64,000 bases of DNA. Source: Anaerosoma tenue (lineage in GTDB: Bacteria > Actinomycetota > Coriobacteriia > Anaerosomatales > Anaerosomataceae). Location of the stretch: positions 372,001 through 436,000 of the forward strand of contig NZ_JALNTY010000001.1 in NCBI RefSeq assembly GCF_023161965.1, read 5' to 3'. Position 1 is the stretch's first letter. Each line of letters opens with the position of its first letter. Positions 1 through 64,000 of the stretch are shown here, piece by piece. Position numbers and translations under genes: made by a program. The notes under the pieces are model-generated. The model ran no database searches and was not told the DNA's origin. It worked only from the letters and a program-made list of their open reading frames with translations.

Positions 1-1
1 C

Positions 2-715
2 TGCATCGACGGCGTCGAACCTGCGCAGTCCGCTGCGGCCGGCACGGGTCTGCTGGTCATACCAGCGGTAGAGCTGTCGGCTACCCACGGCGGCCGCTCG
101 CTGCACATACTCGGCTACCACATCGACATCACGTCAAAGCGGCTCCGTGCACGGCTGGCAGACCTCCGTTCGGCCAGACTTGAGCGTGCTCGCAGTATCG
201 TCGACGCCCTTCGTGCCGACGGCTACGAACTCGATCCCGACGACATATTGCGGCCTTCCAGCGAAGGCGCGGTCGGCAGGGCGCACATCGCCCGACGGCT
301 CGTCGAACAAGGTGTCGCCCGCGACATGGACGACGCCTTCCGCCGTTTTCTCGCCGACGATGCGCCGTACTACGTGCCCAAGCCGTCCACTCCTGCGGAG
401 GCTGCCATCTCCTGGGTGATCGAGTCGGGAGGCGTTCCCGTCCTGGCGCACCCGGGACTCAGCCGGGTGGACGACCTCATCCCCGCACTGGTAGACCACG
501 GACTCGCGGGACTGGAGGCGTACCACGCGTCCCACGATCCCGGCACGGCGACACGCTACGTTGAGATGGCCGAGCGGTACGGCCTCATCGTCACCGGCGG
601 CTCCGACTTCCACGGATCCGAGCGCGAGGGTGGGCCCATCGGCTCCTCGGGCGCTCCGGATGATGCGATCCGCCGTCTCGAGGCGGCCAGCATCCGGCGG
701 GAGGGGTCGCGATGA
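2..715 (+). CDS. PHP-domain phosphoesterase, C-terminal part (5' truncated by window edge)
   Basis: The frame is open from base 2, so the N-terminus, with the first metal-binding HxH motif, lies outside the window; 237 residues are visible. The visible part has a PHP metal ligand region (E24 in VELSATHGG and H35 in LHILGYH), a later AHPGL motif and the C-terminal GGSDFHG motif. This matches the TrpH/YciV-type PHP family, which hydrolyses 3',5'-nucleoside bisphosphates or 5' ends of short RNA with divalent metals in the cytosol. The substrate cannot be told from sequence alone. The stop overlaps the miaB start (ATGA), so the two genes are probably co-transcribed and translationally coupled. 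Confidence 0.85.
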   Translation, partial: CIDGVEPAQSAAAGTGLLVIPAVELSATHGGRSLHILGYHIDITSKRLRARLADLRSARLERARSIVDALRADGYELDPDDILRPSSEGAVGRAHIARRLVEQGVARDMDDAFRRFLADDAPYYVPKPSTPAEAAISWVIESGGVPVLAHPGLSRVDDLIPALVDHGLAGLEAYHASHDPGTATRYVEMAERYGLIVTGGSDFHGSEREGGPIGSSGAPDDAIRRLEAASIRREGSR

Positions 716-2046
716 GCCGCTACATCATCCACACGTTCGGATGCCAGATGAACAAGCACGATTCCGAGCGGATGGCGGGCCTGCTGGAAGCCGCGGGCCA
801 CGTTCGCGCGCCCTCCAACGATGAGGCCGATATCATCGTCTTCAACACCTGCGCGGTCCGGGAGACCGCCGACGACCGCCTCTACGGGCAGGTGGCGTCG
901 CTGAAGGCGCTCAAGACAGGGGGCCGCCCGGACGTCCTCATCGCGGTGGGCGGCTGCGTCGGACAACGGGATGGCGAGCGCATGCTGCGCGAGCTTCCCC
1001 ATGTCGATGTCGTGTTCGGCACGCACACCATCCACGAGCTGCCATCGCTGCTCGACGCCGCCGCCTCGGGTCGTCCGCTCGCCAGTGTCGCCGAGGAGAC
1101 CGACCGCTTCGCAAGCGATCTGCCTTCCGTACGCGAACACCGGTGGCACGCCTGGGTGCCGATCACCGTGGGGTGCGACAACCATTGCTCGTACTGCATC
1201 GTGCCGTACGTCCGTGGCCCTGAGCGGAGCCGCCGCTTCGAGGACGTCGTGACAGAGGTCGCGTCACTCGCTGCGGACGGCGTCGTCGAGATCACCTTGC
1301 TCGGACAGAACGTCAACTCGTACGGGCGTGACCGCTATGGCTCGCCGCGTTTCGCACAACTGCTCCATGCGGTCGCCGACACGGGCATGCAACGGATCCG
1401 ATTCGCCACCAGCCACCCGAAGGACCTCTCCAGCGAGACCATCGAGGCCTTCGCTTCGATCCCGTCACTCATGCCGTACCTGCACCTGCCGGTGCAACAC
1501 GGCTCCAACCGGATACTCGCGGCGATGAACCGAGGCTACACCAGAGAGCAGTACCTCGAGCGCATCGACCGCCTCAGGGACGTGGTCCCCGGGATCGCGT
1601 TGTCAACGGACATCATCGTGGGCTTCCCCGGCGAGACGGATGACGACTTCGAGCAGACGCTCGACCTGGTAGAGCGTGTGGCATACGACCATGCGTTCAC
1701 GTTCATCTACTCACCGCGTGAGGGAACACCGGCTGCGGTGCTCACCGATGCTGTGCCCCGCGACGTCGCACAGTCCCGTTTCGACCGTCTGGCCACATCG
1801 GTGCGGTCGCTGTCCCTCGCGTCGAACGAGCGCGCAGTGGGTGAGGCCGTCGATTGCCTGGTGGAGGGGCCATCGCGTCGTGACCCGCGCGTGCTCTCGG
1901 CGCGAACACCTCACAACCGGCTGATCCACGTGCCGCTACCAGTAGGGGAGACCGCCGCAGAACACGCGGGTTCGGTGGCACGGATCCTCATCACCGGAGC
2001 CCATCCCTGGTTCCTCACAGGCGAATTCGCGGCGCCTCCCGTTTAG
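712..2046 (+). CDS. miaB: tRNA-2-methylthio-N6-dimethylallyladenosine synthase MiaB
   Basis: MiaB is a radical-SAM methylthiotransferase that adds the 2-methylthio group to i6A37 of tRNAs reading UNN codons. All three N-terminal cluster ligands are present (C11 in TFGCQMN, C47 in NTCAVRE, C82 in GGCVGQ). The radical SAM CxxxCxxC lies at C155, C159 and C162, followed by VPYVRGPERSR; a TRAM-like C-terminus completes the usual length of 444 residues. The gene overlaps the PHP stop by four bases. miaA, which makes the i6A substrate, lies one gene downstream, so both steps of ms2i6A37 synthesis sit in one cluster. Confidence 0.97.
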   Translation: MSRYIIHTFGCQMNKHDSERMAGLLEAAGHVRAPSNDEADIIVFNTCAVRETADDRLYGQVASLKALKTGGRPDVLIAVGGCVGQRDGERMLRELPHVDVVFGTHTIHELPSLLDAAASGRPLASVAEETDRFASDLPSVREHRWHAWVPITVGCDNHCSYCIVPYVRGPERSRRFEDVVTEVASLAADGVVEITLLGQNVNSYGRDRYGSPRFAQLLHAVADTGMQRIRFATSHPKDLSSETIEAFASIPSLMPYLHLPVQHGSNRILAAMNRGYTREQYLERIDRLRDVVPGIALSTDIIVGFPGETDDDFEQTLDLVERVAYDHAFTFIYSPREGTPAAVLTDAVPRDVAQSRFDRLATSVRSLSLASNERAVGEAVDCLVEGPSRRDPRVLSARTPHNRLIHVPLPVGETAAEHAGSVARILITGAHPWFLTGEFAAPPV

Positions 2047-2094
2047 GCATCTCTCGCTCGCGGGAATGCACGTGACAGCCAGGAGGTGATGACC

Positions 2095-3453
2095 ATGCAC
2101 GGATCCGTTCTCGGTATCATCGCTCCTCACCCGCCGATCATGGTCGCCGAGGTGGGGAAGGACCGGGCGCGCGTCACGGCGGAATCGTCCGACGCGATGG
2201 CGGCTGCCGCCCGGCTGCTCGCCGCATTCGCGCCCGACACCATCGTGCTGATGTCTCCCCATGCGCCTGCGGCACGCGATGCGTTCCTGATCGATACGTC
2301 TGACGGGCTTGCGGGGGACCTCGGGCAGTTCGGCGCGTCACAGGTCCGGCTCGCGCCCCCCGGAGACCCGCAGTTCGCCCTGGCGATCATCGACACCGCC
2401 ACGGAGGCCGGCATCCCCGTCGCTCCACGCTCCTCAAGTCCGCTGCTGGAGCCGGGCGCGCTGGATCACGGGTCGCTGGTCCCTCTCAGCTTCCTCGACC
2501 GGGCGGGTGAGTACCCGCTCGTGGTCCTCTCCTTGTCCTTCCTGCCGCTGTCCACCCACCGCACGCTGGGGAGGGCTGTCCGTGACGCCGCCGACCGCCT
2601 CGGACGGCGCGTCGCATTCCTGGCAAGCGGCGACTGCAGTCACCGGCTGACACGCGAGGCTCCCGCAGGCTTCTCGCCGAGGGGTGCAGAGTTCGACCGC
2701 GAGTTGTTGGATCTGCTTGAGGCGGGTGACTTCGAAGGACTCATGCATATCGAAGGAGACCTCATCGACGCAGCCGGTGAGTGCGGACTCCGTTCGTTCG
2801 TGACCCTCGGCGGTTTCCTTGAGGGAAGCGGGTTCCGCACGCGCGTCCTTGCGTACGAGGGCCCCTGGGGCGTGGGCTACACCACGGCCGTGGCGGCGTC
2901 GCCCGATCTTCTCGCGCTTCTCGACACCGCGGAGACATCGGAGAGTCCGCATCCGAGCGCGCCCGTGGCGCTCGCACGGCGGACGATCGAGACTTTCCTC
3001 CGAGAGCACAGGATCATATCTCCACCCGAGCCTGAGGGATTGCTGCAGGAGCGTCGGGGGGCGTTCGTGAGCTTGCACCGCCATGGCGAGCTCCGCGGCT
3101 GTATCGGCACGATCGCGCCCACGACCCCCTCGCTTGCCGAGGAGATCGTGCACAACGCTATCCAGGCTGCCACGGCGGATCCCCGGTTCCCCCCGATGAC
3201 CGCCGACGAATTAGACGACCTCGAGATATCCGTTGACGTCCTGGGTACGCCTGAACCAGCATCGATGGACTACCTGGACCCGTCGATCTACGGCGTGATC
3301 GTCTCGGCAGACTGGCGCCGTGGCCTGCTGCTTCCCGACCTGGACGGCGTGGACACCGCCGAACAGCAAGTGGCCATCGCCCGGCAGAAGGCGGGCATCG
3401 GGCCTGACGAGCGGATCACGATCGAGCGCTTCCGCGTGGACAGGTACCACTGA
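2095..3453 (+). CDS. MEMO-type (LigB fold) plus AMMECR1 fusion protein
   Basis: The 452-residue protein has two domains. Residues about 1-265 are a class III extradiol dioxygenase/MEMO-like fold with histidines in APHPPIMV, SPHAPAA and SGDCSHR. Residues about 285-452 are an AMMECR1 domain with the hallmark LRGCIGT. Both belong to the widespread 'AmmeMemoRadiSam' set, whose chemistry is not established; the radical-SAM partner is not in this window. I place the start at ATG 2095 because AGGAGG at 2081-2086 sits 8 bases upstream; the frame also opens at GTG 2086, which lies inside that Shine-Dalgarno sequence. Its place between miaB and miaA makes a modification-linked role conceivable, but that is inference. 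Confidence 0.85.
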   Translation: MHGSVLGIIAPHPPIMVAEVGKDRARVTAESSDAMAAAARLLAAFAPDTIVLMSPHAPAARDAFLIDTSDGLAGDLGQFGASQVRLAPPGDPQFALAIIDTATEAGIPVAPRSSSPLLEPGALDHGSLVPLSFLDRAGEYPLVVLSLSFLPLSTHRTLGRAVRDAADRLGRRVAFLASGDCSHRLTREAPAGFSPRGAEFDRELLDLLEAGDFEGLMHIEGDLIDAAGECGLRSFVTLGGFLEGSGFRTRVLAYEGPWGVGYTTAVAASPDLLALLDTAETSESPHPSAPVALARRTIETFLREHRIISPPEPEGLLQERRGAFVSLHRHGELRGCIGTIAPTTPSLAEEIVHNAIQAATADPRFPPMTADELDDLEISVDVLGTPEPASMDYLDPSIYGVIVSADWRRGLLLPDLDGVDTAEQQVAIARQKAGIGPDERITIERFRVDRYH

Positions 3454-3455
3454 GC

Positions 3456-4412
3456 ATGGGAAGCCCCCGTGTCGTCGCGATCGTAGGGCCCACAGCCGTC
3501 GGCAAGAGCGCCGTGGCTGAGTCGGTGGCTGTCGCGCTCGGCGGCGAGATCGTCAGCGCCGACTCGATGCAGATCTACCGCGGTCTCGACATCGGCACCG
3601 CGAAGACCCCTGCCGCTGAGCGACGCGTCCGATACCACTGCATCGATCTCGTCGAGCCGGGACAGCCGTACTCCGCTGCCCTCTTCCAGAGAGACGCGCG
3701 TGCAGCGATCGACGGGATCCTCGCGCGTGGCTCCACACCGGTCGTCGTCGGCGGCACAGGGCTCTACGTGCGCGCCGCGCTCGATGCCATGGACTTCCCC
3801 GCGGGCGAGACCGGCACGCCTCTCAGGGCGCACCTTGAGGAGAGGGCCCGTACAGGGCAGGGACAGGCGATGCACGCTGAGCTCGCCACCCTGGACCCGG
3901 AGTCGGCTGCGCTCATCCACCCCAACAACACACGCCGCGTGATACGGGCCCTCGAGATGCTGCACGAGGGTCGTCCCTATGCACGGCAGGCGCGCGACTT
4001 CCGCCGAAGACAGTCACACTACCCGGACACCCTTTACTTCGGCCTGACTCTCGACCGCGCGACTCTCTACGAGCGTATCGACGCCCGGGTCGACGACATG
4101 CTGTCCAAAGGCCTTCTCGACGAGATCGGCTCGCTCGTCGCCGCAGGCCTGGGGGACGCCCTCACCTCCTCGCAGGCCATCGGCTACAAGGAGCTCGTCC
4201 CCGTCGTGACGGGCGGATCTGATATCGCAACGGCCGTCGTACGCGTCAAGCAGGCCACACGGAGGTACGCCAAGCGTCAGCTCACCTGGTTCCGGGCCGA
4301 CCCGAGGATCGAGTGGGTGGATGTGGACGGCATGACCGCGCTCGAGACGGCCCAGCGCATCCTCCACCTGATAGAATCATCGGGAGCCCAGACCCAGGGA
4401 GGATCCACGTGA
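3456..4412 (+). CDS. miaA: tRNA dimethylallyltransferase MiaA
   Basis: MiaA transfers the dimethylallyl group from DMAPP to A37 of tRNA, making the i6A on which MiaB acts. The P-loop GPTAVGKS is near the N-terminus, followed by SADSMQIYRGLDIGTAK, the A37-contacting region, and VGGTGLYVRA. The C-terminus has SQAIGYKEL and RRYAKRQLTWFR, also typical of the family. The 318-residue length is normal. The gene starts two bases after the preceding stop, and its own stop overlaps the dapF GTG start. Confidence 0.97.
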   Translation: MGSPRVVAIVGPTAVGKSAVAESVAVALGGEIVSADSMQIYRGLDIGTAKTPAAERRVRYHCIDLVEPGQPYSAALFQRDARAAIDGILARGSTPVVVGGTGLYVRAALDAMDFPAGETGTPLRAHLEERARTGQGQAMHAELATLDPESAALIHPNNTRRVIRALEMLHEGRPYARQARDFRRRQSHYPDTLYFGLTLDRATLYERIDARVDDMLSKGLLDEIGSLVAAGLGDALTSSQAIGYKELVPVVTGGSDIATAVVRVKQATRRYAKRQLTWFRADPRIEWVDVDGMTALETAQRILHLIESSGAQTQGGST

Positions 4413-5272
4413 AGATCGACTTCACCAAGATGAACGGCCTCGGCAACGACTTCGTGATGATCGACGATCGGGACGAGGCGCTTGATTTCGCCCCGGAGGC
4501 GGTAGCCTGGTTCTGCGACCGGCACTTCGGAGTAGGCGCTGACGGGCTGATCCTCGTACGGCCATCCACCACGCCGGAAGCCGACTGGTACATGCACTAC
4601 TACAACGCCGACGGCTCCCTTGCCGAGATGTGCGGCAACGGGGCCCGCTGTTTCGCCAAGTATCTCGTGGATCATGGACTGGTCCCGCACGACGCCTCGG
4701 CGCTGACCATCGAGACGTTGGGCGGCCTCAAGCCGGTCACCTTCACCCGCGATGACAACGGCATGCTCGACAGCGCCACGGTCGACATGGGCAAACCACT
4801 CTTCTCACCCGAGGAGATCCCCGCCGCCTTCGAGGGCACCCAGGTCTACGACTGTCCCGTCGAGACCCCGTACGGCACCGTTCACGTCACCGGCGTGAAC
4901 ATGGGCAATCCCCACGTCGTGATCTGGGTGGATGACGTCGAGACCGCACCGGTGGATACGGTTGGGCCATACCTCGAGCGGCACGAGCGCTTCCCCAATG
5001 GCACGAACGTCGAGTTCGCCCAGCTCGTCGACAACGAGACCGTGCGTATGCGTGTCTGGGAACGAGGCGTGGGGGAGACCCTCGCATGCGGCACCGGAGC
5101 GTGCGCGGTGGCGGTGGCGGCGACGCTCTCCTGCCGCACCGGCCGTGACAGCACCGTCCAGCTCCCCGGAGGCGACCTCCTGATCCGGTGGCACGAGAAC
5201 GACCACGTCTACATGACCGGCTCGGCGGCCGTCTCGTTCACCGGTACCGTCGAGCTTCCGGAGGAGGAGTAG
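4409..5272 (+). CDS. dapF: Diaminopimelate epimerase DapF
   Basis: DapF interconverts LL- and meso-diaminopimelate for lysine and peptidoglycan synthesis. The catalytic thiol pair is present: C75 in EMCGNGARC and C227 in LACGTGAC, with the N-terminal KMNGLGNDF motif. I use GTG 4409 (287 residues), which overlaps the miaA stop as GTGA and has GGGAGG just upstream; the frame stays open further upstream but only inside miaA. The next gene, dapL, makes its substrate, so together they form the short aminotransferase branch of lysine synthesis. Confidence 0.97.
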   Translation: MKIDFTKMNGLGNDFVMIDDRDEALDFAPEAVAWFCDRHFGVGADGLILVRPSTTPEADWYMHYYNADGSLAEMCGNGARCFAKYLVDHGLVPHDASALTIETLGGLKPVTFTRDDNGMLDSATVDMGKPLFSPEEIPAAFEGTQVYDCPVETPYGTVHVTGVNMGNPHVVIWVDDVETAPVDTVGPYLERHERFPNGTNVEFAQLVDNETVRMRVWERGVGETLACGTGACAVAVAATLSCRTGRDSTVQLPGGDLLIRWHENDHVYMTGSAAVSFTGTVELPEEE

Positions 5273-5373
5273 GGGGCCCTGTACGCACCGCCGGCGCGCC
5301 CCCGCTGGTCTGCTACGATGTCCGAAGCCGGCACGCTGCCGGCGCCCCGGCTTCCCTAAGGAGATGACGCACG

Positions 5374-6531
5374 TTGAGGATCGCACGCCGCATGGCCGAC
5401 CTTCCGCCGTACCTGTTCGCAGAGATCGACCGCAAGAAGGCCCTGAAGGAGGCGGAGGGCGTCGACGTCATCTCGCTCGGCATAGGCGACCCCGACCTGC
5501 CCACACCGCAGCGCATCATCGATGCCATGGCCACGGCGATCACCGACCCGAAGAACCACCAGTATCCTGCGTACGCCGGATCTCGCCCGTACCGCGCAGC
5601 CTGCGCTGAGTGGATGCAGCGGCGGTTCGGCGTGCAGTTCGACCCCGATGCCGAGGTGCTCGCGCTCATCGGATCCAAGGAAGGCATCGCCCATCTCTTC
5701 CCCGCGTTCGTGGATCCCGGCGACTACACGCTGGTCCCCGGTGTGGGCTACCCGGTCTACACCACGGGTGGCGTCCTGGTGGGCGGCAAGACGCACTACA
5801 TGCCCATGAACGAGGAGAACGACTGGCTCGCCGACTTCGAATCGACGCCGGAGGACGTGCTGTCCAGGGCGAAGATGATGTTTATCAGCTACCCCAACAA
5901 CCCCGCCGCAGTCGCCGCACCCGTGGAGTACTTTGATCGTGCGATCGCGTTCGCCAAGAAGCACGACCTGCTGCTCGTCCACGACAACGCGTACTCGGAG
6001 ATCGGCTTCGACGGCTACCTGCCGCCGAGCATCATGGAGCGCCCCGGCGCCCGCGACGTGGCGATCGAGCTATTCAGCTGCTCTAAGTCGTACAACATGA
6101 CCGGCTGGCGTATCGCGTTCGCCTGTGGCAACGCCGAGGCGATCACGACGCTGGGCACCGTGAAGAGCAACATCGACTCCGGCGCCTTCACCGCGATCCA
6201 GGATGCCGCCATCGAAGCCATGCTCGGGCCTCAGGACGATGTGGCCGAGATGCGAGCTGTCTACCAGCGCCGCCGGGATCAGGTCCTTGCCGCGCTCGAG
6301 ACGATCGGACTGTCAGCGCGCCCGTCAGCCGGCACCATCTACGTCTGGGCGCGTATCCCGAAAGGGTACACCTCGGCCGAGTACGCCGGACTCGTGCTCG
6401 ACAAGGCCGGCGTCATCGTCCCTGCCGGTAGCGCATACGGCCCGGACGGCGAGGGCTACATCCGCATCTCCCTGGCCACGCCCGACGACCGGTTGGCGGA
6501 AGCGCTGCAGCGCATGGCCGACAGCCTGTAA
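5374..6531 (+). CDS. dapL: LL-diaminopimelate aminotransferase DapL
   Basis: This fold-type I PLP aminotransferase converts tetrahydrodipicolinate directly to LL-DAP with glutamate as donor, bypassing the succinylase and acetylase branches. The Schiff-base lysine is K238 in SCSKSYNMTGWR, and the N-terminal SLGIGDPDLPTP and YPNNPA motifs fit the DapL/DapC2 class. I take TTG 5374 as the start because AAGGAG ends about 8 bases upstream; an ATG 17 bases later is too far from it. The 102-base gap after dapF contains a short GCCGGC inverted repeat (5327-5343) without a T-run, so it is not clearly a terminator. DapL fits an anaerobe or deep-branching lineage. Confidence 0.93.
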   Translation: MRIARRMADLPPYLFAEIDRKKALKEAEGVDVISLGIGDPDLPTPQRIIDAMATAITDPKNHQYPAYAGSRPYRAACAEWMQRRFGVQFDPDAEVLALIGSKEGIAHLFPAFVDPGDYTLVPGVGYPVYTTGGVLVGGKTHYMPMNEENDWLADFESTPEDVLSRAKMMFISYPNNPAAVAAPVEYFDRAIAFAKKHDLLLVHDNAYSEIGFDGYLPPSIMERPGARDVAIELFSCSKSYNMTGWRIAFACGNAEAITTLGTVKSNIDSGAFTAIQDAAIEAMLGPQDDVAEMRAVYQRRRDQVLAALETIGLSARPSAGTIYVWARIPKGYTSAEYAGLVLDKAGVIVPAGSAYGPDGEGYIRISLATPDDRLAEALQRMADSL

Positions 6532-6547
6532 GGAGCGCCGCCTCAGC

Positions 6548-7864
6548 ATGGCGCGAGACCTGTACGAGGTCGTAGGAGACGCGGAAGAGCGCGCGGTCCT
6601 GGTGGGCATCGACCGGGCCCGGTCCGACGGCTGGACACTCGACGACGACCTCGCCGAGCTGCGCCGGTTGGTGGACACGGCCGGAGCCGTCGTGGCCGGA
6701 GTGGTCACCCAGCGCATGGACCGTCCCAATCCGCGCACGTTCATCGGCAGCGGCAAGGCCGAGGAGGTCGAGCGGCTTGCGCGCGAAGCGGGCGCCACGA
6801 TGGTGGTGTTCGACGATGACCTCAGCCCGAGCCAGCAAGCCAACCTCGAGGGGTTGTTGCCGCAGGTGCGGGTGATCGACCGGACCCAGTTGATCCTCGA
6901 CATCTTCGCCCTGCACGCGGTGAGCCACGAAGGGAAGCTCCAGGTCGAGCTGGCCCGGCTCGAGTACGTGTTACCCCGGCTCCGTGGCATGTGGGGACAC
7001 CTCGAGGCTGAGCGACTCGGCGGCGGACGCGGCGCCCGATTCGGCGCCGGCGAGTCGCAGCTGGAGTCAGACCGTCGACTCACCCGCAAGAGGATCTCCG
7101 AACTCAAGCGGGAGCTCAAGCATGTGGCCCGCGCACGCGCGACGCAACGCGCCTCACGGGCGCGCTCAGGTGTCTTCCGCATCGCTCTCGTCGGCTACAC
7201 CAACGCGGGCAAGTCGACGCTCCTCAACGCGCTCACCGATGCGGGCGTCCTCGCGCAAGACCAGCTGTTCGCCACACTCGATGCGACCACACGGCGTCTC
7301 GACCTCCCCGATGGTCGCACCGTCACGCTTACAGACACGGTCGGCTTCATCAACAAGCTTCCCCACGGCCTCGTAGAGGCGTTCAAGTCCACGCTAGACG
7401 AGGTCCGGGAGGCCGACCTGTTGCTCCACGTGGTGGATGCCTCCCACGCCAACCGTGATGCGCAGATGGCCGCCGTGAAGGTCGTTCTTCAGGAGATCGG
7501 CGCCTCGGGAAGACCGCAGCTCGTGGTGTACAACAAATGCGACCTGTTACCCGCAGGAGAATGTGAACGCCTCTCAAGCGCGCCGGGCGCCGTCGTGGTC
7601 TCCGGCGCCACCGGTATGGGGCTGGAGACGCTCCTCGAGCGTATGGCCACGATCGCCGCACAGGGCGATGTGCCACTCACGGTGACGCTTCCCTACGACA
7701 GGGGCGATCTCGTCCGGGTAGCCCATGAGCATGGCCATATACTCTCCGAGGAACACTTGCCCGAGGGCACTCGTCTGACCGTGGTGCTCACGGACGAGAT
7801 CCGTGGACGCTTCTCCGAGTACCTCCCGGTCCATGAGCCCGAACCGGAGGACTGGGAGACCTGA
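6548..7864 (+). CDS. hflX: Ribosome-associated GTPase HflX
   Basis: HflX binds the 50S subunit and can split stalled or heat-damaged ribosomes. The N-terminal HflX domain (residues about 1-200) includes RPNPRTFIGSGKAEE and a glycine-rich linker near GGGRGARFGAGESQ. The G domain has G1 GYTNAGKST (about residue 215), G3 DTVGF and G4 NKCD. The ATG at 6548 is preceded by AAGGAG overlapping the dapL stop. The frame remains open far upstream inside dapL, but that extension is dapL in another frame. The gene ends convergently with lexA, 21 bases away. Confidence 0.95.
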   Translation: MARDLYEVVGDAEERAVLVGIDRARSDGWTLDDDLAELRRLVDTAGAVVAGVVTQRMDRPNPRTFIGSGKAEEVERLAREAGATMVVFDDDLSPSQQANLEGLLPQVRVIDRTQLILDIFALHAVSHEGKLQVELARLEYVLPRLRGMWGHLEAERLGGGRGARFGAGESQLESDRRLTRKRISELKRELKHVARARATQRASRARSGVFRIALVGYTNAGKSTLLNALTDAGVLAQDQLFATLDATTRRLDLPDGRTVTLTDTVGFINKLPHGLVEAFKSTLDEVREADLLLHVVDASHANRDAQMAAVKVVLQEIGASGRPQLVVYNKCDLLPAGECERLSSAPGAVVVSGATGMGLETLLERMATIAAQGDVPLTVTLPYDRGDLVRVAHEHGHILSEEHLPEGTRLTVVLTDEIRGRFSEYLPVHEPEPEDWET

Positions 7865-7885
7865 CGCAAGCGCGGCGCTGACTCT

Positions 7886-8518
7886 TCAGATCCGACGGAA
7901 GAGAGCGACGACCTTGCCCAGGACCGCGAGATCGACGTGTTCGTCAACGTAGATCGGGTCCATCGTCGGATTCTCCGGCTGCAGCCGGACACGGCCGTCT
8001 TCACGGAAGAAGCGCTTCACGGTCGCATCTTCGTCGATCATGGCCACGACGATGTCGCCGTTGGTGGCGGTCGACTGCTGCCGCACCACCACGAAATCTC
8101 CGTCGAGGATGCCTGCTTCGATCATGCTCTCTCCCTTGACCCTGAGCACGAACGTCTCCTCGCCGGCGAACGAGGCGGGGAGGGGGAGTGTCGCCTCGAT
8201 GTTCTCAGCGGCGAGTATCGGTGACCCGGCTGCGACCTGCCCCACGAGCGGAACGGCCTGGACGCTGTCGTAGTCGATCGCGCGCTCGTTGTCACGGTAG
8301 TCGAGCACCTCCAGCGCACGCGGCTTCGACGGATCCCGGCGGATCAACCCCTTCGACTCCAGAGCGGCCAGATGCGAGTGAACGGTCGATGATGATGACA
8401 ACCCGACAGCTTCACCGATCTCCCGCACGGAAGGGGGGAACCCACGTCGATGGATGTCTGCACGTATGAAGTCGAGTATCTGGCGCTGGCGCACCGTAAG
8501 CTCGCGCTTGTAGACCAT
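7886..8518 (-). CDS. lexA: LexA repressor (SOS master regulator)
   Basis: LexA represses SOS genes until RecA-ssDNA triggers self-cleavage. The 210-residue product has an N-terminal winged helix ([11 protein letters not shown], then [16 protein letters not shown]), a linker, the cleavage site A97-G98 in VAAGSP, and the S131 (GESM) / K168 (TVKRF) catalytic dyad. I use ATG 8518, giving the canonical MVYKREL start; an upstream GTG at 8557 would add 13 residues with no family support. Three LexA boxes lie in the shared upstream region, so autoregulation is expected. Confidence 0.96.
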
Positions 8519-8558
8519 CGCTCTTCCCTTCGACCGTGAGTGATGCGGGTCCGACACG

Positions 8559-8588
8559 AGTGTACGCCAACGACCAGGCGTGGTGCAA
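8559..8588 (-). promoter_or_regulatory. Candidate lexA promoter
   Basis: On the minus strand a TACACT -10 element (8559-8564) lies 18 bases from a weak TTGCAC -35 (8583-8588). The leftmost LexA box overlaps this -35, which would let LexA block its own transcription. Element scores are modest and the assignment is inference. Confidence 0.4.
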
Positions 8589-8599
8589 ACACATGTTCG
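8586..8599. promoter_or_regulatory. LexA (SOS) box 1
   Basis: The sequence CAAACACATGTTCG matches the Gram-positive LexA operator CGAAC-N4-GTTCG at nine of ten fixed positions. It lies next to lexA and overlaps its candidate -35 element. Confidence 0.85.
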
Positions 8600-8608
8600 T
8601 ATTCACAC

Positions 8609-8638
8609 TTGCGCACCGAACACCTGTTCGTCTATCAT
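8609..8638 (+). promoter_or_regulatory. Candidate promoter of the LysM gene
   Basis: TATCAT (8633-8638) is a good -10 element, 18 bases downstream of a weak TTGCGC (8609-8614). LexA box 2 sits entirely in the spacer between them, an arrangement that gives tight repression. Promoter assignment is inference. Confidence 0.45.
8617..8630. promoter_or_regulatory. LexA (SOS) box 2
   Basis: CGAACACCTGTTCG is a perfect match to CGAAC-N4-GTTCG. It starts 31 bases from box 1 and 30 from box 3, close to three helical turns each. Confidence 0.92.
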
Positions 8639-8646
8639 CGGAGTCA

Positions 8647-8660
8647 CGAACACATGTTCG
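8647..8660. promoter_or_regulatory. LexA (SOS) box 3
   Basis: CGAACACATGTTCG is a perfect match to CGAAC-N4-GTTCG. It lies just downstream of the candidate -10 of the LysM gene, near its expected transcription start. Confidence 0.92.
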
Positions 8661-8726
8661 TACGGCCTTCTTCGATGTCAGACCCGTCAGTTACGGTCAC
8701 ATCGGACAGTCGCCGAGGAGGAGCCG

Positions 8727-9140
8727 ATGGAGGCAGTGATGGTAGGGCGCACCGGCCGAGCACACGATGACACGGCATGCAGGCGGACGCAGACTGTACG
8801 CCGAAGTGGACACGTGTCCACGATCGACCCGCTCATGGTGCGTCGCGTCACGCGAGTGGCGTTCGTCCTGCTCCTCGCTGCTGCCGCCATCGTCGTGGCC
8901 ATCTCCCACGCGTACCAGCCTGAGCATCCGACACCTGCCGCCTGGTCATCAGTCACCGTTGCTGAGGGATCCTCGCTCTGGGACATCGCTTCAGCCAACC
9001 CGGTGCCCGGCCTCAGCACCCGTGAGACGATGGCCCTCATCCGTGAAACCAACGGACTCAGGTCTTCCGCCCTGATGGCCGGGCTGGTACTCCGTGTGCC
9101 GTCAACGAGCGATCCGCATCTCGCCATGGCCGCGCGGTGA
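8727..9140 (+). CDS. SOS-controlled LysM membrane protein (YneA/Rv2719c-like division inhibitor)
   Basis: The 137-residue protein has a basic cytoplasmic N-terminus, one membrane helix (about residues 44-63) and an extracytoplasmic LysM-like region (about 74-125, with the segment EGSSLWDIAS). Small single-pass LysM proteins encoded divergently from lexA, such as Bacillus YneA and mycobacterial Rv2719c, delay septation during SOS. Position, topology and three LexA boxes all point to that role here; the function itself is inferred. The ATG at 8727 follows GAGGAGGAG; in-frame GTG 8739 or ATG 8742 are possible alternatives. nrdR follows on the same strand, as in mycobacteria. Confidence 0.8.
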   Translation: MEAVMVGRTGRAHDDTACRRTQTVRRSGHVSTIDPLMVRRVTRVAFVLLLAAAAIVVAISHAYQPEHPTPAAWSSVTVAEGSSLWDIASANPVPGLSTRETMALIRETNGLRSSALMAGLVLRVPSTSDPHLAMAAR

Positions 9141-9234
9141 CGCTACTGCGCTGAGCGATTGTTTCAGGCGCCCCTGAGCGCCTCCTCCGTCTGTCGCGCG
9201 GAGACCGTGCGCAACCTGCGAAAGATGCATTGTC

Positions 9235-9250
9235 GCCCCATATCTTGTGT
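9235..9250. promoter_or_regulatory. Candidate NrdR box upstream of nrdR
   Basis: GCCCCATATCTTGTGT agrees with the published NrdR-box consensus (acaCwAtATaTwGtgt) at 12 of 16 positions, including all the most conserved ones. It lies about 40 bases before nrdR and just upstream of a possible TAGGCT -10 element. Only one box is seen, whereas NrdR operators usually come in pairs, so the call is tentative. Confidence 0.35.
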
Positions 9251-9289
9251 GCTAGGCTTCATCCAGGCCAAGATGTGGGGGACACGCCG

Positions 9290-9766
9290 ATGAAGTGCCC
9301 TTTCTGCGGACACAGCGAGACAAAGGTCGTGGACTCTCGGGATTCAGAGTCCCAAGACGCCATCCGACGTCGGCGCGAATGTCTCGAGTGTGCTAAGCGG
9401 TTCACCACCTACGAACGGCGCGAAGAGATGCCTCTCATGGTGGTGAAGAAGGACGGTTCTACCGAGCCGTTCGACCGGGGGAAGCTGTTGCGGGGGCTGA
9501 TAGTGGCAACAGCCAAACGGCCGGTCACCCCTGCTGTGCTTGAGGAACTCATCGACGACATCGAGTCGGAGCTGCACAACGCGATGCAGTACGAGATCCC
9601 TGCCAAGCGACTCGGAGACATGGTCCTCATGCGCCTCCTCGACCTGGACAAAGTGGCGTACATCCGTTTCGCATCGGTGTACAAGGAGTTCAACGACCTC
9701 GACAGCTTCACCTCCGAGTTGACGCGCCTCGGCGGCAGGAAGCGACGCTCCGGGGGCTCTGACTAG
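9290..9766 (+). CDS. nrdR: Transcriptional repressor NrdR
   Basis: NrdR is an ATP/dATP-sensing zinc-ribbon repressor of ribonucleotide reductase genes. The zinc ligands are C3, C6, C31 and C34 (CPFC and CLEC), followed by an ATP-cone domain starting near KKDGSTEPFDRGKL. The 158-residue length is typical. The frame opens earlier, but MKCPFCG is the invariant family start. The neighbours are a thioredoxin-like gene and dut, giving a small deoxynucleotide cluster; no reductase gene lies in the window. Confidence 0.96.
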   Translation: MKCPFCGHSETKVVDSRDSESQDAIRRRRECLECAKRFTTYERREEMPLMVVKKDGSTEPFDRGKLLRGLIVATAKRPVTPAVLEELIDDIESELHNAMQYEIPAKRLGDMVLMRLLDLDKVAYIRFASVYKEFNDLDSFTSELTRLGGRKRRSGGSD

Positions 9767-9781
9767 TTGGAGGACCTGCTT

Positions 9782-10027
9782 GTGGAAGTGAAGCTCTTCG
9801 TTCGCGAGGACTGTCCTGAGTGCCCTGCCGCCCGCCGCGCATGCAACGGGTTCGCGAATCTCTCCATCTACGATCTCTCCGAGCCCTCCGGCTTCGCCGC
9901 CGCGTCCGCCATGAACGTCGATGTGGCGCCCTCGGTCCTCGTGCTCGACTCGTCGGGCTCCGAGGTGGCGGCATGGCGCGGCACGGTGCCTGAGGCGTCC
10001 GACATCCGAGCAGTGCTGGCCAACTGA
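9782..10027 (+). CDS. Small thioredoxin/glutaredoxin-like protein (CPEC)
   Basis: The predicted 81-residue protein begins [19 protein letters not shown], with a redox CPEC at C11 and C14 and a later [11 protein letters not shown] segment resembling the cis-proline region of thioredoxin folds (VAPS in place of VxxTP). GTG 9782 is chosen because GGAGG sits 8 bases upstream; the frame opens at TTG 9767. Between nrdR and dut it may act as an electron donor to a ribonucleotide reductase, like NrdH, but that is inference; the partner is unknown. Confidence 0.7.
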
Positions 10028-10031
10028 TCCG

Positions 10032-10472
10032 ATGGCTGCCATCACCGTTCCCATCAAGCGCCTCGATCCCGGACTGCCGCTCCCGGTCTACGCACATCGG
10101 GGGGATGCCGGCGTAGATCTCTACGCGACACAAGACCGCACCATCGCACCTTTCGAACGCGCGTTGATCGGAACGGGCATCGCAGTAGCCATCCCTGAGG
10201 GTCATGCCGGCTTCGTCCAGCCCCGAAGCGGCCTCGCACTCCGACACGGGCTCTCCTTCGTGAACACCCCGGGGCTCATCGACAGCAGGTACCGCGGCGA
10301 GATCAAGGTCATCGCCATCAACTTGGATCCATCGGAGCCCATCGAGGTCTCTCGTGGCGACAAGATCGCCCAGCTCGTCATCCAGCCCGTCGAGCATGTC
10401 ACGTTCGCAGAGACCGATGAACTCGACACCACCGAGCGAGGGGAGCGCGGTTTTGGCAGCTCCGGTGTCTGA
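10032..10472 (+). CDS. dut: dUTP diphosphatase (dUTPase)
   Basis: This trimeric enzyme hydrolyses dUTP to dUMP, keeping uracil out of DNA and feeding dTMP synthesis. The five family motifs appear in order: [36 protein letters not shown] and the C-terminal [10 protein letters not shown]. The product has 146 residues. The ATG at 10032 lies four bases after the thioredoxin-like gene's stop. The roughly 200 bases that follow before the permease gene hold no recognisable gene or riboswitch. Confidence 0.95.
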
Positions 10473-10668
10473 AGGTCTCACCCTCTGTTCGCGGCATGAC
10501 CGTCGCCGACGCATGGCGCCCGACGGTGTGCATCCACAGAAGCGGATCACCCCCGGGACGACGAGAGGGGGGATGGCCGCAGCGGCATGACGCCTTGCTC
10601 CGATGGCGGCAGGTCCGTCCTGTGGAGCGCTTTCCCGCAAGTACCAACGATCAAGAAGGGCTGATGCT

Positions 10669-12018
10669 ATGGACACGTTCTTCAAGTTCCAAGAGCGAGG
10701 TACCACCCTCAAGACCGAGATCCTTGCAGGTGTGGTCACGTTCATGACGATGGCGTACATCATCTTCGTGAACCCCGGCATCCTCTCGGCGGCATTCGGT
10801 GATGCCGGTGCCGAGTGGATCCCCGCACTTGCCACCGCGACCGCGCTCGGTGCTGCCCTCATGTGCCTCGCGATGGGGCTCATCGCCAACCGTCCACTCG
10901 CGCTCGCCTCGGGCATGGGCCTGAATGCGGTCGTCGCATTCAGCATCATCCTCGGAGCCGGCGTGCCGTGGCAGGTCGGCATGGCGGTGGTCTTCGTCGA
11001 GGGCATCGTCATCCTGCTGCTCGTGATGACAGGCCTGCGCGAGGCGATCATGAACGCGATCCCGATCAACCTCAAGCGCGCGATCGGCGTAGGCATCGGT
11101 CTGTTCATCACCTTCATCGGCCTGGTCGACGGCGGACTCGTGACCGCCAACCCGGCAACCCTCGTCCAGCTCGGCGACTTCAGCAATCCCGCCGTATGGG
11201 TCACCCTGATCGGTCTGGTCGCGATCTTCGCTTTCATGGCGCTCAAGGTGAAGGGCGACATCCTGTGGGGCATCCTGGTCGCCGCGGCGGCCGCACTCAT
11301 CTTCGGCGTCACCGAGCTCCCGAAGGAGATCGTCGCGACGCCTGACTTCCGCACGTTCTTCGCCCCGTTCCAGCAGGTCGACGGCAAGATGGCGTTGCTC
11401 CACCTCTTCACCCCGACGCTGCTGCTCTTCGTCTTCGCCGTGATGCTGACCGACTTCTTCGACACCATGGGAACCGTGCTCTCCGTGGGCGAGCAGGCAG
11501 GCTTCGTGGATGAGGACGGCAAGGTGCCCGGGATCCGCAACATCCTGGCTGTCGACTCGATCGCGGCTGCCGTAGGCGGCCTCTTCGGCGCCAGCTCCAT
11601 CACCACGTACGTCGAGTCCGCCGCAGGTGTCGCAGAGGGCGGCCGTACGGGCCTTACCTCGGTGGTCACCGGCCTTCTCTTCGCACTGACGGTGTTCTTC
11701 ACGCCGGTGATCGCGATGATCGGTGGCTCGACCTCCATAACCGCTGGCGCGCTCATCGTGGTCGGCTTCCTGATGATGACCAACATCAAGGAGATCCCTT
11801 GGACCGACTTCGAGAACGCCTTCCCGGCATTCCTCGTTATCGTCGGCATACCGCTGACCTACAACATCAGCTACGGCATCGGCCTCGGGTTCATCAGCTT
11901 CGTGCTCATCAAGCTGCTCCATGGCAAGGCCCGGGAGATCCACTGGCTGATGTACATCACGAGCGTGCTCTTCGTGATCGCGTTCGTCCTGCCCAGCATC
12001 CAGGCTGCGATAGGCTAG
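10669..12018 (+). CDS. NCS2 family purine permease (AzgA/PbuG-like)
   Basis: This is a 449-residue polytopic membrane protein with about 12-14 hydrophobic segments. MTMAYIIFVNPGIL near the N-terminus and DFFDTMGT in the middle are typical of the AzgA/PbuG branch, which imports hypoxanthine, guanine or adenine with protons. The exact substrate cannot be read from sequence. ATG 10669 follows AAGAAGGG by about 8 bases. A second NCS2 permease begins 9 bases after the stop, so they are probably co-expressed. Confidence 0.88.
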   Translation: MDTFFKFQERGTTLKTEILAGVVTFMTMAYIIFVNPGILSAAFGDAGAEWIPALATATALGAALMCLAMGLIANRPLALASGMGLNAVVAFSIILGAGVPWQVGMAVVFVEGIVILLLVMTGLREAIMNAIPINLKRAIGVGIGLFITFIGLVDGGLVTANPATLVQLGDFSNPAVWVTLIGLVAIFAFMALKVKGDILWGILVAAAAALIFGVTELPKEIVATPDFRTFFAPFQQVDGKMALLHLFTPTLLLFVFAVMLTDFFDTMGTVLSVGEQAGFVDEDGKVPGIRNILAVDSIAAAVGGLFGASSITTYVESAAGVAEGGRTGLTSVVTGLLFALTVFFTPVIAMIGGSTSITAGALIVVGFLMMTNIKEIPWTDFENAFPAFLVIVGIPLTYNISYGIGLGFISFVLIKLLHGKAREIHWLMYITSVLFVIAFVLPSIQAAIG

Positions 12019-12027
12019 GAGGCGCAC

Positions 12028-13329
12028 GTGGCACAGCGCACGATTCAGACTGACGAGAAGCTGCCCGTACTGCAGGCTATACCGCTTGCACTCCAGCACC
12101 TCATGGCCATGTTCGGGGCAACGGTCCTCGTTCCTATACTCACCGGGCTCGATCCGTCACTGGCCATCATGACCTCAGGTGCCGGCACGATCCTGTACCT
12201 CATCCTCACCAGGAACAAGATCCCGAGCTACCTCGGCTCCTCGTTCGCCTTCATAGGCCCGATCGCCGCCGTAGCCGCAACAAAGGGGATCCCCGAGGCG
12301 CTCGGTGGCCTGGTGGTCGGCGGTCTGCTCTACGTGGTGGTCGCACTGATCATCAAGGCGTTCGGAACGGGTTGGCTGAACAAGGTCCTGCCTCCCGCAC
12401 TCGTCGGAGCCGTGGTCATCGTGATCGGACTCGGACTTGCGGGTGTGGCCGTCGGCATGGCGACCAACGGAGGCGGGGACGCGTTCGATCTCAAGAACCT
12501 TATCGTCGCCCTCGTCACACTGGGCGCGGCGATCGCGTTCTCAAGCTACTTCAAGGGCTTCTTGTCCACCATCCCGGTGCTGCTGGGAATCGTGGTGGGG
12601 TACGTCTTCGCTGCATTCATGGGCATGGTCGACTTCCAGCCCGTCATCGATGCCGCGTGGATAGGCCTGCCGACGCTCGTGTTCCCCAAGTTCGACGTCG
12701 GTGCGATCCTGATCATCGCTCCAGTGGCGCTGGTCGTCATCATCGAGCACATCGGGCATCTGCTCGTCGTCAATGAGATCGTCGGCAAGGACTTCACCCC
12801 GATGTTGCCTGAGTCTCTCGCCGGAGACGGTCTGGCCACCGCGCTCTCCGCAATGGTGGGCGGCACGCCATCCACCACGTACGCCGAGAACATCGGGGTC
12901 ATGGCGGTCACCAAGGTGTACGCGACCCAGATCTTCTGGTACGCGGGTGCGTTCGCATTCGTGATCGGTGGATTCGTGCCCAAGCTCAAGTTCCTCATCC
13001 AGTCGATCCCGGTGCCGGTCATGGGCGGCATCTCGCTCCTCCTCTTCGGCCTCATCGCAAGCTCGGGGCTGCGCATGCTCGTGGAGAGCGGGATCGACTA
13101 CAGCCACAGCAGGAACCTGATCCTGTCCAGCGTCGTCCTGGTCGTCGGTATCGGCATGGAAGCCACCGGCACCACCATCCCCATCGGCGAGTACGTCCTA
13201 CCCGGCATGGCCACCGCGACGTTCCTGGGCATCCTGCTCAACCTCGTGTTGCCCAAGGAGTCCAAGGGGCTCGCTGTGGACTCGCCGGACTTCTCCGCGG
13301 AGTGGCAAGAAGAAGCGGCTGAAGCGTAG
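12028..13329 (+). CDS. NCS2 family uracil/xanthine permease (UraA-like)
   Basis: The 433-residue membrane protein carries the nucleobase-cation-symporter signature near GGTPSTTYAENIGVMA and the UraA-type N-terminus (LALQHLMAMFGATVLVP). These features favour uracil uptake, though xanthine is possible. The GTG start has AGGAGG five bases upstream, overlapping the previous stop. A strong hairpin terminator follows the gene, closing the two-permease unit. Confidence 0.88.
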   Translation: MAQRTIQTDEKLPVLQAIPLALQHLMAMFGATVLVPILTGLDPSLAIMTSGAGTILYLILTRNKIPSYLGSSFAFIGPIAAVAATKGIPEALGGLVVGGLLYVVVALIIKAFGTGWLNKVLPPALVGAVVIVIGLGLAGVAVGMATNGGGDAFDLKNLIVALVTLGAAIAFSSYFKGFLSTIPVLLGIVVGYVFAAFMGMVDFQPVIDAAWIGLPTLVFPKFDVGAILIIAPVALVVIIEHIGHLLVVNEIVGKDFTPMLPESLAGDGLATALSAMVGGTPSTTYAENIGVMAVTKVYATQIFWYAGAFAFVIGGFVPKLKFLIQSIPVPVMGGISLLLFGLIASSGLRMLVESGIDYSHSRNLILSSVVLVVGIGMEATGTTIPIGEYVLPGMATATFLGILLNLVLPKESKGLAVDSPDFSAEWQEEAAEA

Positions 13330-13368
13330 GAACGCATCACGGGGGAGCGGATGCTCCTCTCTAGAAGC

Positions 13369-13415
13369 GGCCCCGGGGCGGGTGGGACCTCCCCGGGGCC
13401 TACGCTTGCCTTTTG
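13369..13415 (+). terminator. Rho-independent terminator after the permease pair
   Basis: A perfect 10-bp stem (GGCCCCGGGG with CCCCGGGGCC) and a 12-base loop span 13369-13400. A T-richer stretch with CTTTT follows to about 13415. It lies 40 bases after the uracil permease stop. Confidence 0.75.
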
Positions 13416-13425
13416 CTCTACCATT

Positions 13426-13441
13426 TGTGATACTGCTCACA
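13426..13441. promoter_or_regulatory. CRP-type operator (TGTGA-N6-TCACA)
   Basis: The sequence is a perfect TGTGA-N6-TCACA palindrome, the consensus for CRP-family regulators including actinobacterial Crp. It ends 9 bases before a TAGGAT -10-like element (13451-13456) and 59 bases before the glycosyltransferase start. The overlap with the expected -35 region would suit repression or an activator-dependent promoter. Confidence 0.6.
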
Positions 13442-13499
13442 TCGTGCGGATAGGATGCCGTCACGCTAGAGGGGCACTTGGCTGGAGGGGGGACTCCGC

Positions 13500-14951
13500 A
13501 TGCCCGAGGAAGATGCACCTATCCGACGCACCCCGTACGAATGGGGACGCCTGATACTCACCAACATCGTGGTCGTGGGGATTCCCACGCTCGTCTACTA
13601 CTTGCTGCGGGTGAGAGGCTACGACCTGTTCTGGCTGCACATCACCATCGCGGCCGTCTTCATGCTCACCGCACTCGAGCTCATCTGGGAAGCGCTCGTG
13701 ACGGTCGCCCGGCGCAGGGCGGCGGCCGATCCCGACGCGCGCGGCGTGTTCCACTGGGTGGCCCGTATGATGGGATTCGGCGGTGGCCGGCTCAGGCTGG
13801 CCGACCTGCCACCCGTCCCCCCGGTGACGTTCATAGTGGCCGCCTTCCTGCCCAACGAACGGCACATCATACTCGCCACCATCAGACACCTGCTGTCCGA
13901 GGTGGAGCGACCTGCGGCGGGGTTCGAAGTCATTCTTGCGTACAACACTCCGACCGATCTCCCGGTGGAGAAGGAGCTCCGTCGTCTCGCCGACGGCGAC
14001 CCGGCGTTCCGTCTTCTCCGCGTGGAGGGGAGCGAGTCGAAGGCCGAGAACGTGAACGCGGCCCTTGCGGTCGCCACCGGTGAAGTCACGTGCATCCTCG
14101 ACGCCGACCATCACCCGTGCCCCGACTGCCTCGCACGCGCGTGGCGCTGGCTCCACAACGGCTACGACGTGGTGCAGGGGAGAAGCGTCATCAGCAACCA
14201 CGACGTGAACTTCCTCACACGGATGATCGCCATCGAGTTCGAGCAGATCTACTCGGTCAGCCATACGGCGCGGTCGCTGACACTGGACACCGCGATATTC
14301 GGCGGATCCAACGGATACTGGCGCACCGAGGTCCTCCGTGAGATCGGGTTCGATGTCACGATGATGACCGAGGACATCGACGCGTCATCCAGAGCGATCC
14401 TCTCCGGATACAGGATCGCGCATGACAGAAGCATCATCTCCGAGGAGCTGGCTCCCACGACCTTCCACGCGTTCTGGTGTCAGCGGAAGCGCTGGGCTCA
14501 GGGCTGGCTGCAGGTCAGTCTTAAGCACCAGCTGGCCTTCTGGAAGACTCGCTACCTCACGCTCTCGCAGAAGGTCCACTGGACCTACCTTCTCCTGTAC
14601 CGAGAGTTGTACCCGATCGTCACCCTGCAGATCTTCCCCGTGATCTTCAGCCTTCTCATGTACCAGGGTTCGATGCCGATGCGAACACACTGGTTCTTGC
14701 TGCTGAGCACCGTCATCACCCTGGCGAGCGGACCGATCGCGACCGTCTCGGCGGTACACAACGCACGCGGGCGCTACCCGTCCTGGTACGGCGTCGTGTA
14801 TGCCGTTTGCATCATCTGGTTCGTGATGGTCAAGAACGCGATCGTGCTCATCGCCATCTACGACCAGTTGTTCAAGAAGACAGACTGGGTCGTCACACGA
14901 CGGGACATCTCGCACGAGCTCGAGGCAGAGCTCGCTGAGGCTCCTGCCTGA
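13500..14951 (+). CDS. Membrane family 2 glycosyltransferase
   Basis: The 483-residue protein begins with two membrane helices (about residues 18-37 and 44-62). A GT2 catalytic domain follows with DADHHP, MTEDID and QRKRWAQGW, the D,D,D,QxxRW set of processive polysaccharide synthases. Three or four C-terminal helices end the chain. The polymer is unknown; the second GT2 gene 560 bases downstream is closer to poly-GlcNAc synthases. The ATG at 13500 follows a G-rich Shine-Dalgarno sequence. A perfect CRP-type site lies in the promoter region. Confidence 0.82.
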   Translation: MPEEDAPIRRTPYEWGRLILTNIVVVGIPTLVYYLLRVRGYDLFWLHITIAAVFMLTALELIWEALVTVARRRAAADPDARGVFHWVARMMGFGGGRLRLADLPPVPPVTFIVAAFLPNERHIILATIRHLLSEVERPAAGFEVILAYNTPTDLPVEKELRRLADGDPAFRLLRVEGSESKAENVNAALAVATGEVTCILDADHHPCPDCLARAWRWLHNGYDVVQGRSVISNHDVNFLTRMIAIEFEQIYSVSHTARSLTLDTAIFGGSNGYWRTEVLREIGFDVTMMTEDIDASSRAILSGYRIAHDRSIISEELAPTTFHAFWCQRKRWAQGWLQVSLKHQLAFWKTRYLTLSQKVHWTYLLLYRELYPIVTLQIFPVIFSLLMYQGSMPMRTHWFLLLSTVITLASGPIATVSAVHNARGRYPSWYGVVYAVCIIWFVMVKNAIVLIAIYDQLFKKTDWVVTRRDISHELEAELAEAPA

Positions 14952-15044
14952 CATACGACACGACTGTCGCCGTGAGGCATCCCCGGGACTCGCGATCAGC
15001 CCTCGGTTGACAGAAGTCGTCCCTTTGCCTATCCTCGTCGGGTT

Positions 15045-15060
15045 TGTGCGTTTCGTCACA
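15045..15060. promoter_or_regulatory. CRP-type operator (TGTGC-N6-TCACA)
   Basis: This is one base from the CRP palindrome and lies 59 bases before the pgaD-like start. It resembles the perfect site in front of the other glycosyltransferase gene, which strengthens both calls. A weak TACGCT -10-like element begins 2 bases after it. Confidence 0.45.
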
Positions 15061-15119
15061 CTACGCTGTCCGGCGGTAGCCCGCTGCTCAGCGACAAGGG
15101 GATCCGAGGGGGAGACACG

Positions 15120-15515
15120 ATGCGAGTGATCCGTCTGATCGTGCAGATCATTCTGGCCGCGATGGGCTGGGTCCTGTTCGCGTGGCTTTGGTGGCGCGCG
15201 ATCCAGTACGGTCCCACGGAGGTGCACCTGCGGGGCACTCTGATCGTTGCGATCATCGATCTCGTCATCGTGTCCGCCACCATCCTGTGGATCATCTGGA
15301 ACAAGGACATCTACCGCCGGAAGGGGGCGCGGACCACCGTGCCTCCGGTCGAATTCGACTACGCGGTCGATGCACTCGGCACTCCCGTTCATGTACGCGT
15401 GCCGGGCGATGGCAGCGCCCGTTCCATCGTCATAGACATCGCTGATGACCGGGGACGACCCCTCAAGGTGTTCACGAGCGCAGAACCGGCAGCCGTGGCG
15501 GTAGGTGAGGCCTGA
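15120..15515 (+). CDS. PgaD-like membrane accessory protein
   Basis: The 131-residue protein has two membrane helices (about 5-27 and 40-62) followed by a soluble tail that starts with NKDIYRRKG. Size, topology and direct coupling to a PgaC-like synthase match PgaD, which in E. coli forms the c-di-GMP-sensing interface with PgaC. Sequence similarity to PgaD is weak, so this is a context-assisted call. The stop overlaps the next start as TGATG. A GGGGG Shine-Dalgarno-like run precedes the ATG. Confidence 0.55.
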   Translation: MRVIRLIVQIILAAMGWVLFAWLWWRAIQYGPTEVHLRGTLIVAIIDLVIVSATILWIIWNKDIYRRKGARTTVPPVEFDYAVDALGTPVHVRVPGDGSARSIVIDIADDRGRPLKVFTSAEPAAVAVGEA

Positions 15516-16774
15516 TGCTCGGTCTCATTCAGTCCTTCGCTGATCACCCCGTGTACGACGTGATGATGGTCTTCTTCGCCATGTACCCGCTGTTCACCTC
15601 GATCATGTGGGCGGTCACGGCCATCATCAGCGCCTTCAGACGAGAGAGAAGCTCCAAACTCGACTTCTACGAGGTGCCCGAAGAGGCTCTGCCCAGTATC
15701 AGTGTCGTGATACCTGCACACTCCGAGGGAAGGATCATCGCCAGCACCCTCGAGAGGATCCTCGAACTCGACTATCCCGATCCGCAGGTCATTGTCATAA
15801 GCGATGGCTCTGACGACGACACGGTGGAGAAGGCGCATGCGTTCCTGACCGACGAGCGCGTGACCGTGATCGACAAACGCGTCAACGAGGGCAAGGCGAT
15901 GGCCATCAACGATGCCATGGTGTTCGCTAGCGGAGAACTCGTGCTGGTGATGGACGCAGACGCCTATCCGGAACCCGATGCGCTGCGGTGGATGGTGCCT
16001 CACTTCATCCGCAACCCGCGTCTCGCCGTGGTCACGGGGAACCCCCGGGTACGCAACACGGACAGGCTGCTCGGCAAGATCCAGGCGGTGGAGTTCTCGT
16101 CGATCATCTCTCTGCTGAAACGCGCCCAGGTCGTCTGGGGGCGGATCATGACCGTTTCCGGCGTCATGGCGCTCTACCGCAAGAGCGCCCTCCAGGATGT
16201 CGGTCTGTTCGTCCACGACTGCGCCACCGAAGACATCGCCACGTCCTGGGAGTTCCAGCGCAAGTTCTACGATATACGGTACGAGCCGCACGCCATGGCG
16301 CGGATGCAGGTACCGCCGGGACTCCGGTCCTTGTGGAACCAACGCCTGCGTTGGGCACGGGGTCTGGCGCAGGTGCTCAGACGCAATGTCGATATCTGGA
16401 AGAGCTGGAAGAACCGACGGCTGTTCCCGGTCTACGTGGAAGCGGTGCTGTCCATCGCCTGGGCGTACTGCTTCGTGATCCTCACCAGCATCTGGATCCT
16501 CAGTTGGGTCCTCGGTGCGCCGCTCCTCGGCGCGACCCCTGTGCCCACCTGGTGGGGCATGCTGATCGGCACAGCAGCGCTCTTCCAGCTGCTCGTAGGC
16601 GTACTCATGGATCGCCGGTACGACCCGTCAGTCACCAAATACTACCTGTGGGCGGCGCTGTACCCGCTGATCTACTGGATCCAGATGTCGATCATCACCG
16701 TGATCGCAACGCCTTCAGGGATCCTGCGACCGAAAGGTCCTGGTACCTGGAGGACGCCGCGTACCTCCGAATGA
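15515..16774 (+). CDS. Poly-beta-1,6-GlcNAc synthase-like glycosyltransferase (PgaC/IcaA type)
   Basis: The 419-residue GT2 protein has an N-terminal helix (about 15-40) and then the catalytic motifs DGS (97-99), DAD (147-149), TED (238-240) and QRLRW (276-280). Three C-terminal helices end in YPLIYWIQMS and GTWRTPR, a pattern characteristic of PgaC/IcaA. It probably polymerises UDP-GlcNAc into an exopolysaccharide and exports it. It is coupled to the PgaD-like gene by TGATG. No deacetylase (PgaB/IcaB) or outer-membrane porin is present, the latter being expected of a Gram-positive-type envelope. Confidence 0.75.
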   Translation: MLGLIQSFADHPVYDVMMVFFAMYPLFTSIMWAVTAIISAFRRERSSKLDFYEVPEEALPSISVVIPAHSEGRIIASTLERILELDYPDPQVIVISDGSDDDTVEKAHAFLTDERVTVIDKRVNEGKAMAINDAMVFASGELVLVMDADAYPEPDALRWMVPHFIRNPRLAVVTGNPRVRNTDRLLGKIQAVEFSSIISLLKRAQVVWGRIMTVSGVMALYRKSALQDVGLFVHDCATEDIATSWEFQRKFYDIRYEPHAMARMQVPPGLRSLWNQRLRWARGLAQVLRRNVDIWKSWKNRRLFPVYVEAVLSIAWAYCFVILTSIWILSWVLGAPLLGATPVPTWWGMLIGTAALFQLLVGVLMDRRYDPSVTKYYLWAALYPLIYWIQMSIITVIATPSGILRPKGPGTWRTPRTSE

Positions 16775-16898
16775 CCACCTGGACATCGCTAACGAGAGGC
16801 TTTGGGGCTGCCGCACTACTCCACGCTACGCACGATAATGTATCTTATGTTCTTTTTACTGATACCTGCCCAGGAGCCTCAAGGATGAGCCTATCCCC

Positions 16899-17210
16899 TC
16901 AGGCTTCACTCTCCGGGAAGTAGCGGTCCTCGAAATCCGACTTCGTGAGGTCGGCCAACTCGAGCTCGACCTCGTCCATCCATGAGTGTGCCTCGGCGGG
17001 ATCGTCGAACGTCGCAAGCGGTGTCGTGCGTTCCTCTTCATCAAGGGTGACCGCCTGTACCTCGTACCGCTGGTCCTCATCGAGCTCCAGTGATGGCGCC
17101 CGACGGTACAGGACGTCGTCGCGCCACTCCAGGTCGAGCCCGTCGGTGGTATCGATAGCGAACACGCGTAGTCTGTAGAAGTCGGCCGCTCTGCCGATGA
17201 TCTTCTTCAT
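16899..17210 (-). CDS. Small acidic protein of unknown function
   Basis: I do not recognise this 103-residue protein. It starts MKKIIGRAADFYRLRVFAID, has no membrane segment, and is acidic in its second half, with a predicted helical tail rich in E and D. It follows the SH3-domain gene by 9 bases on the same strand, so it is probably the last gene of that unit. The 120 bases beyond it, towards the converging PgaC-like gene, contain an AT-rich stretch (about 16828-16862) but no clear terminator hairpin. Confidence 0.65.
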   Translation of the reverse strand: MKKIIGRAADFYRLRVFAIDTTDGLDLEWRDDVLYRRAPSLELDEDQRYEVQAVTLDEEERTTPLATFDDPAEAHSWMDEVELELADLTKSDFEDRYFPESEA

Positions 17211-17219
17211 CGTGGCCCC

Positions 17220-17777
17220 TTACGGTCGCACGAGCTCACTGTAAGCGCCGCCTCCGGCGACCCACCCTTCGTTCCCGTCAACGTCCCGCACCTGATACCA
17301 CCCGTTCGACGCGTCGAGGTAGACGAGCAGCTGTCCGCCATCAAGGGTCGTGATCACCTCTGACGCCGTTGTGGGCTCTGCACGCAGATTGAGCCCCTGC
17401 GTCTTCACCCGCACGTATGGCTCCCCGGCCGGGATCGAGATCCCGTCCGGGCCGATGATGGGTTCCGGCCCCTCGGGCGTGACGACGGGCTCCTCGGTCC
17501 CGGTCTCAGTCCCCGACGCGTCCGGTGTGCCGGTCGGCTCGACGGTCCCTGTGGCCTCCACTGCCGGCGTCTCCCCGGTCTCTGCCTCGAGACGGAACTC
17601 GCTCCAGAACGAGAGCGCCACCGTGATCACGGCGATCAAAGCTATCCACGGCACGACTACCCGCAATATCCGCACGATGATGTTCTGCTCCGGCGCATCG
17701 TGCCAGTCGTGCGGTGGCGGCCCGTAGGCATGCGGATCGGCGCCCACTCCGTCGTCCCACTCGTCCTGGTGTCTCAT
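17220..17777 (-). CDS. Membrane-anchored bacterial SH3-domain protein
   Basis: The 185-residue protein has a charged cytoplasmic N-terminus, one helix (about 33-55) and a Thr/Glu/Pro-rich linker of simple composition (about 65-105). A C-terminal SH3_3-type domain follows (GLNLRAEPTTASEVITTL, then NEGWVAGG). Such domains bind peptidoglycan or peptides at the cell wall. It overlaps the upstream membrane-protein gene by four bases. Its partner and role are unknown. Confidence 0.75.
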   Translation of the reverse strand: MRHQDEWDDGVGADPHAYGPPPHDWHDAPEQNIIVRILRVVVPWIALIAVITVALSFWSEFRLEAETGETPAVEATGTVEPTGTPDASGTETGTEEPVVTPEGPEPIIGPDGISIPAGEPYVRVKTQGLNLRAEPTTASEVITTLDGGQLLVYLDASNGWYQVRDVDGNEGWVAGGGAYSELVRP

Positions 17778-18313
17778 ATATACAGCCCTCCGCCGTATAC
17801 TGATGGATCCGTGACGTTGTACCGCTCGGCGAGACGTGCGATCTCTGCGGACGCATCCTCGAGGGCGCTTCTCACGCGCGCGATGTCAAGGCCGGCTAGC
17901 GCATCCAGGGCGTCCTCCCCTTCCGCGTCCCCTACCCGTGCCGTCTCTTCTGCAAGCATACCCGCAGTACCGCACAGGGTGTCCGCAAGCGGCCAGAGCC
18001 GTTTGGGCAGGGCGATATCCTTGAGTTCGGCATGCTCGAGCTGCATCCGATCCGCGATCGCCGCGAGCGCTTCACGCTCATCCGAACCACGCGATACGAA
18101 CGCGGCAAGAGCGTCACGCTCATCGTCAAGCAATGCCGACAAGACGGCTTCTGTGGTCTTGAGGGCGGATGCGACCGCCTCGCGATGCCCCGTGAGGGTC
18201 ACGATGTAGTGGCGCACCTGACGGCGCCACACAACGCGCGCCAGCAGCACCGTGATCATGATGAGGGCCGCCGCAACCGCGCCTATGACGATATACGGAA
18301 CGTACTCCTGCAC
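17774..18313 (-). CDS. Single-pass membrane protein with long helical domain, unknown function
   Basis: I cannot assign a family. The 179-residue protein has an N-terminal membrane helix (about 7-29) and a long Ala/Glu/Leu-rich region that should be mostly helical and cytoplasmic, ending VYGGGLYI. It begins 25 bases after the paaK stop and overlaps the SH3-protein gene by four bases, so it is probably read through from the ior-liv-paaK operon or forms the start of its own small envelope unit. Confidence 0.65.
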   Translation of the reverse strand: MQEYVPYIVIGAVAAALIMITVLLARVVWRRQVRHYIVTLTGHREAVASALKTTEAVLSALLDDERDALAAFVSRGSDEREALAAIADRMQLEHAELKDIALPKRLWPLADTLCGTAGMLAEETARVGDAEGEDALDALAGLDIARVRSALEDASAEIARLAERYNVTDPSVYGGGLYI

Positions 18314-18338
18314 GACGTGCGCCCTTCGACCGCCGGAC

Positions 18339-19643
18339 TTAGAATCGCGTTCGATTGTCCACGACGTGGCGGGCTTTGCCCACGGACCGTTCTATAGTAC
18401 CAGGCTCGACGAGCGTGACCTTCGCCTGCAGTCCCACGACCGACGCGATCCGCTCGGCGACCTGCTTGTTGAAGGCCACCATGTTCCGCATCACATCCGA
18501 GAACATCGCGGGTGACACCTCTATGCGCACCTCGAGCGTGTCCATGGCGCCATCACGGTCGACCACGATCAGGTAGTGCGGCTCGACGCCCTCCACAGCC
18601 AGCAATGCGTCCTCGATCTGGCTCGGGAAGACGTTGACGCCACGGATGATGAGCATGTCGTCGGTGCGCTGCCGGACCTTCCGCATGCGAGCGTTCGTGC
18701 GCCCGCACTCGCACGGCTCGGTGTCCATCCGCGTCAGGTCGTGCGTGCGGTACCTGAGGACCGGGAACGCCTCCTTGGTGAGCGGGGTGATGATCAGCTC
18801 CCCTTCCCCACCATCGGGGACCGGCTCGCCCGTCATCGGATCCACCACCTCGAACAGGAAGTGGTCCTCGGCCATATGCAGACCGCACTGGTGCTCGCAC
18901 TCTCCGCTGACACCGGGGCCCATGACTTCTGACAAGCCGTAGTTGTCGGTGGCCAGGATCCCCAGACGCCGCTCGATCTCCTCCCGCATCCCCTCACCCG
19001 ACGGCTCTCCACCGAACAGTCCGAGCCGGAGGGGCAGCGCGTGGATGTCGATACCGATCTTCTCGGCCACCTCGGCGATGTAGAGGGCGTAGCTGGGCGT
19101 GCCCACGATCACGGTGGTGCCGAAATCCTGCATCATCATCAGCTGGCGTTCGGTGTTGCCCGACCCGGCCGGGAACACCGTGGCCCCGATGCGCTCGATG
19201 CCGTAGTGCATGCCCCAGCCGCCGGTGAACATGCCATACAGGAACACCATCTGCACCCGGTCGGCGGGGACCACGCCCGCCGCCGAGGCGATGCGCGCCG
19301 TCAGCTCCGTCCACGTGTTGAGGTCACCCTTCGTGTAGCCGACGACGATCGGCTTGCCGGTCGTGCCCGACGATGAGTGCACCCGCACGACCTGTTCGAG
19401 GTCGACGGCGAACATGCCGAACGGATAGGTGTCGCGGAGCGCGGTCTTGTCGGTGAACGGCAGCAGCCGCACGTCAGCGAGCGTCTTGATGTCGCGCGGC
19501 TTCACGCCGCGACGATCGAGCTCGTCCCGGTAGTACGGCACCCGGTCGTAGACCCATGCGACCGTCGACTGCAGCCGGCGGAGCTGCAGGGCTGCCAGCT
19601 GCTCGCGGGGCATCGTCTCGTATTCGGTGTTCCAGATCGGCAT
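18339..19643 (-). CDS. paaK: Phenylacetate-CoA ligase family protein, copy 1
   Basis: The 434-residue AMP-forming acyl-CoA ligase belongs to the PaaK family of the ANL superfamily. It has the phosphate loop HSSSGTTGKPIVVGYT, the adenylate motif NYGLSEVMGPGV, an HLHMAED-like metal region, and a C-terminal AMP-binding domain. PaaK activates arylacetates to aryl-CoA thioesters. Here it is the last metabolic gene of an operon with IorAB and a Liv transporter, which suggests interconversion of arylacetates or branched acids with their CoA esters. A paralogue lies at 42445-43746. Confidence 0.9.
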   Translation of the reverse strand: MPIWNTEYETMPREQLAALQLRRLQSTVAWVYDRVPYYRDELDRRGVKPRDIKTLADVRLLPFTDKTALRDTYPFGMFAVDLEQVVRVHSSSGTTGKPIVVGYTKGDLNTWTELTARIASAAGVVPADRVQMVFLYGMFTGGWGMHYGIERIGATVFPAGSGNTERQLMMMQDFGTTVIVGTPSYALYIAEVAEKIGIDIHALPLRLGLFGGEPSGEGMREEIERRLGILATDNYGLSEVMGPGVSGECEHQCGLHMAEDHFLFEVVDPMTGEPVPDGGEGELIITPLTKEAFPVLRYRTHDLTRMDTEPCECGRTNARMRKVRQRTDDMLIIRGVNVFPSQIEDALLAVEGVEPHYLIVVDRDGAMDTLEVRIEVSPAMFSDVMRNMVAFNKQVAERIASVVGLQAKVTLVEPGTIERSVGKARHVVDNRTRF

Positions 19644-19649
19644 CCCGGG

Positions 19650-20393
19650 TCACTCCCTCGTCTCTGGCCGTCCGCCAAGGTACGCATGGCGCACCTGGTC
19701 GTCCTCGATCAGCTGCTGCGCAGGTCCGTGCAACGCTATCTGCCCGGTACGCATCACGTACCCGCGGTCCGCATGCTTGAGCGCAAGTCGTGCGTCCTGC
19801 TCCACCAGCAGGATCGTGAGCCCCTCGGCGCGCAGGGTGTCAAGGGCCCCGAAGATGGCGGCGATCACCCGTGGCGCGAGGCCGAGCGACGGTTCGTCGA
19901 GCAGAAGCACCTCGGGACGGCTCATGAGAGCTCGCGCCACCGCAAGCATCTGCTGTTCCCCGCCGGAGAGCGTCTCGGCGGGCTGGCCACCGCGCTCGGC
20001 CAGCACAGGGAACAACGCACGCACACGCTCAAGGTCCTCACGCACGGACGGGTCGCGAGCCGGTCTCGAGTGAGCGCCCACGCTCAGGTTCTCGTCTACT
20101 GTGAGCGGCCCGAAGAGCATGCGGCCCTCGGGCACCAGTGCAAGCCCGCGACGTACGAGGCGCTCGGGTGGGACGCCGGTGATCTCGTCCCCGCCGAGGC
20201 GCACCACGCCCGCCGTGGGGCGCAGGAGGCCGGCCACGGCCTTGAGGAGCGTGGACTTGCCCGCCCCGTTGGAGCCGATGAGAGCCACGAGCTCGCCGGG
20301 CGCCACATGAAGGGAGACGTCATCGAGAACGCGGACGTGACCGTAACCGGCGCTCAGCGATTCGATCGTCAGCTCAGCACCCACCGGGCTCAC
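19650..20393 (-). CDS. livF: Branched-chain amino acid ABC transporter ATPase LivF
   Basis: LivF is one of the two ATPases of the Liv-type importer. It has Walker A GSNGAGKST, signature LSGGEQQ and Walker B LLLDEPSLG in 247 residues. The GTG at 20393 overlaps livG by 20 bases and sits very close to its GGAGGAG; a second in-frame GTG nine bases later has better spacing and may be the true start. It is followed 6 bases later by paaK. Confidence 0.93.
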   Translation of the reverse strand: MSPVGAELTIESLSAGYGHVRVLDDVSLHVAPGELVALIGSNGAGKSTLLKAVAGLLRPTAGVVRLGGDEITGVPPERLVRRGLALVPEGRMLFGPLTVDENLSVGAHSRPARDPSVREDLERVRALFPVLAERGGQPAETLSGGEQQMLAVARALMSRPEVLLLDEPSLGLAPRVIAAIFGALDTLRAEGLTILLVEQDARLALKHADRGYVMRTGQIALHGPAQQLIEDDQVRHAYLGGRPETRE

Positions 20394-21147
20394 ACTCCTC
20401 CCCCAGGTACGCTTCGATCACGACCGGGTCCTTCTGTATGAGCAGCGGCGGGCCCTCGGCGATCTTCGCCCCGCGGTCGAGCACCACGATCTCCTCGGCG
20501 ACCTCCATCACGAGGCCCATGTCGTGCTCCACCACCACGAGGGTGACGCCGTCGTCCCTGATGCGATACAGGGCTTCGATGAGCGTCCGTGTCTCCGCGC
20601 CGTTGAGGCCTGCGGCGGGCTCGTCGAGGAGCATCAGGCGTGGCCTGGTGGCGAGAGCGCGCGCAATCTCCAGCAGCCGCCGGGTGCCATGCGGCAGGTC
20701 GCTCGCCGGCGCCTCCGCGCGCTCCTCAAGCCCCACCACACGGAGAAGATGGTAGGCGCGTTCACGCATCGCGCCCTCGGCGGAGCGAACGCCGATGCGC
20801 AGCGCGGACCTCACGAACCCTTGCGGGACCTCCAGGTCACAACCCACCCGTACGTTGTCGAGCGCGCTCATCTCCTCGAAGAGGCGGGTGTTCTGGAACG
20901 TGCGCGCAATGCCGCGACGGACGATCGCGTCGGGCCGTTGGCCGGTGAGGCGCTCGCCATCGAACGTCACGGCTCCCTCGTCAGCGCGGTCGAAGCCCGT
21001 GATCAGGTTGAAGAGCGTGCTCTTGCCCGCGCCATTGGGTCCGATCACCGCCTTGATCGAGCCCTCGTACACGTCGAACGAGACGCCATCCACCGCAGTG
21101 AGACCGCCGAACCGTCTCGTCACGTCACGGATCGCGAGAAGGCTCAT
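20374..21147 (-). CDS. livG: Branched-chain amino acid ABC transporter ATPase LivG
   Basis: The 257-residue ATPase has Walker A GPNGAGKST, a LivG-type signature (LPHGTRRLLEIARAL) and Walker B LLDEPAAGLN. The extended C-terminal helix region of LivG is present (GAKIAEGPP). The start at ATG 21147 overlaps the livM stop as ATGA. The same frame stays open to 22290, but that part lies inside livM in another frame and is not a fusion. Confidence 0.94.
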   Translation of the reverse strand: MSLLAIRDVTRRFGGLTAVDGVSFDVYEGSIKAVIGPNGAGKSTLFNLITGFDRADEGAVTFDGERLTGQRPDAIVRRGIARTFQNTRLFEEMSALDNVRVGCDLEVPQGFVRSALRIGVRSAEGAMRERAYHLLRVVGLEERAEAPASDLPHGTRRLLEIARALATRPRLMLLDEPAAGLNGAETRTLIEALYRIRDDGVTLVVVEHDMGLVMEVAEEIVVLDRGAKIAEGPPLLIQKDPVVIEAYLGEECEPGGC

Positions 21148-22166
21148 GTCCGCACCTCTCCCGCCCCGGCAGGCTGCCGCGACCATGCGCGTCTGATCAG
21201 CCCTCCGATGCCGGCAGGCGCGAAGATGACCACGAGTATCATCGCGATCCCGTAGATGTCGGTCTCCCAATCCTGCAGCACGGCGACCGTCCCCTGGCTG
21301 AGGCCGGGGATCAGAGCGTCGGCGTATGGCAGCAGCGTAAGGGCGATGGCCGCGATCACCGGTCCCGCGAGCGAGCCGGTACCGCCGACGACCACCATCG
21401 CTACGAGGATGACCGACTGCTCGAGACCGAACGTCGTCGGCGAGATGAACCCCACGCTGTGCGCATACAGAGCACCCGCCAGCCCAGCAAGCCCCGCAGA
21501 GAAGGCGAATGTGCGTACCTTGAGCGACACCGTGTCCACGCCACACGCGAGAGCGCCGCTCTCCGTTGCGTGGAGCGCCTGCATCGCGCGTCCGGGGCGG
21601 CTCCGCACGATGTTGGCGACCACCACCAGCACCGCTATCGCCACGCCCCACACGAGCAGGTACGTGCCGAGCGGCGTATCGATGGCATAGCCGGCCACCT
21701 CGGGATACGCGATGCCGCCCAACCCGTCGTTCCCGCCGGTGATGTGCCTGGCCTCCCGGAACACCACGTGCATGATCTCGGCGAATCCCAGCGTGGCCAT
21801 CGCAAGGTAGTGACCGTGAAGGCGAAGCGCCGGCAGCGCCAGTACCAGACCTCCCGCCGCTGCCAGCAGCGTTCCGGCGGCTACGCCCGCCAGCCACGGC
21901 ATGCCGAGGGAGCCCACCAGGTAGGCGGACGTGTACGCACCGATGCCCACGAATGCCGCGTGACCCATCGATATCTGACCCGCGTACCCGAACAGCAATG
22001 CGAGGCCGGCGATGATGATCACGTTCACGCCGACGTAGACCATGACCTTCAGCACGTACCGTTCGGGACTGACGAGCGGGACGGCCGCCACCAGCAGCCC
22101 CACAAGGAGGACCGCGGAGTACGGTGCGCGCAACAGGCGCCGGAGTGTGGCCTTGATCGCCGTCAC
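21144..22166 (-). CDS. livM: Branched-chain amino acid ABC permease LivM
   Basis: The 340-residue permease has about ten hydrophobic segments and the LivM pattern LLFGYAGQISMGHAAFVGIGA. It forms the membrane channel with LivH. Start and stop overlap livH and livG by four bases each, indicating translational coupling through the transporter block. Confidence 0.94.
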   Translation of the reverse strand: MTAIKATLRRLLRAPYSAVLLVGLLVAAVPLVSPERYVLKVMVYVGVNVIIIAGLALLFGYAGQISMGHAAFVGIGAYTSAYLVGSLGMPWLAGVAAGTLLAAAGGLVLALPALRLHGHYLAMATLGFAEIMHVVFREARHITGGNDGLGGIAYPEVAGYAIDTPLGTYLLVWGVAIAVLVVVANIVRSRPGRAMQALHATESGALACGVDTVSLKVRTFAFSAGLAGLAGALYAHSVGFISPTTFGLEQSVILVAMVVVGGTGSLAGPVIAAIALTLLPYADALIPGLSQGTVAVLQDWETDIYGIAMILVVIFAPAGIGGLIRRAWSRQPAGAGEVRT

Positions 22167-23041
22167 ACCTTCTCCCGCCTCGCGCGGCCGAACAGCCCCT
22201 GCGGGCGCACGAACAGCACCACGAGCAACACCACAAGGGAGATCGCGTCTTTGTAGGTGGACGAGACGAACGCCACCGACAGGCTCTCAAGCAGCCCTAA
22301 CACCAGTCCTCCGATGACGGACGCCACCGGGTTGCCGAGGCCCCCCAGGATCGCTGAAGCAAAGCCCTTCACGCCGATGGTCGCCCCCGCATCCCATGCG
22401 GTCTGCGTGAGCGGGGTGACGGCAACGCCGGCGAGCGCACCCAGCGCGGCCGCGATCCCGAAGCTCACCATCACCACACGTGCGGTATCGATGCCCATGA
22501 GGCGCGCCGCGTCGTGACTGATGGACGATGCCCGCATCGCGCGGCCGAGCTTGGTCTTGCGGTAGAGCACCGCGAGGACGACAACCGCGATGACGGTAAG
22601 ACCCCATACCCACAGCGCCTGGCGCTCGATCGCCACGCCGGCAACGTCGATCGACGGACCCGGTGTGAACTCGGCGAGCGTGAGCTCATCCGGGCCGAAC
22701 AGGTGCCTCGCCAGCGACTTGAACACCATCGAGCCGCCGATCGTGATGATGATGAGCACGATGGGGCTGGCAGAGCGCTGCGGCCGCAGAGCGACACGCT
22801 CGAAAGCGATCCCGATCGCGGCCGTCATGATGACGGCCGCGATGCCGGCAAGCGGCAACGGCAGGCCGAGCCCGGCGAAGAACACCGCCAGCACGCCGCC
22901 CAGCATGAAGAACTCGCCCTGCGCGAAGTTGATGATCCCGGTGGATCCGTACACGACGGTGAAACCGAGCGCCACCAGCGCGTATATGGACCCGCTCTTC
23001 AGGCCCGCTATGACGTACTGGAAGAACTCGGCGGCTTCCAT
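22163..23041 (-). CDS. livH: Branched-chain amino acid ABC permease LivH
   Basis: The 292-residue permease has about eight membrane segments and family motifs SIYALVALGFTVVYGSTGII and NFAQGEFFMLGG near the N-terminus. It pairs with LivM. It starts 3 bases after the livK stop and ends overlapping livM. Confidence 0.94.
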   Translation of the reverse strand: MEAAEFFQYVIAGLKSGSIYALVALGFTVVYGSTGIINFAQGEFFMLGGVLAVFFAGLGLPLPLAGIAAVIMTAAIGIAFERVALRPQRSASPIVLIIITIGGSMVFKSLARHLFGPDELTLAEFTPGPSIDVAGVAIERQALWVWGLTVIAVVVLAVLYRKTKLGRAMRASSISHDAARLMGIDTARVVMVSFGIAAALGALAGVAVTPLTQTAWDAGATIGVKGFASAILGGLGNPVASVIGGLVLGLLESLSVAFVSSTYKDAISLVVLLVVLFVRPQGLFGRARREKV

Positions 23042-23044
23042 CGC

Positions 23045-24244
23045 CTAGCGGTCCAAACGCCAGGTGCCGTCCTCGATCACGTACATCACCATCTCGTCCC
23101 GTGTGAGGCCGTTGTGGTCGGTGGCCGAGTACGTGAACGTGCCGTCGATACCGACCCAGCCGGATGTCTGCTCAAGCGCGTCACGGACCTGTTCCGACGT
23201 CACATCACCGGATCCCAGGCGTTCAAGCGCATCGGCGATCAGTCCGATCGCATCGTACGCATGCCCGGCGAAGATGTCCGGGGGCGTGCCGTACGCCGCT
23301 TCGTAGCGCTCGATGAAGTCGGTGGCCACCGCGTACGCCTCCGTACCTTCGCCGAACGCCTCGGGGACAAGGATCTTGCCCGTGCCGAGGCGGACACCCT
23401 CGGCGGCCTCACCCGCGCCGTCGATGAACTCCTGGCGCGCGATGCCGGATCCGCCGTACAGCGGCTGCTCCATGTTGAGCTGGCGGGCGTTGCGCGCGAT
23501 GATCGCCGCTTCCTTGCCTGCCGCCCAAATAAGCACGGCATCCGGTTCTGCTGCCCGGATCTTGGTGAGCTGGGACGTCATGTCGGTATCACCGGCGTTG
23601 AAGGTCTCGTCGGCCACGATGGTCACTCCCGCGTCTGCGGCCGTGGCGAGCACGATGTCTCGACCGTCGACTCCGTAACCACCCGTGTCACTGATCAGAC
23701 CGATCGTGGTATGACCGGCCGCGGCCATCTCCTCGAGCACGAACGGGATGACGATGCGGTTCGGCCACGGTGTCTGGAACACCCACTCGGAGAAGTCGGC
23801 CGTGATGACCGACCCGCCAGCCATGGAGACGATCGGCACCCTGGCACGTTCGGCGTCGGACCGCATCGCCATCGTCTGGCCGGTACCTGACGCTCCGATG
23901 ATCGCGAGCACGCCCTCTTCGTCGATGAGTCGTACGGCGGCCGCCTGCGCCTTGGCGGCGTCGGTGGCATCGTCCTCGTAGACCACCACGAGCTCCCGGC
24001 CGTTGACGCCACCGGCAGCGTTGATGCGTTCCACCTCAAGATCGATCGCGCGCTGCTCGGGTATCCCGAGCCCCGCGTAGGTTCCCGTGAGCGAGAGCAC
24101 CGCACCGATGCGGTACGGCTCCCCTGCCCCGCCTGCTCCGGCATCGCCTTCGCTCCCGCCGTCCGCTGCGCACCCGCCGACAGGCAGGCATGCCACGGTG
24201 AGCATGAACGCTGCGGTCAGCGCCAGCACCTTCGTCGGCTTCAT
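23045..24244 (-). CDS. livK: Periplasmic-binding-type lipoprotein LivK (amino acid receptor)
   Basis: The 399-residue receptor has a lipoprotein signal ending at C25 (PVGGC), a Gly/Ser-rich linker and a type I periplasmic-binding fold that starts YRIGAVLSLTGTYAGLG. It should be anchored to the outer face of the membrane and hand substrate to LivHMGF. The genetic link to indolepyruvate oxidoreductase and PaaK suggests aromatic or branched amino acids, or related acids, as ligands; specificity cannot be read directly. Confidence 0.92.
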   Translation of the reverse strand: MKPTKVLALTAAFMLTVACLPVGGCAADGGSEGDAGAGGAGEPYRIGAVLSLTGTYAGLGIPEQRAIDLEVERINAAGGVNGRELVVVYEDDATDAAKAQAAAVRLIDEEGVLAIIGASGTGQTMAMRSDAERARVPIVSMAGGSVITADFSEWVFQTPWPNRIVIPFVLEEMAAAGHTTIGLISDTGGYGVDGRDIVLATAADAGVTIVADETFNAGDTDMTSQLTKIRAAEPDAVLIWAAGKEAAIIARNARQLNMEQPLYGGSGIARQEFIDGAGEAAEGVRLGTGKILVPEAFGEGTEAYAVATDFIERYEAAYGTPPDIFAGHAYDAIGLIADALERLGSGDVTSEQVRDALEQTSGWVGIDGTFTYSATDHNGLTRDEMVMYVIEDGTWRLDR

Positions 24245-24298
24245 CGCAACCGCTCCTCCCTCATTCGCGCTCGCCAGGCGTGCGCCCCGTCACTGCGT

Positions 24299-24730
24299 CT
24301 ACTCCCCTACCGCGCTCAGGTCATCCTGCGAGACAAGCTTCACCGGCCGGTCTCCCAGCAGGTGCAGCGCGCGGTCCACGTCACCCACGTTGAGCACCAC
24401 GAACGTGGCGACGAGGGAGTAGACGTACTCGATGTTCACGCCTGCCGATGACACGATCTTCAGCACCTCGGCGAGACCGCCGGGCCGATCCGGCAGGTCG
24501 ATACAGATCACGTCGTCCATGCGGACGGTGAAGCCGTCTCTCGCGAGCGTGTCACGGGCTTCTTCCGGCTTGTCCACAACGAGCCTGAGGATCCCGTAGT
24601 CGGCGGTGTCAGAGACCGAGAAGCCACGGATGTTGACGCCCGCCTCCCCCAGGATGCCCGTCACCTCGCTCACGCGACCCGATTCGTTGGCGATGAACAC
24701 CGAAAGCTGCTTGACGACCATCCGATCCAT
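24299..24730 (-). CDS. Tandem ACT-domain protein, copy 1
   Basis: The 143-residue protein consists of two ACT domains (about 1-70 and 72-143), the first beginning KQLSVFIANESGRVSEVTGI. Free-standing tandem ACT proteins bind small ligands, usually amino acids, and modulate enzymes or transport. The ATG at 24730 overlaps the iorB stop as TGATG; the frame opens slightly earlier. Its place between iorAB and liv, and a second copy beside the second paaK, suggest a sensor for the amino acid or acid handled by these genes. Confidence 0.85.
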   Translation of the reverse strand: MDRMVVKQLSVFIANESGRVSEVTGILGEAGVNIRGFSVSDTADYGILRLVVDKPEEARDTLARDGFTVRMDDVICIDLPDRPGGLAEVLKIVSSAGVNIEYVYSLVATFVVLNVGDVDRALHLLGDRPVKLVSQDDLSAVGE

Positions 24731-25320
24731 CACAGAGAGCACACCCCTTCAGCACACGCGTCCCTTCCGAGATGGAAGGCACGCAGGTTGGCCTCCACGG
24801 TCTTGGGCGGTACCCGGTCGCTGATGACACGCTCCCATGTGGGCACCTCGAACGGCAGTGCGTAAGAGGCGGCGCCCATGAGGACGATGTTCGCCGAGCG
24901 CGGACTCCCCGCCTCGCACGCGAGCGCTTCCGCATCGAGGAATATGGCGCCCTCGCCCACCAACGCCTCCTCAAGGCCCTCCGGCGCGGGCATGTCGCCT
25001 ATCAACACAGGCAGCGAGTCCACCGTGCGGCGGTTCACTACCAGCGTGCCACCCGGTCTTAGATAGGTGAGCGTGCGTGCGGCCTCGGTCATCTCGAACG
25101 CTATCAGATGGTCCGCCATGCCCGGATCGACCACGGGAGAGAACACCGTCTGGCCGAACCTGACGAACGTCTCGACGGAACCGCCGCGCTGCGCCATGCC
25201 GTGGACCTCGGAGAGCTTCACGTCCATCCCCTCGGCCACGGCGACCTTGGCCAGCACGTCGCCCGCGAGGATCGTGCCCTGCCCGCCCACACCCGCGAGC
25301 ACCACGGTGGTCATCATCAT
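24730..25320 (-). CDS. iorB: Indolepyruvate ferredoxin oxidoreductase, beta subunit
   Basis: IorB is the gamma-type subunit of indolepyruvate:ferredoxin oxidoreductase, which oxidatively decarboxylates aryl 2-oxoacids to aryl-acetyl-CoA with reduced ferredoxin. The 196-residue chain has GVGGQGTILAGDVLA at the start and SEVHGMAQRGGSVET, both family hallmarks. It overlaps iorA by four bases and the ACT gene by one. Confidence 0.94.
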   Translation of the reverse strand: MMMTTVVLAGVGGQGTILAGDVLAKVAVAEGMDVKLSEVHGMAQRGGSVETFVRFGQTVFSPVVDPGMADHLIAFEMTEAARTLTYLRPGGTLVVNRRTVDSLPVLIGDMPAPEGLEEALVGEGAIFLDAEALACEAGSPRSANIVLMGAASYALPFEVPTWERVISDRVPPKTVEANLRAFHLGRDACAEGVCSL

Positions 25321-27068
25321 CGTCCACCCCCGAGATCACACGATGGGCCGACACCCACGATGGCGTCGTACCGGCACACCTGGACGCACTGGCCGCAACC
25401 GACGCAGGTAGCTGTGTCGATGACCGCCCGTCCGTTCTCGTCGCGCGAGATCGCCGGGCAGCCCAGACGGACGCAGGAGCCGCACTTGGTGCACAGCTCC
25501 TCGTCCACGGCGTACGGGTCGTGATGGTCCTTGATGAGAAGCGCGCAGGGCGCCTTGGAGACGATCACACTGAGATGGTCGGCAGCGGTCTCCTCACGCA
25601 GGACGTTCAACGTGGCATCCAGGTCGTGCGGGTCGACCGTGCGCACCGACCCGGCCCCGAGGGCCAGGCAGACCGCATCAAGGTCGATGGCGGGGGCGTC
25701 GGAGCCGTCGATGAACACACCGTTGACCGGGTTGCCCTGGTGGCCGGTCATGGCGGTGGTGCGGTTATCCAGAACGATGACCGTGCCCTCTGAGCGCGCG
25801 TAAGCCATGTGGAGCAACCCGGTGAGTCCCGAGTGCGCGAAGGTCGAGTCACCGATCACGGCGACGACCGGTCGCTCCACCGACCCCGCCAGATCCATGC
25901 CGTGCGCCATTCCGATGCTCGCGCCCATGCAGACGCAGCTGTCCATGCCGTTGAGCGGGGGCAGCGTGCCGAGCGTGTAGCAGCCGATGTCACCGGTCAC
26001 CACTGCCCGCACCTTGCCGAGGGCGTAGAACAGTCCCCGGTGCGGACACCCGGGACACAGCAACGGCGGCCGTGGCGGCAGGCCGTCAACAAGCTCCCGG
26101 CGCGACAACGGCGGCGCACCGAACGCCTCGGCCACGATGCGCGGCGACAGTTCCCCGCGCCGCGGCAGGTCGACCTCTTCCACGTCGATGCCGAGCGCCC
26201 GGACCCTCATCGTCAGGTGGCGATCCAGCTCCTCCACCACCGCGACCCGCTCCACCCTCGACGCGAAGTCGAGGATGAGTTGTGCGGGCAAGGGTACCGT
26301 CAACCCGAGCTTGAGGACCGATGCCTCAGGCAAGGCTTCACGTACGTACTGATACGCGATACCTGATGTGATCACGCCGAGGGACTGACTCCGCTCCTCC
26401 GCCCGGTTCACCTCGGCGGTGGATCCGTACGCGGCGAGCGCCTCATCCCGCGCGGCGACATCCCTGAGTCGCACGCGGGCGTTGCCCGGCATCATCACGT
26501 ACTTGCGCGCATCGCGTTCGTAGGGGCGTGTCGCCACCTCGGTCCGCGACCCGGCGGTCACCAATCCCTTGCCGTGGGATATGCGCGTGGTGAGGCGGAC
26601 GATCACCGGGACGTCGAAGCGCTCCGAGATCTCGAACGCGGCCCGGGTGTACTCCAGGGCTTCCTGGCTGTCCGACGGCTCGAGCACGGGGACCCGTGCG
26701 CCCACTCCGTGGTTGCGCGTGTCCTGCTCGTTCTGTGAGCTGTGCATGCCGGGATCGTCGGCCACCAGGTACACGAGCCCGCCCGTGACGCCGGTGTAAG
26801 ACTGCGTATACAGCACGTCGGCCGCTACGTTCAGGCCGACGTGTTTCATCGTCACCAGAGCGCGAACGCCGCCGAGCGATGCGCCCCCGGCGACCTCCGC
26901 CGCGACCTTCTCGTTGGGCGCCCACTCACAGTGAACGCCTTCGTACTTCACGAGATTCTCCAACACCTCGGTGGAAGGCGTACCGGGATACCCGACGCCG
27001 ACGGAAGCGCCGGCTTCCCACGCGCCGCGTGCGACAGCTTCGTTGCCGGACATCAGTGTGCGCGCCAC
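25317..27068 (-). CDS. iorA: Indolepyruvate ferredoxin oxidoreductase, alpha subunit
   Basis: IorA carries TPP and two [4Fe-4S] clusters. It has the pyrimidine-binding region (VGYPGTPSTEVLE), the TPP region (GDIGCYTLGTLPP and GDSTFAHSG), and a C-terminal ferredoxin domain with CTKCGSCVRLGCP and CVGCGQCVQVC. I use GTG 27068 (583 residues), five bases after GGAGG; the frame also opens at GTG 27074, inside that Shine-Dalgarno sequence. It is the first gene of the ior-ACT-liv-paaK operon and marks amino acid fermentation or oxidation with ferredoxin as acceptor. Confidence 0.94.
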   Translation of the reverse strand: MARTLMSGNEAVARGAWEAGASVGVGYPGTPSTEVLENLVKYEGVHCEWAPNEKVAAEVAGGASLGGVRALVTMKHVGLNVAADVLYTQSYTGVTGGLVYLVADDPGMHSSQNEQDTRNHGVGARVPVLEPSDSQEALEYTRAAFEISERFDVPVIVRLTTRISHGKGLVTAGSRTEVATRPYERDARKYVMMPGNARVRLRDVAARDEALAAYGSTAEVNRAEERSQSLGVITSGIAYQYVREALPEASVLKLGLTVPLPAQLILDFASRVERVAVVEELDRHLTMRVRALGIDVEEVDLPRRGELSPRIVAEAFGAPPLSRRELVDGLPPRPPLLCPGCPHRGLFYALGKVRAVVTGDIGCYTLGTLPPLNGMDSCVCMGASIGMAHGMDLAGSVERPVVAVIGDSTFAHSGLTGLLHMAYARSEGTVIVLDNRTTAMTGHQGNPVNGVFIDGSDAPAIDLDAVCLALGAGSVRTVDPHDLDATLNVLREETAADHLSVIVSKAPCALLIKDHHDPYAVDEELCTKCGSCVRLGCPAISRDENGRAVIDTATCVGCGQCVQVCRYDAIVGVGPSCDLGGGR

Positions 27069-27116
27069 AACCACCTCCAGGCGGATTGCTTACCGGAGAA
27101 ACGCCGAGATTGGTGG

Positions 27117-27145
27117 ATTCTAGCACAGCACTGATGCGTGCTCAG
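27117..27145 (-). promoter_or_regulatory. Candidate promoter and operator of the ior-liv-paaK operon
   Basis: On the minus strand TAGAAT (27117-27122) is a good -10, 17 bases from a weak CTGAGC (27140-27145). An inverted repeat, AGCAC-N6-GTGCT (27127-27142), occupies the spacer and could be an operator. No regulator gene is adjacent. The predicted transcript would start about 40 bases before iorA. Confidence 0.4.
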
Positions 27146-27169
27146 CCGGGCTCATACGCCCCGTGAGAC

Positions 27170-28333
27170 CTACAGGCGGGAGGCGCCCACGTAGTCTTGG
27201 CTCCTGGTGATGCGACCCGTGAGCGAGTCTATGCGGACGACCGCACCCGTATAGGGCGCGTGCAAGTAGTTGCCGTCACCCACGTACATCCCTACGTGGT
27301 GCACGCGCGACGGGTCCCCGCCCGTCCCGAAGAACACAAGATCGCCCGGCTGCAGCAGGTCGAGACGGTCCGGGGCGATGTGCTGACCAACCGCGTACTG
27401 CGCGCGACTCGTCCTCGGCAGCATGACGCCCACCTGGCGGTAGGAGTACTGCATCAGCCCGGAGCAGTCGAATCCGGCCGGTGACGCGCCACCCCAGACA
27501 TACGGGACGCCGAGGTACTGAAGAGCGATGTCCACGACGCTCGCGTTCCCGGAGCCGAGCGAGCCCGGGTCGGCCGCGTCTCTGCCCGCCGACGTCCCGC
27601 CTCCGGCGGAGCCGCTTGCCGCCGCCTCAGCCGCCCTCCGTGCGGCGGCCGCTTCGGCCGCCTGGCGAGCGCGCTCGGCCTCCAGCTCCCGCAGACGCTC
27701 CTCCTCCTCGGCGATGAGCGTCTGTACGTCGGCGTCCAGCCGGGCCACGAAACGCTCCTGGCGCGCGATCTCCTCCTCGATGGCGCTCGCGCGCACCTCG
27801 GCCTGCGTCTGCAGCGCCACCTGCTCTGCCTGGCGCTGCTCGAGCGCCTCTGTCGTGGCCTCCACACGCGCCTTCGCATCCTTCACGTCGGCGACCGCCA
27901 CCGCATCGGCCGAGTTGATGCGGCGCATGAGCTCGAAGCGAACGATCAGGTCGTCGAAGCTCTGCACTCCGAGAAGGAACTCTATGGCGCTCGTCCCGCC
28001 CGAACGGTAGATGTTCGCCGCACGGTCTCCAAGCGCCGTCTGTGCGGTCGCAAGCCGGCGGCGCGCAGCCTCGAGCTCCTCGTGCGCGATCCTGATCTCC
28101 TCACGCGTTGCCGCCACGGCCTCGGTGATGGCGTTGTACTCCTCCACCTGCACCTCAAGGTCCGCACGCATGCTCTCGAGCTCGGCGTTCGCGGCATCCG
28201 CCTGCGCCTGTTTCTGCTCGATCTCGGGGGTGGACGGCACGGCATACGCGGCAGGGATACTGAACACGAGAGAGGATGCCACCGCCAGGGCGACCGTGAT
28301 GATGCGGCATCTCTGCCAACTGGCGAAGGACAT
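27170..28333 (-). CDS. Secreted coiled-coil NlpC/P60 peptidoglycan endopeptidase
   Basis: The 387-residue protein has a signal peptide (about 1-31, ending AAYA), a long coiled coil (about 35-240, rich in E, A and Q), a Gly/Ser linker, and a C-terminal NlpC/P60 domain. The catalytic Cys is in FDCSGLMQYSYRQ and the His in RVHHVGMYVGDG. It resembles CwlO/RipA-type D,L-endopeptidases, which cut stem peptides in daughter-cell separation or elongation, with the coiled coil mediating FtsEX-like control. I place the start at ATG 28333, after GGAGGT; the frame is open further upstream without support. Confidence 0.9.
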   Translation of the reverse strand: MSFASWQRCRIITVALAVASSLVFSIPAAYAVPSTPEIEQKQAQADAANAELESMRADLEVQVEEYNAITEAVAATREEIRIAHEELEAARRRLATAQTALGDRAANIYRSGGTSAIEFLLGVQSFDDLIVRFELMRRINSADAVAVADVKDAKARVEATTEALEQRQAEQVALQTQAEVRASAIEEEIARQERFVARLDADVQTLIAEEEERLRELEAERARQAAEAAAARRAAEAAASGSAGGGTSAGRDAADPGSLGSGNASVVDIALQYLGVPYVWGGASPAGFDCSGLMQYSYRQVGVMLPRTSRAQYAVGQHIAPDRLDLLQPGDLVFFGTGGDPSRVHHVGMYVGDGNYLHAPYTGAVVRIDSLTGRITRSQDYVGASRL

Positions 28334-28407
28334 GCTACCTCCGAGCTGCGTCGGTATGGTGTGTCGAGAGGTCGGAACGGGTCGCCACCCAGCGGTTCCT
28401 GCAAGGA

Positions 28408-28416
28408 AGTATAGCA
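28408..28416 (-). promoter_or_regulatory. Extended -10 promoter for the NlpC/P60 gene
   Basis: The minus strand reads TGC-TATACT, an extended -10 element (TGn plus five of six -10 consensus bases), 75 bases before the start codon. No convincing -35 is seen, as is usual for extended -10 promoters. Confidence 0.45.
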
Positions 28417-28480
28417 CATGACCTGCGGTTATGCTTCTGGTACAGTTATCAGACGTGTCCCGTTCTGGAGATCGGACCCG

Positions 28481-29608
28481 ATGCGACCGGTACGTACGTC
28501 ACGGCGCGCCTACTGTGCGGCAGCACTCGCAGCGATCATCGCGCTGGCGGGCCTTCCGGCGTTCGCCACGGAGTCCACGACCACCCCGTCTCCCGACGCC
28601 ACGTCCCCGGCCCGCGTCGACCCTCCGCTTGCTGGCCTCTCCAACGAGGTCGCTGCTATACGGGACGAGTTGGACGAAGCCGCTGCGCGCGCTGTCGATC
28701 TCGAGGCGCAGATCGAGGATCTCGACGCCGACGCGCGGGCCCTCGAAGAACGCGTCGCCATCACCCACGAGCGTATCGTCGCGCAACGCATCCTGGTCTC
28801 TGAGTCGGAGGAGCGGCTCGCGCTTGCCGAGGAGCGTTTCCATGATCGTCTCGTCGAGACGTACAAGCGCGGAACGTTCAACCCGCTGTCGATACTCCTC
28901 TCCTCCGACACGCTCACAGACCTCATCTCACGCGTGGATGTGCTTACCCGCATCGCCGAGGGAGACAGCCAGGTCGTCGCCGACCTCAACATCGCAACCG
29001 CTGATGCGCGCTACCAACAGACCCAACTCGAGGACCTCCTCGCCCAGGACCGCCTCCTCAAGCAACAGCAGGACGAACGCCGGGATCGACTGGCATCGCT
29101 CCTCGCCGAGCAGAACGCCCTTGTCGAACGGCTCACCGAGGAGGAGCGGTCCGTGCTTGCGCAGATCCGCACGCTCACCGCACAGGCGCGTCGCCAGTGG
29201 CAAGGCGCCTCCATCCCGGTGGGGACCGACATCCCACGTGCTTACGCGACCGTGGACACACAGCCGGATGCCAGGTACCTCATCTCGGCCTACATGCCGC
29301 GGGAGTACCGCTCCACCGGCGAACGGTACTCCGCCGTCTGTAGCTGGTACGGACCCGGGTTCAACGGCAGGAACACCGCGTCGGGACAGGTCTTCAACCA
29401 GGACGATCTCACGTGCGCGTCGCGCACACTCCCCTTTGGGACCGTGCTCGCGCTCACGCGCGGCGACCGCCGCGTGATCGTCTACGTGAACGATCGAGGT
29501 CCGTACGTGGCAGGCCGCGACCTCGATCTCTCGAAGGCCGCGGCCGCCGCACTCGGTTTCTCGGGCGTCGCGACGGTGCAGGTGGAAGTCGTCACCGCCG
29601 TACGCTGA
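28481..29608 (+). CDS. Secreted coiled-coil protein with RlpA-like double-psi beta-barrel
   Basis: The 375-residue protein has a signal peptide (about 1-30), a coiled coil (about 50-230) and a C-terminal RlpA-like barrel with CSWYGPGFNGRNTASGQVF, CASRTLPFGT and VYVNDRGPYVAGRDLDLS, including the catalytic-type Asp of lytic barrels. This domain binds or cleaves peptidoglycan glycans. The coiled-coil half closely parallels that of the divergent NlpC/P60 protein, suggesting a paired origin or partner. ATG 28481 is used for its signal peptide; a longer upstream frame lacks support. Confidence 0.88.
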   Translation: MRPVRTSRRAYCAAALAAIIALAGLPAFATESTTTPSPDATSPARVDPPLAGLSNEVAAIRDELDEAAARAVDLEAQIEDLDADARALEERVAITHERIVAQRILVSESEERLALAEERFHDRLVETYKRGTFNPLSILLSSDTLTDLISRVDVLTRIAEGDSQVVADLNIATADARYQQTQLEDLLAQDRLLKQQQDERRDRLASLLAEQNALVERLTEEERSVLAQIRTLTAQARRQWQGASIPVGTDIPRAYATVDTQPDARYLISAYMPREYRSTGERYSAVCSWYGPGFNGRNTASGQVFNQDDLTCASRTLPFGTVLALTRGDRRVIVYVNDRGPYVAGRDLDLSKAAAAALGFSGVATVQVEVVTAVR

Positions 29609-29629
29609 GTGCCCCCAGAGGGGCCGATG

Positions 29630-30145
29630 TCACTGCACGTGGATGAGCGATACCACCTTGGGATCCCCGAGCTTGGCACGGCCCTGAAGGAAGTCGAGCT
29701 CCAGCAGGAACGCGAAACCGGCCACCGTGGCCCCCATCGTGTCCACGAGCGCGGCCTTTGCCGCAGCAGTGCCACCGGTGGCGAGCACGTCGTCCACGAT
29801 CAGGACCACGTCACCGGGGCCGAACGCATCAGTGTGGACCTCGAGCGAGTCGGTGCCGTACTCGAGCTCGTACGTATGAGCAGTCGTCGACCACGGCAGT
29901 TTGCCCGGCTTGCGTGCCGGGACGAACCCCGCTCCGAGCCGGTACGCCAACGCGCCGCCGAAGATGAACCCCCGCGCCTCCGCCCCCATGACCTTGGTCA
30001 CGCCTGCGTCGGCATACGCCTCGGCGATGGTGTCGATGGCCGCCCTGAACCCCTCAGGGCTCGCCAGCAAGGGGGTGATGTCCTTGAACACGATGCCCTC
30101 TTTGGGGAAGTCCCTGATGTCCCTGATGTACTGCTCGAGATCCAC
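29630..30145 (-). CDS. apt: Adenine phosphoribosyltransferase
   Basis: Apt salvages adenine to AMP with PRPP. It has the canonical start (DLEQYIRDIRDFPKEGIVFK), ARGFIFGG and the PRPP loop VLIVDDVLATGGT. GTG 30145 gives the standard 171 residues and has GAGGAG six bases upstream; an earlier GTG at 30175 would add ten non-conserved residues. It is in a salvage neighbourhood with hpt, complementing the purine permease upstream in the window. Confidence 0.95.
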   Translation of the reverse strand: MDLEQYIRDIRDFPKEGIVFKDITPLLASPEGFRAAIDTIAEAYADAGVTKVMGAEARGFIFGGALAYRLGAGFVPARKPGKLPWSTTAHTYELEYGTDSLEVHTDAFGPGDVVLIVDDVLATGGTAAAKAALVDTMGATVAGFAFLLELDFLQGRAKLGDPKVVSLIHVQ

Positions 30146-30209
30146 GCTTGGCTCCTCACTCTCTCCGTCCGCCACGCGGGTCCGCGCGGCGGCTGCCGAT
30201 CAGGGGCGC

Positions 30210-31193
30210 CTAGAGTCTGGCGCCCAGCATATCCAACTGGCTACGAGTGCCGAAGGCGACCACGTGGTCGCCGGGCAGGAGAACGCGGTCGGGGGCCGGA
30301 TTGCTGTCGATGACGCCCCCTGTCGCCACCGCCATGATATACGCGCCGGTCGCGTCGCGGATCCTCGAATCCCGGATGGAGCGGCCCACGTACTCCGACC
30401 CCTCACGGACTGTGTACGCCTCAAGGCGGAACTCGACACCTTCGCTGTGACTCACCAGCTCGAGGTAGTCGGTCACGAACGGATCCGTGACACTGGCTGC
30501 CATGCGGCGGCCACCGATCACGTTGGGCGTCACGACCCTGTCAGCACCCGCTCGCAGGATCTTCGATTCCGAGGCGACCGTGGACGACCGGGCGACGATG
30601 AACAGCGACGGGTTCATCCCGCGAGCGCTCATGGCCACGAAGAGGTTGTCCGCGTCGGTGTCGAGCGCGGTCACGAGACCCTTGGCGCGAAGGACCCCCG
30701 CCGCCTCGAGCGCCTCCTCCGTGGTGGCGTCACCGCTCATGTACAGCCAGCCCCGCTCGACCGCTTCTTCCTCGCACCCCTCGCACTGGTCGATCACAAC
30801 GAAGGGCACGCCCTGCTCGTCGAACGCCGTGGCTACCACCGAGCCGACCCGCCCCATACCTGCGACGATATAGTGTCCCGAGAGTTCCTCGATGCGCTTC
30901 TTCATCCGGCGCCCCTCCATAAGCTCGGTCAGGTGACCCTCTACCATGAACTCGGCGATGATGCTCACGGAGTACGCGATGCCGCCCACACCGGCTGCGA
31001 TCAACGCGACCGTGAACAGCCGCCCCTGCGTGGACAGCGGCGCGACCTCCCGGAACCCCACCGTGGCGACCGTGATGACGGTCATGTACAGGCTGTCGAG
31101 GGCATCCCACCCCTCGATCAGCATGTAGCCCGCCGTACCGGCGGCGAGGACCGCCACCAACAGTACCGCGGCTATCGCCGCACGACGCATCAT
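30210..31193 (-). CDS. Potassium channel family protein with TrkA-N/TrkA-C (RCK) domain
   Basis: The 327-residue protein has two membrane helices flanking a pore loop (TVITVATVGFREV, about 38-50), then a TrkA_N Rossmann domain (GHYIVAGMGRVGS, about 110) and a TrkA_C domain. This is the MthK-like layout for ligand-gated K+ channels. The filter reads TVGF followed by R, not TVGYG; the F variant is common among prokaryotic homologues. The gene overlaps the hpt stop; ATG 31193 (ATGA) and 31190 (TGATG) are both possible starts. Confidence 0.88.
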   Translation of the reverse strand: MMRRAAIAAVLLVAVLAAGTAGYMLIEGWDALDSLYMTVITVATVGFREVAPLSTQGRLFTVALIAAGVGGIAYSVSIIAEFMVEGHLTELMEGRRMKKRIEELSGHYIVAGMGRVGSVVATAFDEQGVPFVVIDQCEGCEEEAVERGWLYMSGDATTEEALEAAGVLRAKGLVTALDTDADNLFVAMSARGMNPSLFIVARSSTVASESKILRAGADRVVTPNVIGGRRMAASVTDPFVTDYLELVSHSEGVEFRLEAYTVREGSEYVGRSIRDSRIRDATGAYIMAVATGGVIDSNPAPDRVLLPGDHVVAFGTRSQLDMLGARL

Positions 31194-31738
31194 GCGCTCC
31201 ACACCTCATCCGTGAGCGTGGCGACGTACGGAAGCGTGCGCCACAGACCGCCGAGATCGAGTCCGTAGCCCACGAGGAACCGGTCAGGCACCGCGAAGCC
31301 GCGGTACTCGATGGGCAGATCTGCGAGTCGGCGGGCATCCTTGTCGAGCAGGGTGCACACCGCGATGCTCGCCGGCTTGCGCTGCCGCAGAACCCTCAGG
31401 AGGTAGTTCAGGGTGAGGCCGGTGTCGATGATGTCCTCCACCACGAGCACATCGCGACCCTCGATGGCATCGTCAAGGTCCTTGGTTATCCGCACCGAGG
31501 CGGCGGCGTCGGGACCGTACGCGGAGATCGACATGAAGTCGAGCGTCAACGGCCGTTCGATGGCGCGGCAAAGGTCGGCCAGGAACATCACGCCGCCCTT
31601 CAGCACGGTCACCAGAGCGAGGTCACGATCTTCGTAGTCGGCGGTGATCTCAGACCCCAGCCGTCGGACAGCCGCCTGGATCTCGACGGAATCGTGCAGC
31701 ACACGCTCTATACGCGAGTCGGGGAAAGTCATGCTCAT
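31190..31738 (-). CDS. hpt: Hypoxanthine phosphoribosyltransferase
   Basis: Hpt converts hypoxanthine or guanine to IMP or GMP. The 182-residue protein has VLKGGVMFLADLCR, the PRPP loop VVEDIIDTGLTL and the C-terminal LVGYGLDL motif. It overlaps the preceding PD-(D/E)XK-like gene by four bases and the K+ channel gene downstream. Confidence 0.95.
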   Translation of the reverse strand: MSMTFPDSRIERVLHDSVEIQAAVRRLGSEITADYEDRDLALVTVLKGGVMFLADLCRAIERPLTLDFMSISAYGPDAAASVRITKDLDDAIEGRDVLVVEDIIDTGLTLNYLLRVLRQRKPASIAVCTLLDKDARRLADLPIEYRGFAVPDRFLVGYGLDLGGLWRTLPYVATLTDEVWSA

Positions 31739-32208
31739 GACCGCTCGCCGCCCTCATCGCGCGCTCCGCGCTCCTTCACTGCGGCGCCGTGGTCTGCGTC
31801 CAGCCCTCCGCCCTCGGAATGGTCCCTCGATCGCACCGGGATGCCGTACTTGAAGAGGAGCTTACGGAAGTCCTTCTGATAGAGGATCTTGATGGACACC
31901 TCGGGATAGAGCTCCTTGAGCCGACGGACCTTGCGGTTCTTCTTCGTGACCAGCTTCTGACTCATCGTGGTCAACTCGATGTAAAGGTCGAACTCCGGCA
32001 GATAGAAGTCGGGCGCGAACGACGCGAGCACGTTGCCGTGCCGGTCCCATTCGAGCGGGAAGGTCGTGGGCTCGTACTCCCACGCGATACGATAGAAGTC
32101 GAGTATCTGGGCAGCGACGCGTTCGCTCGGATGCGCGAATGCGATGCTCGCGACCCGCTCCGAGACGGGCAACCGCTGTTCGAGATCGTCAAGGCGTTCG
32201 TCGGTCAT
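31735..32208 (-). CDS. PD-(D/E)XK nuclease-like protein of unknown function
   Basis: The 157-residue protein has no family I can name. Its core reads FAPDFYLPEFDLYIELTTMS, that is PD at 66-67 and E78-x-T80, followed by basic residues KKNRKVRR (89-96). A strand-helix pattern SIKILYQKDFRKLLFKYG comes next. This arrangement resembles compact PD-(D/E)XK nuclease folds with a variant third catalytic residue. The acidic, polar C-terminal tail looks disordered. It starts 5 bases after merR and overlaps hpt, so it is co-expressed with both. Nuclease activity is inference. Confidence 0.6.
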   Translation of the reverse strand: MTDERLDDLEQRLPVSERVASIAFAHPSERVAAQILDFYRIAWEYEPTTFPLEWDRHGNVLASFAPDFYLPEFDLYIELTTMSQKLVTKKNRKVRRLKELYPEVSIKILYQKDFRKLLFKYGIPVRSRDHSEGGGLDADHGAAVKERGARDEGGERS

Positions 32209-32213
32209 CGTGT

Positions 32214-32924
32214 TCAGTTGACATCCTCGAACAGGCGGCCCACGGAGCGGCGGAGCATGTGCTCCTTCAGTTGCCCGGAACCCTTCATCAGTTCAGCAAG
32301 CGTCTCGAGCAACCGCTGTCGCGCCTCGGGAGTGCGGTGGCGCATGGCCGGCATGAGGATCTGCTGGAAGAACGTGGCCTCACGTTCGGCGAACGTCTCG
32401 TACATGCGCAGGTGACGCGGCTCGATACCGAACCGCCTGAGGTCCCAACATGTGTGGGCGACGGCCACATCGGGGCCGGCGAGCTCGTCGCCGTGATCCC
32501 CTTTCACCAGGGTGACGATCCCGTACGAGGCGAGTTCGCGGACGAACGCGGTAGGGAGACCGAGCACCTCGGGCGCGCGCTCCACAGGCACGGTCTCGGC
32601 GTCTTCGAACGGAAGCGACATCGGCTCCGTCTTCTCGATGGCGGGACGGAGCTCGGCGGGCACTTTGCCCTTGTCGAGGTCGTCCAGCTTCTCACGGATG
32701 ACCGCCAGCGGCATGAAGTGCTCCTTCTGCAGCCGCAACACGAGTTCGAGCCGCTGCACGTCCGCCGGGCGGAACTTCCGGTAGCCGCCGGGTGTCCTCT
32801 CGGGTGCGATCAGCCTCTCGTCCTCCAGGTAGCGCACCTTGGAGATCGTCAGGTCGCCGTAGGTGTCTGACAGCGTCTCGACCACTTCTCCGATGGTCTT
32901 GTAGTCGCGGACCTTGGCTGCCAT
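32214..32924 (-). CDS. MerR family transcriptional regulator (FtsR/Rv1828-like)
   Basis: The 236-residue protein has an N-terminal MerR winged helix (TIGEVVETLS, then SKVRYLEDERLI and PGGYRKFRPADVQRLELV). The C-terminal domain of about 150 residues resembles Rv1828/FtsR rather than metal-sensing MerR proteins, with no cysteine cluster. In corynebacteria the homologue regulates ftsZ and sits beside a GarA/OdhI-type FHA gene, exactly as here. The gene begins immediately at the FHA stop. The target is not visible. Confidence 0.88.
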   Translation of the reverse strand: MAAKVRDYKTIGEVVETLSDTYGDLTISKVRYLEDERLIAPERTPGGYRKFRPADVQRLELVLRLQKEHFMPLAVIREKLDDLDKGKVPAELRPAIEKTEPMSLPFEDAETVPVERAPEVLGLPTAFVRELASYGIVTLVKGDHGDELAGPDVAVAHTCWDLRRFGIEPRHLRMYETFAEREATFFQQILMPAMRHRTPEARQRLLETLAELMKGSGQLKEHMLRRSVGRLFEDVN

Positions 32925-33380
32925 CTAGGCAGCACCTCCTCCGCACACGAAAACCATCTGGAACCGTCCGATCTGGACCGTATCACCACTGCTGAGACGG
33001 GCTTCGCTCACGACCTCCTCGTTCACGTACGTACCGTTCAGCGAGCCCGCGTCCACCAGCCTGACCTCGTCGGCGTTCACGAGGAGGCGCGCATGGTTGC
33101 GCGAGACGGTCACGTCGTTGAGGAAGATGTCGCTCTCGGGATCGCGGCCGATCGTCAGCTCAGGACGCTCGAGATAGAACCGCTCCCCTACCTCGATGCC
33201 CTTACGCACGATCAGAACCGGGACCTCGCTCGCGGCGATCTCGGTCTCGTAGACTGCCGTCGACGGCTCCGAGACCACCTCGAAGGATGCTGTGGCCCCT
33301 TCGATCTTGACCCCGCATGAAGGACAGACGGCGTCCTCAGGCGTGAGTGCGGCGCCGCATTCGGGGCATTGGCCCATCAT
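32925..33380 (-). CDS. Zinc-ribbon FHA-domain protein (GarA/OdhI-like)
   Basis: The 151-residue protein starts with a zinc ribbon (CPECGAALTPEDAVCPSCG), then a linker with Thr residues (STAVYETE, about residue 43-50), and a C-terminal FHA domain (LTIGRDPESDIFLND, SRNHARL, GSLNGTYVN). FHA binds phosphothreonine. In GarA and OdhI, phosphorylation of an N-terminal Thr switches 2-oxoglutarate metabolism; whether this protein does the same is unknown. ATG 33380 is chosen because AGGAG lies six bases upstream; the first ATG, 33386, abuts it. Confidence 0.88.
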   Translation of the reverse strand: MMGQCPECGAALTPEDAVCPSCGVKIEGATASFEVVSEPSTAVYETEIAASEVPVLIVRKGIEVGERFYLERPELTIGRDPESDIFLNDVTVSRNHARLLVNADEVRLVDAGSLNGTYVNEEVVSEARLSSGDTVQIGRFQMVFVCGGGAA

Positions 33381-33420
33381 CACCATCTCCTGCCAGAGTC
33401 CTGCCGCGACACGCCGGACG

Positions 33421-33681
33421 TCAGTCGAGTAGGCCGAACTCCCGCGTCTTGAACGACTGTGCGATCTGGGTCTCGAGAGCCTCGAGCACGCCCGGGTTCT
33501 CCAGCACCTTCACGAGCCGCTCCTCGCTGAGGCGGTTCTTCACGTACGGGTCGTTCAGAGCCTCGGTGAGCTTGCGCCCGCCCTTCACCTCGCGGATGAC
33601 GTACTCCACGACCCGCTCCTCGACACCGTCGATCGAGATCTCGTTCAGGAACTCGTGGATCTTCTCCGCAACACTCGCCAC
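33421..33681 (-). CDS. Small conserved-looking helical protein, unknown function
   Basis: I do not recognise a family. The 86-residue protein is predicted helical and soluble, with MASVAEKIHEFLNEISIDG at the start and a segment VVEYVIREVKGGRKLTEAL. It lacks cysteines and membrane segments. It lies between the FHA gene and the RsiG-like gene on the same strand with gaps of about 40 bases, and probably belongs to this regulatory cluster. Confidence 0.65.
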   Translation of the reverse strand: MASVAEKIHEFLNEISIDGVEERVVEYVIREVKGGRKLTEALNDPYVKNRLSEERLVKVLENPGVLEALETQIAQSFKTREFGLLD

Positions 33682-33725
33682 GCGGGCCTCCTTCGCTTCT
33701 GCGGACGTGCGTCCGTGCTCGCTTC

Positions 33726-34046
33726 TCAGTCTTCGTCGTCTTCTTCGTCCCAGACGTCGTCATCAGTCACATCGAACCGGGAGACTCCTCGCAGGTCGTT
33801 CGCGAGTATCTCTATCAACCTGTCTATGTCGCTGCCGAGGATGTCCCCTTTGCCCTCGGAACGGTCTTCCTTGAGCCGACGCACGAGCTCGGCGCGCAGT
33901 ATGTCGATCTTGCCGTGAAGCACGCGCCTCCGGTAGCTGACCTTCTGCTCTTCCTCGTACAACTCATCGAGCAGTCCGCGCAGCTCATCGACCGTACGAT
34001 CACTGAGATTCAGCAGCGCGTCGTCGGATGCACCTCTGTCCCCCAC
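33726..34046 (-). CDS. RsiG-like anti-sigma/aerial-mycelium-type protein
   Basis: The 106-residue helical protein contains E33-x3-S37-x2-R40-x3-H44-x3-D48 in EEEQKVSYRRRVLHGKIDIL. This matches the c-di-GMP-binding motif of RsiG, E-x3-S-x2-R-x3-Q-x3-D, with His in place of Gln. RsiG in Streptomyces sequesters the sigma factor WhiG when bound to c-di-GMP. Here the first helix region resembles LSDRTVDELRGLLDELY and the tail is strongly acidic. No sigma factor gene lies nearby. The function is inferred; the His substitution could alter or abolish nucleotide binding. Confidence 0.65.
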   Translation of the reverse strand: MGDRGASDDALLNLSDRTVDELRGLLDELYEEEQKVSYRRRVLHGKIDILRAELVRRLKEDRSEGKGDILGSDIDRLIEILANDLRGVSRFDVTDDDVWDEEDDED

Positions 34047-34167
34047 GAGCCCACCTCCAACAACCTCACCCGCATGCCACTGGTCGGGAAGATTGTAGCA
34101 CGCGCTCCTGTCACGACGGGCTTGACCTCGACTCCAACCTCAGACCGCAGAACGCCTGTCCCGAGGG

Positions 34168-34959
34168 TCAGGTCAGGGTGGAGCGCACCACGTGGTCCTG
34201 ACGCATGCGCCCGGCCATCTCGAGTTCGTCCCCGCTCAGCGTCGCGGGTTCGAGCTCGACCGAGAAGACCCGACCGACGGCCTCGGCCACCGCCGATGTG
34301 ACCTCGTCCCATGAGGGGCGTCGCCCGATCACCGCCGCGATGGTGGCGGTGGAACGTTCCAGCGCGCGGGTGTGCTCATCGTTAAGCATGAAGACGCGGG
34401 CTTCGCGGGTCACGTCGCGGTCTACCACGAACGATCCGTGCTGCAGGCAGCTGTCGCCGCTCCAGACCTGGGCGCTCCCCGAGAGCTTCGCCGCCCCGAG
34501 CGACAGGTCGGCAGACGTGGCGTGCAGATAGCACGCGCCCGACCCGCGTTCGCCGCGATCCCGCGCCGTGAGCGAGGCGTCCACGCCAAGCGCGCGGTAC
34601 GCCTCGGCCAAAGCCTCGCACAGCACCGCGTAGCTGCGCCTGACTCCCCGCGGGAGGCCATCGGCCACACCCGCCACGATCGAGTACGTGAGCTCATCGT
34701 CGTGCAGCACGCCCCGGCCGCCGGTGGGGCGCCGACAGATCTCGAGACCCTCGGCGGCACAGTACGGCAGGTCCACATCGTCCGCGCTCTGGAACCGTCC
34801 GAGCGAGACCGCAGGTGGAGTCCACCGGTACAGCCGGAGCGTCGGCGGGGCCTCAGCGGCGGCATGCGCGACGAGCATCGCGCGATCGACCGCCATGTTC
34901 CACGCGCCGCCGGCAGCCCCGTCCACGATCAACCGCCAGCGGCCACCCGACCGGGTCAT
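34168..34959 (-). CDS. Lipoate-protein ligase/octanoyltransferase family protein (LipM/LplA-like)
   Basis: The 263-residue biotin/lipoate-ligase-fold protein has RRPTGGRGVLHDDELTYS, a Cys in GSGACYLHAT, and AKLSGSAQVW followed by CLQHGS. The Cys-containing loop matches LipM-type octanoyltransferases, which use an acyl-enzyme; LplA ligases lack that Cys. It probably acylates the lipoyl domain of GcvH, encoded in the same operon. ATG 34959 overlaps the gcvPB stop as ATGA; the frame opens a little further upstream. Confidence 0.82.
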   Translation of the reverse strand: MTRSGGRWRLIVDGAAGGAWNMAVDRAMLVAHAAAEAPPTLRLYRWTPPAVSLGRFQSADDVDLPYCAAEGLEICRRPTGGRGVLHDDELTYSIVAGVADGLPRGVRRSYAVLCEALAEAYRALGVDASLTARDRGERGSGACYLHATSADLSLGAAKLSGSAQVWSGDSCLQHGSFVVDRDVTREARVFMLNDEHTRALERSTATIAAVIGRRPSWDEVTSAVAEAVGRVFSVELEPATLSGDELEMAGRMRQDHVVRSTLT

Positions 34960-36473
34960 CGCCCGGAGCCATCTCCCGGCGACCACGCGACATCGGCGTT
35001 CTTGACCGCAGCCGCCTCATCGAGCCTGCGCACCGGCGTCGAGTACGGCGCGCCATGCAGCAATCCGGGATCCTCGGCAGCCTCCTCGGCGATGCGGCGC
35101 AACACCGCTGCGAACCGCTCGAGCGTCCCCTTGCTCTCCGTCTCTGTGGGCTCCACCATCATCGCCTCGTCCACGATCAACGGGAAGTACACCGTGGGCG
35201 GATGGATGCCGTAGTCGAGCAGCCGCTTCGCGACATCCAGGGTGCGGACACCGGTGGACTTGCGCAGCGGGCCGCCCGACATCACGAACTCGTGCATGCA
35301 TGTGCGGTCGTAGGTCACGGGCCATGCATCCGCCAACAGCGTCTTCAGGTAGTTCGCCGAGAGCACCGCCTGGCCCGAGATGTCCCGCAGGCCGTCGCCA
35401 CCCACAGCGCGGATGTACGTGTACGCCCTCACGAGCACGCCGAAGTTCCCCGCGTACGACCGTACGCGGCCGATCGACCGCTCGGGATAGGCGAACGCGA
35501 AGCCACCGTCACGCTGAGCCACCACCGGCCCCGGCAGATACGACGCGAGCGCCTCGCTCACCGCCACGGGCCCTGCCCCCGGACCGCCCCCGCCGTGCGG
35601 CGTCGCGAAGGTCTTGTGAAGGTTGATGTGCAATGCGTCGAAGCCCATATCCCCCGGCCGCGACCAGCCCATGATCGCGTTGAGGTTCGCGCCGTCGCAA
35701 TACGCCAGAGCACCCACCTCGTGCACCGCAGAGGTGATCTCGAGGATGTTCTCGTCGAACAGGCCCAGCGTGTTGGGGTTGGTGAGCATCAGCGCGGCAA
35801 CGTCGGTGTCGAGCAGTCGCTTGAGCGCGGCCACATCCACGCCGCCCCGCTCGTCGCTCGGCACCTGCACGACCTCGTAGCCGCACATGGCGACGGTGGC
35901 CGGGTTGGTGCCGTGCGCGGAATCGGGCACGAGCACCCGGCGCCTCGGATCGCCGTTGGCGGTGTGATAGGCACGGATGGTCAACAGCCCGGTGAGCTCC
36001 CCGTGCGCGCCGGCCGCCGGCTGCAGCGAGACCGCCGGCAGGCCAGCGACCTCCGCGAGCGCCTCCTGCAGCCCCCACATGAGCTCGAGCGCGCCCTGCA
36101 CGGTCTCCTCGGGCTGATACGGATGGATCCTCGCGAAGCCGGGCAGGCGGCACGCCCACTCGTCTACCTTCGGGTTGTACTTCATGGTGCAACTGCCGAG
36201 CGGATAGAATCCGCTGTCCACGCCGAAGTTGGCGCTCGCAAGATGCTCGTAGTGGCGGGCGAGCTCCACCTCGGTCACATGCGGCAACGCGGGTGCCATC
36301 GCTCTTGCGTGTCCGCCGAGGACGTCCTCCAGATCGACCGAGGGCACGTCGAGCACCGGTGGTTCGACACAGCGCGACTCCTCGGCTCCCCGCTCGAAGA
36401 TCAGCGTACCGGTGAGCGGCTCTCTGGTACCCGCCTTCGCGGTCCGTGCATCGATGCGATCGGTGTCGCTCAT
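34956..36473 (-). CDS. gcvPB: Glycine dehydrogenase (decarboxylating) subunit 2
   Basis: This is the PLP-bearing half of the split P-protein of glycine cleavage. The cofactor lysine is in NLHKTFATPHGGGGPG, and GSCTMKYNPK and HINLHKT are typical. At 505 residues it is a normal length for subunit 2. It overlaps gcvPA by four bases and the LipM-like gene by four. With gcvPA it decarboxylates glycine and loads aminomethyl onto GcvH. Confidence 0.96.
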   Translation of the reverse strand: MSDTDRIDARTAKAGTREPLTGTLIFERGAEESRCVEPPVLDVPSVDLEDVLGGHARAMAPALPHVTEVELARHYEHLASANFGVDSGFYPLGSCTMKYNPKVDEWACRLPGFARIHPYQPEETVQGALELMWGLQEALAEVAGLPAVSLQPAAGAHGELTGLLTIRAYHTANGDPRRRVLVPDSAHGTNPATVAMCGYEVVQVPSDERGGVDVAALKRLLDTDVAALMLTNPNTLGLFDENILEITSAVHEVGALAYCDGANLNAIMGWSRPGDMGFDALHINLHKTFATPHGGGGPGAGPVAVSEALASYLPGPVVAQRDGGFAFAYPERSIGRVRSYAGNFGVLVRAYTYIRAVGGDGLRDISGQAVLSANYLKTLLADAWPVTYDRTCMHEFVMSGGPLRKSTGVRTLDVAKRLLDYGIHPPTVYFPLIVDEAMMVEPTETESKGTLERFAAVLRRIAEEAAEDPGLLHGAPYSTPVRRLDEAAAVKNADVAWSPGDGSGR

Positions 36474-37807
36474 AGCGCGCTCACCTCCTCCACGAACCGA
36501 TCGAGGACCGCGCGCGTATGCCGTTCAGTCACCGCGAACAGGACCAGTCCGGCGTCGTCGGCCGAGAACCTGCCAAGGTCGAGCCCGGCCAGGTAGCCCG
36601 ACTCGTGCAGACGCGCCTGCATCGCCGCTACATCATCCCGGTAGCGCAAGGTGAACTCGGCAGCGAACGGCGCGCCGAAGACGCGCTCGAACCGGCCTGT
36701 AGCCACAAGCGCGTCTTCGAGATAGTGCGCCTTGGCCACGCTCGCACGGCCGATGCCCGCAAGCCCGTCGGACCCCATAGCGGCGAGATAGACCCCCGCC
36801 GCGAGCGCGTTGAGCGAGTGGTTGGAGCAGATGTTGGAGGTGGCCTTCTCCCGGCGGATGTGCTGCTCGCGGGTCGAGAACGTGAGCACGAAGCCGGTGC
36901 GGCCGTCCACGTCGGTCGTGCGCCCGACCACGCGGCCCGGCATCTGCCGTATGTGAGCCTTCCGGCACGCGAACACGCCGAGACCCGGCCCGCCGAAGGA
37001 CATGGCGTTCCCGAGGGACTGCCCCTCGCCCACCACGATGTCAGCGCCGTACGATGCCGGTGGCTCGAGTACGCCGAGCAGCACTGGATCGGTGGCTACC
37101 ACGAACAGCGCGCCCACCTCATGGGCGGCTTCTCCAAGAGAGCGGAGGTCCTCCAGCGTGCCGTAGAAGGACGGCGAGGCGACGAGGAGGGCGGCAGTGG
37201 CGTCATCGAGCGCAGCGGCTATCGCCGCACCATCCGACACGCCGTCTTTGGCCGCGACCTCCACGATATCGAGGGTCCCCGACTCCACATACGTCGCCAA
37301 CGTCTCGCGCCACTCAGGATGCACGGTGGCCGACACCACGACCCTGTGCCGCTTGGTGACACGCGCCGCCATCAGAGCGGCCTCCGCAAGAGCGGTGGCC
37401 CCGTCGTACATGGACGCGTTGCTCACCTCCATGCCGGTGAGCTGGCAGATCATCGATTGGTACTCGTAGATCGCCTGCAGCGTACCCTGGCTCACCTCGG
37501 GCTGGTACGGCGTGTAAGCGGTGAAGAACGCCGGCTTGCTCACCACGGAGTCCACGATCGCGGGAACGTAATGGTCGTAGCACCCGCCGCCGAGGAACGA
37601 CACCACGCGGCTGCCATCTTCGTTCGCGGCGGCGAGTTTCTCGATGTGCGCCGCCAACTCGATCTCGCCCATGGCGCCGGGAAGATCCAGGGGGCGCGTC
37701 AGGCGCGCCCCTGCGGGGATGTCCTCATAGAGTCCGTCGATCGATGGTGCGCCTACGCTGCCCAGCATCTCGTCCTGCTCGCCGCAGGTCACAGGGATGA
37801 AGCGCAT
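36470..37807 (-). CDS. gcvPA: Glycine dehydrogenase (decarboxylating) subunit 1
   Basis: This is the other half of the split P-protein, 445 residues, starting MRFIPVTCGEQDEMLGSVG. It has the family segments YTPYQPEVSQGTLQAIYEYQ and SNASMYDGATA. It lacks the PLP lysine, as expected for subunit 1. It starts 3 bases after the gcvH stop and overlaps gcvPB. Confidence 0.96.
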   Translation of the reverse strand: MRFIPVTCGEQDEMLGSVGAPSIDGLYEDIPAGARLTRPLDLPGAMGEIELAAHIEKLAAANEDGSRVVSFLGGGCYDHYVPAIVDSVVSKPAFFTAYTPYQPEVSQGTLQAIYEYQSMICQLTGMEVSNASMYDGATALAEAALMAARVTKRHRVVVSATVHPEWRETLATYVESGTLDIVEVAAKDGVSDGAAIAAALDDATAALLVASPSFYGTLEDLRSLGEAAHEVGALFVVATDPVLLGVLEPPASYGADIVVGEGQSLGNAMSFGGPGLGVFACRKAHIRQMPGRVVGRTTDVDGRTGFVLTFSTREQHIRREKATSNICSNHSLNALAAGVYLAAMGSDGLAGIGRASVAKAHYLEDALVATGRFERVFGAPFAAEFTLRYRDDVAAMQARLHESGYLAGLDLGRFSADDAGLVLFAVTERHTRAVLDRFVEEVSAL

Positions 37808-37810
37808 GCG

Positions 37811-38194
37811 TCACGCTTCCTCGGCGATGTAGGCCTCGTAGTCGTCGGCGTCCATCAACGCCTCGACCTCGGCTGCGTCCTCCACCTTGACCTTGATCAT
37901 CCAGCCCGCGTTGTAGCAGTCTTCGTTGACGGTCTCAGGAGCGTCCTCAAGCGCCTCGTTGACCTCGACGATCTCGCCGCTGATCGGAGAGAACAGCTCG
38001 GAGACCGACTTGACCGACTCCACCTCGCCGAACGACTCGCCGGTGCTGACCGCTTCCCCGACGGAGGGAAGGTCCACGTAGACGACCTCGCCGAGCTGGT
38101 CCTGCGCGAAGTCGGAGATGCCGATCGTGGCGACGTCGCCCTCAAGACGGACCCACTCATGCTCGCGGTCGTACTTCAGCTCCTTGGGATACAT
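37811..38194 (-). CDS. gcvH: Glycine cleavage system H protein
   Basis: GcvH is the lipoyl carrier shuttling aminomethyl between P, T and L proteins. The lipoyl lysine is K62 in ESVKSVSEL, and the fold motifs EHEWVRLEG and GEVVYVDLPSVG are intact in 127 residues. The LipM-like gene at the operon's end may lipoylate it. No L-protein (dihydrolipoamide dehydrogenase) gene is in the window, which is usual as it is often encoded elsewhere. Confidence 0.97.
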   Translation of the reverse strand: MYPKELKYDREHEWVRLEGDVATIGISDFAQDQLGEVVYVDLPSVGEAVSTGESFGEVESVKSVSELFSPISGEIVEVNEALEDAPETVNEDCYNAGWMIKVKVEDAAEVEALMDADDYEAYIAEEA

Positions 38195-38220
38195 CTATGG
38201 AACTCCTTCCCTGTTCTCGC

Positions 38221-39327
38221 CTACGACTTCAGGGCCGAAAGCGATGTCGTCTTCACGAACGGCGGTTTGGTGACGACCGCCGATGCAACCTTGCGCCGGA
38301 TCCCGACCTCGAGGCCGGTGCCCGGATCCGCGAGCGCCACTGGGACGTACGCGGTGGCGATCCCGTGCCCGAGGGTCGGCGAGAACGTGCCGCTTGCCAC
38401 CTTACCCACCTCCTCACCCCCATGCAACACGGGATAGCCGTGTCGTGGCACGCCCTCGGAGACGGCGAGCCCGACGAGCTTGCGCTCCGGACCTTCCGCT
38501 CGCACGCGTGCTATCGCCTCGGCGCCGATGTAGCCACTCTTGGCCTTCGGGGCCACCCACCCGAGACCGGCCGATACCGGATCGACGCCGCGATCCATGT
38601 CGCTTCCGTACAACGGGTATCCCATCTCGAGCCGCAGGGTGTCCCGCGCCCCAAGCCCGCACGGCGTCACCTCGGGGAAGCTCAGCAGCGTGCGCCAGAT
38701 CGCGGCCGCCTGCGACGCATGACAGAACACCTCGACGCCGTCCTCGCCCGTGTAGCCGGTACGGGCGACCAACACGGGCACCGAATCGAGTGTGGCCTCG
38801 CCGATCTCGAAGCGGTCCGGCGGGGTCCATCCCTCGCCCGCGAGCTCTCCGATGACCGCGAGTGCACCGGGGCCCTGCACGGCTATCAGGGCCGTGCGAT
38901 CGCTCTCGTCAGCGATCTCCACCGTTTCGGGCAGATGGGCCGTGATCCAGTCCCAGTCGGTCTGCCGGTTCGCGGCGTTCGCCACGATCAGGTACTCGAG
39001 ATCGCCGGTGTGATAGACGATGAGGTCGTCGATGATGCCGCCGTCCTCGTCGCACATCACGGTGTACAGCGCGCTGCCGAGCGTCGATATCCGATCGAGA
39101 TCGTTGGTGATGATGCGCTGCAACGACTCCCTGGCGTCGAACCCGAACACGCGGAACTCTCCCATGTGGGAGACGTCGAAGATCCCCACTGCGGAACGCA
39201 CGGCGTTGTGCTCCTCGATGATCCCTGCGTACTGGACCGGCATCTGCCACCCAGCGAAGTCGACCATCCGCGCGCCAAGCGCGACATGCTCCGTGTACAG
39301 CGGGGTCATCCGTCCTGCCTCGGTCAT
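38221..39327 (-). CDS. gcvT: Glycine cleavage system T protein (aminomethyltransferase)
   Basis: GcvT transfers the methylene group to tetrahydrofolate and releases ammonia. The 368-residue product has MVDFAGWQMPVQY, FDVSHMGEF and GYTGEDGVEVF, all family motifs. ATG 39327 follows GAGGAG and gives the usual MTPLYTEH start; longer upstream frame has no homologous feel. It is the first gene of gcvT-H-PA-PB-lipM, beginning 11 bases after the carboxypeptidase gene's stop, so one transcript could include dacF. Confidence 0.96.
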   Translation of the reverse strand: MTEAGRMTPLYTEHVALGARMVDFAGWQMPVQYAGIIEEHNAVRSAVGIFDVSHMGEFRVFGFDARESLQRIITNDLDRISTLGSALYTVMCDEDGGIIDDLIVYHTGDLEYLIVANAANRQTDWDWITAHLPETVEIADESDRTALIAVQGPGALAVIGELAGEGWTPPDRFEIGEATLDSVPVLVARTGYTGEDGVEVFCHASQAAAIWRTLLSFPEVTPCGLGARDTLRLEMGYPLYGSDMDRGVDPVSAGLGWVAPKAKSGYIGAEAIARVRAEGPERKLVGLAVSEGVPRHGYPVLHGGEEVGKVASGTFSPTLGHGIATAYVPVALADPGTGLEVGIRRKVASAVVTKPPFVKTTSLSALKS

Positions 39328-39338
39328 CGGCACTCCTC

Positions 39339-40589
39339 TCATACGAGCGGCACGGCGGGCGCCTGCAACTGCCCGCCGAACACGCTCCGCCATATCCGCG
39401 TGAACCAGATCTCGATCCGCTCCCATGTATCGGGGGCGGCAACGTCCCGCACGGCCACGATCGGTACCTGGGCGAGCAGCCGCTCACCCTGTCTCACGGT
39501 GAGCGTTCCCAGACGCTGCCCCGCCAAGACCGGCGCCTCCACCTCGTGGACCACGTCAGCGCTCGCCGAGATCTCGCCGTCCAGGTCGAACACGGGTACC
39601 GTCACGCTCTCCCCCACCACCGCGGGAACCGTCCGATCGAGGTAGTCGGTGACCGGCACAAGTGCGGCCGTGGTCTCGGCGGTGGCGACCTCGATGGGCC
39701 GGTAATGCTCGTAACCCCAGTCGAGCAGGACGCGCGCCTCGTCGAACCGCTCGTCCTCGGAGTCCGTGCCGAGCACGACGGCTACCAGCCCGATGTCGTT
39801 GCGCTGTGCCGAGGCGACAAGGCAGTACCCTGCCTTGTTCGTCCAACCGGTCTTCACACCGTTCGCGCCCTCGTACGTACCCAGAAGCTTGTTCGAGCTC
39901 TCGTAACGCTTCGCACCGCCCTGCCCGTCGTCCACCATCACCGACGGCTGCGAGACCATCTCGGCGAACCGGGGGTCGGACATGGCCAGCGTGGAGAGCG
40001 TGGCGAGGTCTTGCGCCGAGGAGTAGTGCCCGGGCTCGTCGAGCCCATGGGGGTTGGCGAACGACGAATGGCTCAGCCCGAGGTCTGCCGCCTTCTGGTT
40101 CATCATGACCGCGAACCCGTCGAGGCTGCCGCCCACGTGCTCGGCCAACGCGATCGCCGCGTCGTTCCCTGAGCGGACCAGCATCCCCTCGAGCAGCATC
40201 CCGACGGTGATCTCTTGTCCGGGCCGCAGGTCGATCTCAGCCTCGCCCACTCCCGCCGCGTCACGCGAGACGGTGACCACGTCGCTCATCTCAGCATGTT
40301 CGAGGACCACGAGAGCGGTCATGATCTTGGTGGTCGAAGCCATGGCACGCTGAGCGTCCGGGTCGCGGCTCCACAGCGTGCGTCCATCCATCGTGCGCAG
40401 GATGCCTGAGGGCATCGCCACCTCGGGCGCCACCGCGCTCAGTGTGGGATCCTGGGCGATCGTTGTGTAGCCGACGGTCTCGTCTTCCGCCGACCACCCG
40501 TGAGCGAGACTCCCGGTGCCCGTGTAGATCGTCAGGAGCGCCGCGGCGCATAGCGCTGCGACACCGGCACGGACACGGGTATAGCGCAT
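39339..40589 (-). CDS. D-alanyl-D-alanine carboxypeptidase (DacA/DacF type, PBP5 family)
   Basis: This S11-family enzyme trims the terminal D-Ala of peptidoglycan stem peptides. It has a hydrophobic N-terminal segment (about 8-22, a signal or anchor). The catalytic S85-T-T-K88 is in MASTTKIMTA, followed by SGN in VRSGNDAA and KTG in GVKTGWTNK. A C-terminal PBP5-associated domain and an amphipathic, Trp-rich tail (WERIEIWFTRIWRSVFGG) that would bind the membrane complete 416 residues. Start at ATG 40589; the frame extends upstream without support. Confidence 0.93.
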   Translation of the reverse strand: MRYTRVRAGVAALCAAALLTIYTGTGSLAHGWSAEDETVGYTTIAQDPTLSAVAPEVAMPSGILRTMDGRTLWSRDPDAQRAMASTTKIMTALVVLEHAEMSDVVTVSRDAAGVGEAEIDLRPGQEITVGMLLEGMLVRSGNDAAIALAEHVGGSLDGFAVMMNQKAADLGLSHSSFANPHGLDEPGHYSSAQDLATLSTLAMSDPRFAEMVSQPSVMVDDGQGGAKRYESSNKLLGTYEGANGVKTGWTNKAGYCLVASAQRNDIGLVAVVLGTDSEDERFDEARVLLDWGYEHYRPIEVATAETTAALVPVTDYLDRTVPAVVGESVTVPVFDLDGEISASADVVHEVEAPVLAGQRLGTLTVRQGERLLAQVPIVAVRDVAAPDTWERIEIWFTRIWRSVFGGQLQAPAVPLV

Positions 40590-40630
40590 GCGACACGCCT
40601 CTCTTACGCAGCCGGGGACACGACGCTCCG

Positions 40631-40659
40631 ATTGTACGGGTTCAAGTGATGTATGGCAC
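40631..40659 (-). promoter_or_regulatory. Candidate promoter of the D,D-carboxypeptidase gene
   Basis: On the minus strand TACAAT (40631-40636, five of six) lies 17 bases from GTGCCA (40654-40659, four of six). It would start a transcript about 35 bases before the gene and possibly drive the gcv operon too. Confidence 0.45.
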
Positions 40660-40764
40660 GTGACGATAGGATTACGCGTAGGGGCCGCATCATGGTCTAG
40701 AATGCCCCGTGGGGCTCTTCGGCACAGAGTCCGATACGACCAGGTCGACCGGTTCGGGGGGATC

Positions 40765-41106
40765 GTGAAGCTACCGCACAGACGCACTTCGGGGGACGCC
40801 GGCTTCACTATCATCGAGATGATGGTGATCGTGCTCATCATCGGCATACTCGCCGCAGTAGCCATCGCCGTGTACGTGCCATCAACCCGCGCCGCGGCGG
40901 GCGCCGCGTGCCGCGCCAACCAACGGGTCCTGGAATCGGCAGCGGCCGAGGCCCGGACCACCATCGAGGCCGAGGACATCGACGATCTCGAGGACCTGCG
41001 CGACCACGTGCGCAACTTCGACGCGATATCCGCATGTCCGCTCGACGGCACTCCGCTCGAGTACGTGCCCGAACACAACGACGTCTACTGCCCGAACCAT
41101 CCGTAG
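40765..41106 (+). CDS. Type IV pilin-like protein with prepilin signal
   Basis: The 113-residue protein has a short basic leader, then G/FTIIEMMVIVLIIGILA, the class III signal cleaved by prepilin peptidase after Gly, with the conserved Glu at mature position 5. The mature part is about 95 residues with Cys in AACRANQ and in a C-terminal SACPLDG/YCPNH segment that could form a disulfide loop or bind metal. GTG 40765 follows GGGGGG. No other pilus genes are near, so it may be an orphan pseudopilin. A TAGAAT -10-like element lies at 40698-40703. Confidence 0.82.
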   Translation: MKLPHRRTSGDAGFTIIEMMVIVLIIGILAAVAIAVYVPSTRAAAGAACRANQRVLESAAAEARTTIEAEDIDDLEDLRDHVRNFDAISACPLDGTPLEYVPEHNDVYCPNHP

Positions 41107-41150
41107 CGACCCGGCGCGCGTGCGCTGGTGACCCACCTGAGGAGGTGCGC

Positions 41151-42011
41151 GTGAAGTACTCCCGCTTCGAGATCCTCGCCTTCCTGCTGGGCAGTGCGGC
41201 GATCGTGGCGAGCGCGTTCGTGCCGACCACGGCATCCACGATCCCCACGGAGGTCGTGGCCCAGTTGCTCTTGATACTTGTGCTGGCCGGCGCCCTGCAC
41301 TGGGGCCGGAGCGGCGGGTTCGTGTCCGCGCTGGTAGCCACCGCCATCTACGTGGGCATGCGGTTCACCACACTCGAGGTCGAGGGGCTTTCGGCGGACA
41401 TGATGACGATGATCGTCTCACGCGTCCTCGCCTACACCCTGGTAGGCCTTGCCGGCGGAGAGATCAGCGGGAGGATCAAGTACCTGCTGGCAAAGGCGGA
41501 ACGCGGTTCCCTTGTCGATGCGGAGACCGGCGTCTACAACGCGGCCTACGCAAGCCGGGCCATCGCCTCGGCTCTCGGTCAGTGGGCGCGGTATGAGACC
41601 CCGTACTCGGTCGTGGAACTGGCGCTCACGCCTGCCGTGTGGTCGGCGCTCAAACCGAAGCGCTCCCGTACCCTGATGCGTCAGGTGGCCTCCGAGATCC
41701 GCAACGACGTCCGGCTCGTGGACGACGTCGCCTACCGCGGCAACGGCCGGTTTCTGGTGCTCCTTCCCTCCACTCCCGCCGAGGGAGCCATGGCGGCAGC
41801 CGGGCGGCTCCACAAGGGCGTGGCGCATACCCTTGGAAGCGCGAGCGAGATGGTCACGGTGAACGTCCTGTCATGCGGCCGGGACGACGAGGCTCTTGGC
41901 GCGATAGCTGAAGCGCTCGCACCCCCTGAAGGTGACCCGGCGTCCACCACGCCCATGCCGGGCACGCGGGTCACCGGGCGCCGCTCCACCGATGATCGGG
42001 TGGACGGCTGA
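41151..42011 (+). CDS. Membrane protein with degenerate GGDEF domain
   Basis: The 286-residue protein has about four membrane helices (residues 8-105) and then a cytoplasmic domain with diguanylate-cyclase layout (LVDAETGVYNAAY, then RLVDDVAYRGNGRFLVLLP). The active-site GGDEF is replaced by G197-N-G-R-F201, so it should not make c-di-GMP. Such domains can bind GTP, sense signals or pair with partners. GTG 41151 follows GGAGGT by four bases. It lies 44 bases after the pilin gene on the same strand. Confidence 0.75.
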   Translation: MKYSRFEILAFLLGSAAIVASAFVPTTASTIPTEVVAQLLLILVLAGALHWGRSGGFVSALVATAIYVGMRFTTLEVEGLSADMMTMIVSRVLAYTLVGLAGGEISGRIKYLLAKAERGSLVDAETGVYNAAYASRAIASALGQWARYETPYSVVELALTPAVWSALKPKRSRTLMRQVASEIRNDVRLVDDVAYRGNGRFLVLLPSTPAEGAMAAAGRLHKGVAHTLGSASEMVTVNVLSCGRDDEALGAIAEALAPPEGDPASTTPMPGTRVTGRRSTDDRVDG

Positions 42012-42021
42012 TCCTTGTCCC

Positions 42022-42441
42022 TCAGACCTCGTCGGCCCGGAGGACCCTGATACCCGCTTCCTCGAGCACACGCATGGCGTCGGCGACCCGCTCGACCCTG
42101 AACACGTCGACCGCCGCCTCCCCGCCCGGCTCTACGAAGCAGTAGGCGTACTCGACGTTCATGCCTTCGGAGCCGAGCACCTCGAGGATGTCCGCGAGGC
42201 CGCCCGGCCGGTCGGGCACCGCCACCGCGATCACGTCGGTGACGCTCACGCTGAAGCCCGACTCCTCAAGAGCGCTCTTCGCATCTTCGGGCCGGTCACA
42301 GATGATGCGCACCACGCCGAACTCGGCAGTGTCTGCCACCATGAGCGCGCGCATGTTCACGCCCGCATCCCCCAGCGAGCGGGTGAGGCGCGCGAGCCGG
42401 CCGGGGCTGTTCTCCAGGAATACCGTCAGCTGCTTGACCAT
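42022..42441 (-). CDS. Tandem ACT-domain protein, copy 2
   Basis: The 139-residue protein has two ACT domains (KQLTVFLENSPGRLARLTRS at the start; VPDRPGGLADILEVLGSEG at about 75-95). It is clearly related to the ACT protein of the ior-liv operon and again sits beside a paaK gene, starting 3 bases after it. A ligand-sensing role toward PaaK substrates is inferred. Confidence 0.85.
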   Translation of the reverse strand: MVKQLTVFLENSPGRLARLTRSLGDAGVNMRALMVADTAEFGVVRIICDRPEDAKSALEESGFSVSVTDVIAVAVPDRPGGLADILEVLGSEGMNVEYAYCFVEPGGEAAVDVFRVERVADAMRVLEEAGIRVLRADEV

Positions 42442-42444
42442 CGG

Positions 42445-43746
42445 TCACTCACTCCCCTCTCCCCGCAGGTCTAGGACGCGTTTGGCCTTGCCTTCCGAGC
42501 GCTGGATCGACTTGGGCTCGACCAGCTTGACGGCGATGTTGACCGCAAGCGCCGAGGCGATCTCTGCGGATACGCGGGCCCGCAGCCGCTCGAGCGTCTT
42601 GATCTCGTCGAAGCTGACCTCCGGACCCACCTCCACGTGCACCTCCACGTGGTCCATGCTGCCCCTGCGCGAGAGGACTACCTGGTAGTACGGCGCGACA
42701 CCGGGGATCCCGAGGAGCACCTGCTCGATCTGGCTCGGGAACACGTTCACGCCGCGGATGATGAGCATGTCATCGGAGCGGCCTGTGACGCGCTCGAGAC
42801 GCCTGAACGTCCGCCCGCACTCGCAGCGGCCCGGCACGATCCGCGAGATGTCGCGCGTGCGGTATCGAACGACCGGGATACCCTGCTTGGTGAGCGTCGT
42901 GAAAACGACCTCTCCGCGGTCGCCATCAGGCACCGGCTGCAGTGTCTCGGTATCCACGATCTCGATGATGAAGTGGTCCTCGTTCACGTGGAGCCCGCAC
43001 TTGCACTGGCACTCGGCGGCGACACCGGGGCCGAGCACCTCGGAGAGTCCGTAGATGTCGATGGCGGTGATGCCGAGCTGGCGCTCTATCTCCACGCGTG
43101 TGTTCTCGCTCCAGGGCTCTGCGCCGAAGATGCCCGCCTTCAGCGGCAGGGCAACGGGGTCGATCCCCATATCGCGAGCCGTCTCCGCGATCAACAGGGC
43201 GTAGCTCGGCGTGCATGCCAGGATCGTGGTGCCGAAGTCCTTCATCACCTGGACCTGGCGCTTGGTGTTGCCGCCCGAGATCGGGATCGTGGCGCAACCC
43301 AGTCGCTCGGCGCCGTAGTGGACCCCAAGCCCGCCGGTGAACAGGCCGTACCCGTAGGCGTTCTGCACGATGTCGTCCGAGGTGCCGCCAGCCGCGGCGA
43401 TGGTGCGCGCCATCAGGTCGGCCCAGATGTCGATATCGCCGGCGGTGTAGCCGACGACCGTGACCTGCCCTGTGGTGCCCGATGACGAGTGGAGCCGCAC
43501 GATGTCACGCATGGGTACCGCGAACATCCCGTAGGGATACGCGGCTCTGAGGTCGTCCTTCACGGTGAAGGGGAACGAAGCGAACTCCTCGAGCGATACC
43601 ACCCGCGGCGCTACACCAGCCTCATCGAACTTCCGCCGGTAGGTGGGTACGTTCTCGTACACGCGAGCCAGAAGTCCGTTCAGCCGCTCGAGCTGCACCG
43701 CCTCGAGCCGCGCGCGGTCCATGGACTCGTACTCAGGCTGGAACAC
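42445..43746 (-). CDS. Phenylacetate-CoA ligase family protein, copy 2
   Basis: The 433-residue AMP-forming ligase shares the full PaaK pattern: HSSSGTTGQVTVVGYT, IYGLSEVLGPGV, HVNEDHFI and a C-terminal domain ending KAKRVLDLRG. It is a paralogue of the copy at 18339-19643, not a recent duplicate, as many positions differ. Substrate is unknown; candidates are aryl- or branched acids from IorAB or KorAB chemistry. It forms a two-gene unit with the ACT gene. Confidence 0.9.
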   Translation of the reverse strand: MFQPEYESMDRARLEAVQLERLNGLLARVYENVPTYRRKFDEAGVAPRVVSLEEFASFPFTVKDDLRAAYPYGMFAVPMRDIVRLHSSSGTTGQVTVVGYTAGDIDIWADLMARTIAAAGGTSDDIVQNAYGYGLFTGGLGVHYGAERLGCATIPISGGNTKRQVQVMKDFGTTILACTPSYALLIAETARDMGIDPVALPLKAGIFGAEPWSENTRVEIERQLGITAIDIYGLSEVLGPGVAAECQCKCGLHVNEDHFIIEIVDTETLQPVPDGDRGEVVFTTLTKQGIPVVRYRTRDISRIVPGRCECGRTFRRLERVTGRSDDMLIIRGVNVFPSQIEQVLLGIPGVAPYYQVVLSRRGSMDHVEVHVEVGPEVSFDEIKTLERLRARVSAEIASALAVNIAVKLVEPKSIQRSEGKAKRVLDLRGEGSE

Positions 43747-43786
43747 CCGCTACCCCTCTCATCTCGCGTACTCCCGCGCTACTCCG

Positions 43787-45655
43787 TCACGGCGTGGATG
43801 TCGCCGGCGTCGACGGCGCGGCGACGGGCTTGGTGCCCACGCGCACGACCTCCTCGGTGGCACGGTAGACCGACTTGAAGGTATCACGTCGGATCTCCGC
43901 GCCGTTCTTGGTGACGACACGGGTCACCACGATCGTGCGCCCCGAGACACCACGTTCGTCTATCACACGCGTCCCCTCGGGAAGCGCGGGGTCCTCCACC
44001 TCACGGACCGGGGGGTTCCTGAGATTCGTGAACGGCCCGGTCTCGTACGTGACCTTGTAGCCGGGATCGGTGCCGTACAGGGAGATCGTCACCGACGAAT
44101 TGGTGTAGCCGGTAGCGATGAGGATCCAGTGCTCGGTGTCGTTGCTGAACTTGAAGTCCGGCCCTCCCCAGGAGACCGTGGCGTCACGGCCCTTGGGGTA
44201 GTGGCTGATGTACTGCGAGTGGTTGTGACGCTCCACTACCGGCAGTCCCGAGAAGAACACGGTGTTGAACAACGTCGTGTTCACCTGGCAGATGCCGCCG
44301 CCCAACTGCGGGACGAGCTTGCCGTTCACGATGGCCGGCGCCTCCTGATACCCCTTCGCGGCGGTGCGCTCGCCGATGGTGCCGTTGAAGCTGAAGGTCT
44401 CCCCCGGCGCCAGCAGAGTGCCGTCGAGCGCATCGGCGAGCGTATGGATGTTGTTGACGCGCGGCTTGTTCGAGGCGGAGTACTCGGTTGTGAAGGTCGC
44501 GAGCCGCTCCTTGATGCCGAGTTCCTTGGCCTCTTCGGTGGTGAGTGCGGGCTCGACGCGGCGCATCGCGAGCTCGACCCGCCGCTCCTGTCCGCCCACC
44601 AGAGCGGTCTCGAGCTTGGCTGCAAGGTCCACGGCGTCAGCCGCGAGACCGTCCTCGCCCGGGACTATCGTGACCACCCCATTGGAGACCGAGAAGCTCG
44701 CGTCCTTGGCGGGTTTGCCCACCTCGGCCACGAGCGGGAGGATCGTCGCGGAGACCTCTTCCGAGGCGAGGTACGCCTCGAGGACCGGGCCGTCAGCGCC
44801 CTCGGCGCGCCGGAAGTCGACCCAGTCGCCGATGATCGTGGGCTGGATCGTCCACTGCTTGTCTTCGTAGTAGAGCTCGAGCGGGCCGGAGAGCATGGCC
44901 ACGGCCGCCTCGTAGGCACCCTCGGCGCGCTCCTGGTCTATCTCGGGAGCGAGGGGCACAAGGTCGAGCGACACGGTGCGCTCGTCCGACAAGAACGCCC
45001 CGAGGAGCGCGTCGCGGGTCTGCTCCTCTTCCACGCCGAGGCCGTCTTCGGGGGCGACGCGGTGCACTGTCCCCTCCTCGATCCGCACGCTGGCGTCAAT
45101 CGCAGGCTGCGCGATCGAATCGTTGATGCGCTTGACGAGCGCCTGGACGCCGGTGGGGTCGTAGGTGGGGTCGAGCGGCAGCGACACTCCGCCGACCACC
45201 GCACGCACACGCTCCCACACGGCCTGCGCCAGATCGCCGCGCCCGACCTCGTACGCCGCCTCGGCAAGCCCGGTAGCGTCAACGGACAGGCCTATCGATG
45301 CCGCCTCGACCTCCCACCGGTCGTCGCCCACTTCGAGCTTCACAGGGAGCGCAGTCTGATCGGCAACGTGCGTCTGGATCGCAGCGGCGGCCTTCGCCTG
45401 CGTCATCCCGCCCACGTCGACGGCACCAACGCTCACACCCGGATGGACCGTGCCAAGCGACACGGCCACGTCCGCACCGGCGACGATCGCCACGATGACG
45501 ACAAGGACGGCCGCGACGAGTGCCGAGATCCGCGCACCCTTCGGCCATCGCGCCATCCAGCCGGGCCAACCGAGCCGCCGCTTGGCGACGGCGTGCCGCC
45601 CGCCTCCTGCGCCCTGCGTGGTCGGATCGTTCTCGTGCGTTCCGTTCGTGCTCAT
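43787..45655 (-). CDS. VanW-family protein with peptidoglycan-binding-like and G5 domains
   Basis: The 622-residue protein has a short cytoplasmic head, one membrane helix (about 42-65), two putative peptidoglycan-binding_4-like regions (about 70-340), and a VanW domain (from about 390: FTTEYSASNKPRVNNIHTLA, QLGGGICQVNTTLFN). A C-terminal G5-like domain follows (about 540-610). VanW proteins accompany cell-wall systems, but their chemistry is unclear. The gene stands apart by 130 bases upstream; a candidate extended -10 (TGC-TATCAT) lies at 45744-45752 on the minus strand. Confidence 0.88.
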   Translation of the reverse strand: MSTNGTHENDPTTQGAGGGRHAVAKRRLGWPGWMARWPKGARISALVAAVLVVIVAIVAGADVAVSLGTVHPGVSVGAVDVGGMTQAKAAAAIQTHVADQTALPVKLEVGDDRWEVEAASIGLSVDATGLAEAAYEVGRGDLAQAVWERVRAVVGGVSLPLDPTYDPTGVQALVKRINDSIAQPAIDASVRIEEGTVHRVAPEDGLGVEEEQTRDALLGAFLSDERTVSLDLVPLAPEIDQERAEGAYEAAVAMLSGPLELYYEDKQWTIQPTIIGDWVDFRRAEGADGPVLEAYLASEEVSATILPLVAEVGKPAKDASFSVSNGVVTIVPGEDGLAADAVDLAAKLETALVGGQERRVELAMRRVEPALTTEEAKELGIKERLATFTTEYSASNKPRVNNIHTLADALDGTLLAPGETFSFNGTIGERTAAKGYQEAPAIVNGKLVPQLGGGICQVNTTLFNTVFFSGLPVVERHNHSQYISHYPKGRDATVSWGGPDFKFSNDTEHWILIATGYTNSSVTISLYGTDPGYKVTYETGPFTNLRNPPVREVEDPALPEGTRVIDERGVSGRTIVVTRVVTKNGAEIRRDTFKSVYRATEEVVRVGTKPVAAPSTPATSTP

Positions 45656-45793
45656 CGTCCGCTCTCACTCCGTGGGAGACGACTCCCGATGTACCGGTGA
45701 TATGACGCCTCACCAGCAAGAATGTGGCCACTCCAAGTAGGCGATGATAGCATGCCGGGGCGCGGCGCGGACCGAGCGTCACCCGGACGTGAC

Positions 45794-48304
45794 TCAGCCG
45801 TTGGCTATCGTCTCGCGGACCTCGGCCACGTAGCGTTCAAGCAACTCCGCCGCCCGCTCAGCGGAGTCACCCTCAGCGTAGACCGCCACCTGGGCCTCCG
45901 TGGCGTGTGGGAGCACGAGCACCCAGCCGTCGTCGTGCGGTATGCGCACACCCTCGATCACGTCGACCTCACTCGTGCGCGAGACCGCCGCCATCGACCG
46001 CATCACCACGCCCTTGCGGTCGAAAGGACAGAACACCGACGTCTCCTGGAGGAAGAATTCCGGAAGCGCGGCCACCACGTCGTCCAGGTCCATCCCGTGG
46101 CGATCGAGCAGTGTGAGCAACATGCCGAAGGACATCACGGCATCGTACCCTGCGAGGAAGTGCGGGTACACGAAGCCGCCGCGGCGGGAGCCGGCGAACC
46201 CGATCGCCGGATCGAGCGCGGCGGCGGACAGCGCCCGCCGTGATGTTCCGGTGCGACGTACGAAGTGACCGGCCTCTCCGGCGATCCTCTCCACCGCGGT
46301 GGATGCGGTCACCGGCACGGCGATCCCAACGCCGTCCTTGCGCGAGAGCCCGGAGTTCGCCCACAACCAGACCAGGGCATGAAGCGCCGTGTCATGGTCG
46401 AGGATGCGTCCCGCCGGGGTGACGAGCGTGATCCGCTCGGCCGTGGAGTCCATCAGCACGCCCACATCCGCCTGGAACATGTCCACCGACCGCGCCACGC
46501 GCTTGAGGACGTCCGCGCGGCTCTCGGTATCCACGGGCGTCTGCTCGGAGTCGACGTAGGCACGAAGGCCGATCAGATCCACGCCCCACTGGGCTGCGAC
46601 CGTTGGGAGCACGAACGATGCCGGACTGAGCCCCATGTCCACGACGGCCGTGTAACGCCTGCGGGACGCGCTGGCGTCGTCGATCGCCGTCGTGAGGCCG
46701 GTGGTGTAGTACTCGATCGCACGGGGCGGGTACATGATCGAACCCACCTGGTCGAAGAACGCACGCCGGAACTCACCCCGGAAGTAGAGCCGTTCGACCT
46801 TCTTCTCCTGCCCCGTGGACAGGTCGATGCCCTCGGCATCGTAGAAGTGGATCTCGATCGACTGCGGGTCGCCATCGGCGATGCAGATGTGGATGCCGCC
46901 GTTGACGCGCATGTCGCGCGTGGTGAACCGCGTGACCGCGGGTGACGCCACGCGCAGGTCGCGCACGTGACATCCTGTGAAGTTGAGACCCGCCGCGACC
47001 GCGCGCTTCACCATCCGTGCCGCTGCGCTCGAATCACGGCTCACCACGACGTGCGACCTCGCCGGCAGCAGGCTCCCGAACGCCTGGGCCACGCGCAAGC
47101 CAAGGTCCGGAGTGATGTCGATGCTCACGAGCCCGGCGATGCCGTCGGGACCGAAGAGCGAGCGCACTCCCCGCGACTCCCAGATCAGCGAGGAGTTCAC
47201 GAGAGCGCCGGCGTCGATGCGCTTGAACGGGTAGACCTGTACGTCGTTCCCCACCGCCGCCCCGTGCCCCACCACGGATTCGTCGCCGATCACGGCCCCC
47301 TGCTCCACACGTGCGCCGGCACGGATGTCCACGCTCCGGCACAGCACGGCGCCGCTCACCCGGGACCACTTGCCCACGAACGAGTCGTTCCACACGATCG
47401 AGTGTTCCGTCTGAGCGTCGTAACCCACCAGGCAGTTGTCGCCGATCACGGAGTACGGGCCGATCTTCGCCCCCGCGCGGATCGTGGTGTTGGCGCCGAT
47501 CACCGCCTTGGGCGATATCTCGGCCGTGGGATCGATGGTGGCGCCCGGACCCACCCACACGTCGTCTTTGGTCCTGGCGCCCGGTATGTAGATCATCGCC
47601 TTGCCGTCGAGTATGTCTTCATGGACCTCGCGGTACCCCTCAAGGCTCCCCACGTCGGCCCAGTAGCCATCCACCACGCACCCGTAGAGCGGATGCCCTT
47701 CGGCCATGAGCAGCGGGAAGAGGTCCGAGGAGAAGTCGAACGCCTGACCCTCGGGGATGAAATCGAGCACCATGGGGTCCATCACGTAGATGCCGGTGTT
47801 GATCGTGTCGCTGAACACCTGGCCCCACGAGGGCTTCTCTAAGAAGCGCTCGATCCTGCCATCGTCGTCGGTGATGACCACGCCGAACTCGAGCGGATCG
47901 GGCACGCGCTTGAGCGCGATGGTGACGACGGCGCCCTTCGCCTTGTGGAACTCGATGACCTCGGTGAGGTCGATATCGGTGAGCGCGTCGCCCGAGATCA
48001 CGAGAAAGGTCTCCGTGAGCGCCTCGGCGGCGTTCTTCACCGAGCCCGCGGTGCCGAGCGGCGTCTCCTCGATCGCGTAGCTGATGTCCATGCCCCACTC
48101 GTCGCCATCGCCGAAGTAGTCCTCGATGACCTGCGGCATGAACGCCAGCGTGGCGACCACCTCGCTGATGCCATGGTGTTTCACGAGCCCGAGTATGTGT
48201 TCCATGACCGGCTGGTTGACGACCGGTACCATCGGTTTGGGGCGCATGCTCGTGAGGGGACGCAGACGCGTGCCCTCGCCACCCGCCATCACCACAGCCT
48301 TCAT
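45794..48304 (-). CDS. Sugar nucleotidyltransferase with left-handed beta-helix and degenerate phosphomannomutase domain
   Basis: The 836-residue protein fuses three parts. Residues about 1-235 are a nucleotidyltransferase ([21 protein letters not shown]), likely a mannose-1-phosphate guanylyltransferase. Residues about 250-370 are hexapeptide repeats. Residues about 375-830 have phosphohexomutase folds, but the phosphoserine TASHNP loop is replaced near [13 protein letters not shown], and the metal loop is replaced by DSTAERI. The mutase part is therefore probably inactive, as in other members of this fusion family. It may supply GDP-sugars for envelope glycans, and it overlaps pgsA by four bases. 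Confidence 0.82.
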
Positions 48305-48966
48305 GCAACTCCGCCTTCCCGGGACTCGAGCGCGGTCTTGCGGGCACGGATCGCGATGCGCGTGTACTGCAGGGCCGCCGAGACCGAGAGCACGATCCCA
48401 ACGTAGACGAAGAACATGCCGAGCGGGACCTGCGCCTCACCCAGCCCGGGCAACCAACCGGTATCCACCAAGCCGAGACCGCCTACCATCGGCCAGCCCG
48501 CGATGAGCGACGAGAAGCCGGCGAGCAACACGGCGGTCGTCCACTTGCCGGCCCGCGTCACCGGAAGGATCACGTTGTGACGCTCGAGAACGTATGCGCC
48601 GTACAGCAGGTACATGTCGCGGCCGAGCAGGAGCACCGGGATCCACAGCGGAAGCACGTCGATCAGATAGAGGCCGACGACACCCGAGGCGAGCAGAAGG
48701 CGGTCCACCAGCGGGTCGACGATCTTGCCGAACTGCGTGACCGTGTTGGTGCGGCGGGCGATCTGGCCGTCGATCCAGTCGGTGGAGGCGGCTACCGCGT
48801 AGATCGCGAACGCCACAAGACGACCGCGCTCGCTCGGTGCGTCCACGAGGGCGGTGAAGAAGAACGGTACCAGCACCAGCCGCAACACCGTGATGAGGTT
48901 CGCGACCGAGTAGACCGTGTGGTGCACTTCCTGCTCTTGGGGGCGATCCTCGTTCTGGGCTACCAC
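48301..48966 (-). CDS. CDP-alcohol phosphatidyltransferase (PgsA-like)
   Basis: This 221-residue membrane enzyme carries the CDP-alcohol phosphotransferase motif, [10 protein letters not shown] then [10 protein letters not shown] (D-x2-DG-x2-AR-x8-G-x3-D-x3-D), and about six hydrophobic segments. It probably makes phosphatidylglycerophosphate or a related lipid from CDP-diacylglycerol. I choose GTG 48966 because AGGAGG lies exactly 8 bases upstream; ATG 49011 would add 15 residues without a good Shine-Dalgarno sequence. Confidence 0.85.
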
Positions 48967-49075
48967 CAGTCGTTCCTCCTGACCTCGGGGACCATCCGTC
49001 CGGCCGTTCATGAACGTTCACACGGTATATGCCCTAGTTCGACCTATGCCGCATCCCGATCGTGGACCCGCCACG

Positions 49076-50458
49076 TCAGTCGCTGAAGACCTCTTGTGAA
49101 AGCCTCTTGGCGGCGAGGAACTCATCGTACGTCTCGGTGAAGGTCTGCGAGCCGTCAGTGCCCGTGAGCACGTAGTAGAGGTAATCGGTGTCGGCGGGAT
49201 CGGCAGCGGCCTCGAGGGCGGCCAGGCCGGGGTTGCTGATCGGTCCCGCCGGAAGGCCATCGTGCAGGTAGGTGTTGTACGGCGTGTCCTGCTCGAGATC
49301 GGCATTGGTGAGCGACGTCGTGCCCTCGGGCATCGTGTACATCACCGTGGCGCACAGCTGCAGACGCATCGGCCGCTCGAGACGGTTGTAGATGACCGAG
49401 GAGACCAGGGGAAACTCCTCCGAGAGCTGCGCCTCCCGCTCGAGGATCGATGCGATCGTGACCACGTCCGCCAGGTCGAGGCCGTGTGCCTCGGCATACG
49501 AGAGATCCAGTGTGGCCGCCTGGTCCTCGAAAGTATCGAGCAACATCTCCACGATCTCGCGTTCTGACGTGCCGACCTCTATCGAGTAGGTCGCCGGGAA
49601 CAGGAAGCCTTCGAGGGAGTCGCCGAACGCGCCTTCGAGATACGGGCGCTCCGCGGCGAACTCCGGCGCACCCTCGGTGCACAGGCGCATCATCTCCTCG
49701 GCCTCTGCGCCTGCCTGAGCGGTCATGCGTGCGGCCACCTGCTCGGCGGTGAAGCCTTCGGGGATGGTGACGTTCACGTAGTCGGCGCTCGGGCCGATGA
49801 GCATAAGGTCGATCACATCCCCGTCGTCCATCCCGGTGAAGAGGTCGTACTCACCGGCACGGAGTCGCCCGTCGGCATCCGCCTGGCTGACGGTGAATCG
49901 GAACGTCAGCACGCTCTCGACGACCCCCAGGTCGACCAGCTGGCGAGCGATGTCCGCGGTCGTGCTGCCCGCCTCGATCACAACGTGGACGGGTTCACCG
50001 GCGCCCACCGCCACTTCAGCGTCTGGTTCGTGCATTAGATGTCTCACAACGCCGTACCCCACTGCGCCAAGCGCGAGGACGAGCACCAGCACCCCTCCGA
50101 GTACGCGCACGGTCACATTCCCTACCGAACGTTGTCCAGAGGGCGTCCTCCGGGCGCCGTGGACCCGCGCGGTGCGCGGTGTGCGATCCGAACGTGGCTT
50201 CCGCGAGGTACGCGCAGCGGAACGGGACGAGCGCCGGGGGCGCTCCGTGGACGCCGGGCGTGTTTCATCCTCGTTGCGCTCCGATGCAGTCTTCTCAGGC
50301 GCCCGACGGGCGGCGGGCCCGCGCGACCGCCGGGTGTTCGCCTCGCTGTTCCCGCGACGCTGGGTACGCCTCGGGCGGCTCCGGTCGCTGCGCCTCGGAC
50401 GCGGGGTCGGTCCCGGTGCGACGCTATCGCTATCGTTCGTGTTGGGGTCGTCGTACAT
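49076..50458 (-). CDS. mltG: Endolytic murein transglycosylase MltG
   Basis: MltG cleaves nascent glycan strands and limits their length. The 460-residue protein has an unusually long Arg/Ser/Pro-rich cytoplasmic N-terminus (about 1-115), a membrane helix (about 116-140), a LysM-like subdomain and the YceG domain. The catalytic Glu is in IASILEREAQ, followed by VIYNRLERPMRLQ and LPAGPISNPG. The basic tail looks disordered and may be phosphorylated or contact cell-division proteins, which is inference. Confidence 0.92.
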   Translation of the reverse strand: MYDDPNTNDSDSVAPGPTPRPRRSDRSRPRRTQRRGNSEANTRRSRGPAARRAPEKTASERNEDETRPASTERPRRSSRSAARTSRKPRSDRTPRTARVHGARRTPSGQRSVGNVTVRVLGGVLVLVLALGAVGYGVVRHLMHEPDAEVAVGAGEPVHVVIEAGSTTADIARQLVDLGVVESVLTFRFTVSQADADGRLRAGEYDLFTGMDDGDVIDLMLIGPSADYVNVTIPEGFTAEQVAARMTAQAGAEAEEMMRLCTEGAPEFAAERPYLEGAFGDSLEGFLFPATYSIEVGTSEREIVEMLLDTFEDQAATLDLSYAEAHGLDLADVVTIASILEREAQLSEEFPLVSSVIYNRLERPMRLQLCATVMYTMPEGTTSLTNADLEQDTPYNTYLHDGLPAGPISNPGLAALEAAADPADTDYLYYVLTGTDGSQTFTETYDEFLAAKRLSQEVFSD

Positions 50459-50595
50459 CGGCGCCCTCCGGGGCGGTGCGGGTGCGATCCCGGATCCGTT
50501 GCCCGGATCCGGGTGTGTCGGTCAGACTCCCGGCCGCGCGGCCGGTGTACGGGCAAGGGTAAGTGTAGCAACCATCCGGCCACCCGCAAACGCGA

Positions 50596-50619
50596 GCGGG
50601 GCACCCGAAGGTGCCCCGC
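50596..50619 (-). terminator. Terminator-like hairpin just 3' of tRNA-Pro
   Basis: On the minus strand a 10-bp stem (GCGGGGCACC with GGTGCCCCGC) closes a TTCG loop, giving a very stable UUCG hairpin. It starts 8 bases after the tRNA CCA end. The following sequence has only a short T-run (GTTTG). Confidence 0.65.
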
Positions 50620-50626
50620 GTGTCGC

Positions 50627-50703
<77 letters not shown>

Positions 50704-50821
50704 TTGATGCTGCCCTGCGGCAGCGAAGCATCATATTACGTGTCGCGGGGCGCGGCTTCAAGCATGACATCGGAGTGGATCAGCCAGGACGCCTGAAACC
50801 GCACGATCGTGTGGACCGTGG

Positions 50822-51625
50822 CTACCGCGCCATCTCCAGGAGGAGCGGATAGGGGTTCACGGCGCTGGGCATGTGGATCTCGAAGTGGAGATGCGGCGCG
50901 CTGGGGCTGGCGTTGCCCGTGTAGCCCACGGTGCCGATCACGTCGCCGGCCTTCACCCGGCCCTCCGGGACCGTCACGGAATCCAGATGCGCATAGTAGT
51001 AGCGCACGCCGTTGTCGGCCTCGAGCCAGATCGTGAGGCCGCCGAGCCCTCCCCGCTTGGAGGTCACCACGCCATCACGGGTAGCGACCAGCGGCGTGCC
51101 TGTGGCGGCCATGATGTCGGTGCCCTTGTGCCGGCGCCCGCCGCTCCGCGGTGCGCCCCAGCTGTCAACGAACCGGTTCTCACCCGCAACGGGGAACAGT
51201 CCGAACTCGGCGATACGCTCGGCGCGAACGCGCTCGGCCTCCGCGGCCTCGGCATCTGCGAGTGCGTCACGAGCAGCTTCCGCGGCGCGTGATGCCGCCT
51301 GTGCCTGCACGACGAGCAGGTCACGCTCCGCAGTGAGCGCCGCGATCTCAACGGAGATGGCCGCGCGGGTCTCGGCGGAACGCGCCTCCGGGATACGGTT
51401 CCGAAGCGAGTCGAGCCGCGTGCCGAGCCAGACAAGCGAGCTGCGCGCGCGGGAGTCGGCGATGGCCGTACGGGTGACCTCGGCAGTGAGTGCCGGGATG
51501 TCGTCGGCCGTGGCGGTGATGGTTGCCGGCGTCACGACCGCGGCATGCGCGGACGGGGCCGACGGGAATAGAGAGATAGCCAGTGCGATGGTGGCGAGTG
51601 AAACGAACGTCTTAGCGGTACTCAT
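50822..51625 (-). CDS. Secreted M23 (LytM-type) peptidase with coiled-coil region
   Basis: The 267-residue protein has a signal peptide (about 1-28, ending AHA), a helical region of about 100 residues rich in Ala and Glu, and a C-terminal M23 domain. Zinc ligands are visible in [10 protein letters not shown] and HLHFEIH, so the peptidase should be active on peptidoglycan cross-bridges. Full LytM motif retention argues against a pure EnvC-like activator. The neighbour is a VanZ-like gene. Confidence 0.92.
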
Positions 51626-51777
51626 ACGCCTCCTGCGTACGGGGACATGTCACCGCCGCGGACACCCGGTTCGGAGCCACGGCGGACACGTCGGGTACGC
51701 AAGGCTGATGCCAACGCGGCGGCGTGGGGCCTCTGAGCAGCGCATATCCACAGGAAGCACACAACTCGGCGGGACGA

Positions 51778-52368
51778 TCAGCCGTCCTTGCGACGCAGAC
51801 GTCGCAGCGCTCTCCCGATGGCGCGCACCACCACGAACAGCGCATACCCGAGGGCGACACCGGCCGTGTTGAGGATGACGTCGTCGATGTCCACCGAGCG
51901 GGTCGTCTGCAGGGCATCGATGAACCGCTTGGAGAACTGCAGCGCTTCGATCCCGAGCGAGACGCACAGGCCGGTGCCGAGGACCCTTCCCCACCTGTCG
52001 AGCTTGCGCCACGCCCACGGCCCCAGCGCGCCAAGCGGTACCAGCAACAGCAGGTTGCCGAGCAGGTTCTCCCACGCCACGCGCCCCAGGTCGCTCTCCA
52101 GGTAGAGGCGGATGGTACGAAGCGGCACGAGGTTCACCGACTCGCGCCAATAGGGGTCGAGCCCCACGCCCGAGCCGGGCGGGGCCACCTCGAACGGCAG
52201 CAGCGTCATGGAGACCACCCACGCGCCATAGAAGACGCCGAACAGCCGGGAGATGATCGTGCGTCGACGGGCACGGGTGATCCATCCGTGCAGCAACACG
52301 AGCACCGCCAGGGCGAGCGCTAGCAGGAAGGCCGTTCCCGAGTGGATGTGCAGTTGCGTTCCGCTCAC
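51778..52368 (-). CDS. VanZ-family membrane protein
   Basis: The 196-residue protein has about four to five membrane helices and the VanZ motifs NLVPLRTIR, ENLLGNLLLLVPLG and SVDIDDVILNTAGVALGY. VanZ proteins are linked to glycopeptide tolerance in some Gram-positives, but most chromosomal members have unknown roles. It overlaps coaBC by four bases, so it is co-translated with it. Confidence 0.88.
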   Translation of the reverse strand: MSGTQLHIHSGTAFLLALALAVLVLLHGWITRARRRTIISRLFGVFYGAWVVSMTLLPFEVAPPGSGVGLDPYWRESVNLVPLRTIRLYLESDLGRVAWENLLGNLLLLVPLGALGPWAWRKLDRWGRVLGTGLCVSLGIEALQFSKRFIDALQTTRSVDIDDVILNTAGVALGYALFVVVRAIGRALRRLRRKDG

Positions 52369-53576
52369 TCGACGTCAGCGCCTCCGAGCAGGCGCGCGAG
52401 GCGATCAGCGATCTCCCGCGCGATGACGCGCTTGGAGAGCATCGGCAGCCACTCAACACCATCGCGTGTCACGAACGCGACGCGATTAGCGTCGGTGCCG
52501 AAGCCGAGTGCGGGGTCGCTCACGTCGTTGGCCACCACCAGATCGCAGCGCTTCGCCTCGAGCTTGTGCCGGGCGTTGCTCTCCACATCCGATGTCTCCG
52601 CCGCGAAGCCCACGAGCACGGGACGCTCCTGGCGCGCTCCGAGCTCGGCCAGGATATCGGGATTCCGCACGAGAGCGATAGCCTCGGGAGCGGCGGTCTT
52701 CTTGATCTTGCCTCGAGCGACCTCCGCGGGACGGAAGTCAGCAACAGCGGCCGAGGCCACCACCGCATCCACGTCCTCGGCGCGCTCCATCACGGCGGCG
52801 TGCATCTGGAGCGCGGTCTGCACGCGCACGACCTCCACCCCGAAGGGGTCGGCCAGATGCGTGGGGCCCGTCACCAACGTTACCCGGGCGCCCCTGCGTG
52901 CCGCCTCATCAGCGATGGCGAACCCCGTCTTGCCCGACGAACGGTTGCCGATGTACCGAACGGGGTCGATCGGCTCCTGCGTGCCGCCGGCCGTCACCAG
53001 GATGTGCCGCCCGGCGAGGTCCTGCGCCCGTTCGGCCTCAGCCATCACGGCTTCGGCGATGGCCTCCACCGGCGCGAGACGTCCCTCGCCCACGTCACCG
53101 CAGGCGAGCTCGCCGCTCTCCGGCTCCACGAACACCACGCCGCGGTCGCGCAGCCGATCCACGTTCTCCTGCGTGGCCTCGTCGCGCCACATGTGCACGT
53201 TCATCGCCGGCGCCATCACGATCGGCGCCTCCGTGGCGAGCGCAGCGGTGGTGAGCAGGTCGTCGGCCCTCCCCTGCGCGATCTTGGCGATCACGTTGGC
53301 GGTGCACGGCGCGATCACGAACACGTCGGCTTCCTCGGCAAGGGAGATGTGGTGCACCGGCGCCGAGGGGTCGTCCTCCCACAACGACGCCGCCACGGGC
53401 TCGTTCGTGAGCGTGCGGAACGTGAGCGGGGTGACGAAGCGCGTTGCCGCATCGGTCATCACTACCTTGACGCGGTAGCCGCGCTTCATGAGCGCGCGCA
53501 CCAGCTCGCAGCTCTTGTACGCGGCGATGCCGCCCGTCACGCCAACGAGCACGGTCGTCGTTCTCTCTCCGCTCAC
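52365..53576 (-). CDS. coaBC: Bifunctional phosphopantothenoylcysteine decarboxylase / phosphopantothenate-cysteine ligase CoaBC
   Basis: CoaBC makes 4'-phosphopantetheine for coenzyme A in two steps. The CoaC part has GVTGGIAAYKS, the active His in PVHHISL, and PAMNVHMW. A cysteine in GELACGDVGEGRL serves catalysis. The CoaB part begins ILVTAGGTQEPIDPVR with NRSSGKTG. The GTG at 53576 has AAGGAGG 5 bases upstream; longer frame is unsupported. It is 403 residues long and divergent from korA. Confidence 0.95.
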   Translation of the reverse strand: MSGERTTTVLVGVTGGIAAYKSCELVRALMKRGYRVKVVMTDAATRFVTPLTFRTLTNEPVAASLWEDDPSAPVHHISLAEEADVFVIAPCTANVIAKIAQGRADDLLTTAALATEAPIVMAPAMNVHMWRDEATQENVDRLRDRGVVFVEPESGELACGDVGEGRLAPVEAIAEAVMAEAERAQDLAGRHILVTAGGTQEPIDPVRYIGNRSSGKTGFAIADEAARRGARVTLVTGPTHLADPFGVEVVRVQTALQMHAAVMERAEDVDAVVASAAVADFRPAEVARGKIKKTAAPEAIALVRNPDILAELGARQERPVLVGFAAETSDVESNARHKLEAKRCDLVVANDVSDPALGFGTDANRVAFVTRDGVEWLPMLSKRVIAREIADRLARLLGGADVE

Positions 53577-53668
53577 ACTGCCTCCTTCCGCACCTCGCAG
53601 TATGCATCCTCGTCCGCCAGGGGTACAAAGGATAGCGTACCCGTACCCACCGTGAAGGAGGCTCACCC

Positions 53669-55456
53669 GTGCCACTTCCCCAGAAGGGCAGCGAGCTGCG
53701 TGTGAAGATCGGCGGCGCAGCAGGTCTGGGCATCAAGGCCGCAGGCCAAACGCTCGCGCGGGCGTTCGTGAACGCCGGACTCGAGGTCTTCGACCTCACC
53801 GAGTACCCATCGCTCATCCGCGGGGGTCACAACACCTACACCCTCAGGGTCAGCCCGAGGCCGATATCCAGTCACGTCGAGACCGTCGACGTCCTCATCG
53901 CCTTCGACCGCCAGACGGTCGACAAGCACCTCGACGAGGTCATCGACGGCGGCGCGGTGATCTTCGATCCCGAGGTCACCTCCACCGACGGGTGGCTTCC
54001 CAGCAACCGGATTCGCCCGGTCCCGGTGCCGCTCAAGAAGTTCGCCAAGGAAGCCGGCGGCCCGATCATGGCCAACACCGTGGCGCTCGGCGCCGCGCTC
54101 GGCCTGGTGCACTTCCCGCTCGACACGCTGGCTGAGTCGATCGCCGCGCAGTTCGCCCACAAGGCCGAGGAGATCACCGAGCAGAACATCGCCGCGGCGA
54201 CTGTTGGTCATGGATACGTCTCCAAGATGGCGGGCGACTTCTGGATGAAGGTCGAGGGCCTGCCCGATGCGCCGCGCCGCGTGCTCGTTGACGGTAACGA
54301 AGCCGTCGGCCTGGGTGCGCTCGCGGCAGGCATCGGCTTCTACGCCGCGTACCCGATGACGCCCGCCTCGTCGCTGCTGCACTTCATGGCCGCGCACGAA
54401 CGCGATGCGGGCGTGGTGGTGAAGCACACCGAAGACGAGCTTGCGGCGATGAACATGGTGGCCGGCGCGGCGTTCACCGGCGCCCGTTCGATGTGCGCCA
54501 CCTCCGGCGGCGGCTTCGCGCTGATGACGGAGGCGTTCGGCATGGCCGGCGTGAGCGAGAGCGCCGTGGTCGTGGGCGTGTTCACCCGCCCCGGACCGGC
54601 AACGGGGATGCCCACCTGGACCGAGCAGAGCGACCTGCGCTACGTGATCCACGCCGGCCAGGGCGAGTTCCCGCGCGTGGTGCTCGCCCCCGGTGACCAG
54701 ACCGACGCCTTCGACCTCTCCTGGAAGGCGTTCAACCTCGCCGACCAGCTGCAGACGCCGGTGATCATCCTCGGCGACAGCTACCTCTCGGACAACCGGC
54801 AGTCGGTGCCGTACTTCGACCTCGACGCGGTGATGGTGGACCGCGGCAAGCTCGTGGCCGAGGGTGATGTGGCCGACCACCCCGATGCCCTCGGCGAAGA
54901 CGGCGACTACCTGCGCTACAAGGTGGCCGACGACGGAGTGTCGCTCCGCGTGCTGCCGGGCGTGAAGGGCGCTACGCAGTTGATCAACTCGTACGAGCAC
55001 GACGAGTACGGCTGGGGCCAGAACGGCGAGATCGCCGCCGAGCGCACGGCCCAGAACGAGAAGCGGATGCGCAAGCTCCAGCTGGCGCGCAAACTCGTTC
55101 CGCCACCTGCGGTGTTCGGAGCGGATGTGGCCGAGGCGGACGTGGCGGTGCTCTTCTTCGGCACCACCAAGGGCCCGGTGCTCGAAGCGATGCGCTGGCT
55201 CGAACCCGACGGCGTGAAGGTGGCCGCGATGCAGGTGGTTACCGTGTGGCCGTTCCCTGCCGACGACGTGCGTGAGTTCCTCGGCGCGGCGAAGCGCACG
55301 GTGATCGTGGAGGGCAACTACACGGGTCAGCTCCAGGGCCTCGTGCGGGAACAGTGCCTCGTGGACGTGGACGACACGCTCCACCGCTACGACGGGCGGC
55401 CGTTCTCGCCCGAGATGGTCTACGCGAAGCTGAAGGAGGTGGCCGACAATGGTTAA
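53669..55456 (+). CDS. korA: 2-oxoacid:ferredoxin oxidoreductase, fused gamma-alpha subunit
   Basis: The 595-residue protein joins a gamma domain (about 1-190, KIGGAAGLGIKAAGQTLA) to an alpha domain (about 205-590, YPMTPASSLLHFMA, TSGGGFALMTEA). This is the layout of KorA-type 2-oxoacid oxidoreductases. With KorB it oxidises 2-oxoglutarate or a related 2-oxoacid to the CoA ester with ferredoxin. GTG 53669 follows AAGGAGG. It overlaps korB by eight bases. Substrate specificity is inferred from family, not proven. Confidence 0.92.
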   Translation: MPLPQKGSELRVKIGGAAGLGIKAAGQTLARAFVNAGLEVFDLTEYPSLIRGGHNTYTLRVSPRPISSHVETVDVLIAFDRQTVDKHLDEVIDGGAVIFDPEVTSTDGWLPSNRIRPVPVPLKKFAKEAGGPIMANTVALGAALGLVHFPLDTLAESIAAQFAHKAEEITEQNIAAATVGHGYVSKMAGDFWMKVEGLPDAPRRVLVDGNEAVGLGALAAGIGFYAAYPMTPASSLLHFMAAHERDAGVVVKHTEDELAAMNMVAGAAFTGARSMCATSGGGFALMTEAFGMAGVSESAVVVGVFTRPGPATGMPTWTEQSDLRYVIHAGQGEFPRVVLAPGDQTDAFDLSWKAFNLADQLQTPVIILGDSYLSDNRQSVPYFDLDAVMVDRGKLVAEGDVADHPDALGEDGDYLRYKVADDGVSLRVLPGVKGATQLINSYEHDEYGWGQNGEIAAERTAQNEKRMRKLQLARKLVPPPAVFGADVAEADVAVLFFGTTKGPVLEAMRWLEPDGVKVAAMQVVTVWPFPADDVREFLGAAKRTVIVEGNYTGQLQGLVREQCLVDVDDTLHRYDGRPFSPEMVYAKLKEVADNG

Positions 55457-56333
55457 GGTCGCGGACATCGAGCGCGCCCTCGAGCCCACGTGGTGCCCCG
55501 GATGTGGCAACCACATGATGTGGAAGGCGCTCAAGGAAGTCATCGAGGAGTCGGGCATGGGCTTCGAGGACTACGCGATGGTGTGGGGCATCGGCTGCCA
55601 CGGCAACGGCGCCGACTTCTACCGCTCGCAGGGCTTCCACGGCCTCCACGGCCGCGCCCTGCCGGTGGCCACGGGCATCGCGCTCTCCAATCCGAGCCTC
55701 AAGGTCATCGTGAGCATGGGCGACGGCGACGGCTACGGCATCGGCGGCAACCACTTCATCCACTCGGTCCGCCGGAACATCGACATGATGGCCATCTACC
55801 ACAACAACCAGATCTACGGCCTCACGACGGGCCAGGCGTCCCCCACCTCCGACCAGTTCATGCAGACGCCGAGCACGCCGGGCGGCGTGGTGGAGGAGCC
55901 TGTGAACCCGGTGGGCGTGGCGATCGCGCAGGGAGCCACGTTCGTGGCGCGCGGGTTCGCCGGCGACGTCGATCACCTGAAATCGCTCTACCGCCAGGCG
56001 CTCGACCACCACGGGTTCTCGCTCGTGGACGTCTACCAGCCGTGCGTGACGTGGAACAAGATCAACACCTTCAAGTGGTTCCGCGACCGCGTGTACAAGC
56101 TCGAGGAACTCGACGGCTACGACCCGTCAGACAGGACGATGGCATTCGAGACGTCGATGTCGACGTTCCACGAGCTCACCTGTGCGCCCGACGAGTGCAA
56201 GGTCCCCATCGGCGTGTTCTATCGCGAAGAGGAGACGTTCACCTACCAGGACGGGCTGCCGCAGCTCGACCGCCCGATGTGGAAGCATGCCGAGGAGCCA
56301 CGCGACATCTCCGAGATACTGGAGACGTACTAG
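55449..56333 (+). CDS. korB: 2-oxoacid:ferredoxin oxidoreductase, beta subunit
   Basis: The 294-residue beta subunit binds TPP and one [4Fe-4S] cluster. Ligand cysteines are in TWCPGCGNH and later HGLHGRALP and FETCAPDEC-like regions (C in ELTCAPDEC); the TPP motif is GDGDGYGIGGNHF. No separate delta (ferredoxin) subunit is encoded, so the pair is the two-subunit type. It overlaps korA by eight bases and ends 55 bases before the converging toxin gene. Confidence 0.94.
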   Translation: MVKVADIERALEPTWCPGCGNHMMWKALKEVIEESGMGFEDYAMVWGIGCHGNGADFYRSQGFHGLHGRALPVATGIALSNPSLKVIVSMGDGDGYGIGGNHFIHSVRRNIDMMAIYHNNQIYGLTTGQASPTSDQFMQTPSTPGGVVEEPVNPVGVAIAQGATFVARGFAGDVDHLKSLYRQALDHHGFSLVDVYQPCVTWNKINTFKWFRDRVYKLEELDGYDPSDRTMAFETSMSTFHELTCAPDECKVPIGVFYREEETFTYQDGLPQLDRPMWKHAEEPRDISEILETY

Positions 56334-56388
56334 TGGGCCGTGCCGGGGTGACGGGTACTACGTAGTCCTCGCAGGGGGCCCTCGCCGC

Positions 56389-56790
56389 CTACCCGATCAG
56401 CGTCACCCCGGGAAACGCTGCGTGCGCTCGTCTGTCAGCAGAGTAGAGAGGGACGCCGAGCAATGATGCTATCGCCGGCGCACACGCGTCGTACACGTCG
56501 CAGCCAAGCACGCTGGCCTGCCGGAGCGTCTCGGCCAGGACTGGAGCGATCGGCGGCACCGTGATGAGCCCTGCCCGCTCGAAGAACCCCAGTACTTCGC
56601 GGGCAGCCACATCATCAGCCTTGCGATGTACTGTGCGCAGGACCTCGTACACGAACAGGTCGGGAACGACAAGCTTCGCGTCACCGGCGGCCGCCCGCTT
56701 CAGGAGTGCGAGCGCCTCTTCCCGCCCTGACTCCGGCACGAACCACTTCACGCCAACAGAGGCGTCCAGCACGACAAGACGATCAGCCAT
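56389..56790 (-). CDS. PIN-domain toxin (VapC-like)
   Basis: The 133-residue PIN nuclease has the acidic set expected for metal-dependent RNA cleavage: D9 in VVLDASVGVKWF, E in FVYEVLR, D in GCDVYDACA, and the final SADRR. It should be the toxin of a type II system, cutting specific RNAs when free. ATG 56790 overlaps the antitoxin gene by eight bases; five extra upstream residues are unlikely. Its RNA target is unknown. Confidence 0.9.
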   Translation of the reverse strand: MADRLVVLDASVGVKWFVPESGREEALALLKRAAAGDAKLVVPDLFVYEVLRTVHRKADDVAAREVLGFFERAGLITVPPIAPVLAETLRQASVLGCDVYDACAPAIASLLGVPLYSADRRAHAAFPGVTLIG

Positions 56791-57112
56791 CTGAGCGGTC
56801 CGCACGGTCCTCGATGATGCGCCTCACGACCTCTGCATCGCTTGCACCCTCGGGCGCACGGCGCAAACCGACCAGGAACTCGCTCCCGCCGACCTCTGGC
56901 AGCCGATCGCTCTGTGGCCAACGGGCCGCAACCCGATCCGCGATCGCTATCGCCTGCTCCACTCCGGCGCGCCGATCCCATTCGGCCCTGGCGGCAACGT
57001 ACTCCGCCAGGGCCTCCTGCACGATCGAACTCCTGCTGCGCCCAAGCGTCTCCGCGTCGGCGTCCACCTGCTCGAGCAGCTCGTCAGGGATATACACGTT
57101 CACCTTGGCCAC
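56783..57112 (-). CDS. Ribbon-helix-helix (CopG-like) antitoxin
   Basis: The 109-residue protein starts with a ribbon-helix-helix DNA-binding domain (KVNVYIPDELLEQVDADA, then GRSRSSIVQEALAEYV), followed by a variable C-terminal region that should wrap the PIN toxin. GTG 57112 has GGAGG about 4 bases upstream. It precedes the toxin gene and overlaps it by 8 bases. Two 11-base palindromes just upstream are probable operators for autoregulation. Confidence 0.88.
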   Translation of the reverse strand: MAKVNVYIPDELLEQVDADAETLGRSRSSIVQEALAEYVAARAEWDRRAGVEQAIAIADRVAARWPQSDRLPEVGGSEFLVGLRRAPEGASDAEVVRRIIEDRADRSDG

Positions 57113-57123
57113 GACGCCTCCAG

Positions 57124-57148
57124 AGGTACTACCTTCCAGGTACTACCT
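57124..57148. promoter_or_regulatory. Double-palindrome operator of the toxin-antitoxin pair
   Basis: AGGTACTACCT occurs twice, at 57124-57134 and 57138-57148. Each copy is a palindrome around a central C, and the centres are 14 bases apart. The sites begin 12 bases before the antitoxin start codon, fitting cooperative binding by a ribbon-helix-helix antitoxin. Confidence 0.8.
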
Positions 57149-57192
57149 CTGCATCGTACATGTGCACGACGGCGTCAGCAACGCGCGGGGAC

Positions 57193-58428
57193 TTACAGCA
57201 TCGTGTCCCACCAGTCGGCCAGGTGTGCCGCATGGTGACCGCGGATCATCACGATGTGGTTCCCCAGCGGCGTGTGCAGCAGATCGCTCACGGCGCCGTC
57301 GGTAAGCGCGATGTCCACCTGCGTGCGGCACAGGTTCTCCGCATCCCCGCGTGCCACGATCTCGCCCTCGGCCAGCCACAGCGCCTCCATCTCCGCGCCG
57401 CCGATGCGGAGCACGGTGACCGGGCCGAGCGGCAGATCGCCCTGGATGCCCACGCCCTGCCCCGACTCGAAGTGCGAGCGCAACCGGTAACGCTCAAGCA
57501 TCCCGCGCGCAATGGTGCAGTGCGCGAGTTTGAGAGTATCCGCCGTCTCATCGAGTTCCGAGGGGTTCGCCATCCATGGCAACTCGCCCGTGAGCAGGTT
57601 GGCCCACAGCATGCCCACGGTACTCACGAGGTCGCCCTCACACCCGGCCATCACACCGGCGTCGGTGAGCGCCGAGAGCGCGAAGCAGCCTGTGGTCTCT
57701 CGCGACACCAGCAGGTCAAAGCAGCGGAGGGAGACCGCGTCGAGGTCGTACCGCTCAACGAGGGCCTCCATCGCCGACGTCACTCGCGCCACGTCGGCAA
57801 GATCCCCGGGGGTCGGCTCGACACATCCGGTCGAGTCGCCCGAGAGCGAGGCCACGCCGGCTTCGACGGTATCGGCGGAGACCGCATCGATCTCCGCCTC
57901 CAACTCGTCCATGCCGATGGCGATCACTGTGGGTCCCCACGTCTCACGCACCACGTCGGCATCCGGCGAGCTTGCCACGAGCCAGTCGGACGGCTCCCCC
58001 ACCAGACCCACGCGGGTGTCGAGCAACCGCATCCGCACCGTCACGTCCGCGATGGCGGCCTCAAGCGTTGCCAGCCCCGCCTCGTCCTGCGGGCCGCGGA
58101 CGAAGACGATGCGGCCCGGCACGCCGTCCTGCTGCAACCGCGCGAGCACCTCGAGCGACGCCGGGAGCGAGTTGTTGCCCGGATGGGCCACCAGCACCAC
58201 CGGCTCGCCTGCTCTGAACACGCTGCGCCTCGCCTGCAGGTCGAGCAGGGTCCGCTCCGTGCCGCCGGTGGCCATCACGTACACCAGCGGCGCGGGGTCT
58301 TCGAACCCCTCGGCAGATACGCGCTCTCCACCGCGCGAGCCGAGTTCGGCCATGAGGTCGGCGATGACGCTCTCGTTCTGCCCCGCCCCGCCGAACGGCG
58401 GTATCACCGGCGTGTAGAGGAACCGCAT
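57193..58428 (-). CDS. L-fucose/L-arabinose isomerase-like protein
   Basis: The 411-residue protein resembles the fucose isomerase superfamily. The pattern LRCFDLL, ETTGCFALSALTDAGVMAGC, CEGDLVSTVGMLWANLLTGE and a C-terminal segment with HFESGQGVG and GPVTVLRIGG matches the active-site half of these ketol isomerases. The first half, with VYVMATGGTERTLLDL, fits the N-terminal Rossmann-like domain. It is isolated, with no sugar operon around it, so the substrate is unknown. ATG 58428 is supported only by the open frame. Confidence 0.7.
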   Translation of the reverse strand: MRFLYTPVIPPFGGAGQNESVIADLMAELGSRGGERVSAEGFEDPAPLVYVMATGGTERTLLDLQARRSVFRAGEPVVLVAHPGNNSLPASLEVLARLQQDGVPGRIVFVRGPQDEAGLATLEAAIADVTVRMRLLDTRVGLVGEPSDWLVASSPDADVVRETWGPTVIAIGMDELEAEIDAVSADTVEAGVASLSGDSTGCVEPTPGDLADVARVTSAMEALVERYDLDAVSLRCFDLLVSRETTGCFALSALTDAGVMAGCEGDLVSTVGMLWANLLTGELPWMANPSELDETADTLKLAHCTIARGMLERYRLRSHFESGQGVGIQGDLPLGPVTVLRIGGAEMEALWLAEGEIVARGDAENLCRTQVDIALTDGAVSDLLHTPLGNHIVMIRGHHAAHLADWWDTML

Positions 58429-58537
58429 GCGATCGAACCTCCCGGGTGGTGGTGTATGTCACCAAGAGGATACCCTGCTCCAGCCTCCGCATGAGATATC
58501 CTCGGTAACGTAAGGCCCTCTCGATCACGGAGCCGGG

Positions 58538-59623
58538 ATGCTGCGGGTCATCATCGCGTTCGCGCTGACACTGACGCTCCTCACGGGGTGCGGCACGATG
58601 CTGCCCGATGGCGTGATCTACCCCTCGATCACTCCCGATGAGACCATCAGCGCGGTCCACACCGTGGCGGTCTCCTTCACGTTCGAGCGGCAGCCCGTGG
58701 AGTTCACCCTGACCGTCGACGGAGGGCTTTACGCCGGCGCCGCGGCGGCCGACAAGGAGGTCATCCGCTTCGGCAATGCGCGGGCCAACGACTGGATCGA
58801 GGACTACTTCCCCGCATTCATCACCGAGCCGCATCAGCAAGCGTTCTACGACTCGCTCCTTGCCGCCTTCCGTTCCATACGCGACCAGCGCGGCCTCGAT
58901 GCCGACCGGTATGCCGAGATGCTCACGGCCTACGTGCAGTCGATCACCTACCGGGTGGACCCGGATGATCTCTCCCCCAAGTTCCCGGTGGAGACCTTCG
59001 TGGAGAGTGCGGGCGACTGCGACGACAAGACGCTCCTGCTCGCCGCTCTGCTCGCCCGCGAGGGCTACGACGTCGCGGTGCTCATGTTCGAACCCGAGCA
59101 GCATGTGGCGCTCGGCATACGCGCCGACGGGATCACCTATGACGACACCGGCTACGCGTACGTTGAGACGACCGTGCCCGGCTACATCGGCCAGGTGCCG
59201 GAGAGCCTCGAAGGCGGCATCGCGCTCGAGAGCGAGCCGCGCGTGTTCAGGATCGATGGAGGCCCGGCCGAGTACACGGCCGGCCCACAGGTAGCAGCGA
59301 TCCTCGATGCGCGAGCACGAGCCGTGGCCGAGGCGGAAGACCTCGCCGGGATGATCGAGGAGGCCGATGGCGCCCTTGCCGAGCTCGAGGCGTCGGTGCG
59401 CTCGTCGTACGACGACCTGCAGCGCCTCAAGGCGACCGGCGCGTATACGCAGTACAACGCGCAGGTGGACGGCTATAACGCCCTTGTGGCCGAGTACAAC
59501 CGCGCCATCCAGGAGCGCAACGACCTGGCCGCGCGGCATAACGAACTCGCCGCCATCGACCGCGCTGTTGCCGACGGCGCATCCGACAGGGCGGGCACCT
59601 ACGCGACGATCGGATCGTTCTAG
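58538..59623 (+). CDS. Lipoprotein with transglutaminase-like domain and helical tail
   Basis: The 361-residue protein has a lipoprotein signal (LLTGC, Cys at about 18). The middle domain carries the cysteine-protease-like Cys of transglutaminase folds in AGDCDDKTLLLAALL and His in PEQHVALG, with a later Asp in DDTGYAYVET. A C-terminal helical tail (about 250-345) is rich in Ala, Glu and Tyr/Asn and looks coiled-coil. It may process or cross-link cell-surface peptides; the target is unknown. ATG 58538 fits the signal peptide. Confidence 0.78.
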   Translation: MLRVIIAFALTLTLLTGCGTMLPDGVIYPSITPDETISAVHTVAVSFTFERQPVEFTLTVDGGLYAGAAAADKEVIRFGNARANDWIEDYFPAFITEPHQQAFYDSLLAAFRSIRDQRGLDADRYAEMLTAYVQSITYRVDPDDLSPKFPVETFVESAGDCDDKTLLLAALLAREGYDVAVLMFEPEQHVALGIRADGITYDDTGYAYVETTVPGYIGQVPESLEGGIALESEPRVFRIDGGPAEYTAGPQVAAILDARARAVAEAEDLAGMIEEADGALAELEASVRSSYDDLQRLKATGAYTQYNAQVDGYNALVAEYNRAIQERNDLAARHNELAAIDRAVADGASDRAGTYATIGSF

Positions 59624-59711
59624 GCCGTTTCGCCCCGCGCACGCCCATGCGCCCCGTTGCGCATGTCGCTGCTGGGTATCATCTACGGTGTCCCCGATAC
59701 ATGGAGGTCTC

Positions 59712-60224
59712 ATGACGCAAGTACTCATGGTGATCGCCCCTGAGGTGTTCCGCGACGAGGAGTACGCCCACCCCAGGGAAGTGCTCGAATCCCGCGGCGC
59801 CACGGTCGTCACTGCCAGCAGGTCGGCCGGCGTCTGCCAGGGCAAGCTCGGTATGACCGTCGAGGCCACCGTCTCGCTCGCCGACGTCGAGGCGGCCGAC
59901 TATGACGCCGTGGTCTTCGTGGGCGGCGGAGGCGCGCAGGTCTACTTCGACGACCCCGTGGCCCACGCCCTCGCACAGGAAGCGGATCGCCTCGGCCGCG
60001 TGGTGGCGGCCATCTGCATAGCGCCGTCAGTGCTCGCCCACGCGCGGCTGCTCCACGGCGTCCGCGCCACCGCGTTCCCCTCCCAGAAAGAAGATCTCGC
60101 CGAGCATGGCGCCATCTGGACCGATGGTCCGGTGGAAGTAGACGGCAGGATCGTCACCGCGAACGGGCCGGACGCCGCGTATGACTTCGGGCTAGCCATA
60201 AGCGAGGCGCTCGGACTACCCTGA
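59712..60224 (+). CDS. DJ-1/PfpI family protein
   Basis: The 170-residue protein has the class I glutamine amidotransferase-like fold, with the nucleophile Cys in AAICIAPSVLA and Glu in VIAPEVFRDEE. Members include intracellular proteases, deglycases and isonitrile hydratases; which applies is not clear. ATG 59712 follows GGAGG by 5 bases. It precedes rubrerythrin by 31 bases, so a stress-response grouping is plausible. Confidence 0.88.
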   Translation: MTQVLMVIAPEVFRDEEYAHPREVLESRGATVVTASRSAGVCQGKLGMTVEATVSLADVEAADYDAVVFVGGGGAQVYFDDPVAHALAQEADRLGRVVAAICIAPSVLAHARLLHGVRATAFPSQKEDLAEHGAIWTDGPVEVDGRIVTANGPDAAYDFGLAISEALGLP

Positions 60225-60255
60225 CGGTACTGCCCCATCACGAGAGGAGCACGAT

Positions 60256-60792
60256 ATGCAGCTCAACATCTACCGGTGCCGCATCTGCGGCGAGGTCTAC
60301 CTCGGCTACGAATCGCCGGAGAACTGTCCTTTCTGCGGCGCGCACGGGGAGTTCCTCGAGGAGCCCGACAAGTACACGCCCGACATCAACGATGTCCAGC
60401 TCACCGAGACCGAGCGCGCCGACCTTGAGACCTCGATCGAGCTTGAGACCAGCAACTGCCGCTTCTACCTCGGCATGGCGCAGCGCAAGGACAACGATCC
60501 GCTGCGCGCCACGTACAAGCGTCTGGCCAAGGTCGAGGCCGAGCACTGCGAGGTGTTCTCGGACATCCTCGGCGTTGACGAACCCGAGGACCTCATGGAG
60601 CCGGGCGAGACCACGGGGTCGTGGGCGAGCGACATCGAGGAGTCGCTGAAGCGCGAGAACCGGGCGTCAGCGCTCTACAAGTCGTTCGCCGAGCGGGCCA
60701 CCAACGAGCGTCTCAAGGAGGTATGGAACGCCATCTCCGACGTGGAGACCGACCACATCACGCTCGACGAGCTTGCGAAGACGTACGTGTAG
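60256..60792 (+). CDS. Rubrerythrin-type protein with N-terminal rubredoxin-like domain
   Basis: The 178-residue protein starts with a rubredoxin-like iron site (YRCRICGEVY and NCPFCGAHG), then a ferritin-like diiron domain with ETSNCRFYLG, KVEAEHCEVF, KRENRASALY and DVETDHITLD. Rubrerythrin reduces peroxide in anaerobes. The rubredoxin domain is N-terminal, opposite to classical rubrerythrin. An AGGAG sequence precedes the ATG. The region after its stop holds the repeat and terminator structures described below. Confidence 0.9.
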   Translation: MQLNIYRCRICGEVYLGYESPENCPFCGAHGEFLEEPDKYTPDINDVQLTETERADLETSIELETSNCRFYLGMAQRKDNDPLRATYKRLAKVEAEHCEVFSDILGVDEPEDLMEPGETTGSWASDIEESLKRENRASALYKSFAERATNERLKEVWNAISDVETDHITLDELAKTYV

Positions 60793-60815
60793 ACATATGT
60801 GAATTCGCTGAGGGT

Positions 60816-60876
60816 ATCCCTCGGCTCTGTCCTCGGGACACCGAAGTACGTCGGCATCCCTTGGCTCTGTCCTCGG
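60816..60876. repeat. Direct repeat pair of 21 bases, 40 bases apart
   Basis: Copies at 60816-60836 and 60856-60876 begin ATCCCTYGGCTCTGTCC and continue identically to CTCGG, differing at one base (C or T). They are exactly 40 bases apart. Their role is unknown; they overlap the inverted repeat and lie just before the terminator hairpin. Confidence 0.8.
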
Positions 60877-60941
60877 AAAGCCGCCTCGACTGAGGCGGCT
60901 TTCCTACGAAAGGATCGCCTCCGGGATGCCGACGTACTTCG
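60842..60941. repeat. Perfect 19-base inverted repeat enclosing a hairpin
   Basis: CGAAGTACGTCGGCATCCC at 60842-60860 is the exact reverse complement of 60923-60941. The 62-base centre contains a separate terminator hairpin and one direct-repeat copy. It lies between rubrerythrin and the converging ABC permease gene. It could be a bidirectional terminator, a REP-like element or a mobile-element remnant. Confidence 0.8.
60877..60902. terminator. Terminator hairpin between converging genes
   Basis: An 11-bp perfect stem (AAAGCCGCCTC with GAGGCGGCTTT) surrounds the loop GACT and has A- and T-runs at its ends. It could terminate the rubrerythrin transcript from one side and the ABC operon from the other. 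Confidence 0.7.
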
Positions 60942-60974
60942 CAACACCGCCTGTAGCCACACCCGGTGAACGCC

Positions 60975-61742
60975 CTACAACTCGCGCTTGCGGAAGACGG
61001 CCACCGCCGCGATCGCGAGCAGCACGGTGAGCGCGATCGTGGTACCGATCGGCCAGCCAAGAGCGACCGTCTCGGACATCGCGATCTCGGTGGGCGCGTT
61101 CACGAGCGCAGCGGGCGAGTATGAGACCGCAGGCTCCCAGATCGTGGCGATCGACAGCAGCAGGTAGACCACGAGCCCCAATCCTGCGGCGCCTGCTTGC
61201 GAGTCCACCGCAGACGAGAGCAGCATCATGAGCGCCACGAAGAACAGCGCCGAGACGAGCCACACGCCCGTGGCGCCTGCCAACGGCGCAAGCGGCGCCT
61301 CGCCGAACACCGCCAGCGTGAGTCCCCAGGTGACGGCCGCACCCACGAGCGTGGTGACCGTGAGCAGGATCGTGTGCGAGGCCAGCTTGCCCAGCACGAA
61401 CGCCGGCCGCGTGAGCGGCTTGGTCAGCGAGAGGATCGCCGTGCCTCCGCGCTTCTCGGCAGAGATGGCGCCCGCGAACATGATGATCAGCGCGAATATC
61501 ACGATCTGCGAGAGGTTCTTCGTCCACTGAAGATACGCGTCCACGTAGGTGGGATCGGGAAGCTCGATCACGGCCCCGGTGCCCTGCGACTCCATCACTG
61601 ACGACAGCAGCTGCGGCGTCACCTCGGCAAGCGGCGGCCCGGAGACGGCGAAAAACAACACGATGCCCGGCAGCACCCAGATGCGCCACGTACGCGCGAT
61701 CTCACGCAACTCCTTGCCGAGGAACACACCGAACCCGCGCAT
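60975..61742 (-). CDS. ABC-2 type transporter permease
   Basis: The 255-residue protein has about six membrane segments, starts with MRGFGVFLGKELREIARTW, and contains AEKRGGTAILSLTKPLTR, typical of NatB/ABC-2 permeases. It pairs with the ATPase encoded directly upstream. ATG 61742 overlaps the ATPase stop as TGATG, with GGAGGT eight bases before it; a GTG three bases earlier is also possible. The substrate is unknown. Confidence 0.85.
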   Translation of the reverse strand: MRGFGVFLGKELREIARTWRIWVLPGIVLFFAVSGPPLAEVTPQLLSSVMESQGTGAVIELPDPTYVDAYLQWTKNLSQIVIFALIIMFAGAISAEKRGGTAILSLTKPLTRPAFVLGKLASHTILLTVTTLVGAAVTWGLTLAVFGEAPLAPLAGATGVWLVSALFFVALMMLLSSAVDSQAGAAGLGLVVYLLLSIATIWEPAVSYSPAALVNAPTEIAMSETVALGWPIGTTIALTVLLAIAAVAVFRKREL

Positions 61743-62668
61743 CACCGCTCACCTCCAACCAGGTCCACGAACACCTCTTCGAGCGAGATCTCGCCCGGTT
61801 CGAAACGCTTCAGCCCCAACCCTGCCTGCGAGATCGCGGCAGGCAGCGCGCGTTGCGCGGTCTCCACGTCGCTCACCGCGACCGAAAGCCTGCCGTCAGC
61901 GAGCATCATCGCCTCGGCCACCCAGGTCTCGGTGAGGAGCCGGTCGAGGAGTGCCGACGCGTCTCCAGCGGTATCGATCACGAAGCGCTGTCCGCCGTAG
62001 CGCGACTTGAGGTCGGCCATCGCCTCCGAGGTGACCACGCGCCCCTTGTCGAGGATGGCGACGCGATCGCACACGCGCTCCACGTCGGCGAGGATGTGGG
62101 TGGAGAAGAACACGGTGGTCCTCCCCCTGAGCGACGCGATCATGTCGAGCACCTCTTTGCGCCCGATCGGATCGAGCGCCGAGGTGGGTTCATCGAGCAT
62201 CAGCAGCCGTGGAGCGTTGATGAGCGCCTGCGCAACGCCGAGCCGCTGCTTCATGCCCCGCGAGTAGCCGCCGATACGCGTCTTCACGCCGGTGAGACCA
62301 GCGAGGTCGAGGAGCGCGTCCACGCGTCCGTCGAGCACCGACCCCTTCAGCCCGAAGAGGCCGCCCGCGAAGCGCAGGAACTCGGGTGCGGTCATCCACT
62401 CGTAGTAGCCCGGGACGTCGGGCAGGAATCCGATCTCCGCCCGAACGGCCGAGGTCGACGTCACCACGTCGTGGCCGAAGACCTCCGCGCTGCCCGAGGT
62501 TGGGTGCGCGAGTCCGGAGAGTATGCGGAGCGTGGTGGTCTTGCCCGCGCCGTTGGGGCCGAGGAAACCGAAGACCGATCCTTCCGGCACCGCGAGATCG
62601 AAGCCGTCCAGCGCATTCGCCTCGCCATAGGTCTTCACGAGGCCGCTGATGGCGATCGCCTGCGTCAT
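61742..62668 (-). CDS. ABC transporter ATP-binding protein (exporter type)
   Basis: The 308-residue ATPase has Walker A GPNGAGKTT, signature YSRGMKQRLGVAQAL and Walker B LLMLDEPTSALD, with a C-terminal extension of about 90 residues. It resembles CcmA/NatA-type ATPases of drug, sodium or multidrug exporters. It overlaps both neighbours by one to four bases. Confidence 0.92.
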   Translation of the reverse strand: MTQAIAISGLVKTYGEANALDGFDLAVPEGSVFGFLGPNGAGKTTTLRILSGLAHPTSGSAEVFGHDVVTSTSAVRAEIGFLPDVPGYYEWMTAPEFLRFAGGLFGLKGSVLDGRVDALLDLAGLTGVKTRIGGYSRGMKQRLGVAQALINAPRLLMLDEPTSALDPIGRKEVLDMIASLRGRTTVFFSTHILADVERVCDRVAILDKGRVVTSEAMADLKSRYGGQRFVIDTAGDASALLDRLLTETWVAEAMMLADGRLSVAVSDVETAQRALPAAISQAGLGLKRFEPGEISLEEVFVDLVGGER

Positions 62669-63039
62669 CGCGCATCACCCTCCGCGCCGGCCTGCCCTTC
62701 GGGTGCGCTGCCGGCATCCTGGTCGCCGTAGAGCACGTCCATCGCCCGGTCGGCACGCTTGCGCGGCGGCGCCGCTGGCGCTGCAGCCGACGCAGCAAGC
62801 GGATCGGCCGCCTTCGCTGGCTTGCGCCCAGCGGCGAGGAACACGATAGCGCCGATCAGGTTCACGAACAGGATGATGACCACCCACGGCCAGCGCTTCT
62901 CGAAGACGAGCCGGTCCTCGGGGGTGCGCAACATCACCACCAGGGCATAGATCGCGAGGCCCAGTTGCACAGCCGCAAGCACGATGATCGCGGGGAGCGC
63001 CCATCCGGGCAGATCGCTCAGGGGGATGTTGGTCTGCAT
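62665..63039 (-). CDS. Small membrane protein with PLDc_N (phospholipase D-nuclease N-terminal) domain
   Basis: The 124-residue protein has two hydrophobic helices (about 12-35 and 50-68) enclosing the PLDc_N pattern RLVFEKRWPWVVIILFVNLI, then a Pro/Ala-rich charged tail. It overlaps the ATPase gene by four bases. PLDc_N proteins accompany ABC exporters in Gram-positives; the role is unclear. Confidence 0.8.
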   Translation of the reverse strand: MQTNIPLSDLPGWALPAIIVLAAVQLGLAIYALVVMLRTPEDRLVFEKRWPWVVIILFVNLIGAIVFLAAGRKPAKAADPLAASAAAPAAPPRKRADRAMDVLYGDQDAGSAPEGQAGAEGDAR

Positions 63040-63041
63040 TG

Positions 63042-63956
63042 TCAGTCTCCTTCTCCGTCGGACGGAACGGCCTCACGCCACTCGGCATGAAGGCCCGCAC
63101 GCATCGGCACATACAACATGAAGAACGGCACCGCGAGAACACCCAGCACCACGAGCCACATCCAGTTGCCCGAGGCGGCGCCGTTGGCGTCTAGCACCGT
63201 GAGGACCGCGATGCCCAGCACGAGCACCGTTTCCATAGCAAGCGCCGCTGCCGACAGCAACCGCGAGCGGGCCGACGTGCGACGACGCAGGATCATCGAG
63301 TACGTAAGCGCCGCCGGTACGACCGCGAACGCCAGCAGGATGCTCAGCACGACGTCGCGCGATCCCCAGTCGTCGGGCGCGCCGGACACACCCCAGTGGG
63401 TGGGAACCTCCGCCGGGAGCATCGGCCACGCCACGAGAAGGACGGTTGCGGCGGCAACGGCGAGCAGCGCCGGAACGGCCACCGCCACGGCAAGCGCTAC
63501 GGGCGGGATGCGCTCGTACGACTCCTCCCCGACATCGTCGGGCCGGATCAGGCCGAGCTTCACGGCGATCGCGCCGAGATTGAACGTCCACCCCAGACCG
63601 AACATCCGCGGCATGAAGATGCGGGGGTCCGCCGGGTTCCACACACGGCTGCCGATGCGGTCGACCGACATGCCGCGGAAGTCGTAGGGCATGCCGAGGA
63701 CGGTGCCCTGCGGCGTGGGCTGACCTGCCGCTTCGGCCTCGTCCGCATCGTCGTGCAGCGCCTCGAGCACACCGGCGGCGTACGTTGCGGGATCGCCCAC
63801 AGCCTCAAGCGCGGCGGCCTCACCGGCGCGTTCGGCGTCGGCGCGCAGCAGCGACTCCAGCTCGGCGAGCACTTCATCCCGCTGCGAAGCGCTGAGCGGC
63901 GCCAGCTGCGCGCGCACCTCGGCGATGTATGCGTCTATGGTGCGGATATCACTCAT
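63042..63956 (-). CDS. Membrane protein with HAAS-like N-terminus and DUF1648-like segment
   Basis: The 304-residue protein begins with a helical domain (about 1-70, IDAYIAEVRAQLAPLSASQR, then ELESLLRADAERAG) like the HAAS/DUF1700 family, which pairs with PadR-type regulators. A long membrane region follows with PTHWGVSGAPDDWG, a DUF1648 hallmark. It is three bases from the PLDc_N gene and overlaps the partial gene at the window edge. It may be an anti-regulator or envelope stress sensor; this is inference. Confidence 0.7.
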   Translation of the reverse strand: MSDIRTIDAYIAEVRAQLAPLSASQRDEVLAELESLLRADAERAGEAAALEAVGDPATYAAGVLEALHDDADEAEAAGQPTPQGTVLGMPYDFRGMSVDRIGSRVWNPADPRIFMPRMFGLGWTFNLGAIAVKLGLIRPDDVGEESYERIPPVALAVAVAVPALLAVAAATVLLVAWPMLPAEVPTHWGVSGAPDDWGSRDVVLSILLAFAVVPAALTYSMILRRRTSARSRLLSAAALAMETVLVLGIAVLTVLDANGAASGNWMWLVVLGVLAVPFFMLYVPMRAGLHAEWREAVPSDGEGD

Positions 63957-63999
63957 GCTCTGCGCCTCCGGTGAGCACGTCGTCGATGGCGTCCGCTAT
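63949..63999 (-). CDS. C-terminal end of a gene running off the right edge
   Basis: Only the last 16 codons are visible, read IADAIDDVLTGGAEHE and a TGA that overlaps the next start by 8 bases. Its place before a HAAS-type protein and an ABC exporter suggests a PadR-type regulator, but the visible residues cannot confirm that. Confidence 0.4.
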   Translation of the reverse strand: MADAIDDVLTGGAEHE

Positions 64000-64000
64000 G

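Follow-up and report, generated by a model that had tools for sequence, protein, structure and literature searches.

Two overlapping genes at positions 15120–16774 of the window, the whole 64,000-nt stretch of Anaerosoma tenue DNA analysed here, probably encode a stripped-down membrane machine for a sticky biofilm polymer of the PNAG kind. We read them as a translationally coupled, minimal two-gene poly-β-hexosamine synthase, most likely of the poly-GlcNAc type, in which the small membrane protein P0002 would be the required partner of the synthase P0003, and assign this reading a probability of about two thirds. Its observed basis comprises the open reading frames and their overlap, the fixed order of small gene and then synthase, the near-strict co-occurrence of the two genes, the PgaC-type motifs and the lack of PF01522 and PF01757 matches. 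From these observations we infer the sugar, its linkage, the contact between P0002 and P0003 and the need for P0002.

According to this reading, P0003 would use UDP-GlcNAc to build the chain and extrude it across the membrane through helices of its own, and P0002 would be the small membrane subunit that P0003 needs, in the role of PgaD or IcaD. Being made first, P0002 would already be present when the synthase is made. For control, the unit would depend on a CRP-family protein acting on transcription; a switch that binds c-di-GMP, as E. coli PgaC has, is probably not involved.

Gene organisation

The three open reading frames described in the earlier note were recovered, all on the forward strand: P0001 (13500–14951; 483 aa), a resident processive-type GT2 that is not a PgaC and stands outside the pair, P0002 (15120–15515; 131 aa) and the PgaC/IcaA-type poly-hexosamine synthase P0003 (15515–16774; 419 aa). 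The TGA stop codon of P0002 and the ATG start codon of P0003 share base 15515, which confirms the TGATG overlap behind the proposed coupling, and the gene order is indeed reversed compared to E. coli pgaCD, where pgaD comes after pgaC. P0001 and P0002 are separated by 168 bp. Within this gap, a sigma-70-like promoter for P0002–P0003 was predicted at 15007–15035 on the forward strand (TTGACA-17-TATCCT, 10/12 match; one found versus a shuffle mean of 0.3). The Rfam search gave no matches, and the plasmid search returned only matches of <60% identity.

The synthase and its likely polymer

Processive GT2 enzymes are characterized by the signature D, DxD, TED and QxxRW. The corresponding motifs are present in P0003 as D97, DAD147, TED238 and QRLRW276, with hydrophobic stretches at residues 16–38 and 303–398 on either side of them. 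Compared to the PgaC model TIGR03937, P0003 scored 403.3 bits (E 1.1e-120) over model positions 2–404 of 407 and residues 18–415 of 419, and the second-best family reached 84 bits. The curated cut-off of 422.3 bits was missed by 19 bits, a shortfall that counts against a poly-GlcNAc-type synthase. The AlphaFold model of P0003 was unusable (pLDDT 47).

PNAG systems normally include a deacetylase. Searching the whole genome (99.06% complete) for the PgaB/IcaB deacetylase domain PF01522 gave no match, compared to matches in 11 of 14 control genomes; the previously claimed lack of a deacetylase hence extends genome-wide for PF01522. Acyltransferases of the IcaC type (PF01757) were likewise without a match genome-wide, with 10 of the 14 control genomes matching, and no PgaA export porin was seen among the open reading frames of the window. 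The missing deacetylase counts against a polymer of the poly-GlcNAc type.

Related loci with the small gene first provide context. In the MAG AUK263, the pair is followed by the gene of a TPR protein that matches PgaA (TIGR03939, 1.5e-16, far under the cut-off; barrel domain PF21197, 0.011, under the cut-off). In G162, a genome of the same phylum, genes for a small protein, a PgaC homologue and an IcaB-like deacetylase are located in a row (L055, 1282–4091; TIGR03933, 9e-47, under the cut-off). The PgaA-like gene in the former and the IcaB-like gene in the latter tie the small-first arrangement to PNAG-type systems. The AUK263 pair and its PgaA-like gene (L035, 2848–8949) are divergent from genes for an exosortase, a DUF3485 (EpsI-like) protein and a PEP-CTERM protein.

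The foremost alternative is that P0003 is a PgaC-related synthase of a polymer other than β-1,6-GlcNAc, as suspected for Listeria Pss. The consulted sections on Pss describe a composition that is hard to predict, with the authors favouring neither cellulose nor PNAG (PMC4125290). PgaC-like GT2 enzymes can, judging from this case, make other polymers, which we counted against the poly-GlcNAc-type reading. The genome without PF01522 and PF01757 and the position of P0003 just below the PgaC cut-off are consistent with such a polymer, but the 403 bits over nearly the full PgaC model and the PgaA-like or IcaB-like genes adjoining relatives of the same arrangement argue against it, and we consider it unlikely.

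The small membrane protein P0002

P0002 possesses two strong hydrophobic stretches, modelled as helices at residues 2–30 and 34–67 (pLDDT 63), and a C-terminal part. P0002 shares two features with PgaD, a pair of membrane helices and a gene beside pgaC; a PgaC homologue adjoins the small gene in 11 of 11 cases. The curated models gave no support: the best PgaD score was 14.1 bits with TIGR03940 (cut-off 31.45), and there was no Pfam PgaD match. PF13994 matched nothing genome-wide and over 396 genomes of the phylum produced three weak matches, none above the cut-off.

Remote similarity was assessed with hhalign, using the 11-row alignment of the P0002 family and a shuffle control that took in four real sequences. 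The PgaD of G065 was aligned with 69% and E 4.5e-5, a result equalled by none of 150 local shuffles, and E. coli PgaD with 14% and E 1.9e-3, equalled by two of 150. The comparison with A. baumannii PgaD was no better than shuffles (72/150 equal), and for the Tetragenococcus protein in the IcaD position, a small protein encoded downstream of an IcaA-like gene, 111 of 150 shuffles were equal. Together with the failed PgaD models, these two non-matches count against our preferred explanation.

Residues W17, W24, W57, N61 and R71 of P0002 are invariant in all 11 homologues. W57 and N61 align with W71 and N75 of E. coli PgaD, of which N75 is presumably a c-di-GMP residue. The best hit in a PDB sequence search had an E value of 1.1. 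None of the 100 Foldseek matches reached E ≤ 0.001, a result that is uninformative because the P0002 model had a pLDDT of only 63. The earlier designation of P0002 as PgaD-like finds footing only in its position and a remote profile similarity and failed with every curated PgaD model; as far as sequence comparison goes, the P0002 family may at best be a remote relative of PgaD. For rearranged pga loci in which pgaD had gone undetected, the available portion of one report carries the authors' suggestion that such pgaD may be too divergent (PMC7112194).

Phylogenetic distribution and known systems

Homologues of P0002 were found in 5 of 69 genomes of the order and in 6 of 396 genomes of the phylum, window genome included, and one further small-first pair was found in AUK263. 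These three sources together yielded 11 loci, with the window genome counted once. In all of them the small gene is located directly 5′ of a PgaC homologue on the same strand, so the idea of the reversed order as a local oddity or inversion was discarded. Because the order is kept in 11/11 loci across families of the phylum and in AUK263, small-subunit-first is an old arrangement common to them. Sequence searches easily miss the partners of PNAG synthases, and a small-first family with a fixed neighbour offers a way to find them.

Conversely, P0003 homologues were found at E ≤ 1e-60 in six of the 69 order genomes, the five P0002-bearing ones and G065, and at E ≤ 1e-40 in seven of the 396 phylum genomes, the six P0002-bearing ones and G204. 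Fisher tests of the co-occurrence gave 5e-7 for the order and 1e-12 for the phylum, with relatedness ignored in both. The match in G204 (L074, 1099–3795) is a long fusion of deacetylase-like and GT2 domains with a further N-terminal part, by inspection a separate architecture. G065 belongs to the same order and has a pgaC-pgaD locus, whose PgaC homologue is 41% identical to P0003. It differs from the window pair by the canonical C-then-D order, by keeping R222 and by a PgaD that passes TIGR03940. In a tree of 15 rows, the three canonical synthases grouped together (99/98), as did the five close small-first synthases (100/99); deeper forks were weaker. In G003, a member of the same genus, the pair lies beside uraA and the contig ends 517 bp past it. 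G054 and G061 carry the pair at another site, which is common to both.

Among the known systems, E. coli pgaCD resembles the pair in that a PgaC-type GT2 and a small two-helix membrane protein are encoded by adjacent genes, with the E. coli pair being c-di-GMP-activated. The window pair differs in its reversed order, the lack of pgaA and pgaB beside it, the exchange of R222 for valine and the placement of P0002 outside PF13994 and TIGR03940. Staphylococcal icaADBC likewise contains a Gram-positive PNAG synthase pair, but icaA precedes icaD there, whereas the small gene comes first here, and proteins with PF01522 and PF01757 are missing from this genome.

In Streptomyces, the membrane-protein gene matA is translationally coupled to the PgaC-like GT2 gene matB, and the consulted parts of two papers describe both as required for PNAG (PMC4391728, PMC5972031). 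An actinobacterial PNAG locus with the small partner encoded first has therefore already been published. The likeness consists of the membrane-protein-first order, the coupling and the actinobacterial host; MatA and P0002 are likened by arrangement alone. Unlike MatB, in which the GT2 is fused to a CE4 deacetylase, P0003 is a GT2 only, and its genome is without a PF01522 deacetylase. The portions of the literature covered by our search contained nothing on a small-first family in Coriobacteriia. Cultured members of one lineage of that class, OPB41/Anaerosomatales, have been reported for the first time (PMC9686372).

Possible control by c-di-GMP

PgaC Arg222 is tabled as the c-di-GMP site of PgaC/PgaD in the accessible part of a review, where staphylococcal PNAG synthesis is said not to need c-di-GMP (PMC10333796). 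R222 of E. coli PgaC aligns to V206 of P0003. Among 14 aligned synthases, this position is occupied by V in all five members of the close clade, the window protein included, by T in G351, by A in G189 and by R in the other seven, four small-first and three canonical. This reading comes from the alignment only, because the P0003 model was too poor. The valine makes E. coli-type activation of P0003 by c-di-GMP doubtful, so that the expected E. coli-type interface lost its footing; another site might serve instead.

A second alternative, a classical c-di-GMP-activated PgaCD whose genes are merely inverted, must be judged by the same residues. The 11 GGDEF domains encoded in the genome would suit it, as would the invariant W57 and N61 of P0002 in alignment with W71 and N75 of E. 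coli PgaD. However, the arginine is replaced throughout the close clade as well as in G351 and G189, and it persists in the three canonical pairs and in the four remaining small-first ones, which makes a classical system rather improbable here. A lineage in which PgaC has naturally lost its c-di-GMP arginine would serve as a natural experiment on PgaC activation.

CRP-type boxes upstream of both units

A palindrome without mismatch to TGTGA-N6-TCACA, TGTGATACTGCTCACA, is located 5′ of P0001 at 13426–13441, and a second one with a single mismatch, TGTGCGTTTCGTCACA, at 15045–15060, just 3′ of the predicted −10 element of the pair. A perfect copy of the latter is found at the corresponding promoter in G003. 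The notion of similar operators before P0001 and before the pair is thus upheld as CRP-type palindromes that recur in relatives. Within the window alone, three sites at ≤1 mismatch do not exceed the chance level, since 21 of 100 shuffles yield as many. Among 13 orthologous upstream regions (8 of P0001 and 5 of P0002), five have an N6 box with ≤1 mismatch, three of them perfect, compared to a shuffle mean of 0.067. None of 2000 shuffles reached five, a figure that is not a probability because the regions are related; chance was rejected on this result as the source of the recurring boxes.

The N6 boxes precede P0001 in the window genome, G021 and G011, and P0002 in the window genome and G003. 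An N5 form precedes P0001 of G015, and a box with a spacing of 7 occurs in none of the 13 regions. CRP-type boxes are absent at three of the five pair promoters of the order and at six of six distant ones, which we counted against the preferred explanation. Genome-wide, the perfect pattern occurs at five places and its backward control at none. The position of the box at 15045, just past the predicted −10, would suit repression. CRP-family proteins are encoded in the genome, one of which (L063) contains the recognition-helix stretch SRETASR, which we take to resemble E. coli CRP. Transcription of the pair seems to be controlled by a CRP-family protein, as suggested by boxes that recur in close relatives.

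Tentatively, the pair might belong to an unnamed small-first PgaC family whose partner escapes all PgaD models, in which one lineage lost the c-di-GMP arginine and control moved to CRP-family transcription, giving a deacetylase-free, c-di-GMP-blind matrix of the poly-GlcNAc type.

The adjacent glycosyltransferase P0001

P0001 has the same catalytic motifs as P0003 but scores only 90 bits to TIGR03937. Its orthologues, 69–77% identical, occur in eight of the 69 order genomes, including the window genome. In the seven others the pair is not beside the gene, and the same far-side genes recur in 7/7 (names by inspection). A uraA-type permease is located directly 5′ of the orthologue in six of the seven and is absent there in G015. 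G003 had no P0001 match at E ≤ 1e-60. While eight genomes carry P0001 and five the pair, two have both (Fisher 0.099), and in one of these, G015, they are on different contigs. Because its orthologues occupy the same locus without the pair, P0001 is an independent resident gene that is adjacent to the pair here, by chance or recent linkage, and the earlier suggestion of different or hetero-polymers made by two synthases is unsupported.

A single exopolysaccharide locus, with both GT2s and P0002 acting together on a hetero-polymer or on two polymers of one matrix, would fit the same-strand adjacency of P0001 and the CRP-type box before each unit, but is very unlikely given the largely independent distribution, the split contigs in G015, the low TIGR03937 score and the 168 bp with a predicted promoter between P0001 and P0002.

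In its own right, P0001 is a conserved GT2 kept at one locus in the eight genomes. Downstream of the pair, a minus-strand block of conserved small genes is located at window positions 17220–17777, and one of their products contains an SH3-type stretch (TIGR04211, 3.3e-7, under the cut-off).

Follow-up and report, generated by a model that had tools for sequence, protein, structure and literature searches.

A short open reading frame on the minus strand of a 64,000-nucleotide stretch of the Anaerosoma tenue genome, referred to here as the window, raises the question of whether this organism has a c-di-GMP-dependent anti-sigma factor of the RsiG family, and if so, which sigma factor it holds and which genes respond to it. 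The frame runs from a GTG start at 34046 to a stop at 33726, limits that the initial annotation had already assigned, and its product matches the Pfam RsiG family (PF22802) with 67.9 bits (E=6e-19; cut-off 27). It also matches the PDB entries 7lq2, 7lq3, 7lq4 and 6pfj, with E=7e-11 for Rubrobacter radiotolerans RsiG (7lq2/7lq3) and E=4e-10 for Streptomyces venezuelae RsiG (6pfj). The AF2 model shows a long helix (residues 19–63) that carries the E33-S37-R40-H44-D48 motif, followed by a helix at residues 71–86; a Foldseek search with this model gave no useful match, as expected of one long helix. Since the motif is present once in the 106 residues, the protein represents the single-motif form of RsiG, as had been proposed at the outset. 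All five motif residues are unchanged across 35 RsiGs drawn from several classes, a set gathered partly via an LHG[KR]ID pattern, so that the invariance of H44 within it is biased. Judged from sequence, the motif match is far above chance, and c-di-GMP binding by this RsiG is likely.

Table 1 Features of the rsiG locus (window positions) and of the HExxH locus elsewhere in the genome (L067 positions).
Feature	Position	Strand	Evidence
ftsR, MerR-family regulator	32214..32924	(-)	NCBIfam NF050798 FtsR 203 bits, cut-off 150
FHA protein, OdhI/GarA type	32925..33386	(-)	FHA 2.6e-19; OdhI model 1.4e-34, below its cut-off
p86, 86-aa conserved protein between rsiG and FHA gene	33421..33681	(-)	no Pfam match over cut-off
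rsiG, single-motif RsiG anti-sigma factor, 106 aa	33726..34046	(-)	PF22802, PDB matches, AF2
Predicted c-di-GMP-binding motif E33-x3-S37-x2-R40-x3-H44-x3-D48, EQKVSYRRRVLHGKID	33903..33950	(-)	codon positions
Ribosome-binding site GGAGG, 7 nt 5' of rsiG GTG	34047..34059	(-)	sequence
Lipoate/octanoyl ligase-like protein, upstream of rsiG (gcv side)	34168..34986	(-)	Pfam LplA-B_cat 2.7e-32
WhiG-type candidate promoter of HExxH gene	L067 1501-1527 (G000:C4)	(-)	consensus match
c-di-GMP-I aptamer of HExxH leader	L067 1368-1459 (G000:C4)	(-)	Rfam model, 55.0 bits
HExxH ORF start	L067 1309, or ~1273 by alignment (G000:C4)	(-)	

The histidine that replaces glutamine in the motif had been highlighted as a notable change, a view that our comparison does not sustain. 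In motif 1 of RsiG, Gln is often His, which is able to make the same guanine stacking (PMC8325347). Histidine occupies this position in 30 of 30 Anaerosomatales RsiGs, which were retrieved with the Pfam model and hence unbiased by the motif, while 15 single-motif RsiGs in a phylum-wide sample divide into six with His and nine with Gln; the wider RsiG set leans to His, having been collected partly by the LHG[KR]ID pattern. The substitution is a common natural variant and not special, and a degenerate motif was ruled out, His being the rule in Anaerosomatales. This order lies within the Coriobacteriia, and 65 of its 69 genomes contain RsiG (the host genome is 2.1 Mb and 99% complete), compared with none of 179 sampled genomes belonging to other parts of the class, where one sub-threshold match was seen. 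Across the phylum, 248 of 396 sampled genomes gave a match, so the family is wider than was shown by the previous survey, in which single-motif RsiGs were confined to Rubrobacteria and Thermoleophilia and Coriobacteria went unmentioned (PMC8325347).

No partner sigma had been noticed near rsiG, which holds for the 64-kb window but not for the genome. The genome-wide search for a WhiG-like sigma that had been advised returned one protein above the FliA_WhiG cut-off (281 bits; G000:C1:329738-330412), encoded 76 kb from rsiG and ~42 kb beyond the window edge, between a response regulator gene and xerC (named by inspection). This sigma scores 310 bits against S. venezuelae WhiG and 169 bits against FliA. 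Residues K53, G57, R58 and R43 of R. radiotolerans WhiG, including the K-x3-G-R contacts to c-di-GMP, are conserved in it and N47 is replaced by Ala; the solved FliA in the alignment is without the G and R of K-x3-G-R, and KYV[AG]GR was present in all 27 sigmas read. Like RsiG, the WhiG-type sigma is found in nearly every Anaerosomatales genome (66 of 69) and in none of the 179 sampled from the rest of Coriobacteriia, and the Anaerosomatales genomes missing either one are draft assemblies. Wherever the two genes share a contig (19 of 19 genomes), they lie 58–105 kb apart (median 75 kb) in constant relative orientation. The genome also encodes 11 GGDEF proteins above cut-off, one of them with an EAL domain. 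From these sequence comparisons, the partner of RsiG is most likely the WhiG-type sigma of the same genome.

As to the genes under its control, FlhA was detected in none of the 69 Anaerosomatales genomes and a flagellar system was thereby ruled out, so the output is expected to be pili and not swimming. The pattern TAAA-N14-16-GCCGATA occurs at ~105 sites in these genomes, against 16 for a reversed control pattern, and in 87 of 104 sites TAAA is followed by G, a base that the search did not specify. Among 104 classified sites, 25 lie 5' of pilA, encoding the major pilin, and three lie before a PilV-like prepilin gene, while no pilin was found downstream of any of the 16 control sites. When pilA genes were gathered starting from the pilin protein and not from the promoter, all 29 that were read carried a candidate promoter T[AC]AAG-N14/15-GCCGATA with at most two mismatches, 52–77 nt upstream of the start codon, a level of agreement reached by 15 of 1160 shuffled pilA upstream regions. 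The match is exact at the pilA of A. tenue, which belongs to a cluster encoding PilB, PilC, prepilin peptidase and PilM/N/O-like proteins (names by inspection), and a two-mismatch site precedes a PilV-like gene in the same genome. All of these are candidate promoters, identified by their match to the consensus. For Rubrobacter, RsiG-WhiG has been proposed to control a type IV pilus regulon (PMC8325347), and cultured Anaerosomatales are described as non-motile and piliated, with piliation restricted in one of them to growth on solid iron mineral (PMC9686372). Since candidate promoters precede all 29 pilA genes, RsiG and the sigma co-occur, and FlhA is absent, the switch most likely controls type IV pili; read from sequence in this way, its role is probably the one put forward for Rubrobacter. 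We found no report in the literature of an RsiG-WhiG pilus switch in Coriobacteriia.

Further candidate targets in the order encode GGDEF, EAL, PilB-type ATPase and CheB proteins. Matches before genes for CheB, a NapC/NirT-type cytochrome and thioredoxin (L090, L091, L079, L099, L069, L070) were each seen in a pair of genomes. Within the window and the GGDEF loci that were read, one two-mismatch site was detected, at 47421, which is likely due to chance, and none of the GGDEF genes read has a close promoter match.

Other readings of the locus make different predictions about the sigma and the signal. RsiG might hold a different, new sigma, as the initial annotation had surmised from the missing neighbour, for example one that is SigB/SigF-like or SigH-like. 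Neither the operon nor the window encodes the sigma, and the genome does contain other sigma-70 family proteins (RpoD-like, SigB/SigF-like and SigH-like, named by inspection), but on the FliA/WhiG model none of these exceeds 132 bits, which falls short of the cut-off. Nearly every genome of the order has RsiG, as it does the WhiG-type sigma, neither was found in the genomes sampled from other parts of the class, and the WhiG residues touching c-di-GMP are conserved, which makes a new sigma quite unlikely. With a WhiG-type sigma encoded in the genome and tracking RsiG across the class, the proposal of a new target is not supported and was discarded. It is highly unlikely that FlgM holds this sigma as an ordinary flagellar FliA, with RsiG having another role or none: although the FliA_WhiG model that it passes does not tell FliA from WhiG, the protein is far nearer to WhiG in direct comparison, its candidate promoters precede pilins, and the order combines absence of FlhA with cultured members described as non-motile (PMC9686372).

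A remaining alternative accepts WhiG as the partner and questions the ligand. RsiG, with His in both subunits and an altered interface, could be blind to c-di-GMP and hold WhiG constitutively or in response to another signal, perhaps linked to FHA/FtsR. In line with this, the protein differs from Rubrobacter RsiG at sigma-interface positions (K60 to Q34, R72 to K46, D39 to N13, with R77 retained as R51), and the linkage of rsiG with the FHA gene and ftsR is deeply conserved. However, every nucleotide-contacting motif position is kept in RsiG, His is reported to be fit for the same guanine stacking (PMC8325347), and the c-di-GMP contacts of WhiG are retained as well, so that we judge c-di-GMP-blindness to be quite unlikely.

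A second recurrent promoter target in the order, outside the window, encodes a small secreted HExxH protein with the conserved core HE[VI]xHI[LI]DWR; in A. tenue its gene is divergent from a sortase-like gene (name by inspection). At this locus (L067 1309-1527, G000:C4:117538-120564), promoter, riboswitch and hairpin stand in a row. All 15 HExxH loci have a c-di-GMP-I riboswitch (RF01051 or RF03167) in the stretch from promoter to ORF, 36–43 nt downstream of the promoter, and the Rfam gathering score is exceeded in 13 of 13 leaders of the first set and in 15 overall, compared with no c-di-GMP-I riboswitch in 58 other promoter loci scanned. G at model position 11, which favours c-di-GMP over cGAMP, is present in all 15. 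Since a GC-rich hairpin follows the aptamer in 14 of 14 leaders tested, in some cases with a U-run, a terminator-type expression platform is plausible. The 15 loci are related to one another. As it was the promoter that led to them, the pairing of riboswitch with promoter does not constitute an independent test. We predict that the HExxH transcript is under two stacked layers of c-di-GMP control, RsiG/WhiG at initiation and the riboswitch in the leader, and give this a somewhat better than even chance. Within the limited literature library searched, we found no report in which a c-di-GMP riboswitch is combined with WhiG or another sigma.

These elements suggest a scheme, based on the solved Rubrobacter complex, in which two RsiG copies would pair as an antiparallel coiled coil and, at high c-di-GMP, clamp a c-di-GMP dimer against the WhiG-type sigma, keeping it off RNA polymerase. 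When c-di-GMP falls, WhiG would be released and transcription could begin at T[AC]AAG-N14/15-GCCGATA promoters, foremost that of pilA, which is read in the sequence and which we infer to be used by WhiG. At the HExxH gene, RsiG/WhiG would set whether RNA polymerase starts, and completion or translation of the transcript would then depend on the riboswitch in its leader, a two-step control whose response may be sharper than that of the co-regulated pili, or tuned differently. Taken as a whole, from the c-di-GMP-dependent hold on WhiG through pilA output to the doubly controlled HExxH transcript, we consider this scheme quite probable.

The closest known system is RsiG-WhiG of R. radiotolerans (7lq2, 7lq3, 7lq4; PMC8325347), with which A. 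tenue shares a short protein bearing one E-S-R-[Q/H]-D motif, a WhiG-type partner in the same genome, a non-sporulating unicellular host and a predicted type IV pilus regulon; the Rubrobacter protein works as a homodimer (PMC8325347). The system described here differs in having His for Gln, in belonging to Coriobacteriia, outside the classes reported for single-motif RsiG, in the candidate WhiG-type promoter immediately 5' of the major pilin gene (29/29), and in its recurrent c-di-GMP-I riboswitch target. RsiG-WhiG of Streptomyces (6pfj, 6pfv) shares the family, the motif and a homologous sigma with K-x3-G-R, but its RsiG carries two motifs in one chain and governs sporulation. For the HExxH gene, an analogy, and only that, is provided by Clostridioides difficile, which controls the secreted protease PPEP-1 by a c-di-GMP-I riboswitch (PMC11477304): both cases involve a secreted zinc-protease-like protein, a c-di-GMP-I riboswitch leader and cell-surface biology, whereas the HExxH transcript would in addition start at the promoter of a predicted c-di-GMP-gated sigma. 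RsiG of A. tenue belongs to a known family, and the stacked control by promoter and riboswitch would be new; if real, it would be a compact natural case of one second messenger gating one transcript at two steps. Our results place an order of Coriobacteriia among the groups known to have the RsiG switch in its single-motif form, which is probably the ancestral one, and support the view that the switch had type IV pili as an output early on, predating its use in sporulation. Because cultured Anaerosomatales are described as non-motile and piliated, whether c-di-GMP controls their pilus production via RsiG/WhiG is now directly testable.

The surroundings of rsiG bear on the history of the two RsiG forms. 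The order rsiG-FHA-ftsR is retained in nearly all of 80 related loci, with p86 between rsiG and the FHA gene in most, and Coriobacteriia loci have gcvPB and the lipoate-ligase-like gene upstream of rsiG. In the phylum-wide sample, the FHA gene stands beside rsiG in 15 of 15 single-motif loci, together with ftsR in 14 (one locus is cut by a contig end), unlike twin-motif rsiG, which has FHA-ftsR neighbours in none of 15 loci. Together with a previous study, in which odhI/garA-ftsR is a cluster conserved in actinobacteria whose upstream side varies (PMC6683498), this suggests that single-motif rsiG is at its old place and that twin-motif rsiG has been relocated. The segment at 32214-34046 of the window is conserved as rsiG-p86-FHA-ftsR across Coriobacteriia, and as rsiG-FHA-ftsR into Thermoleophilia. 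Rfam gave a single match in the window, a minus-strand tRNA gene at 50630-50703. Positions 31735-32208 encode a conserved 157-aa protein without a Pfam match over cut-off, in which the stretch APDFYLPEFDLYIELT...K looks PD-(D/E)xK nuclease-like.
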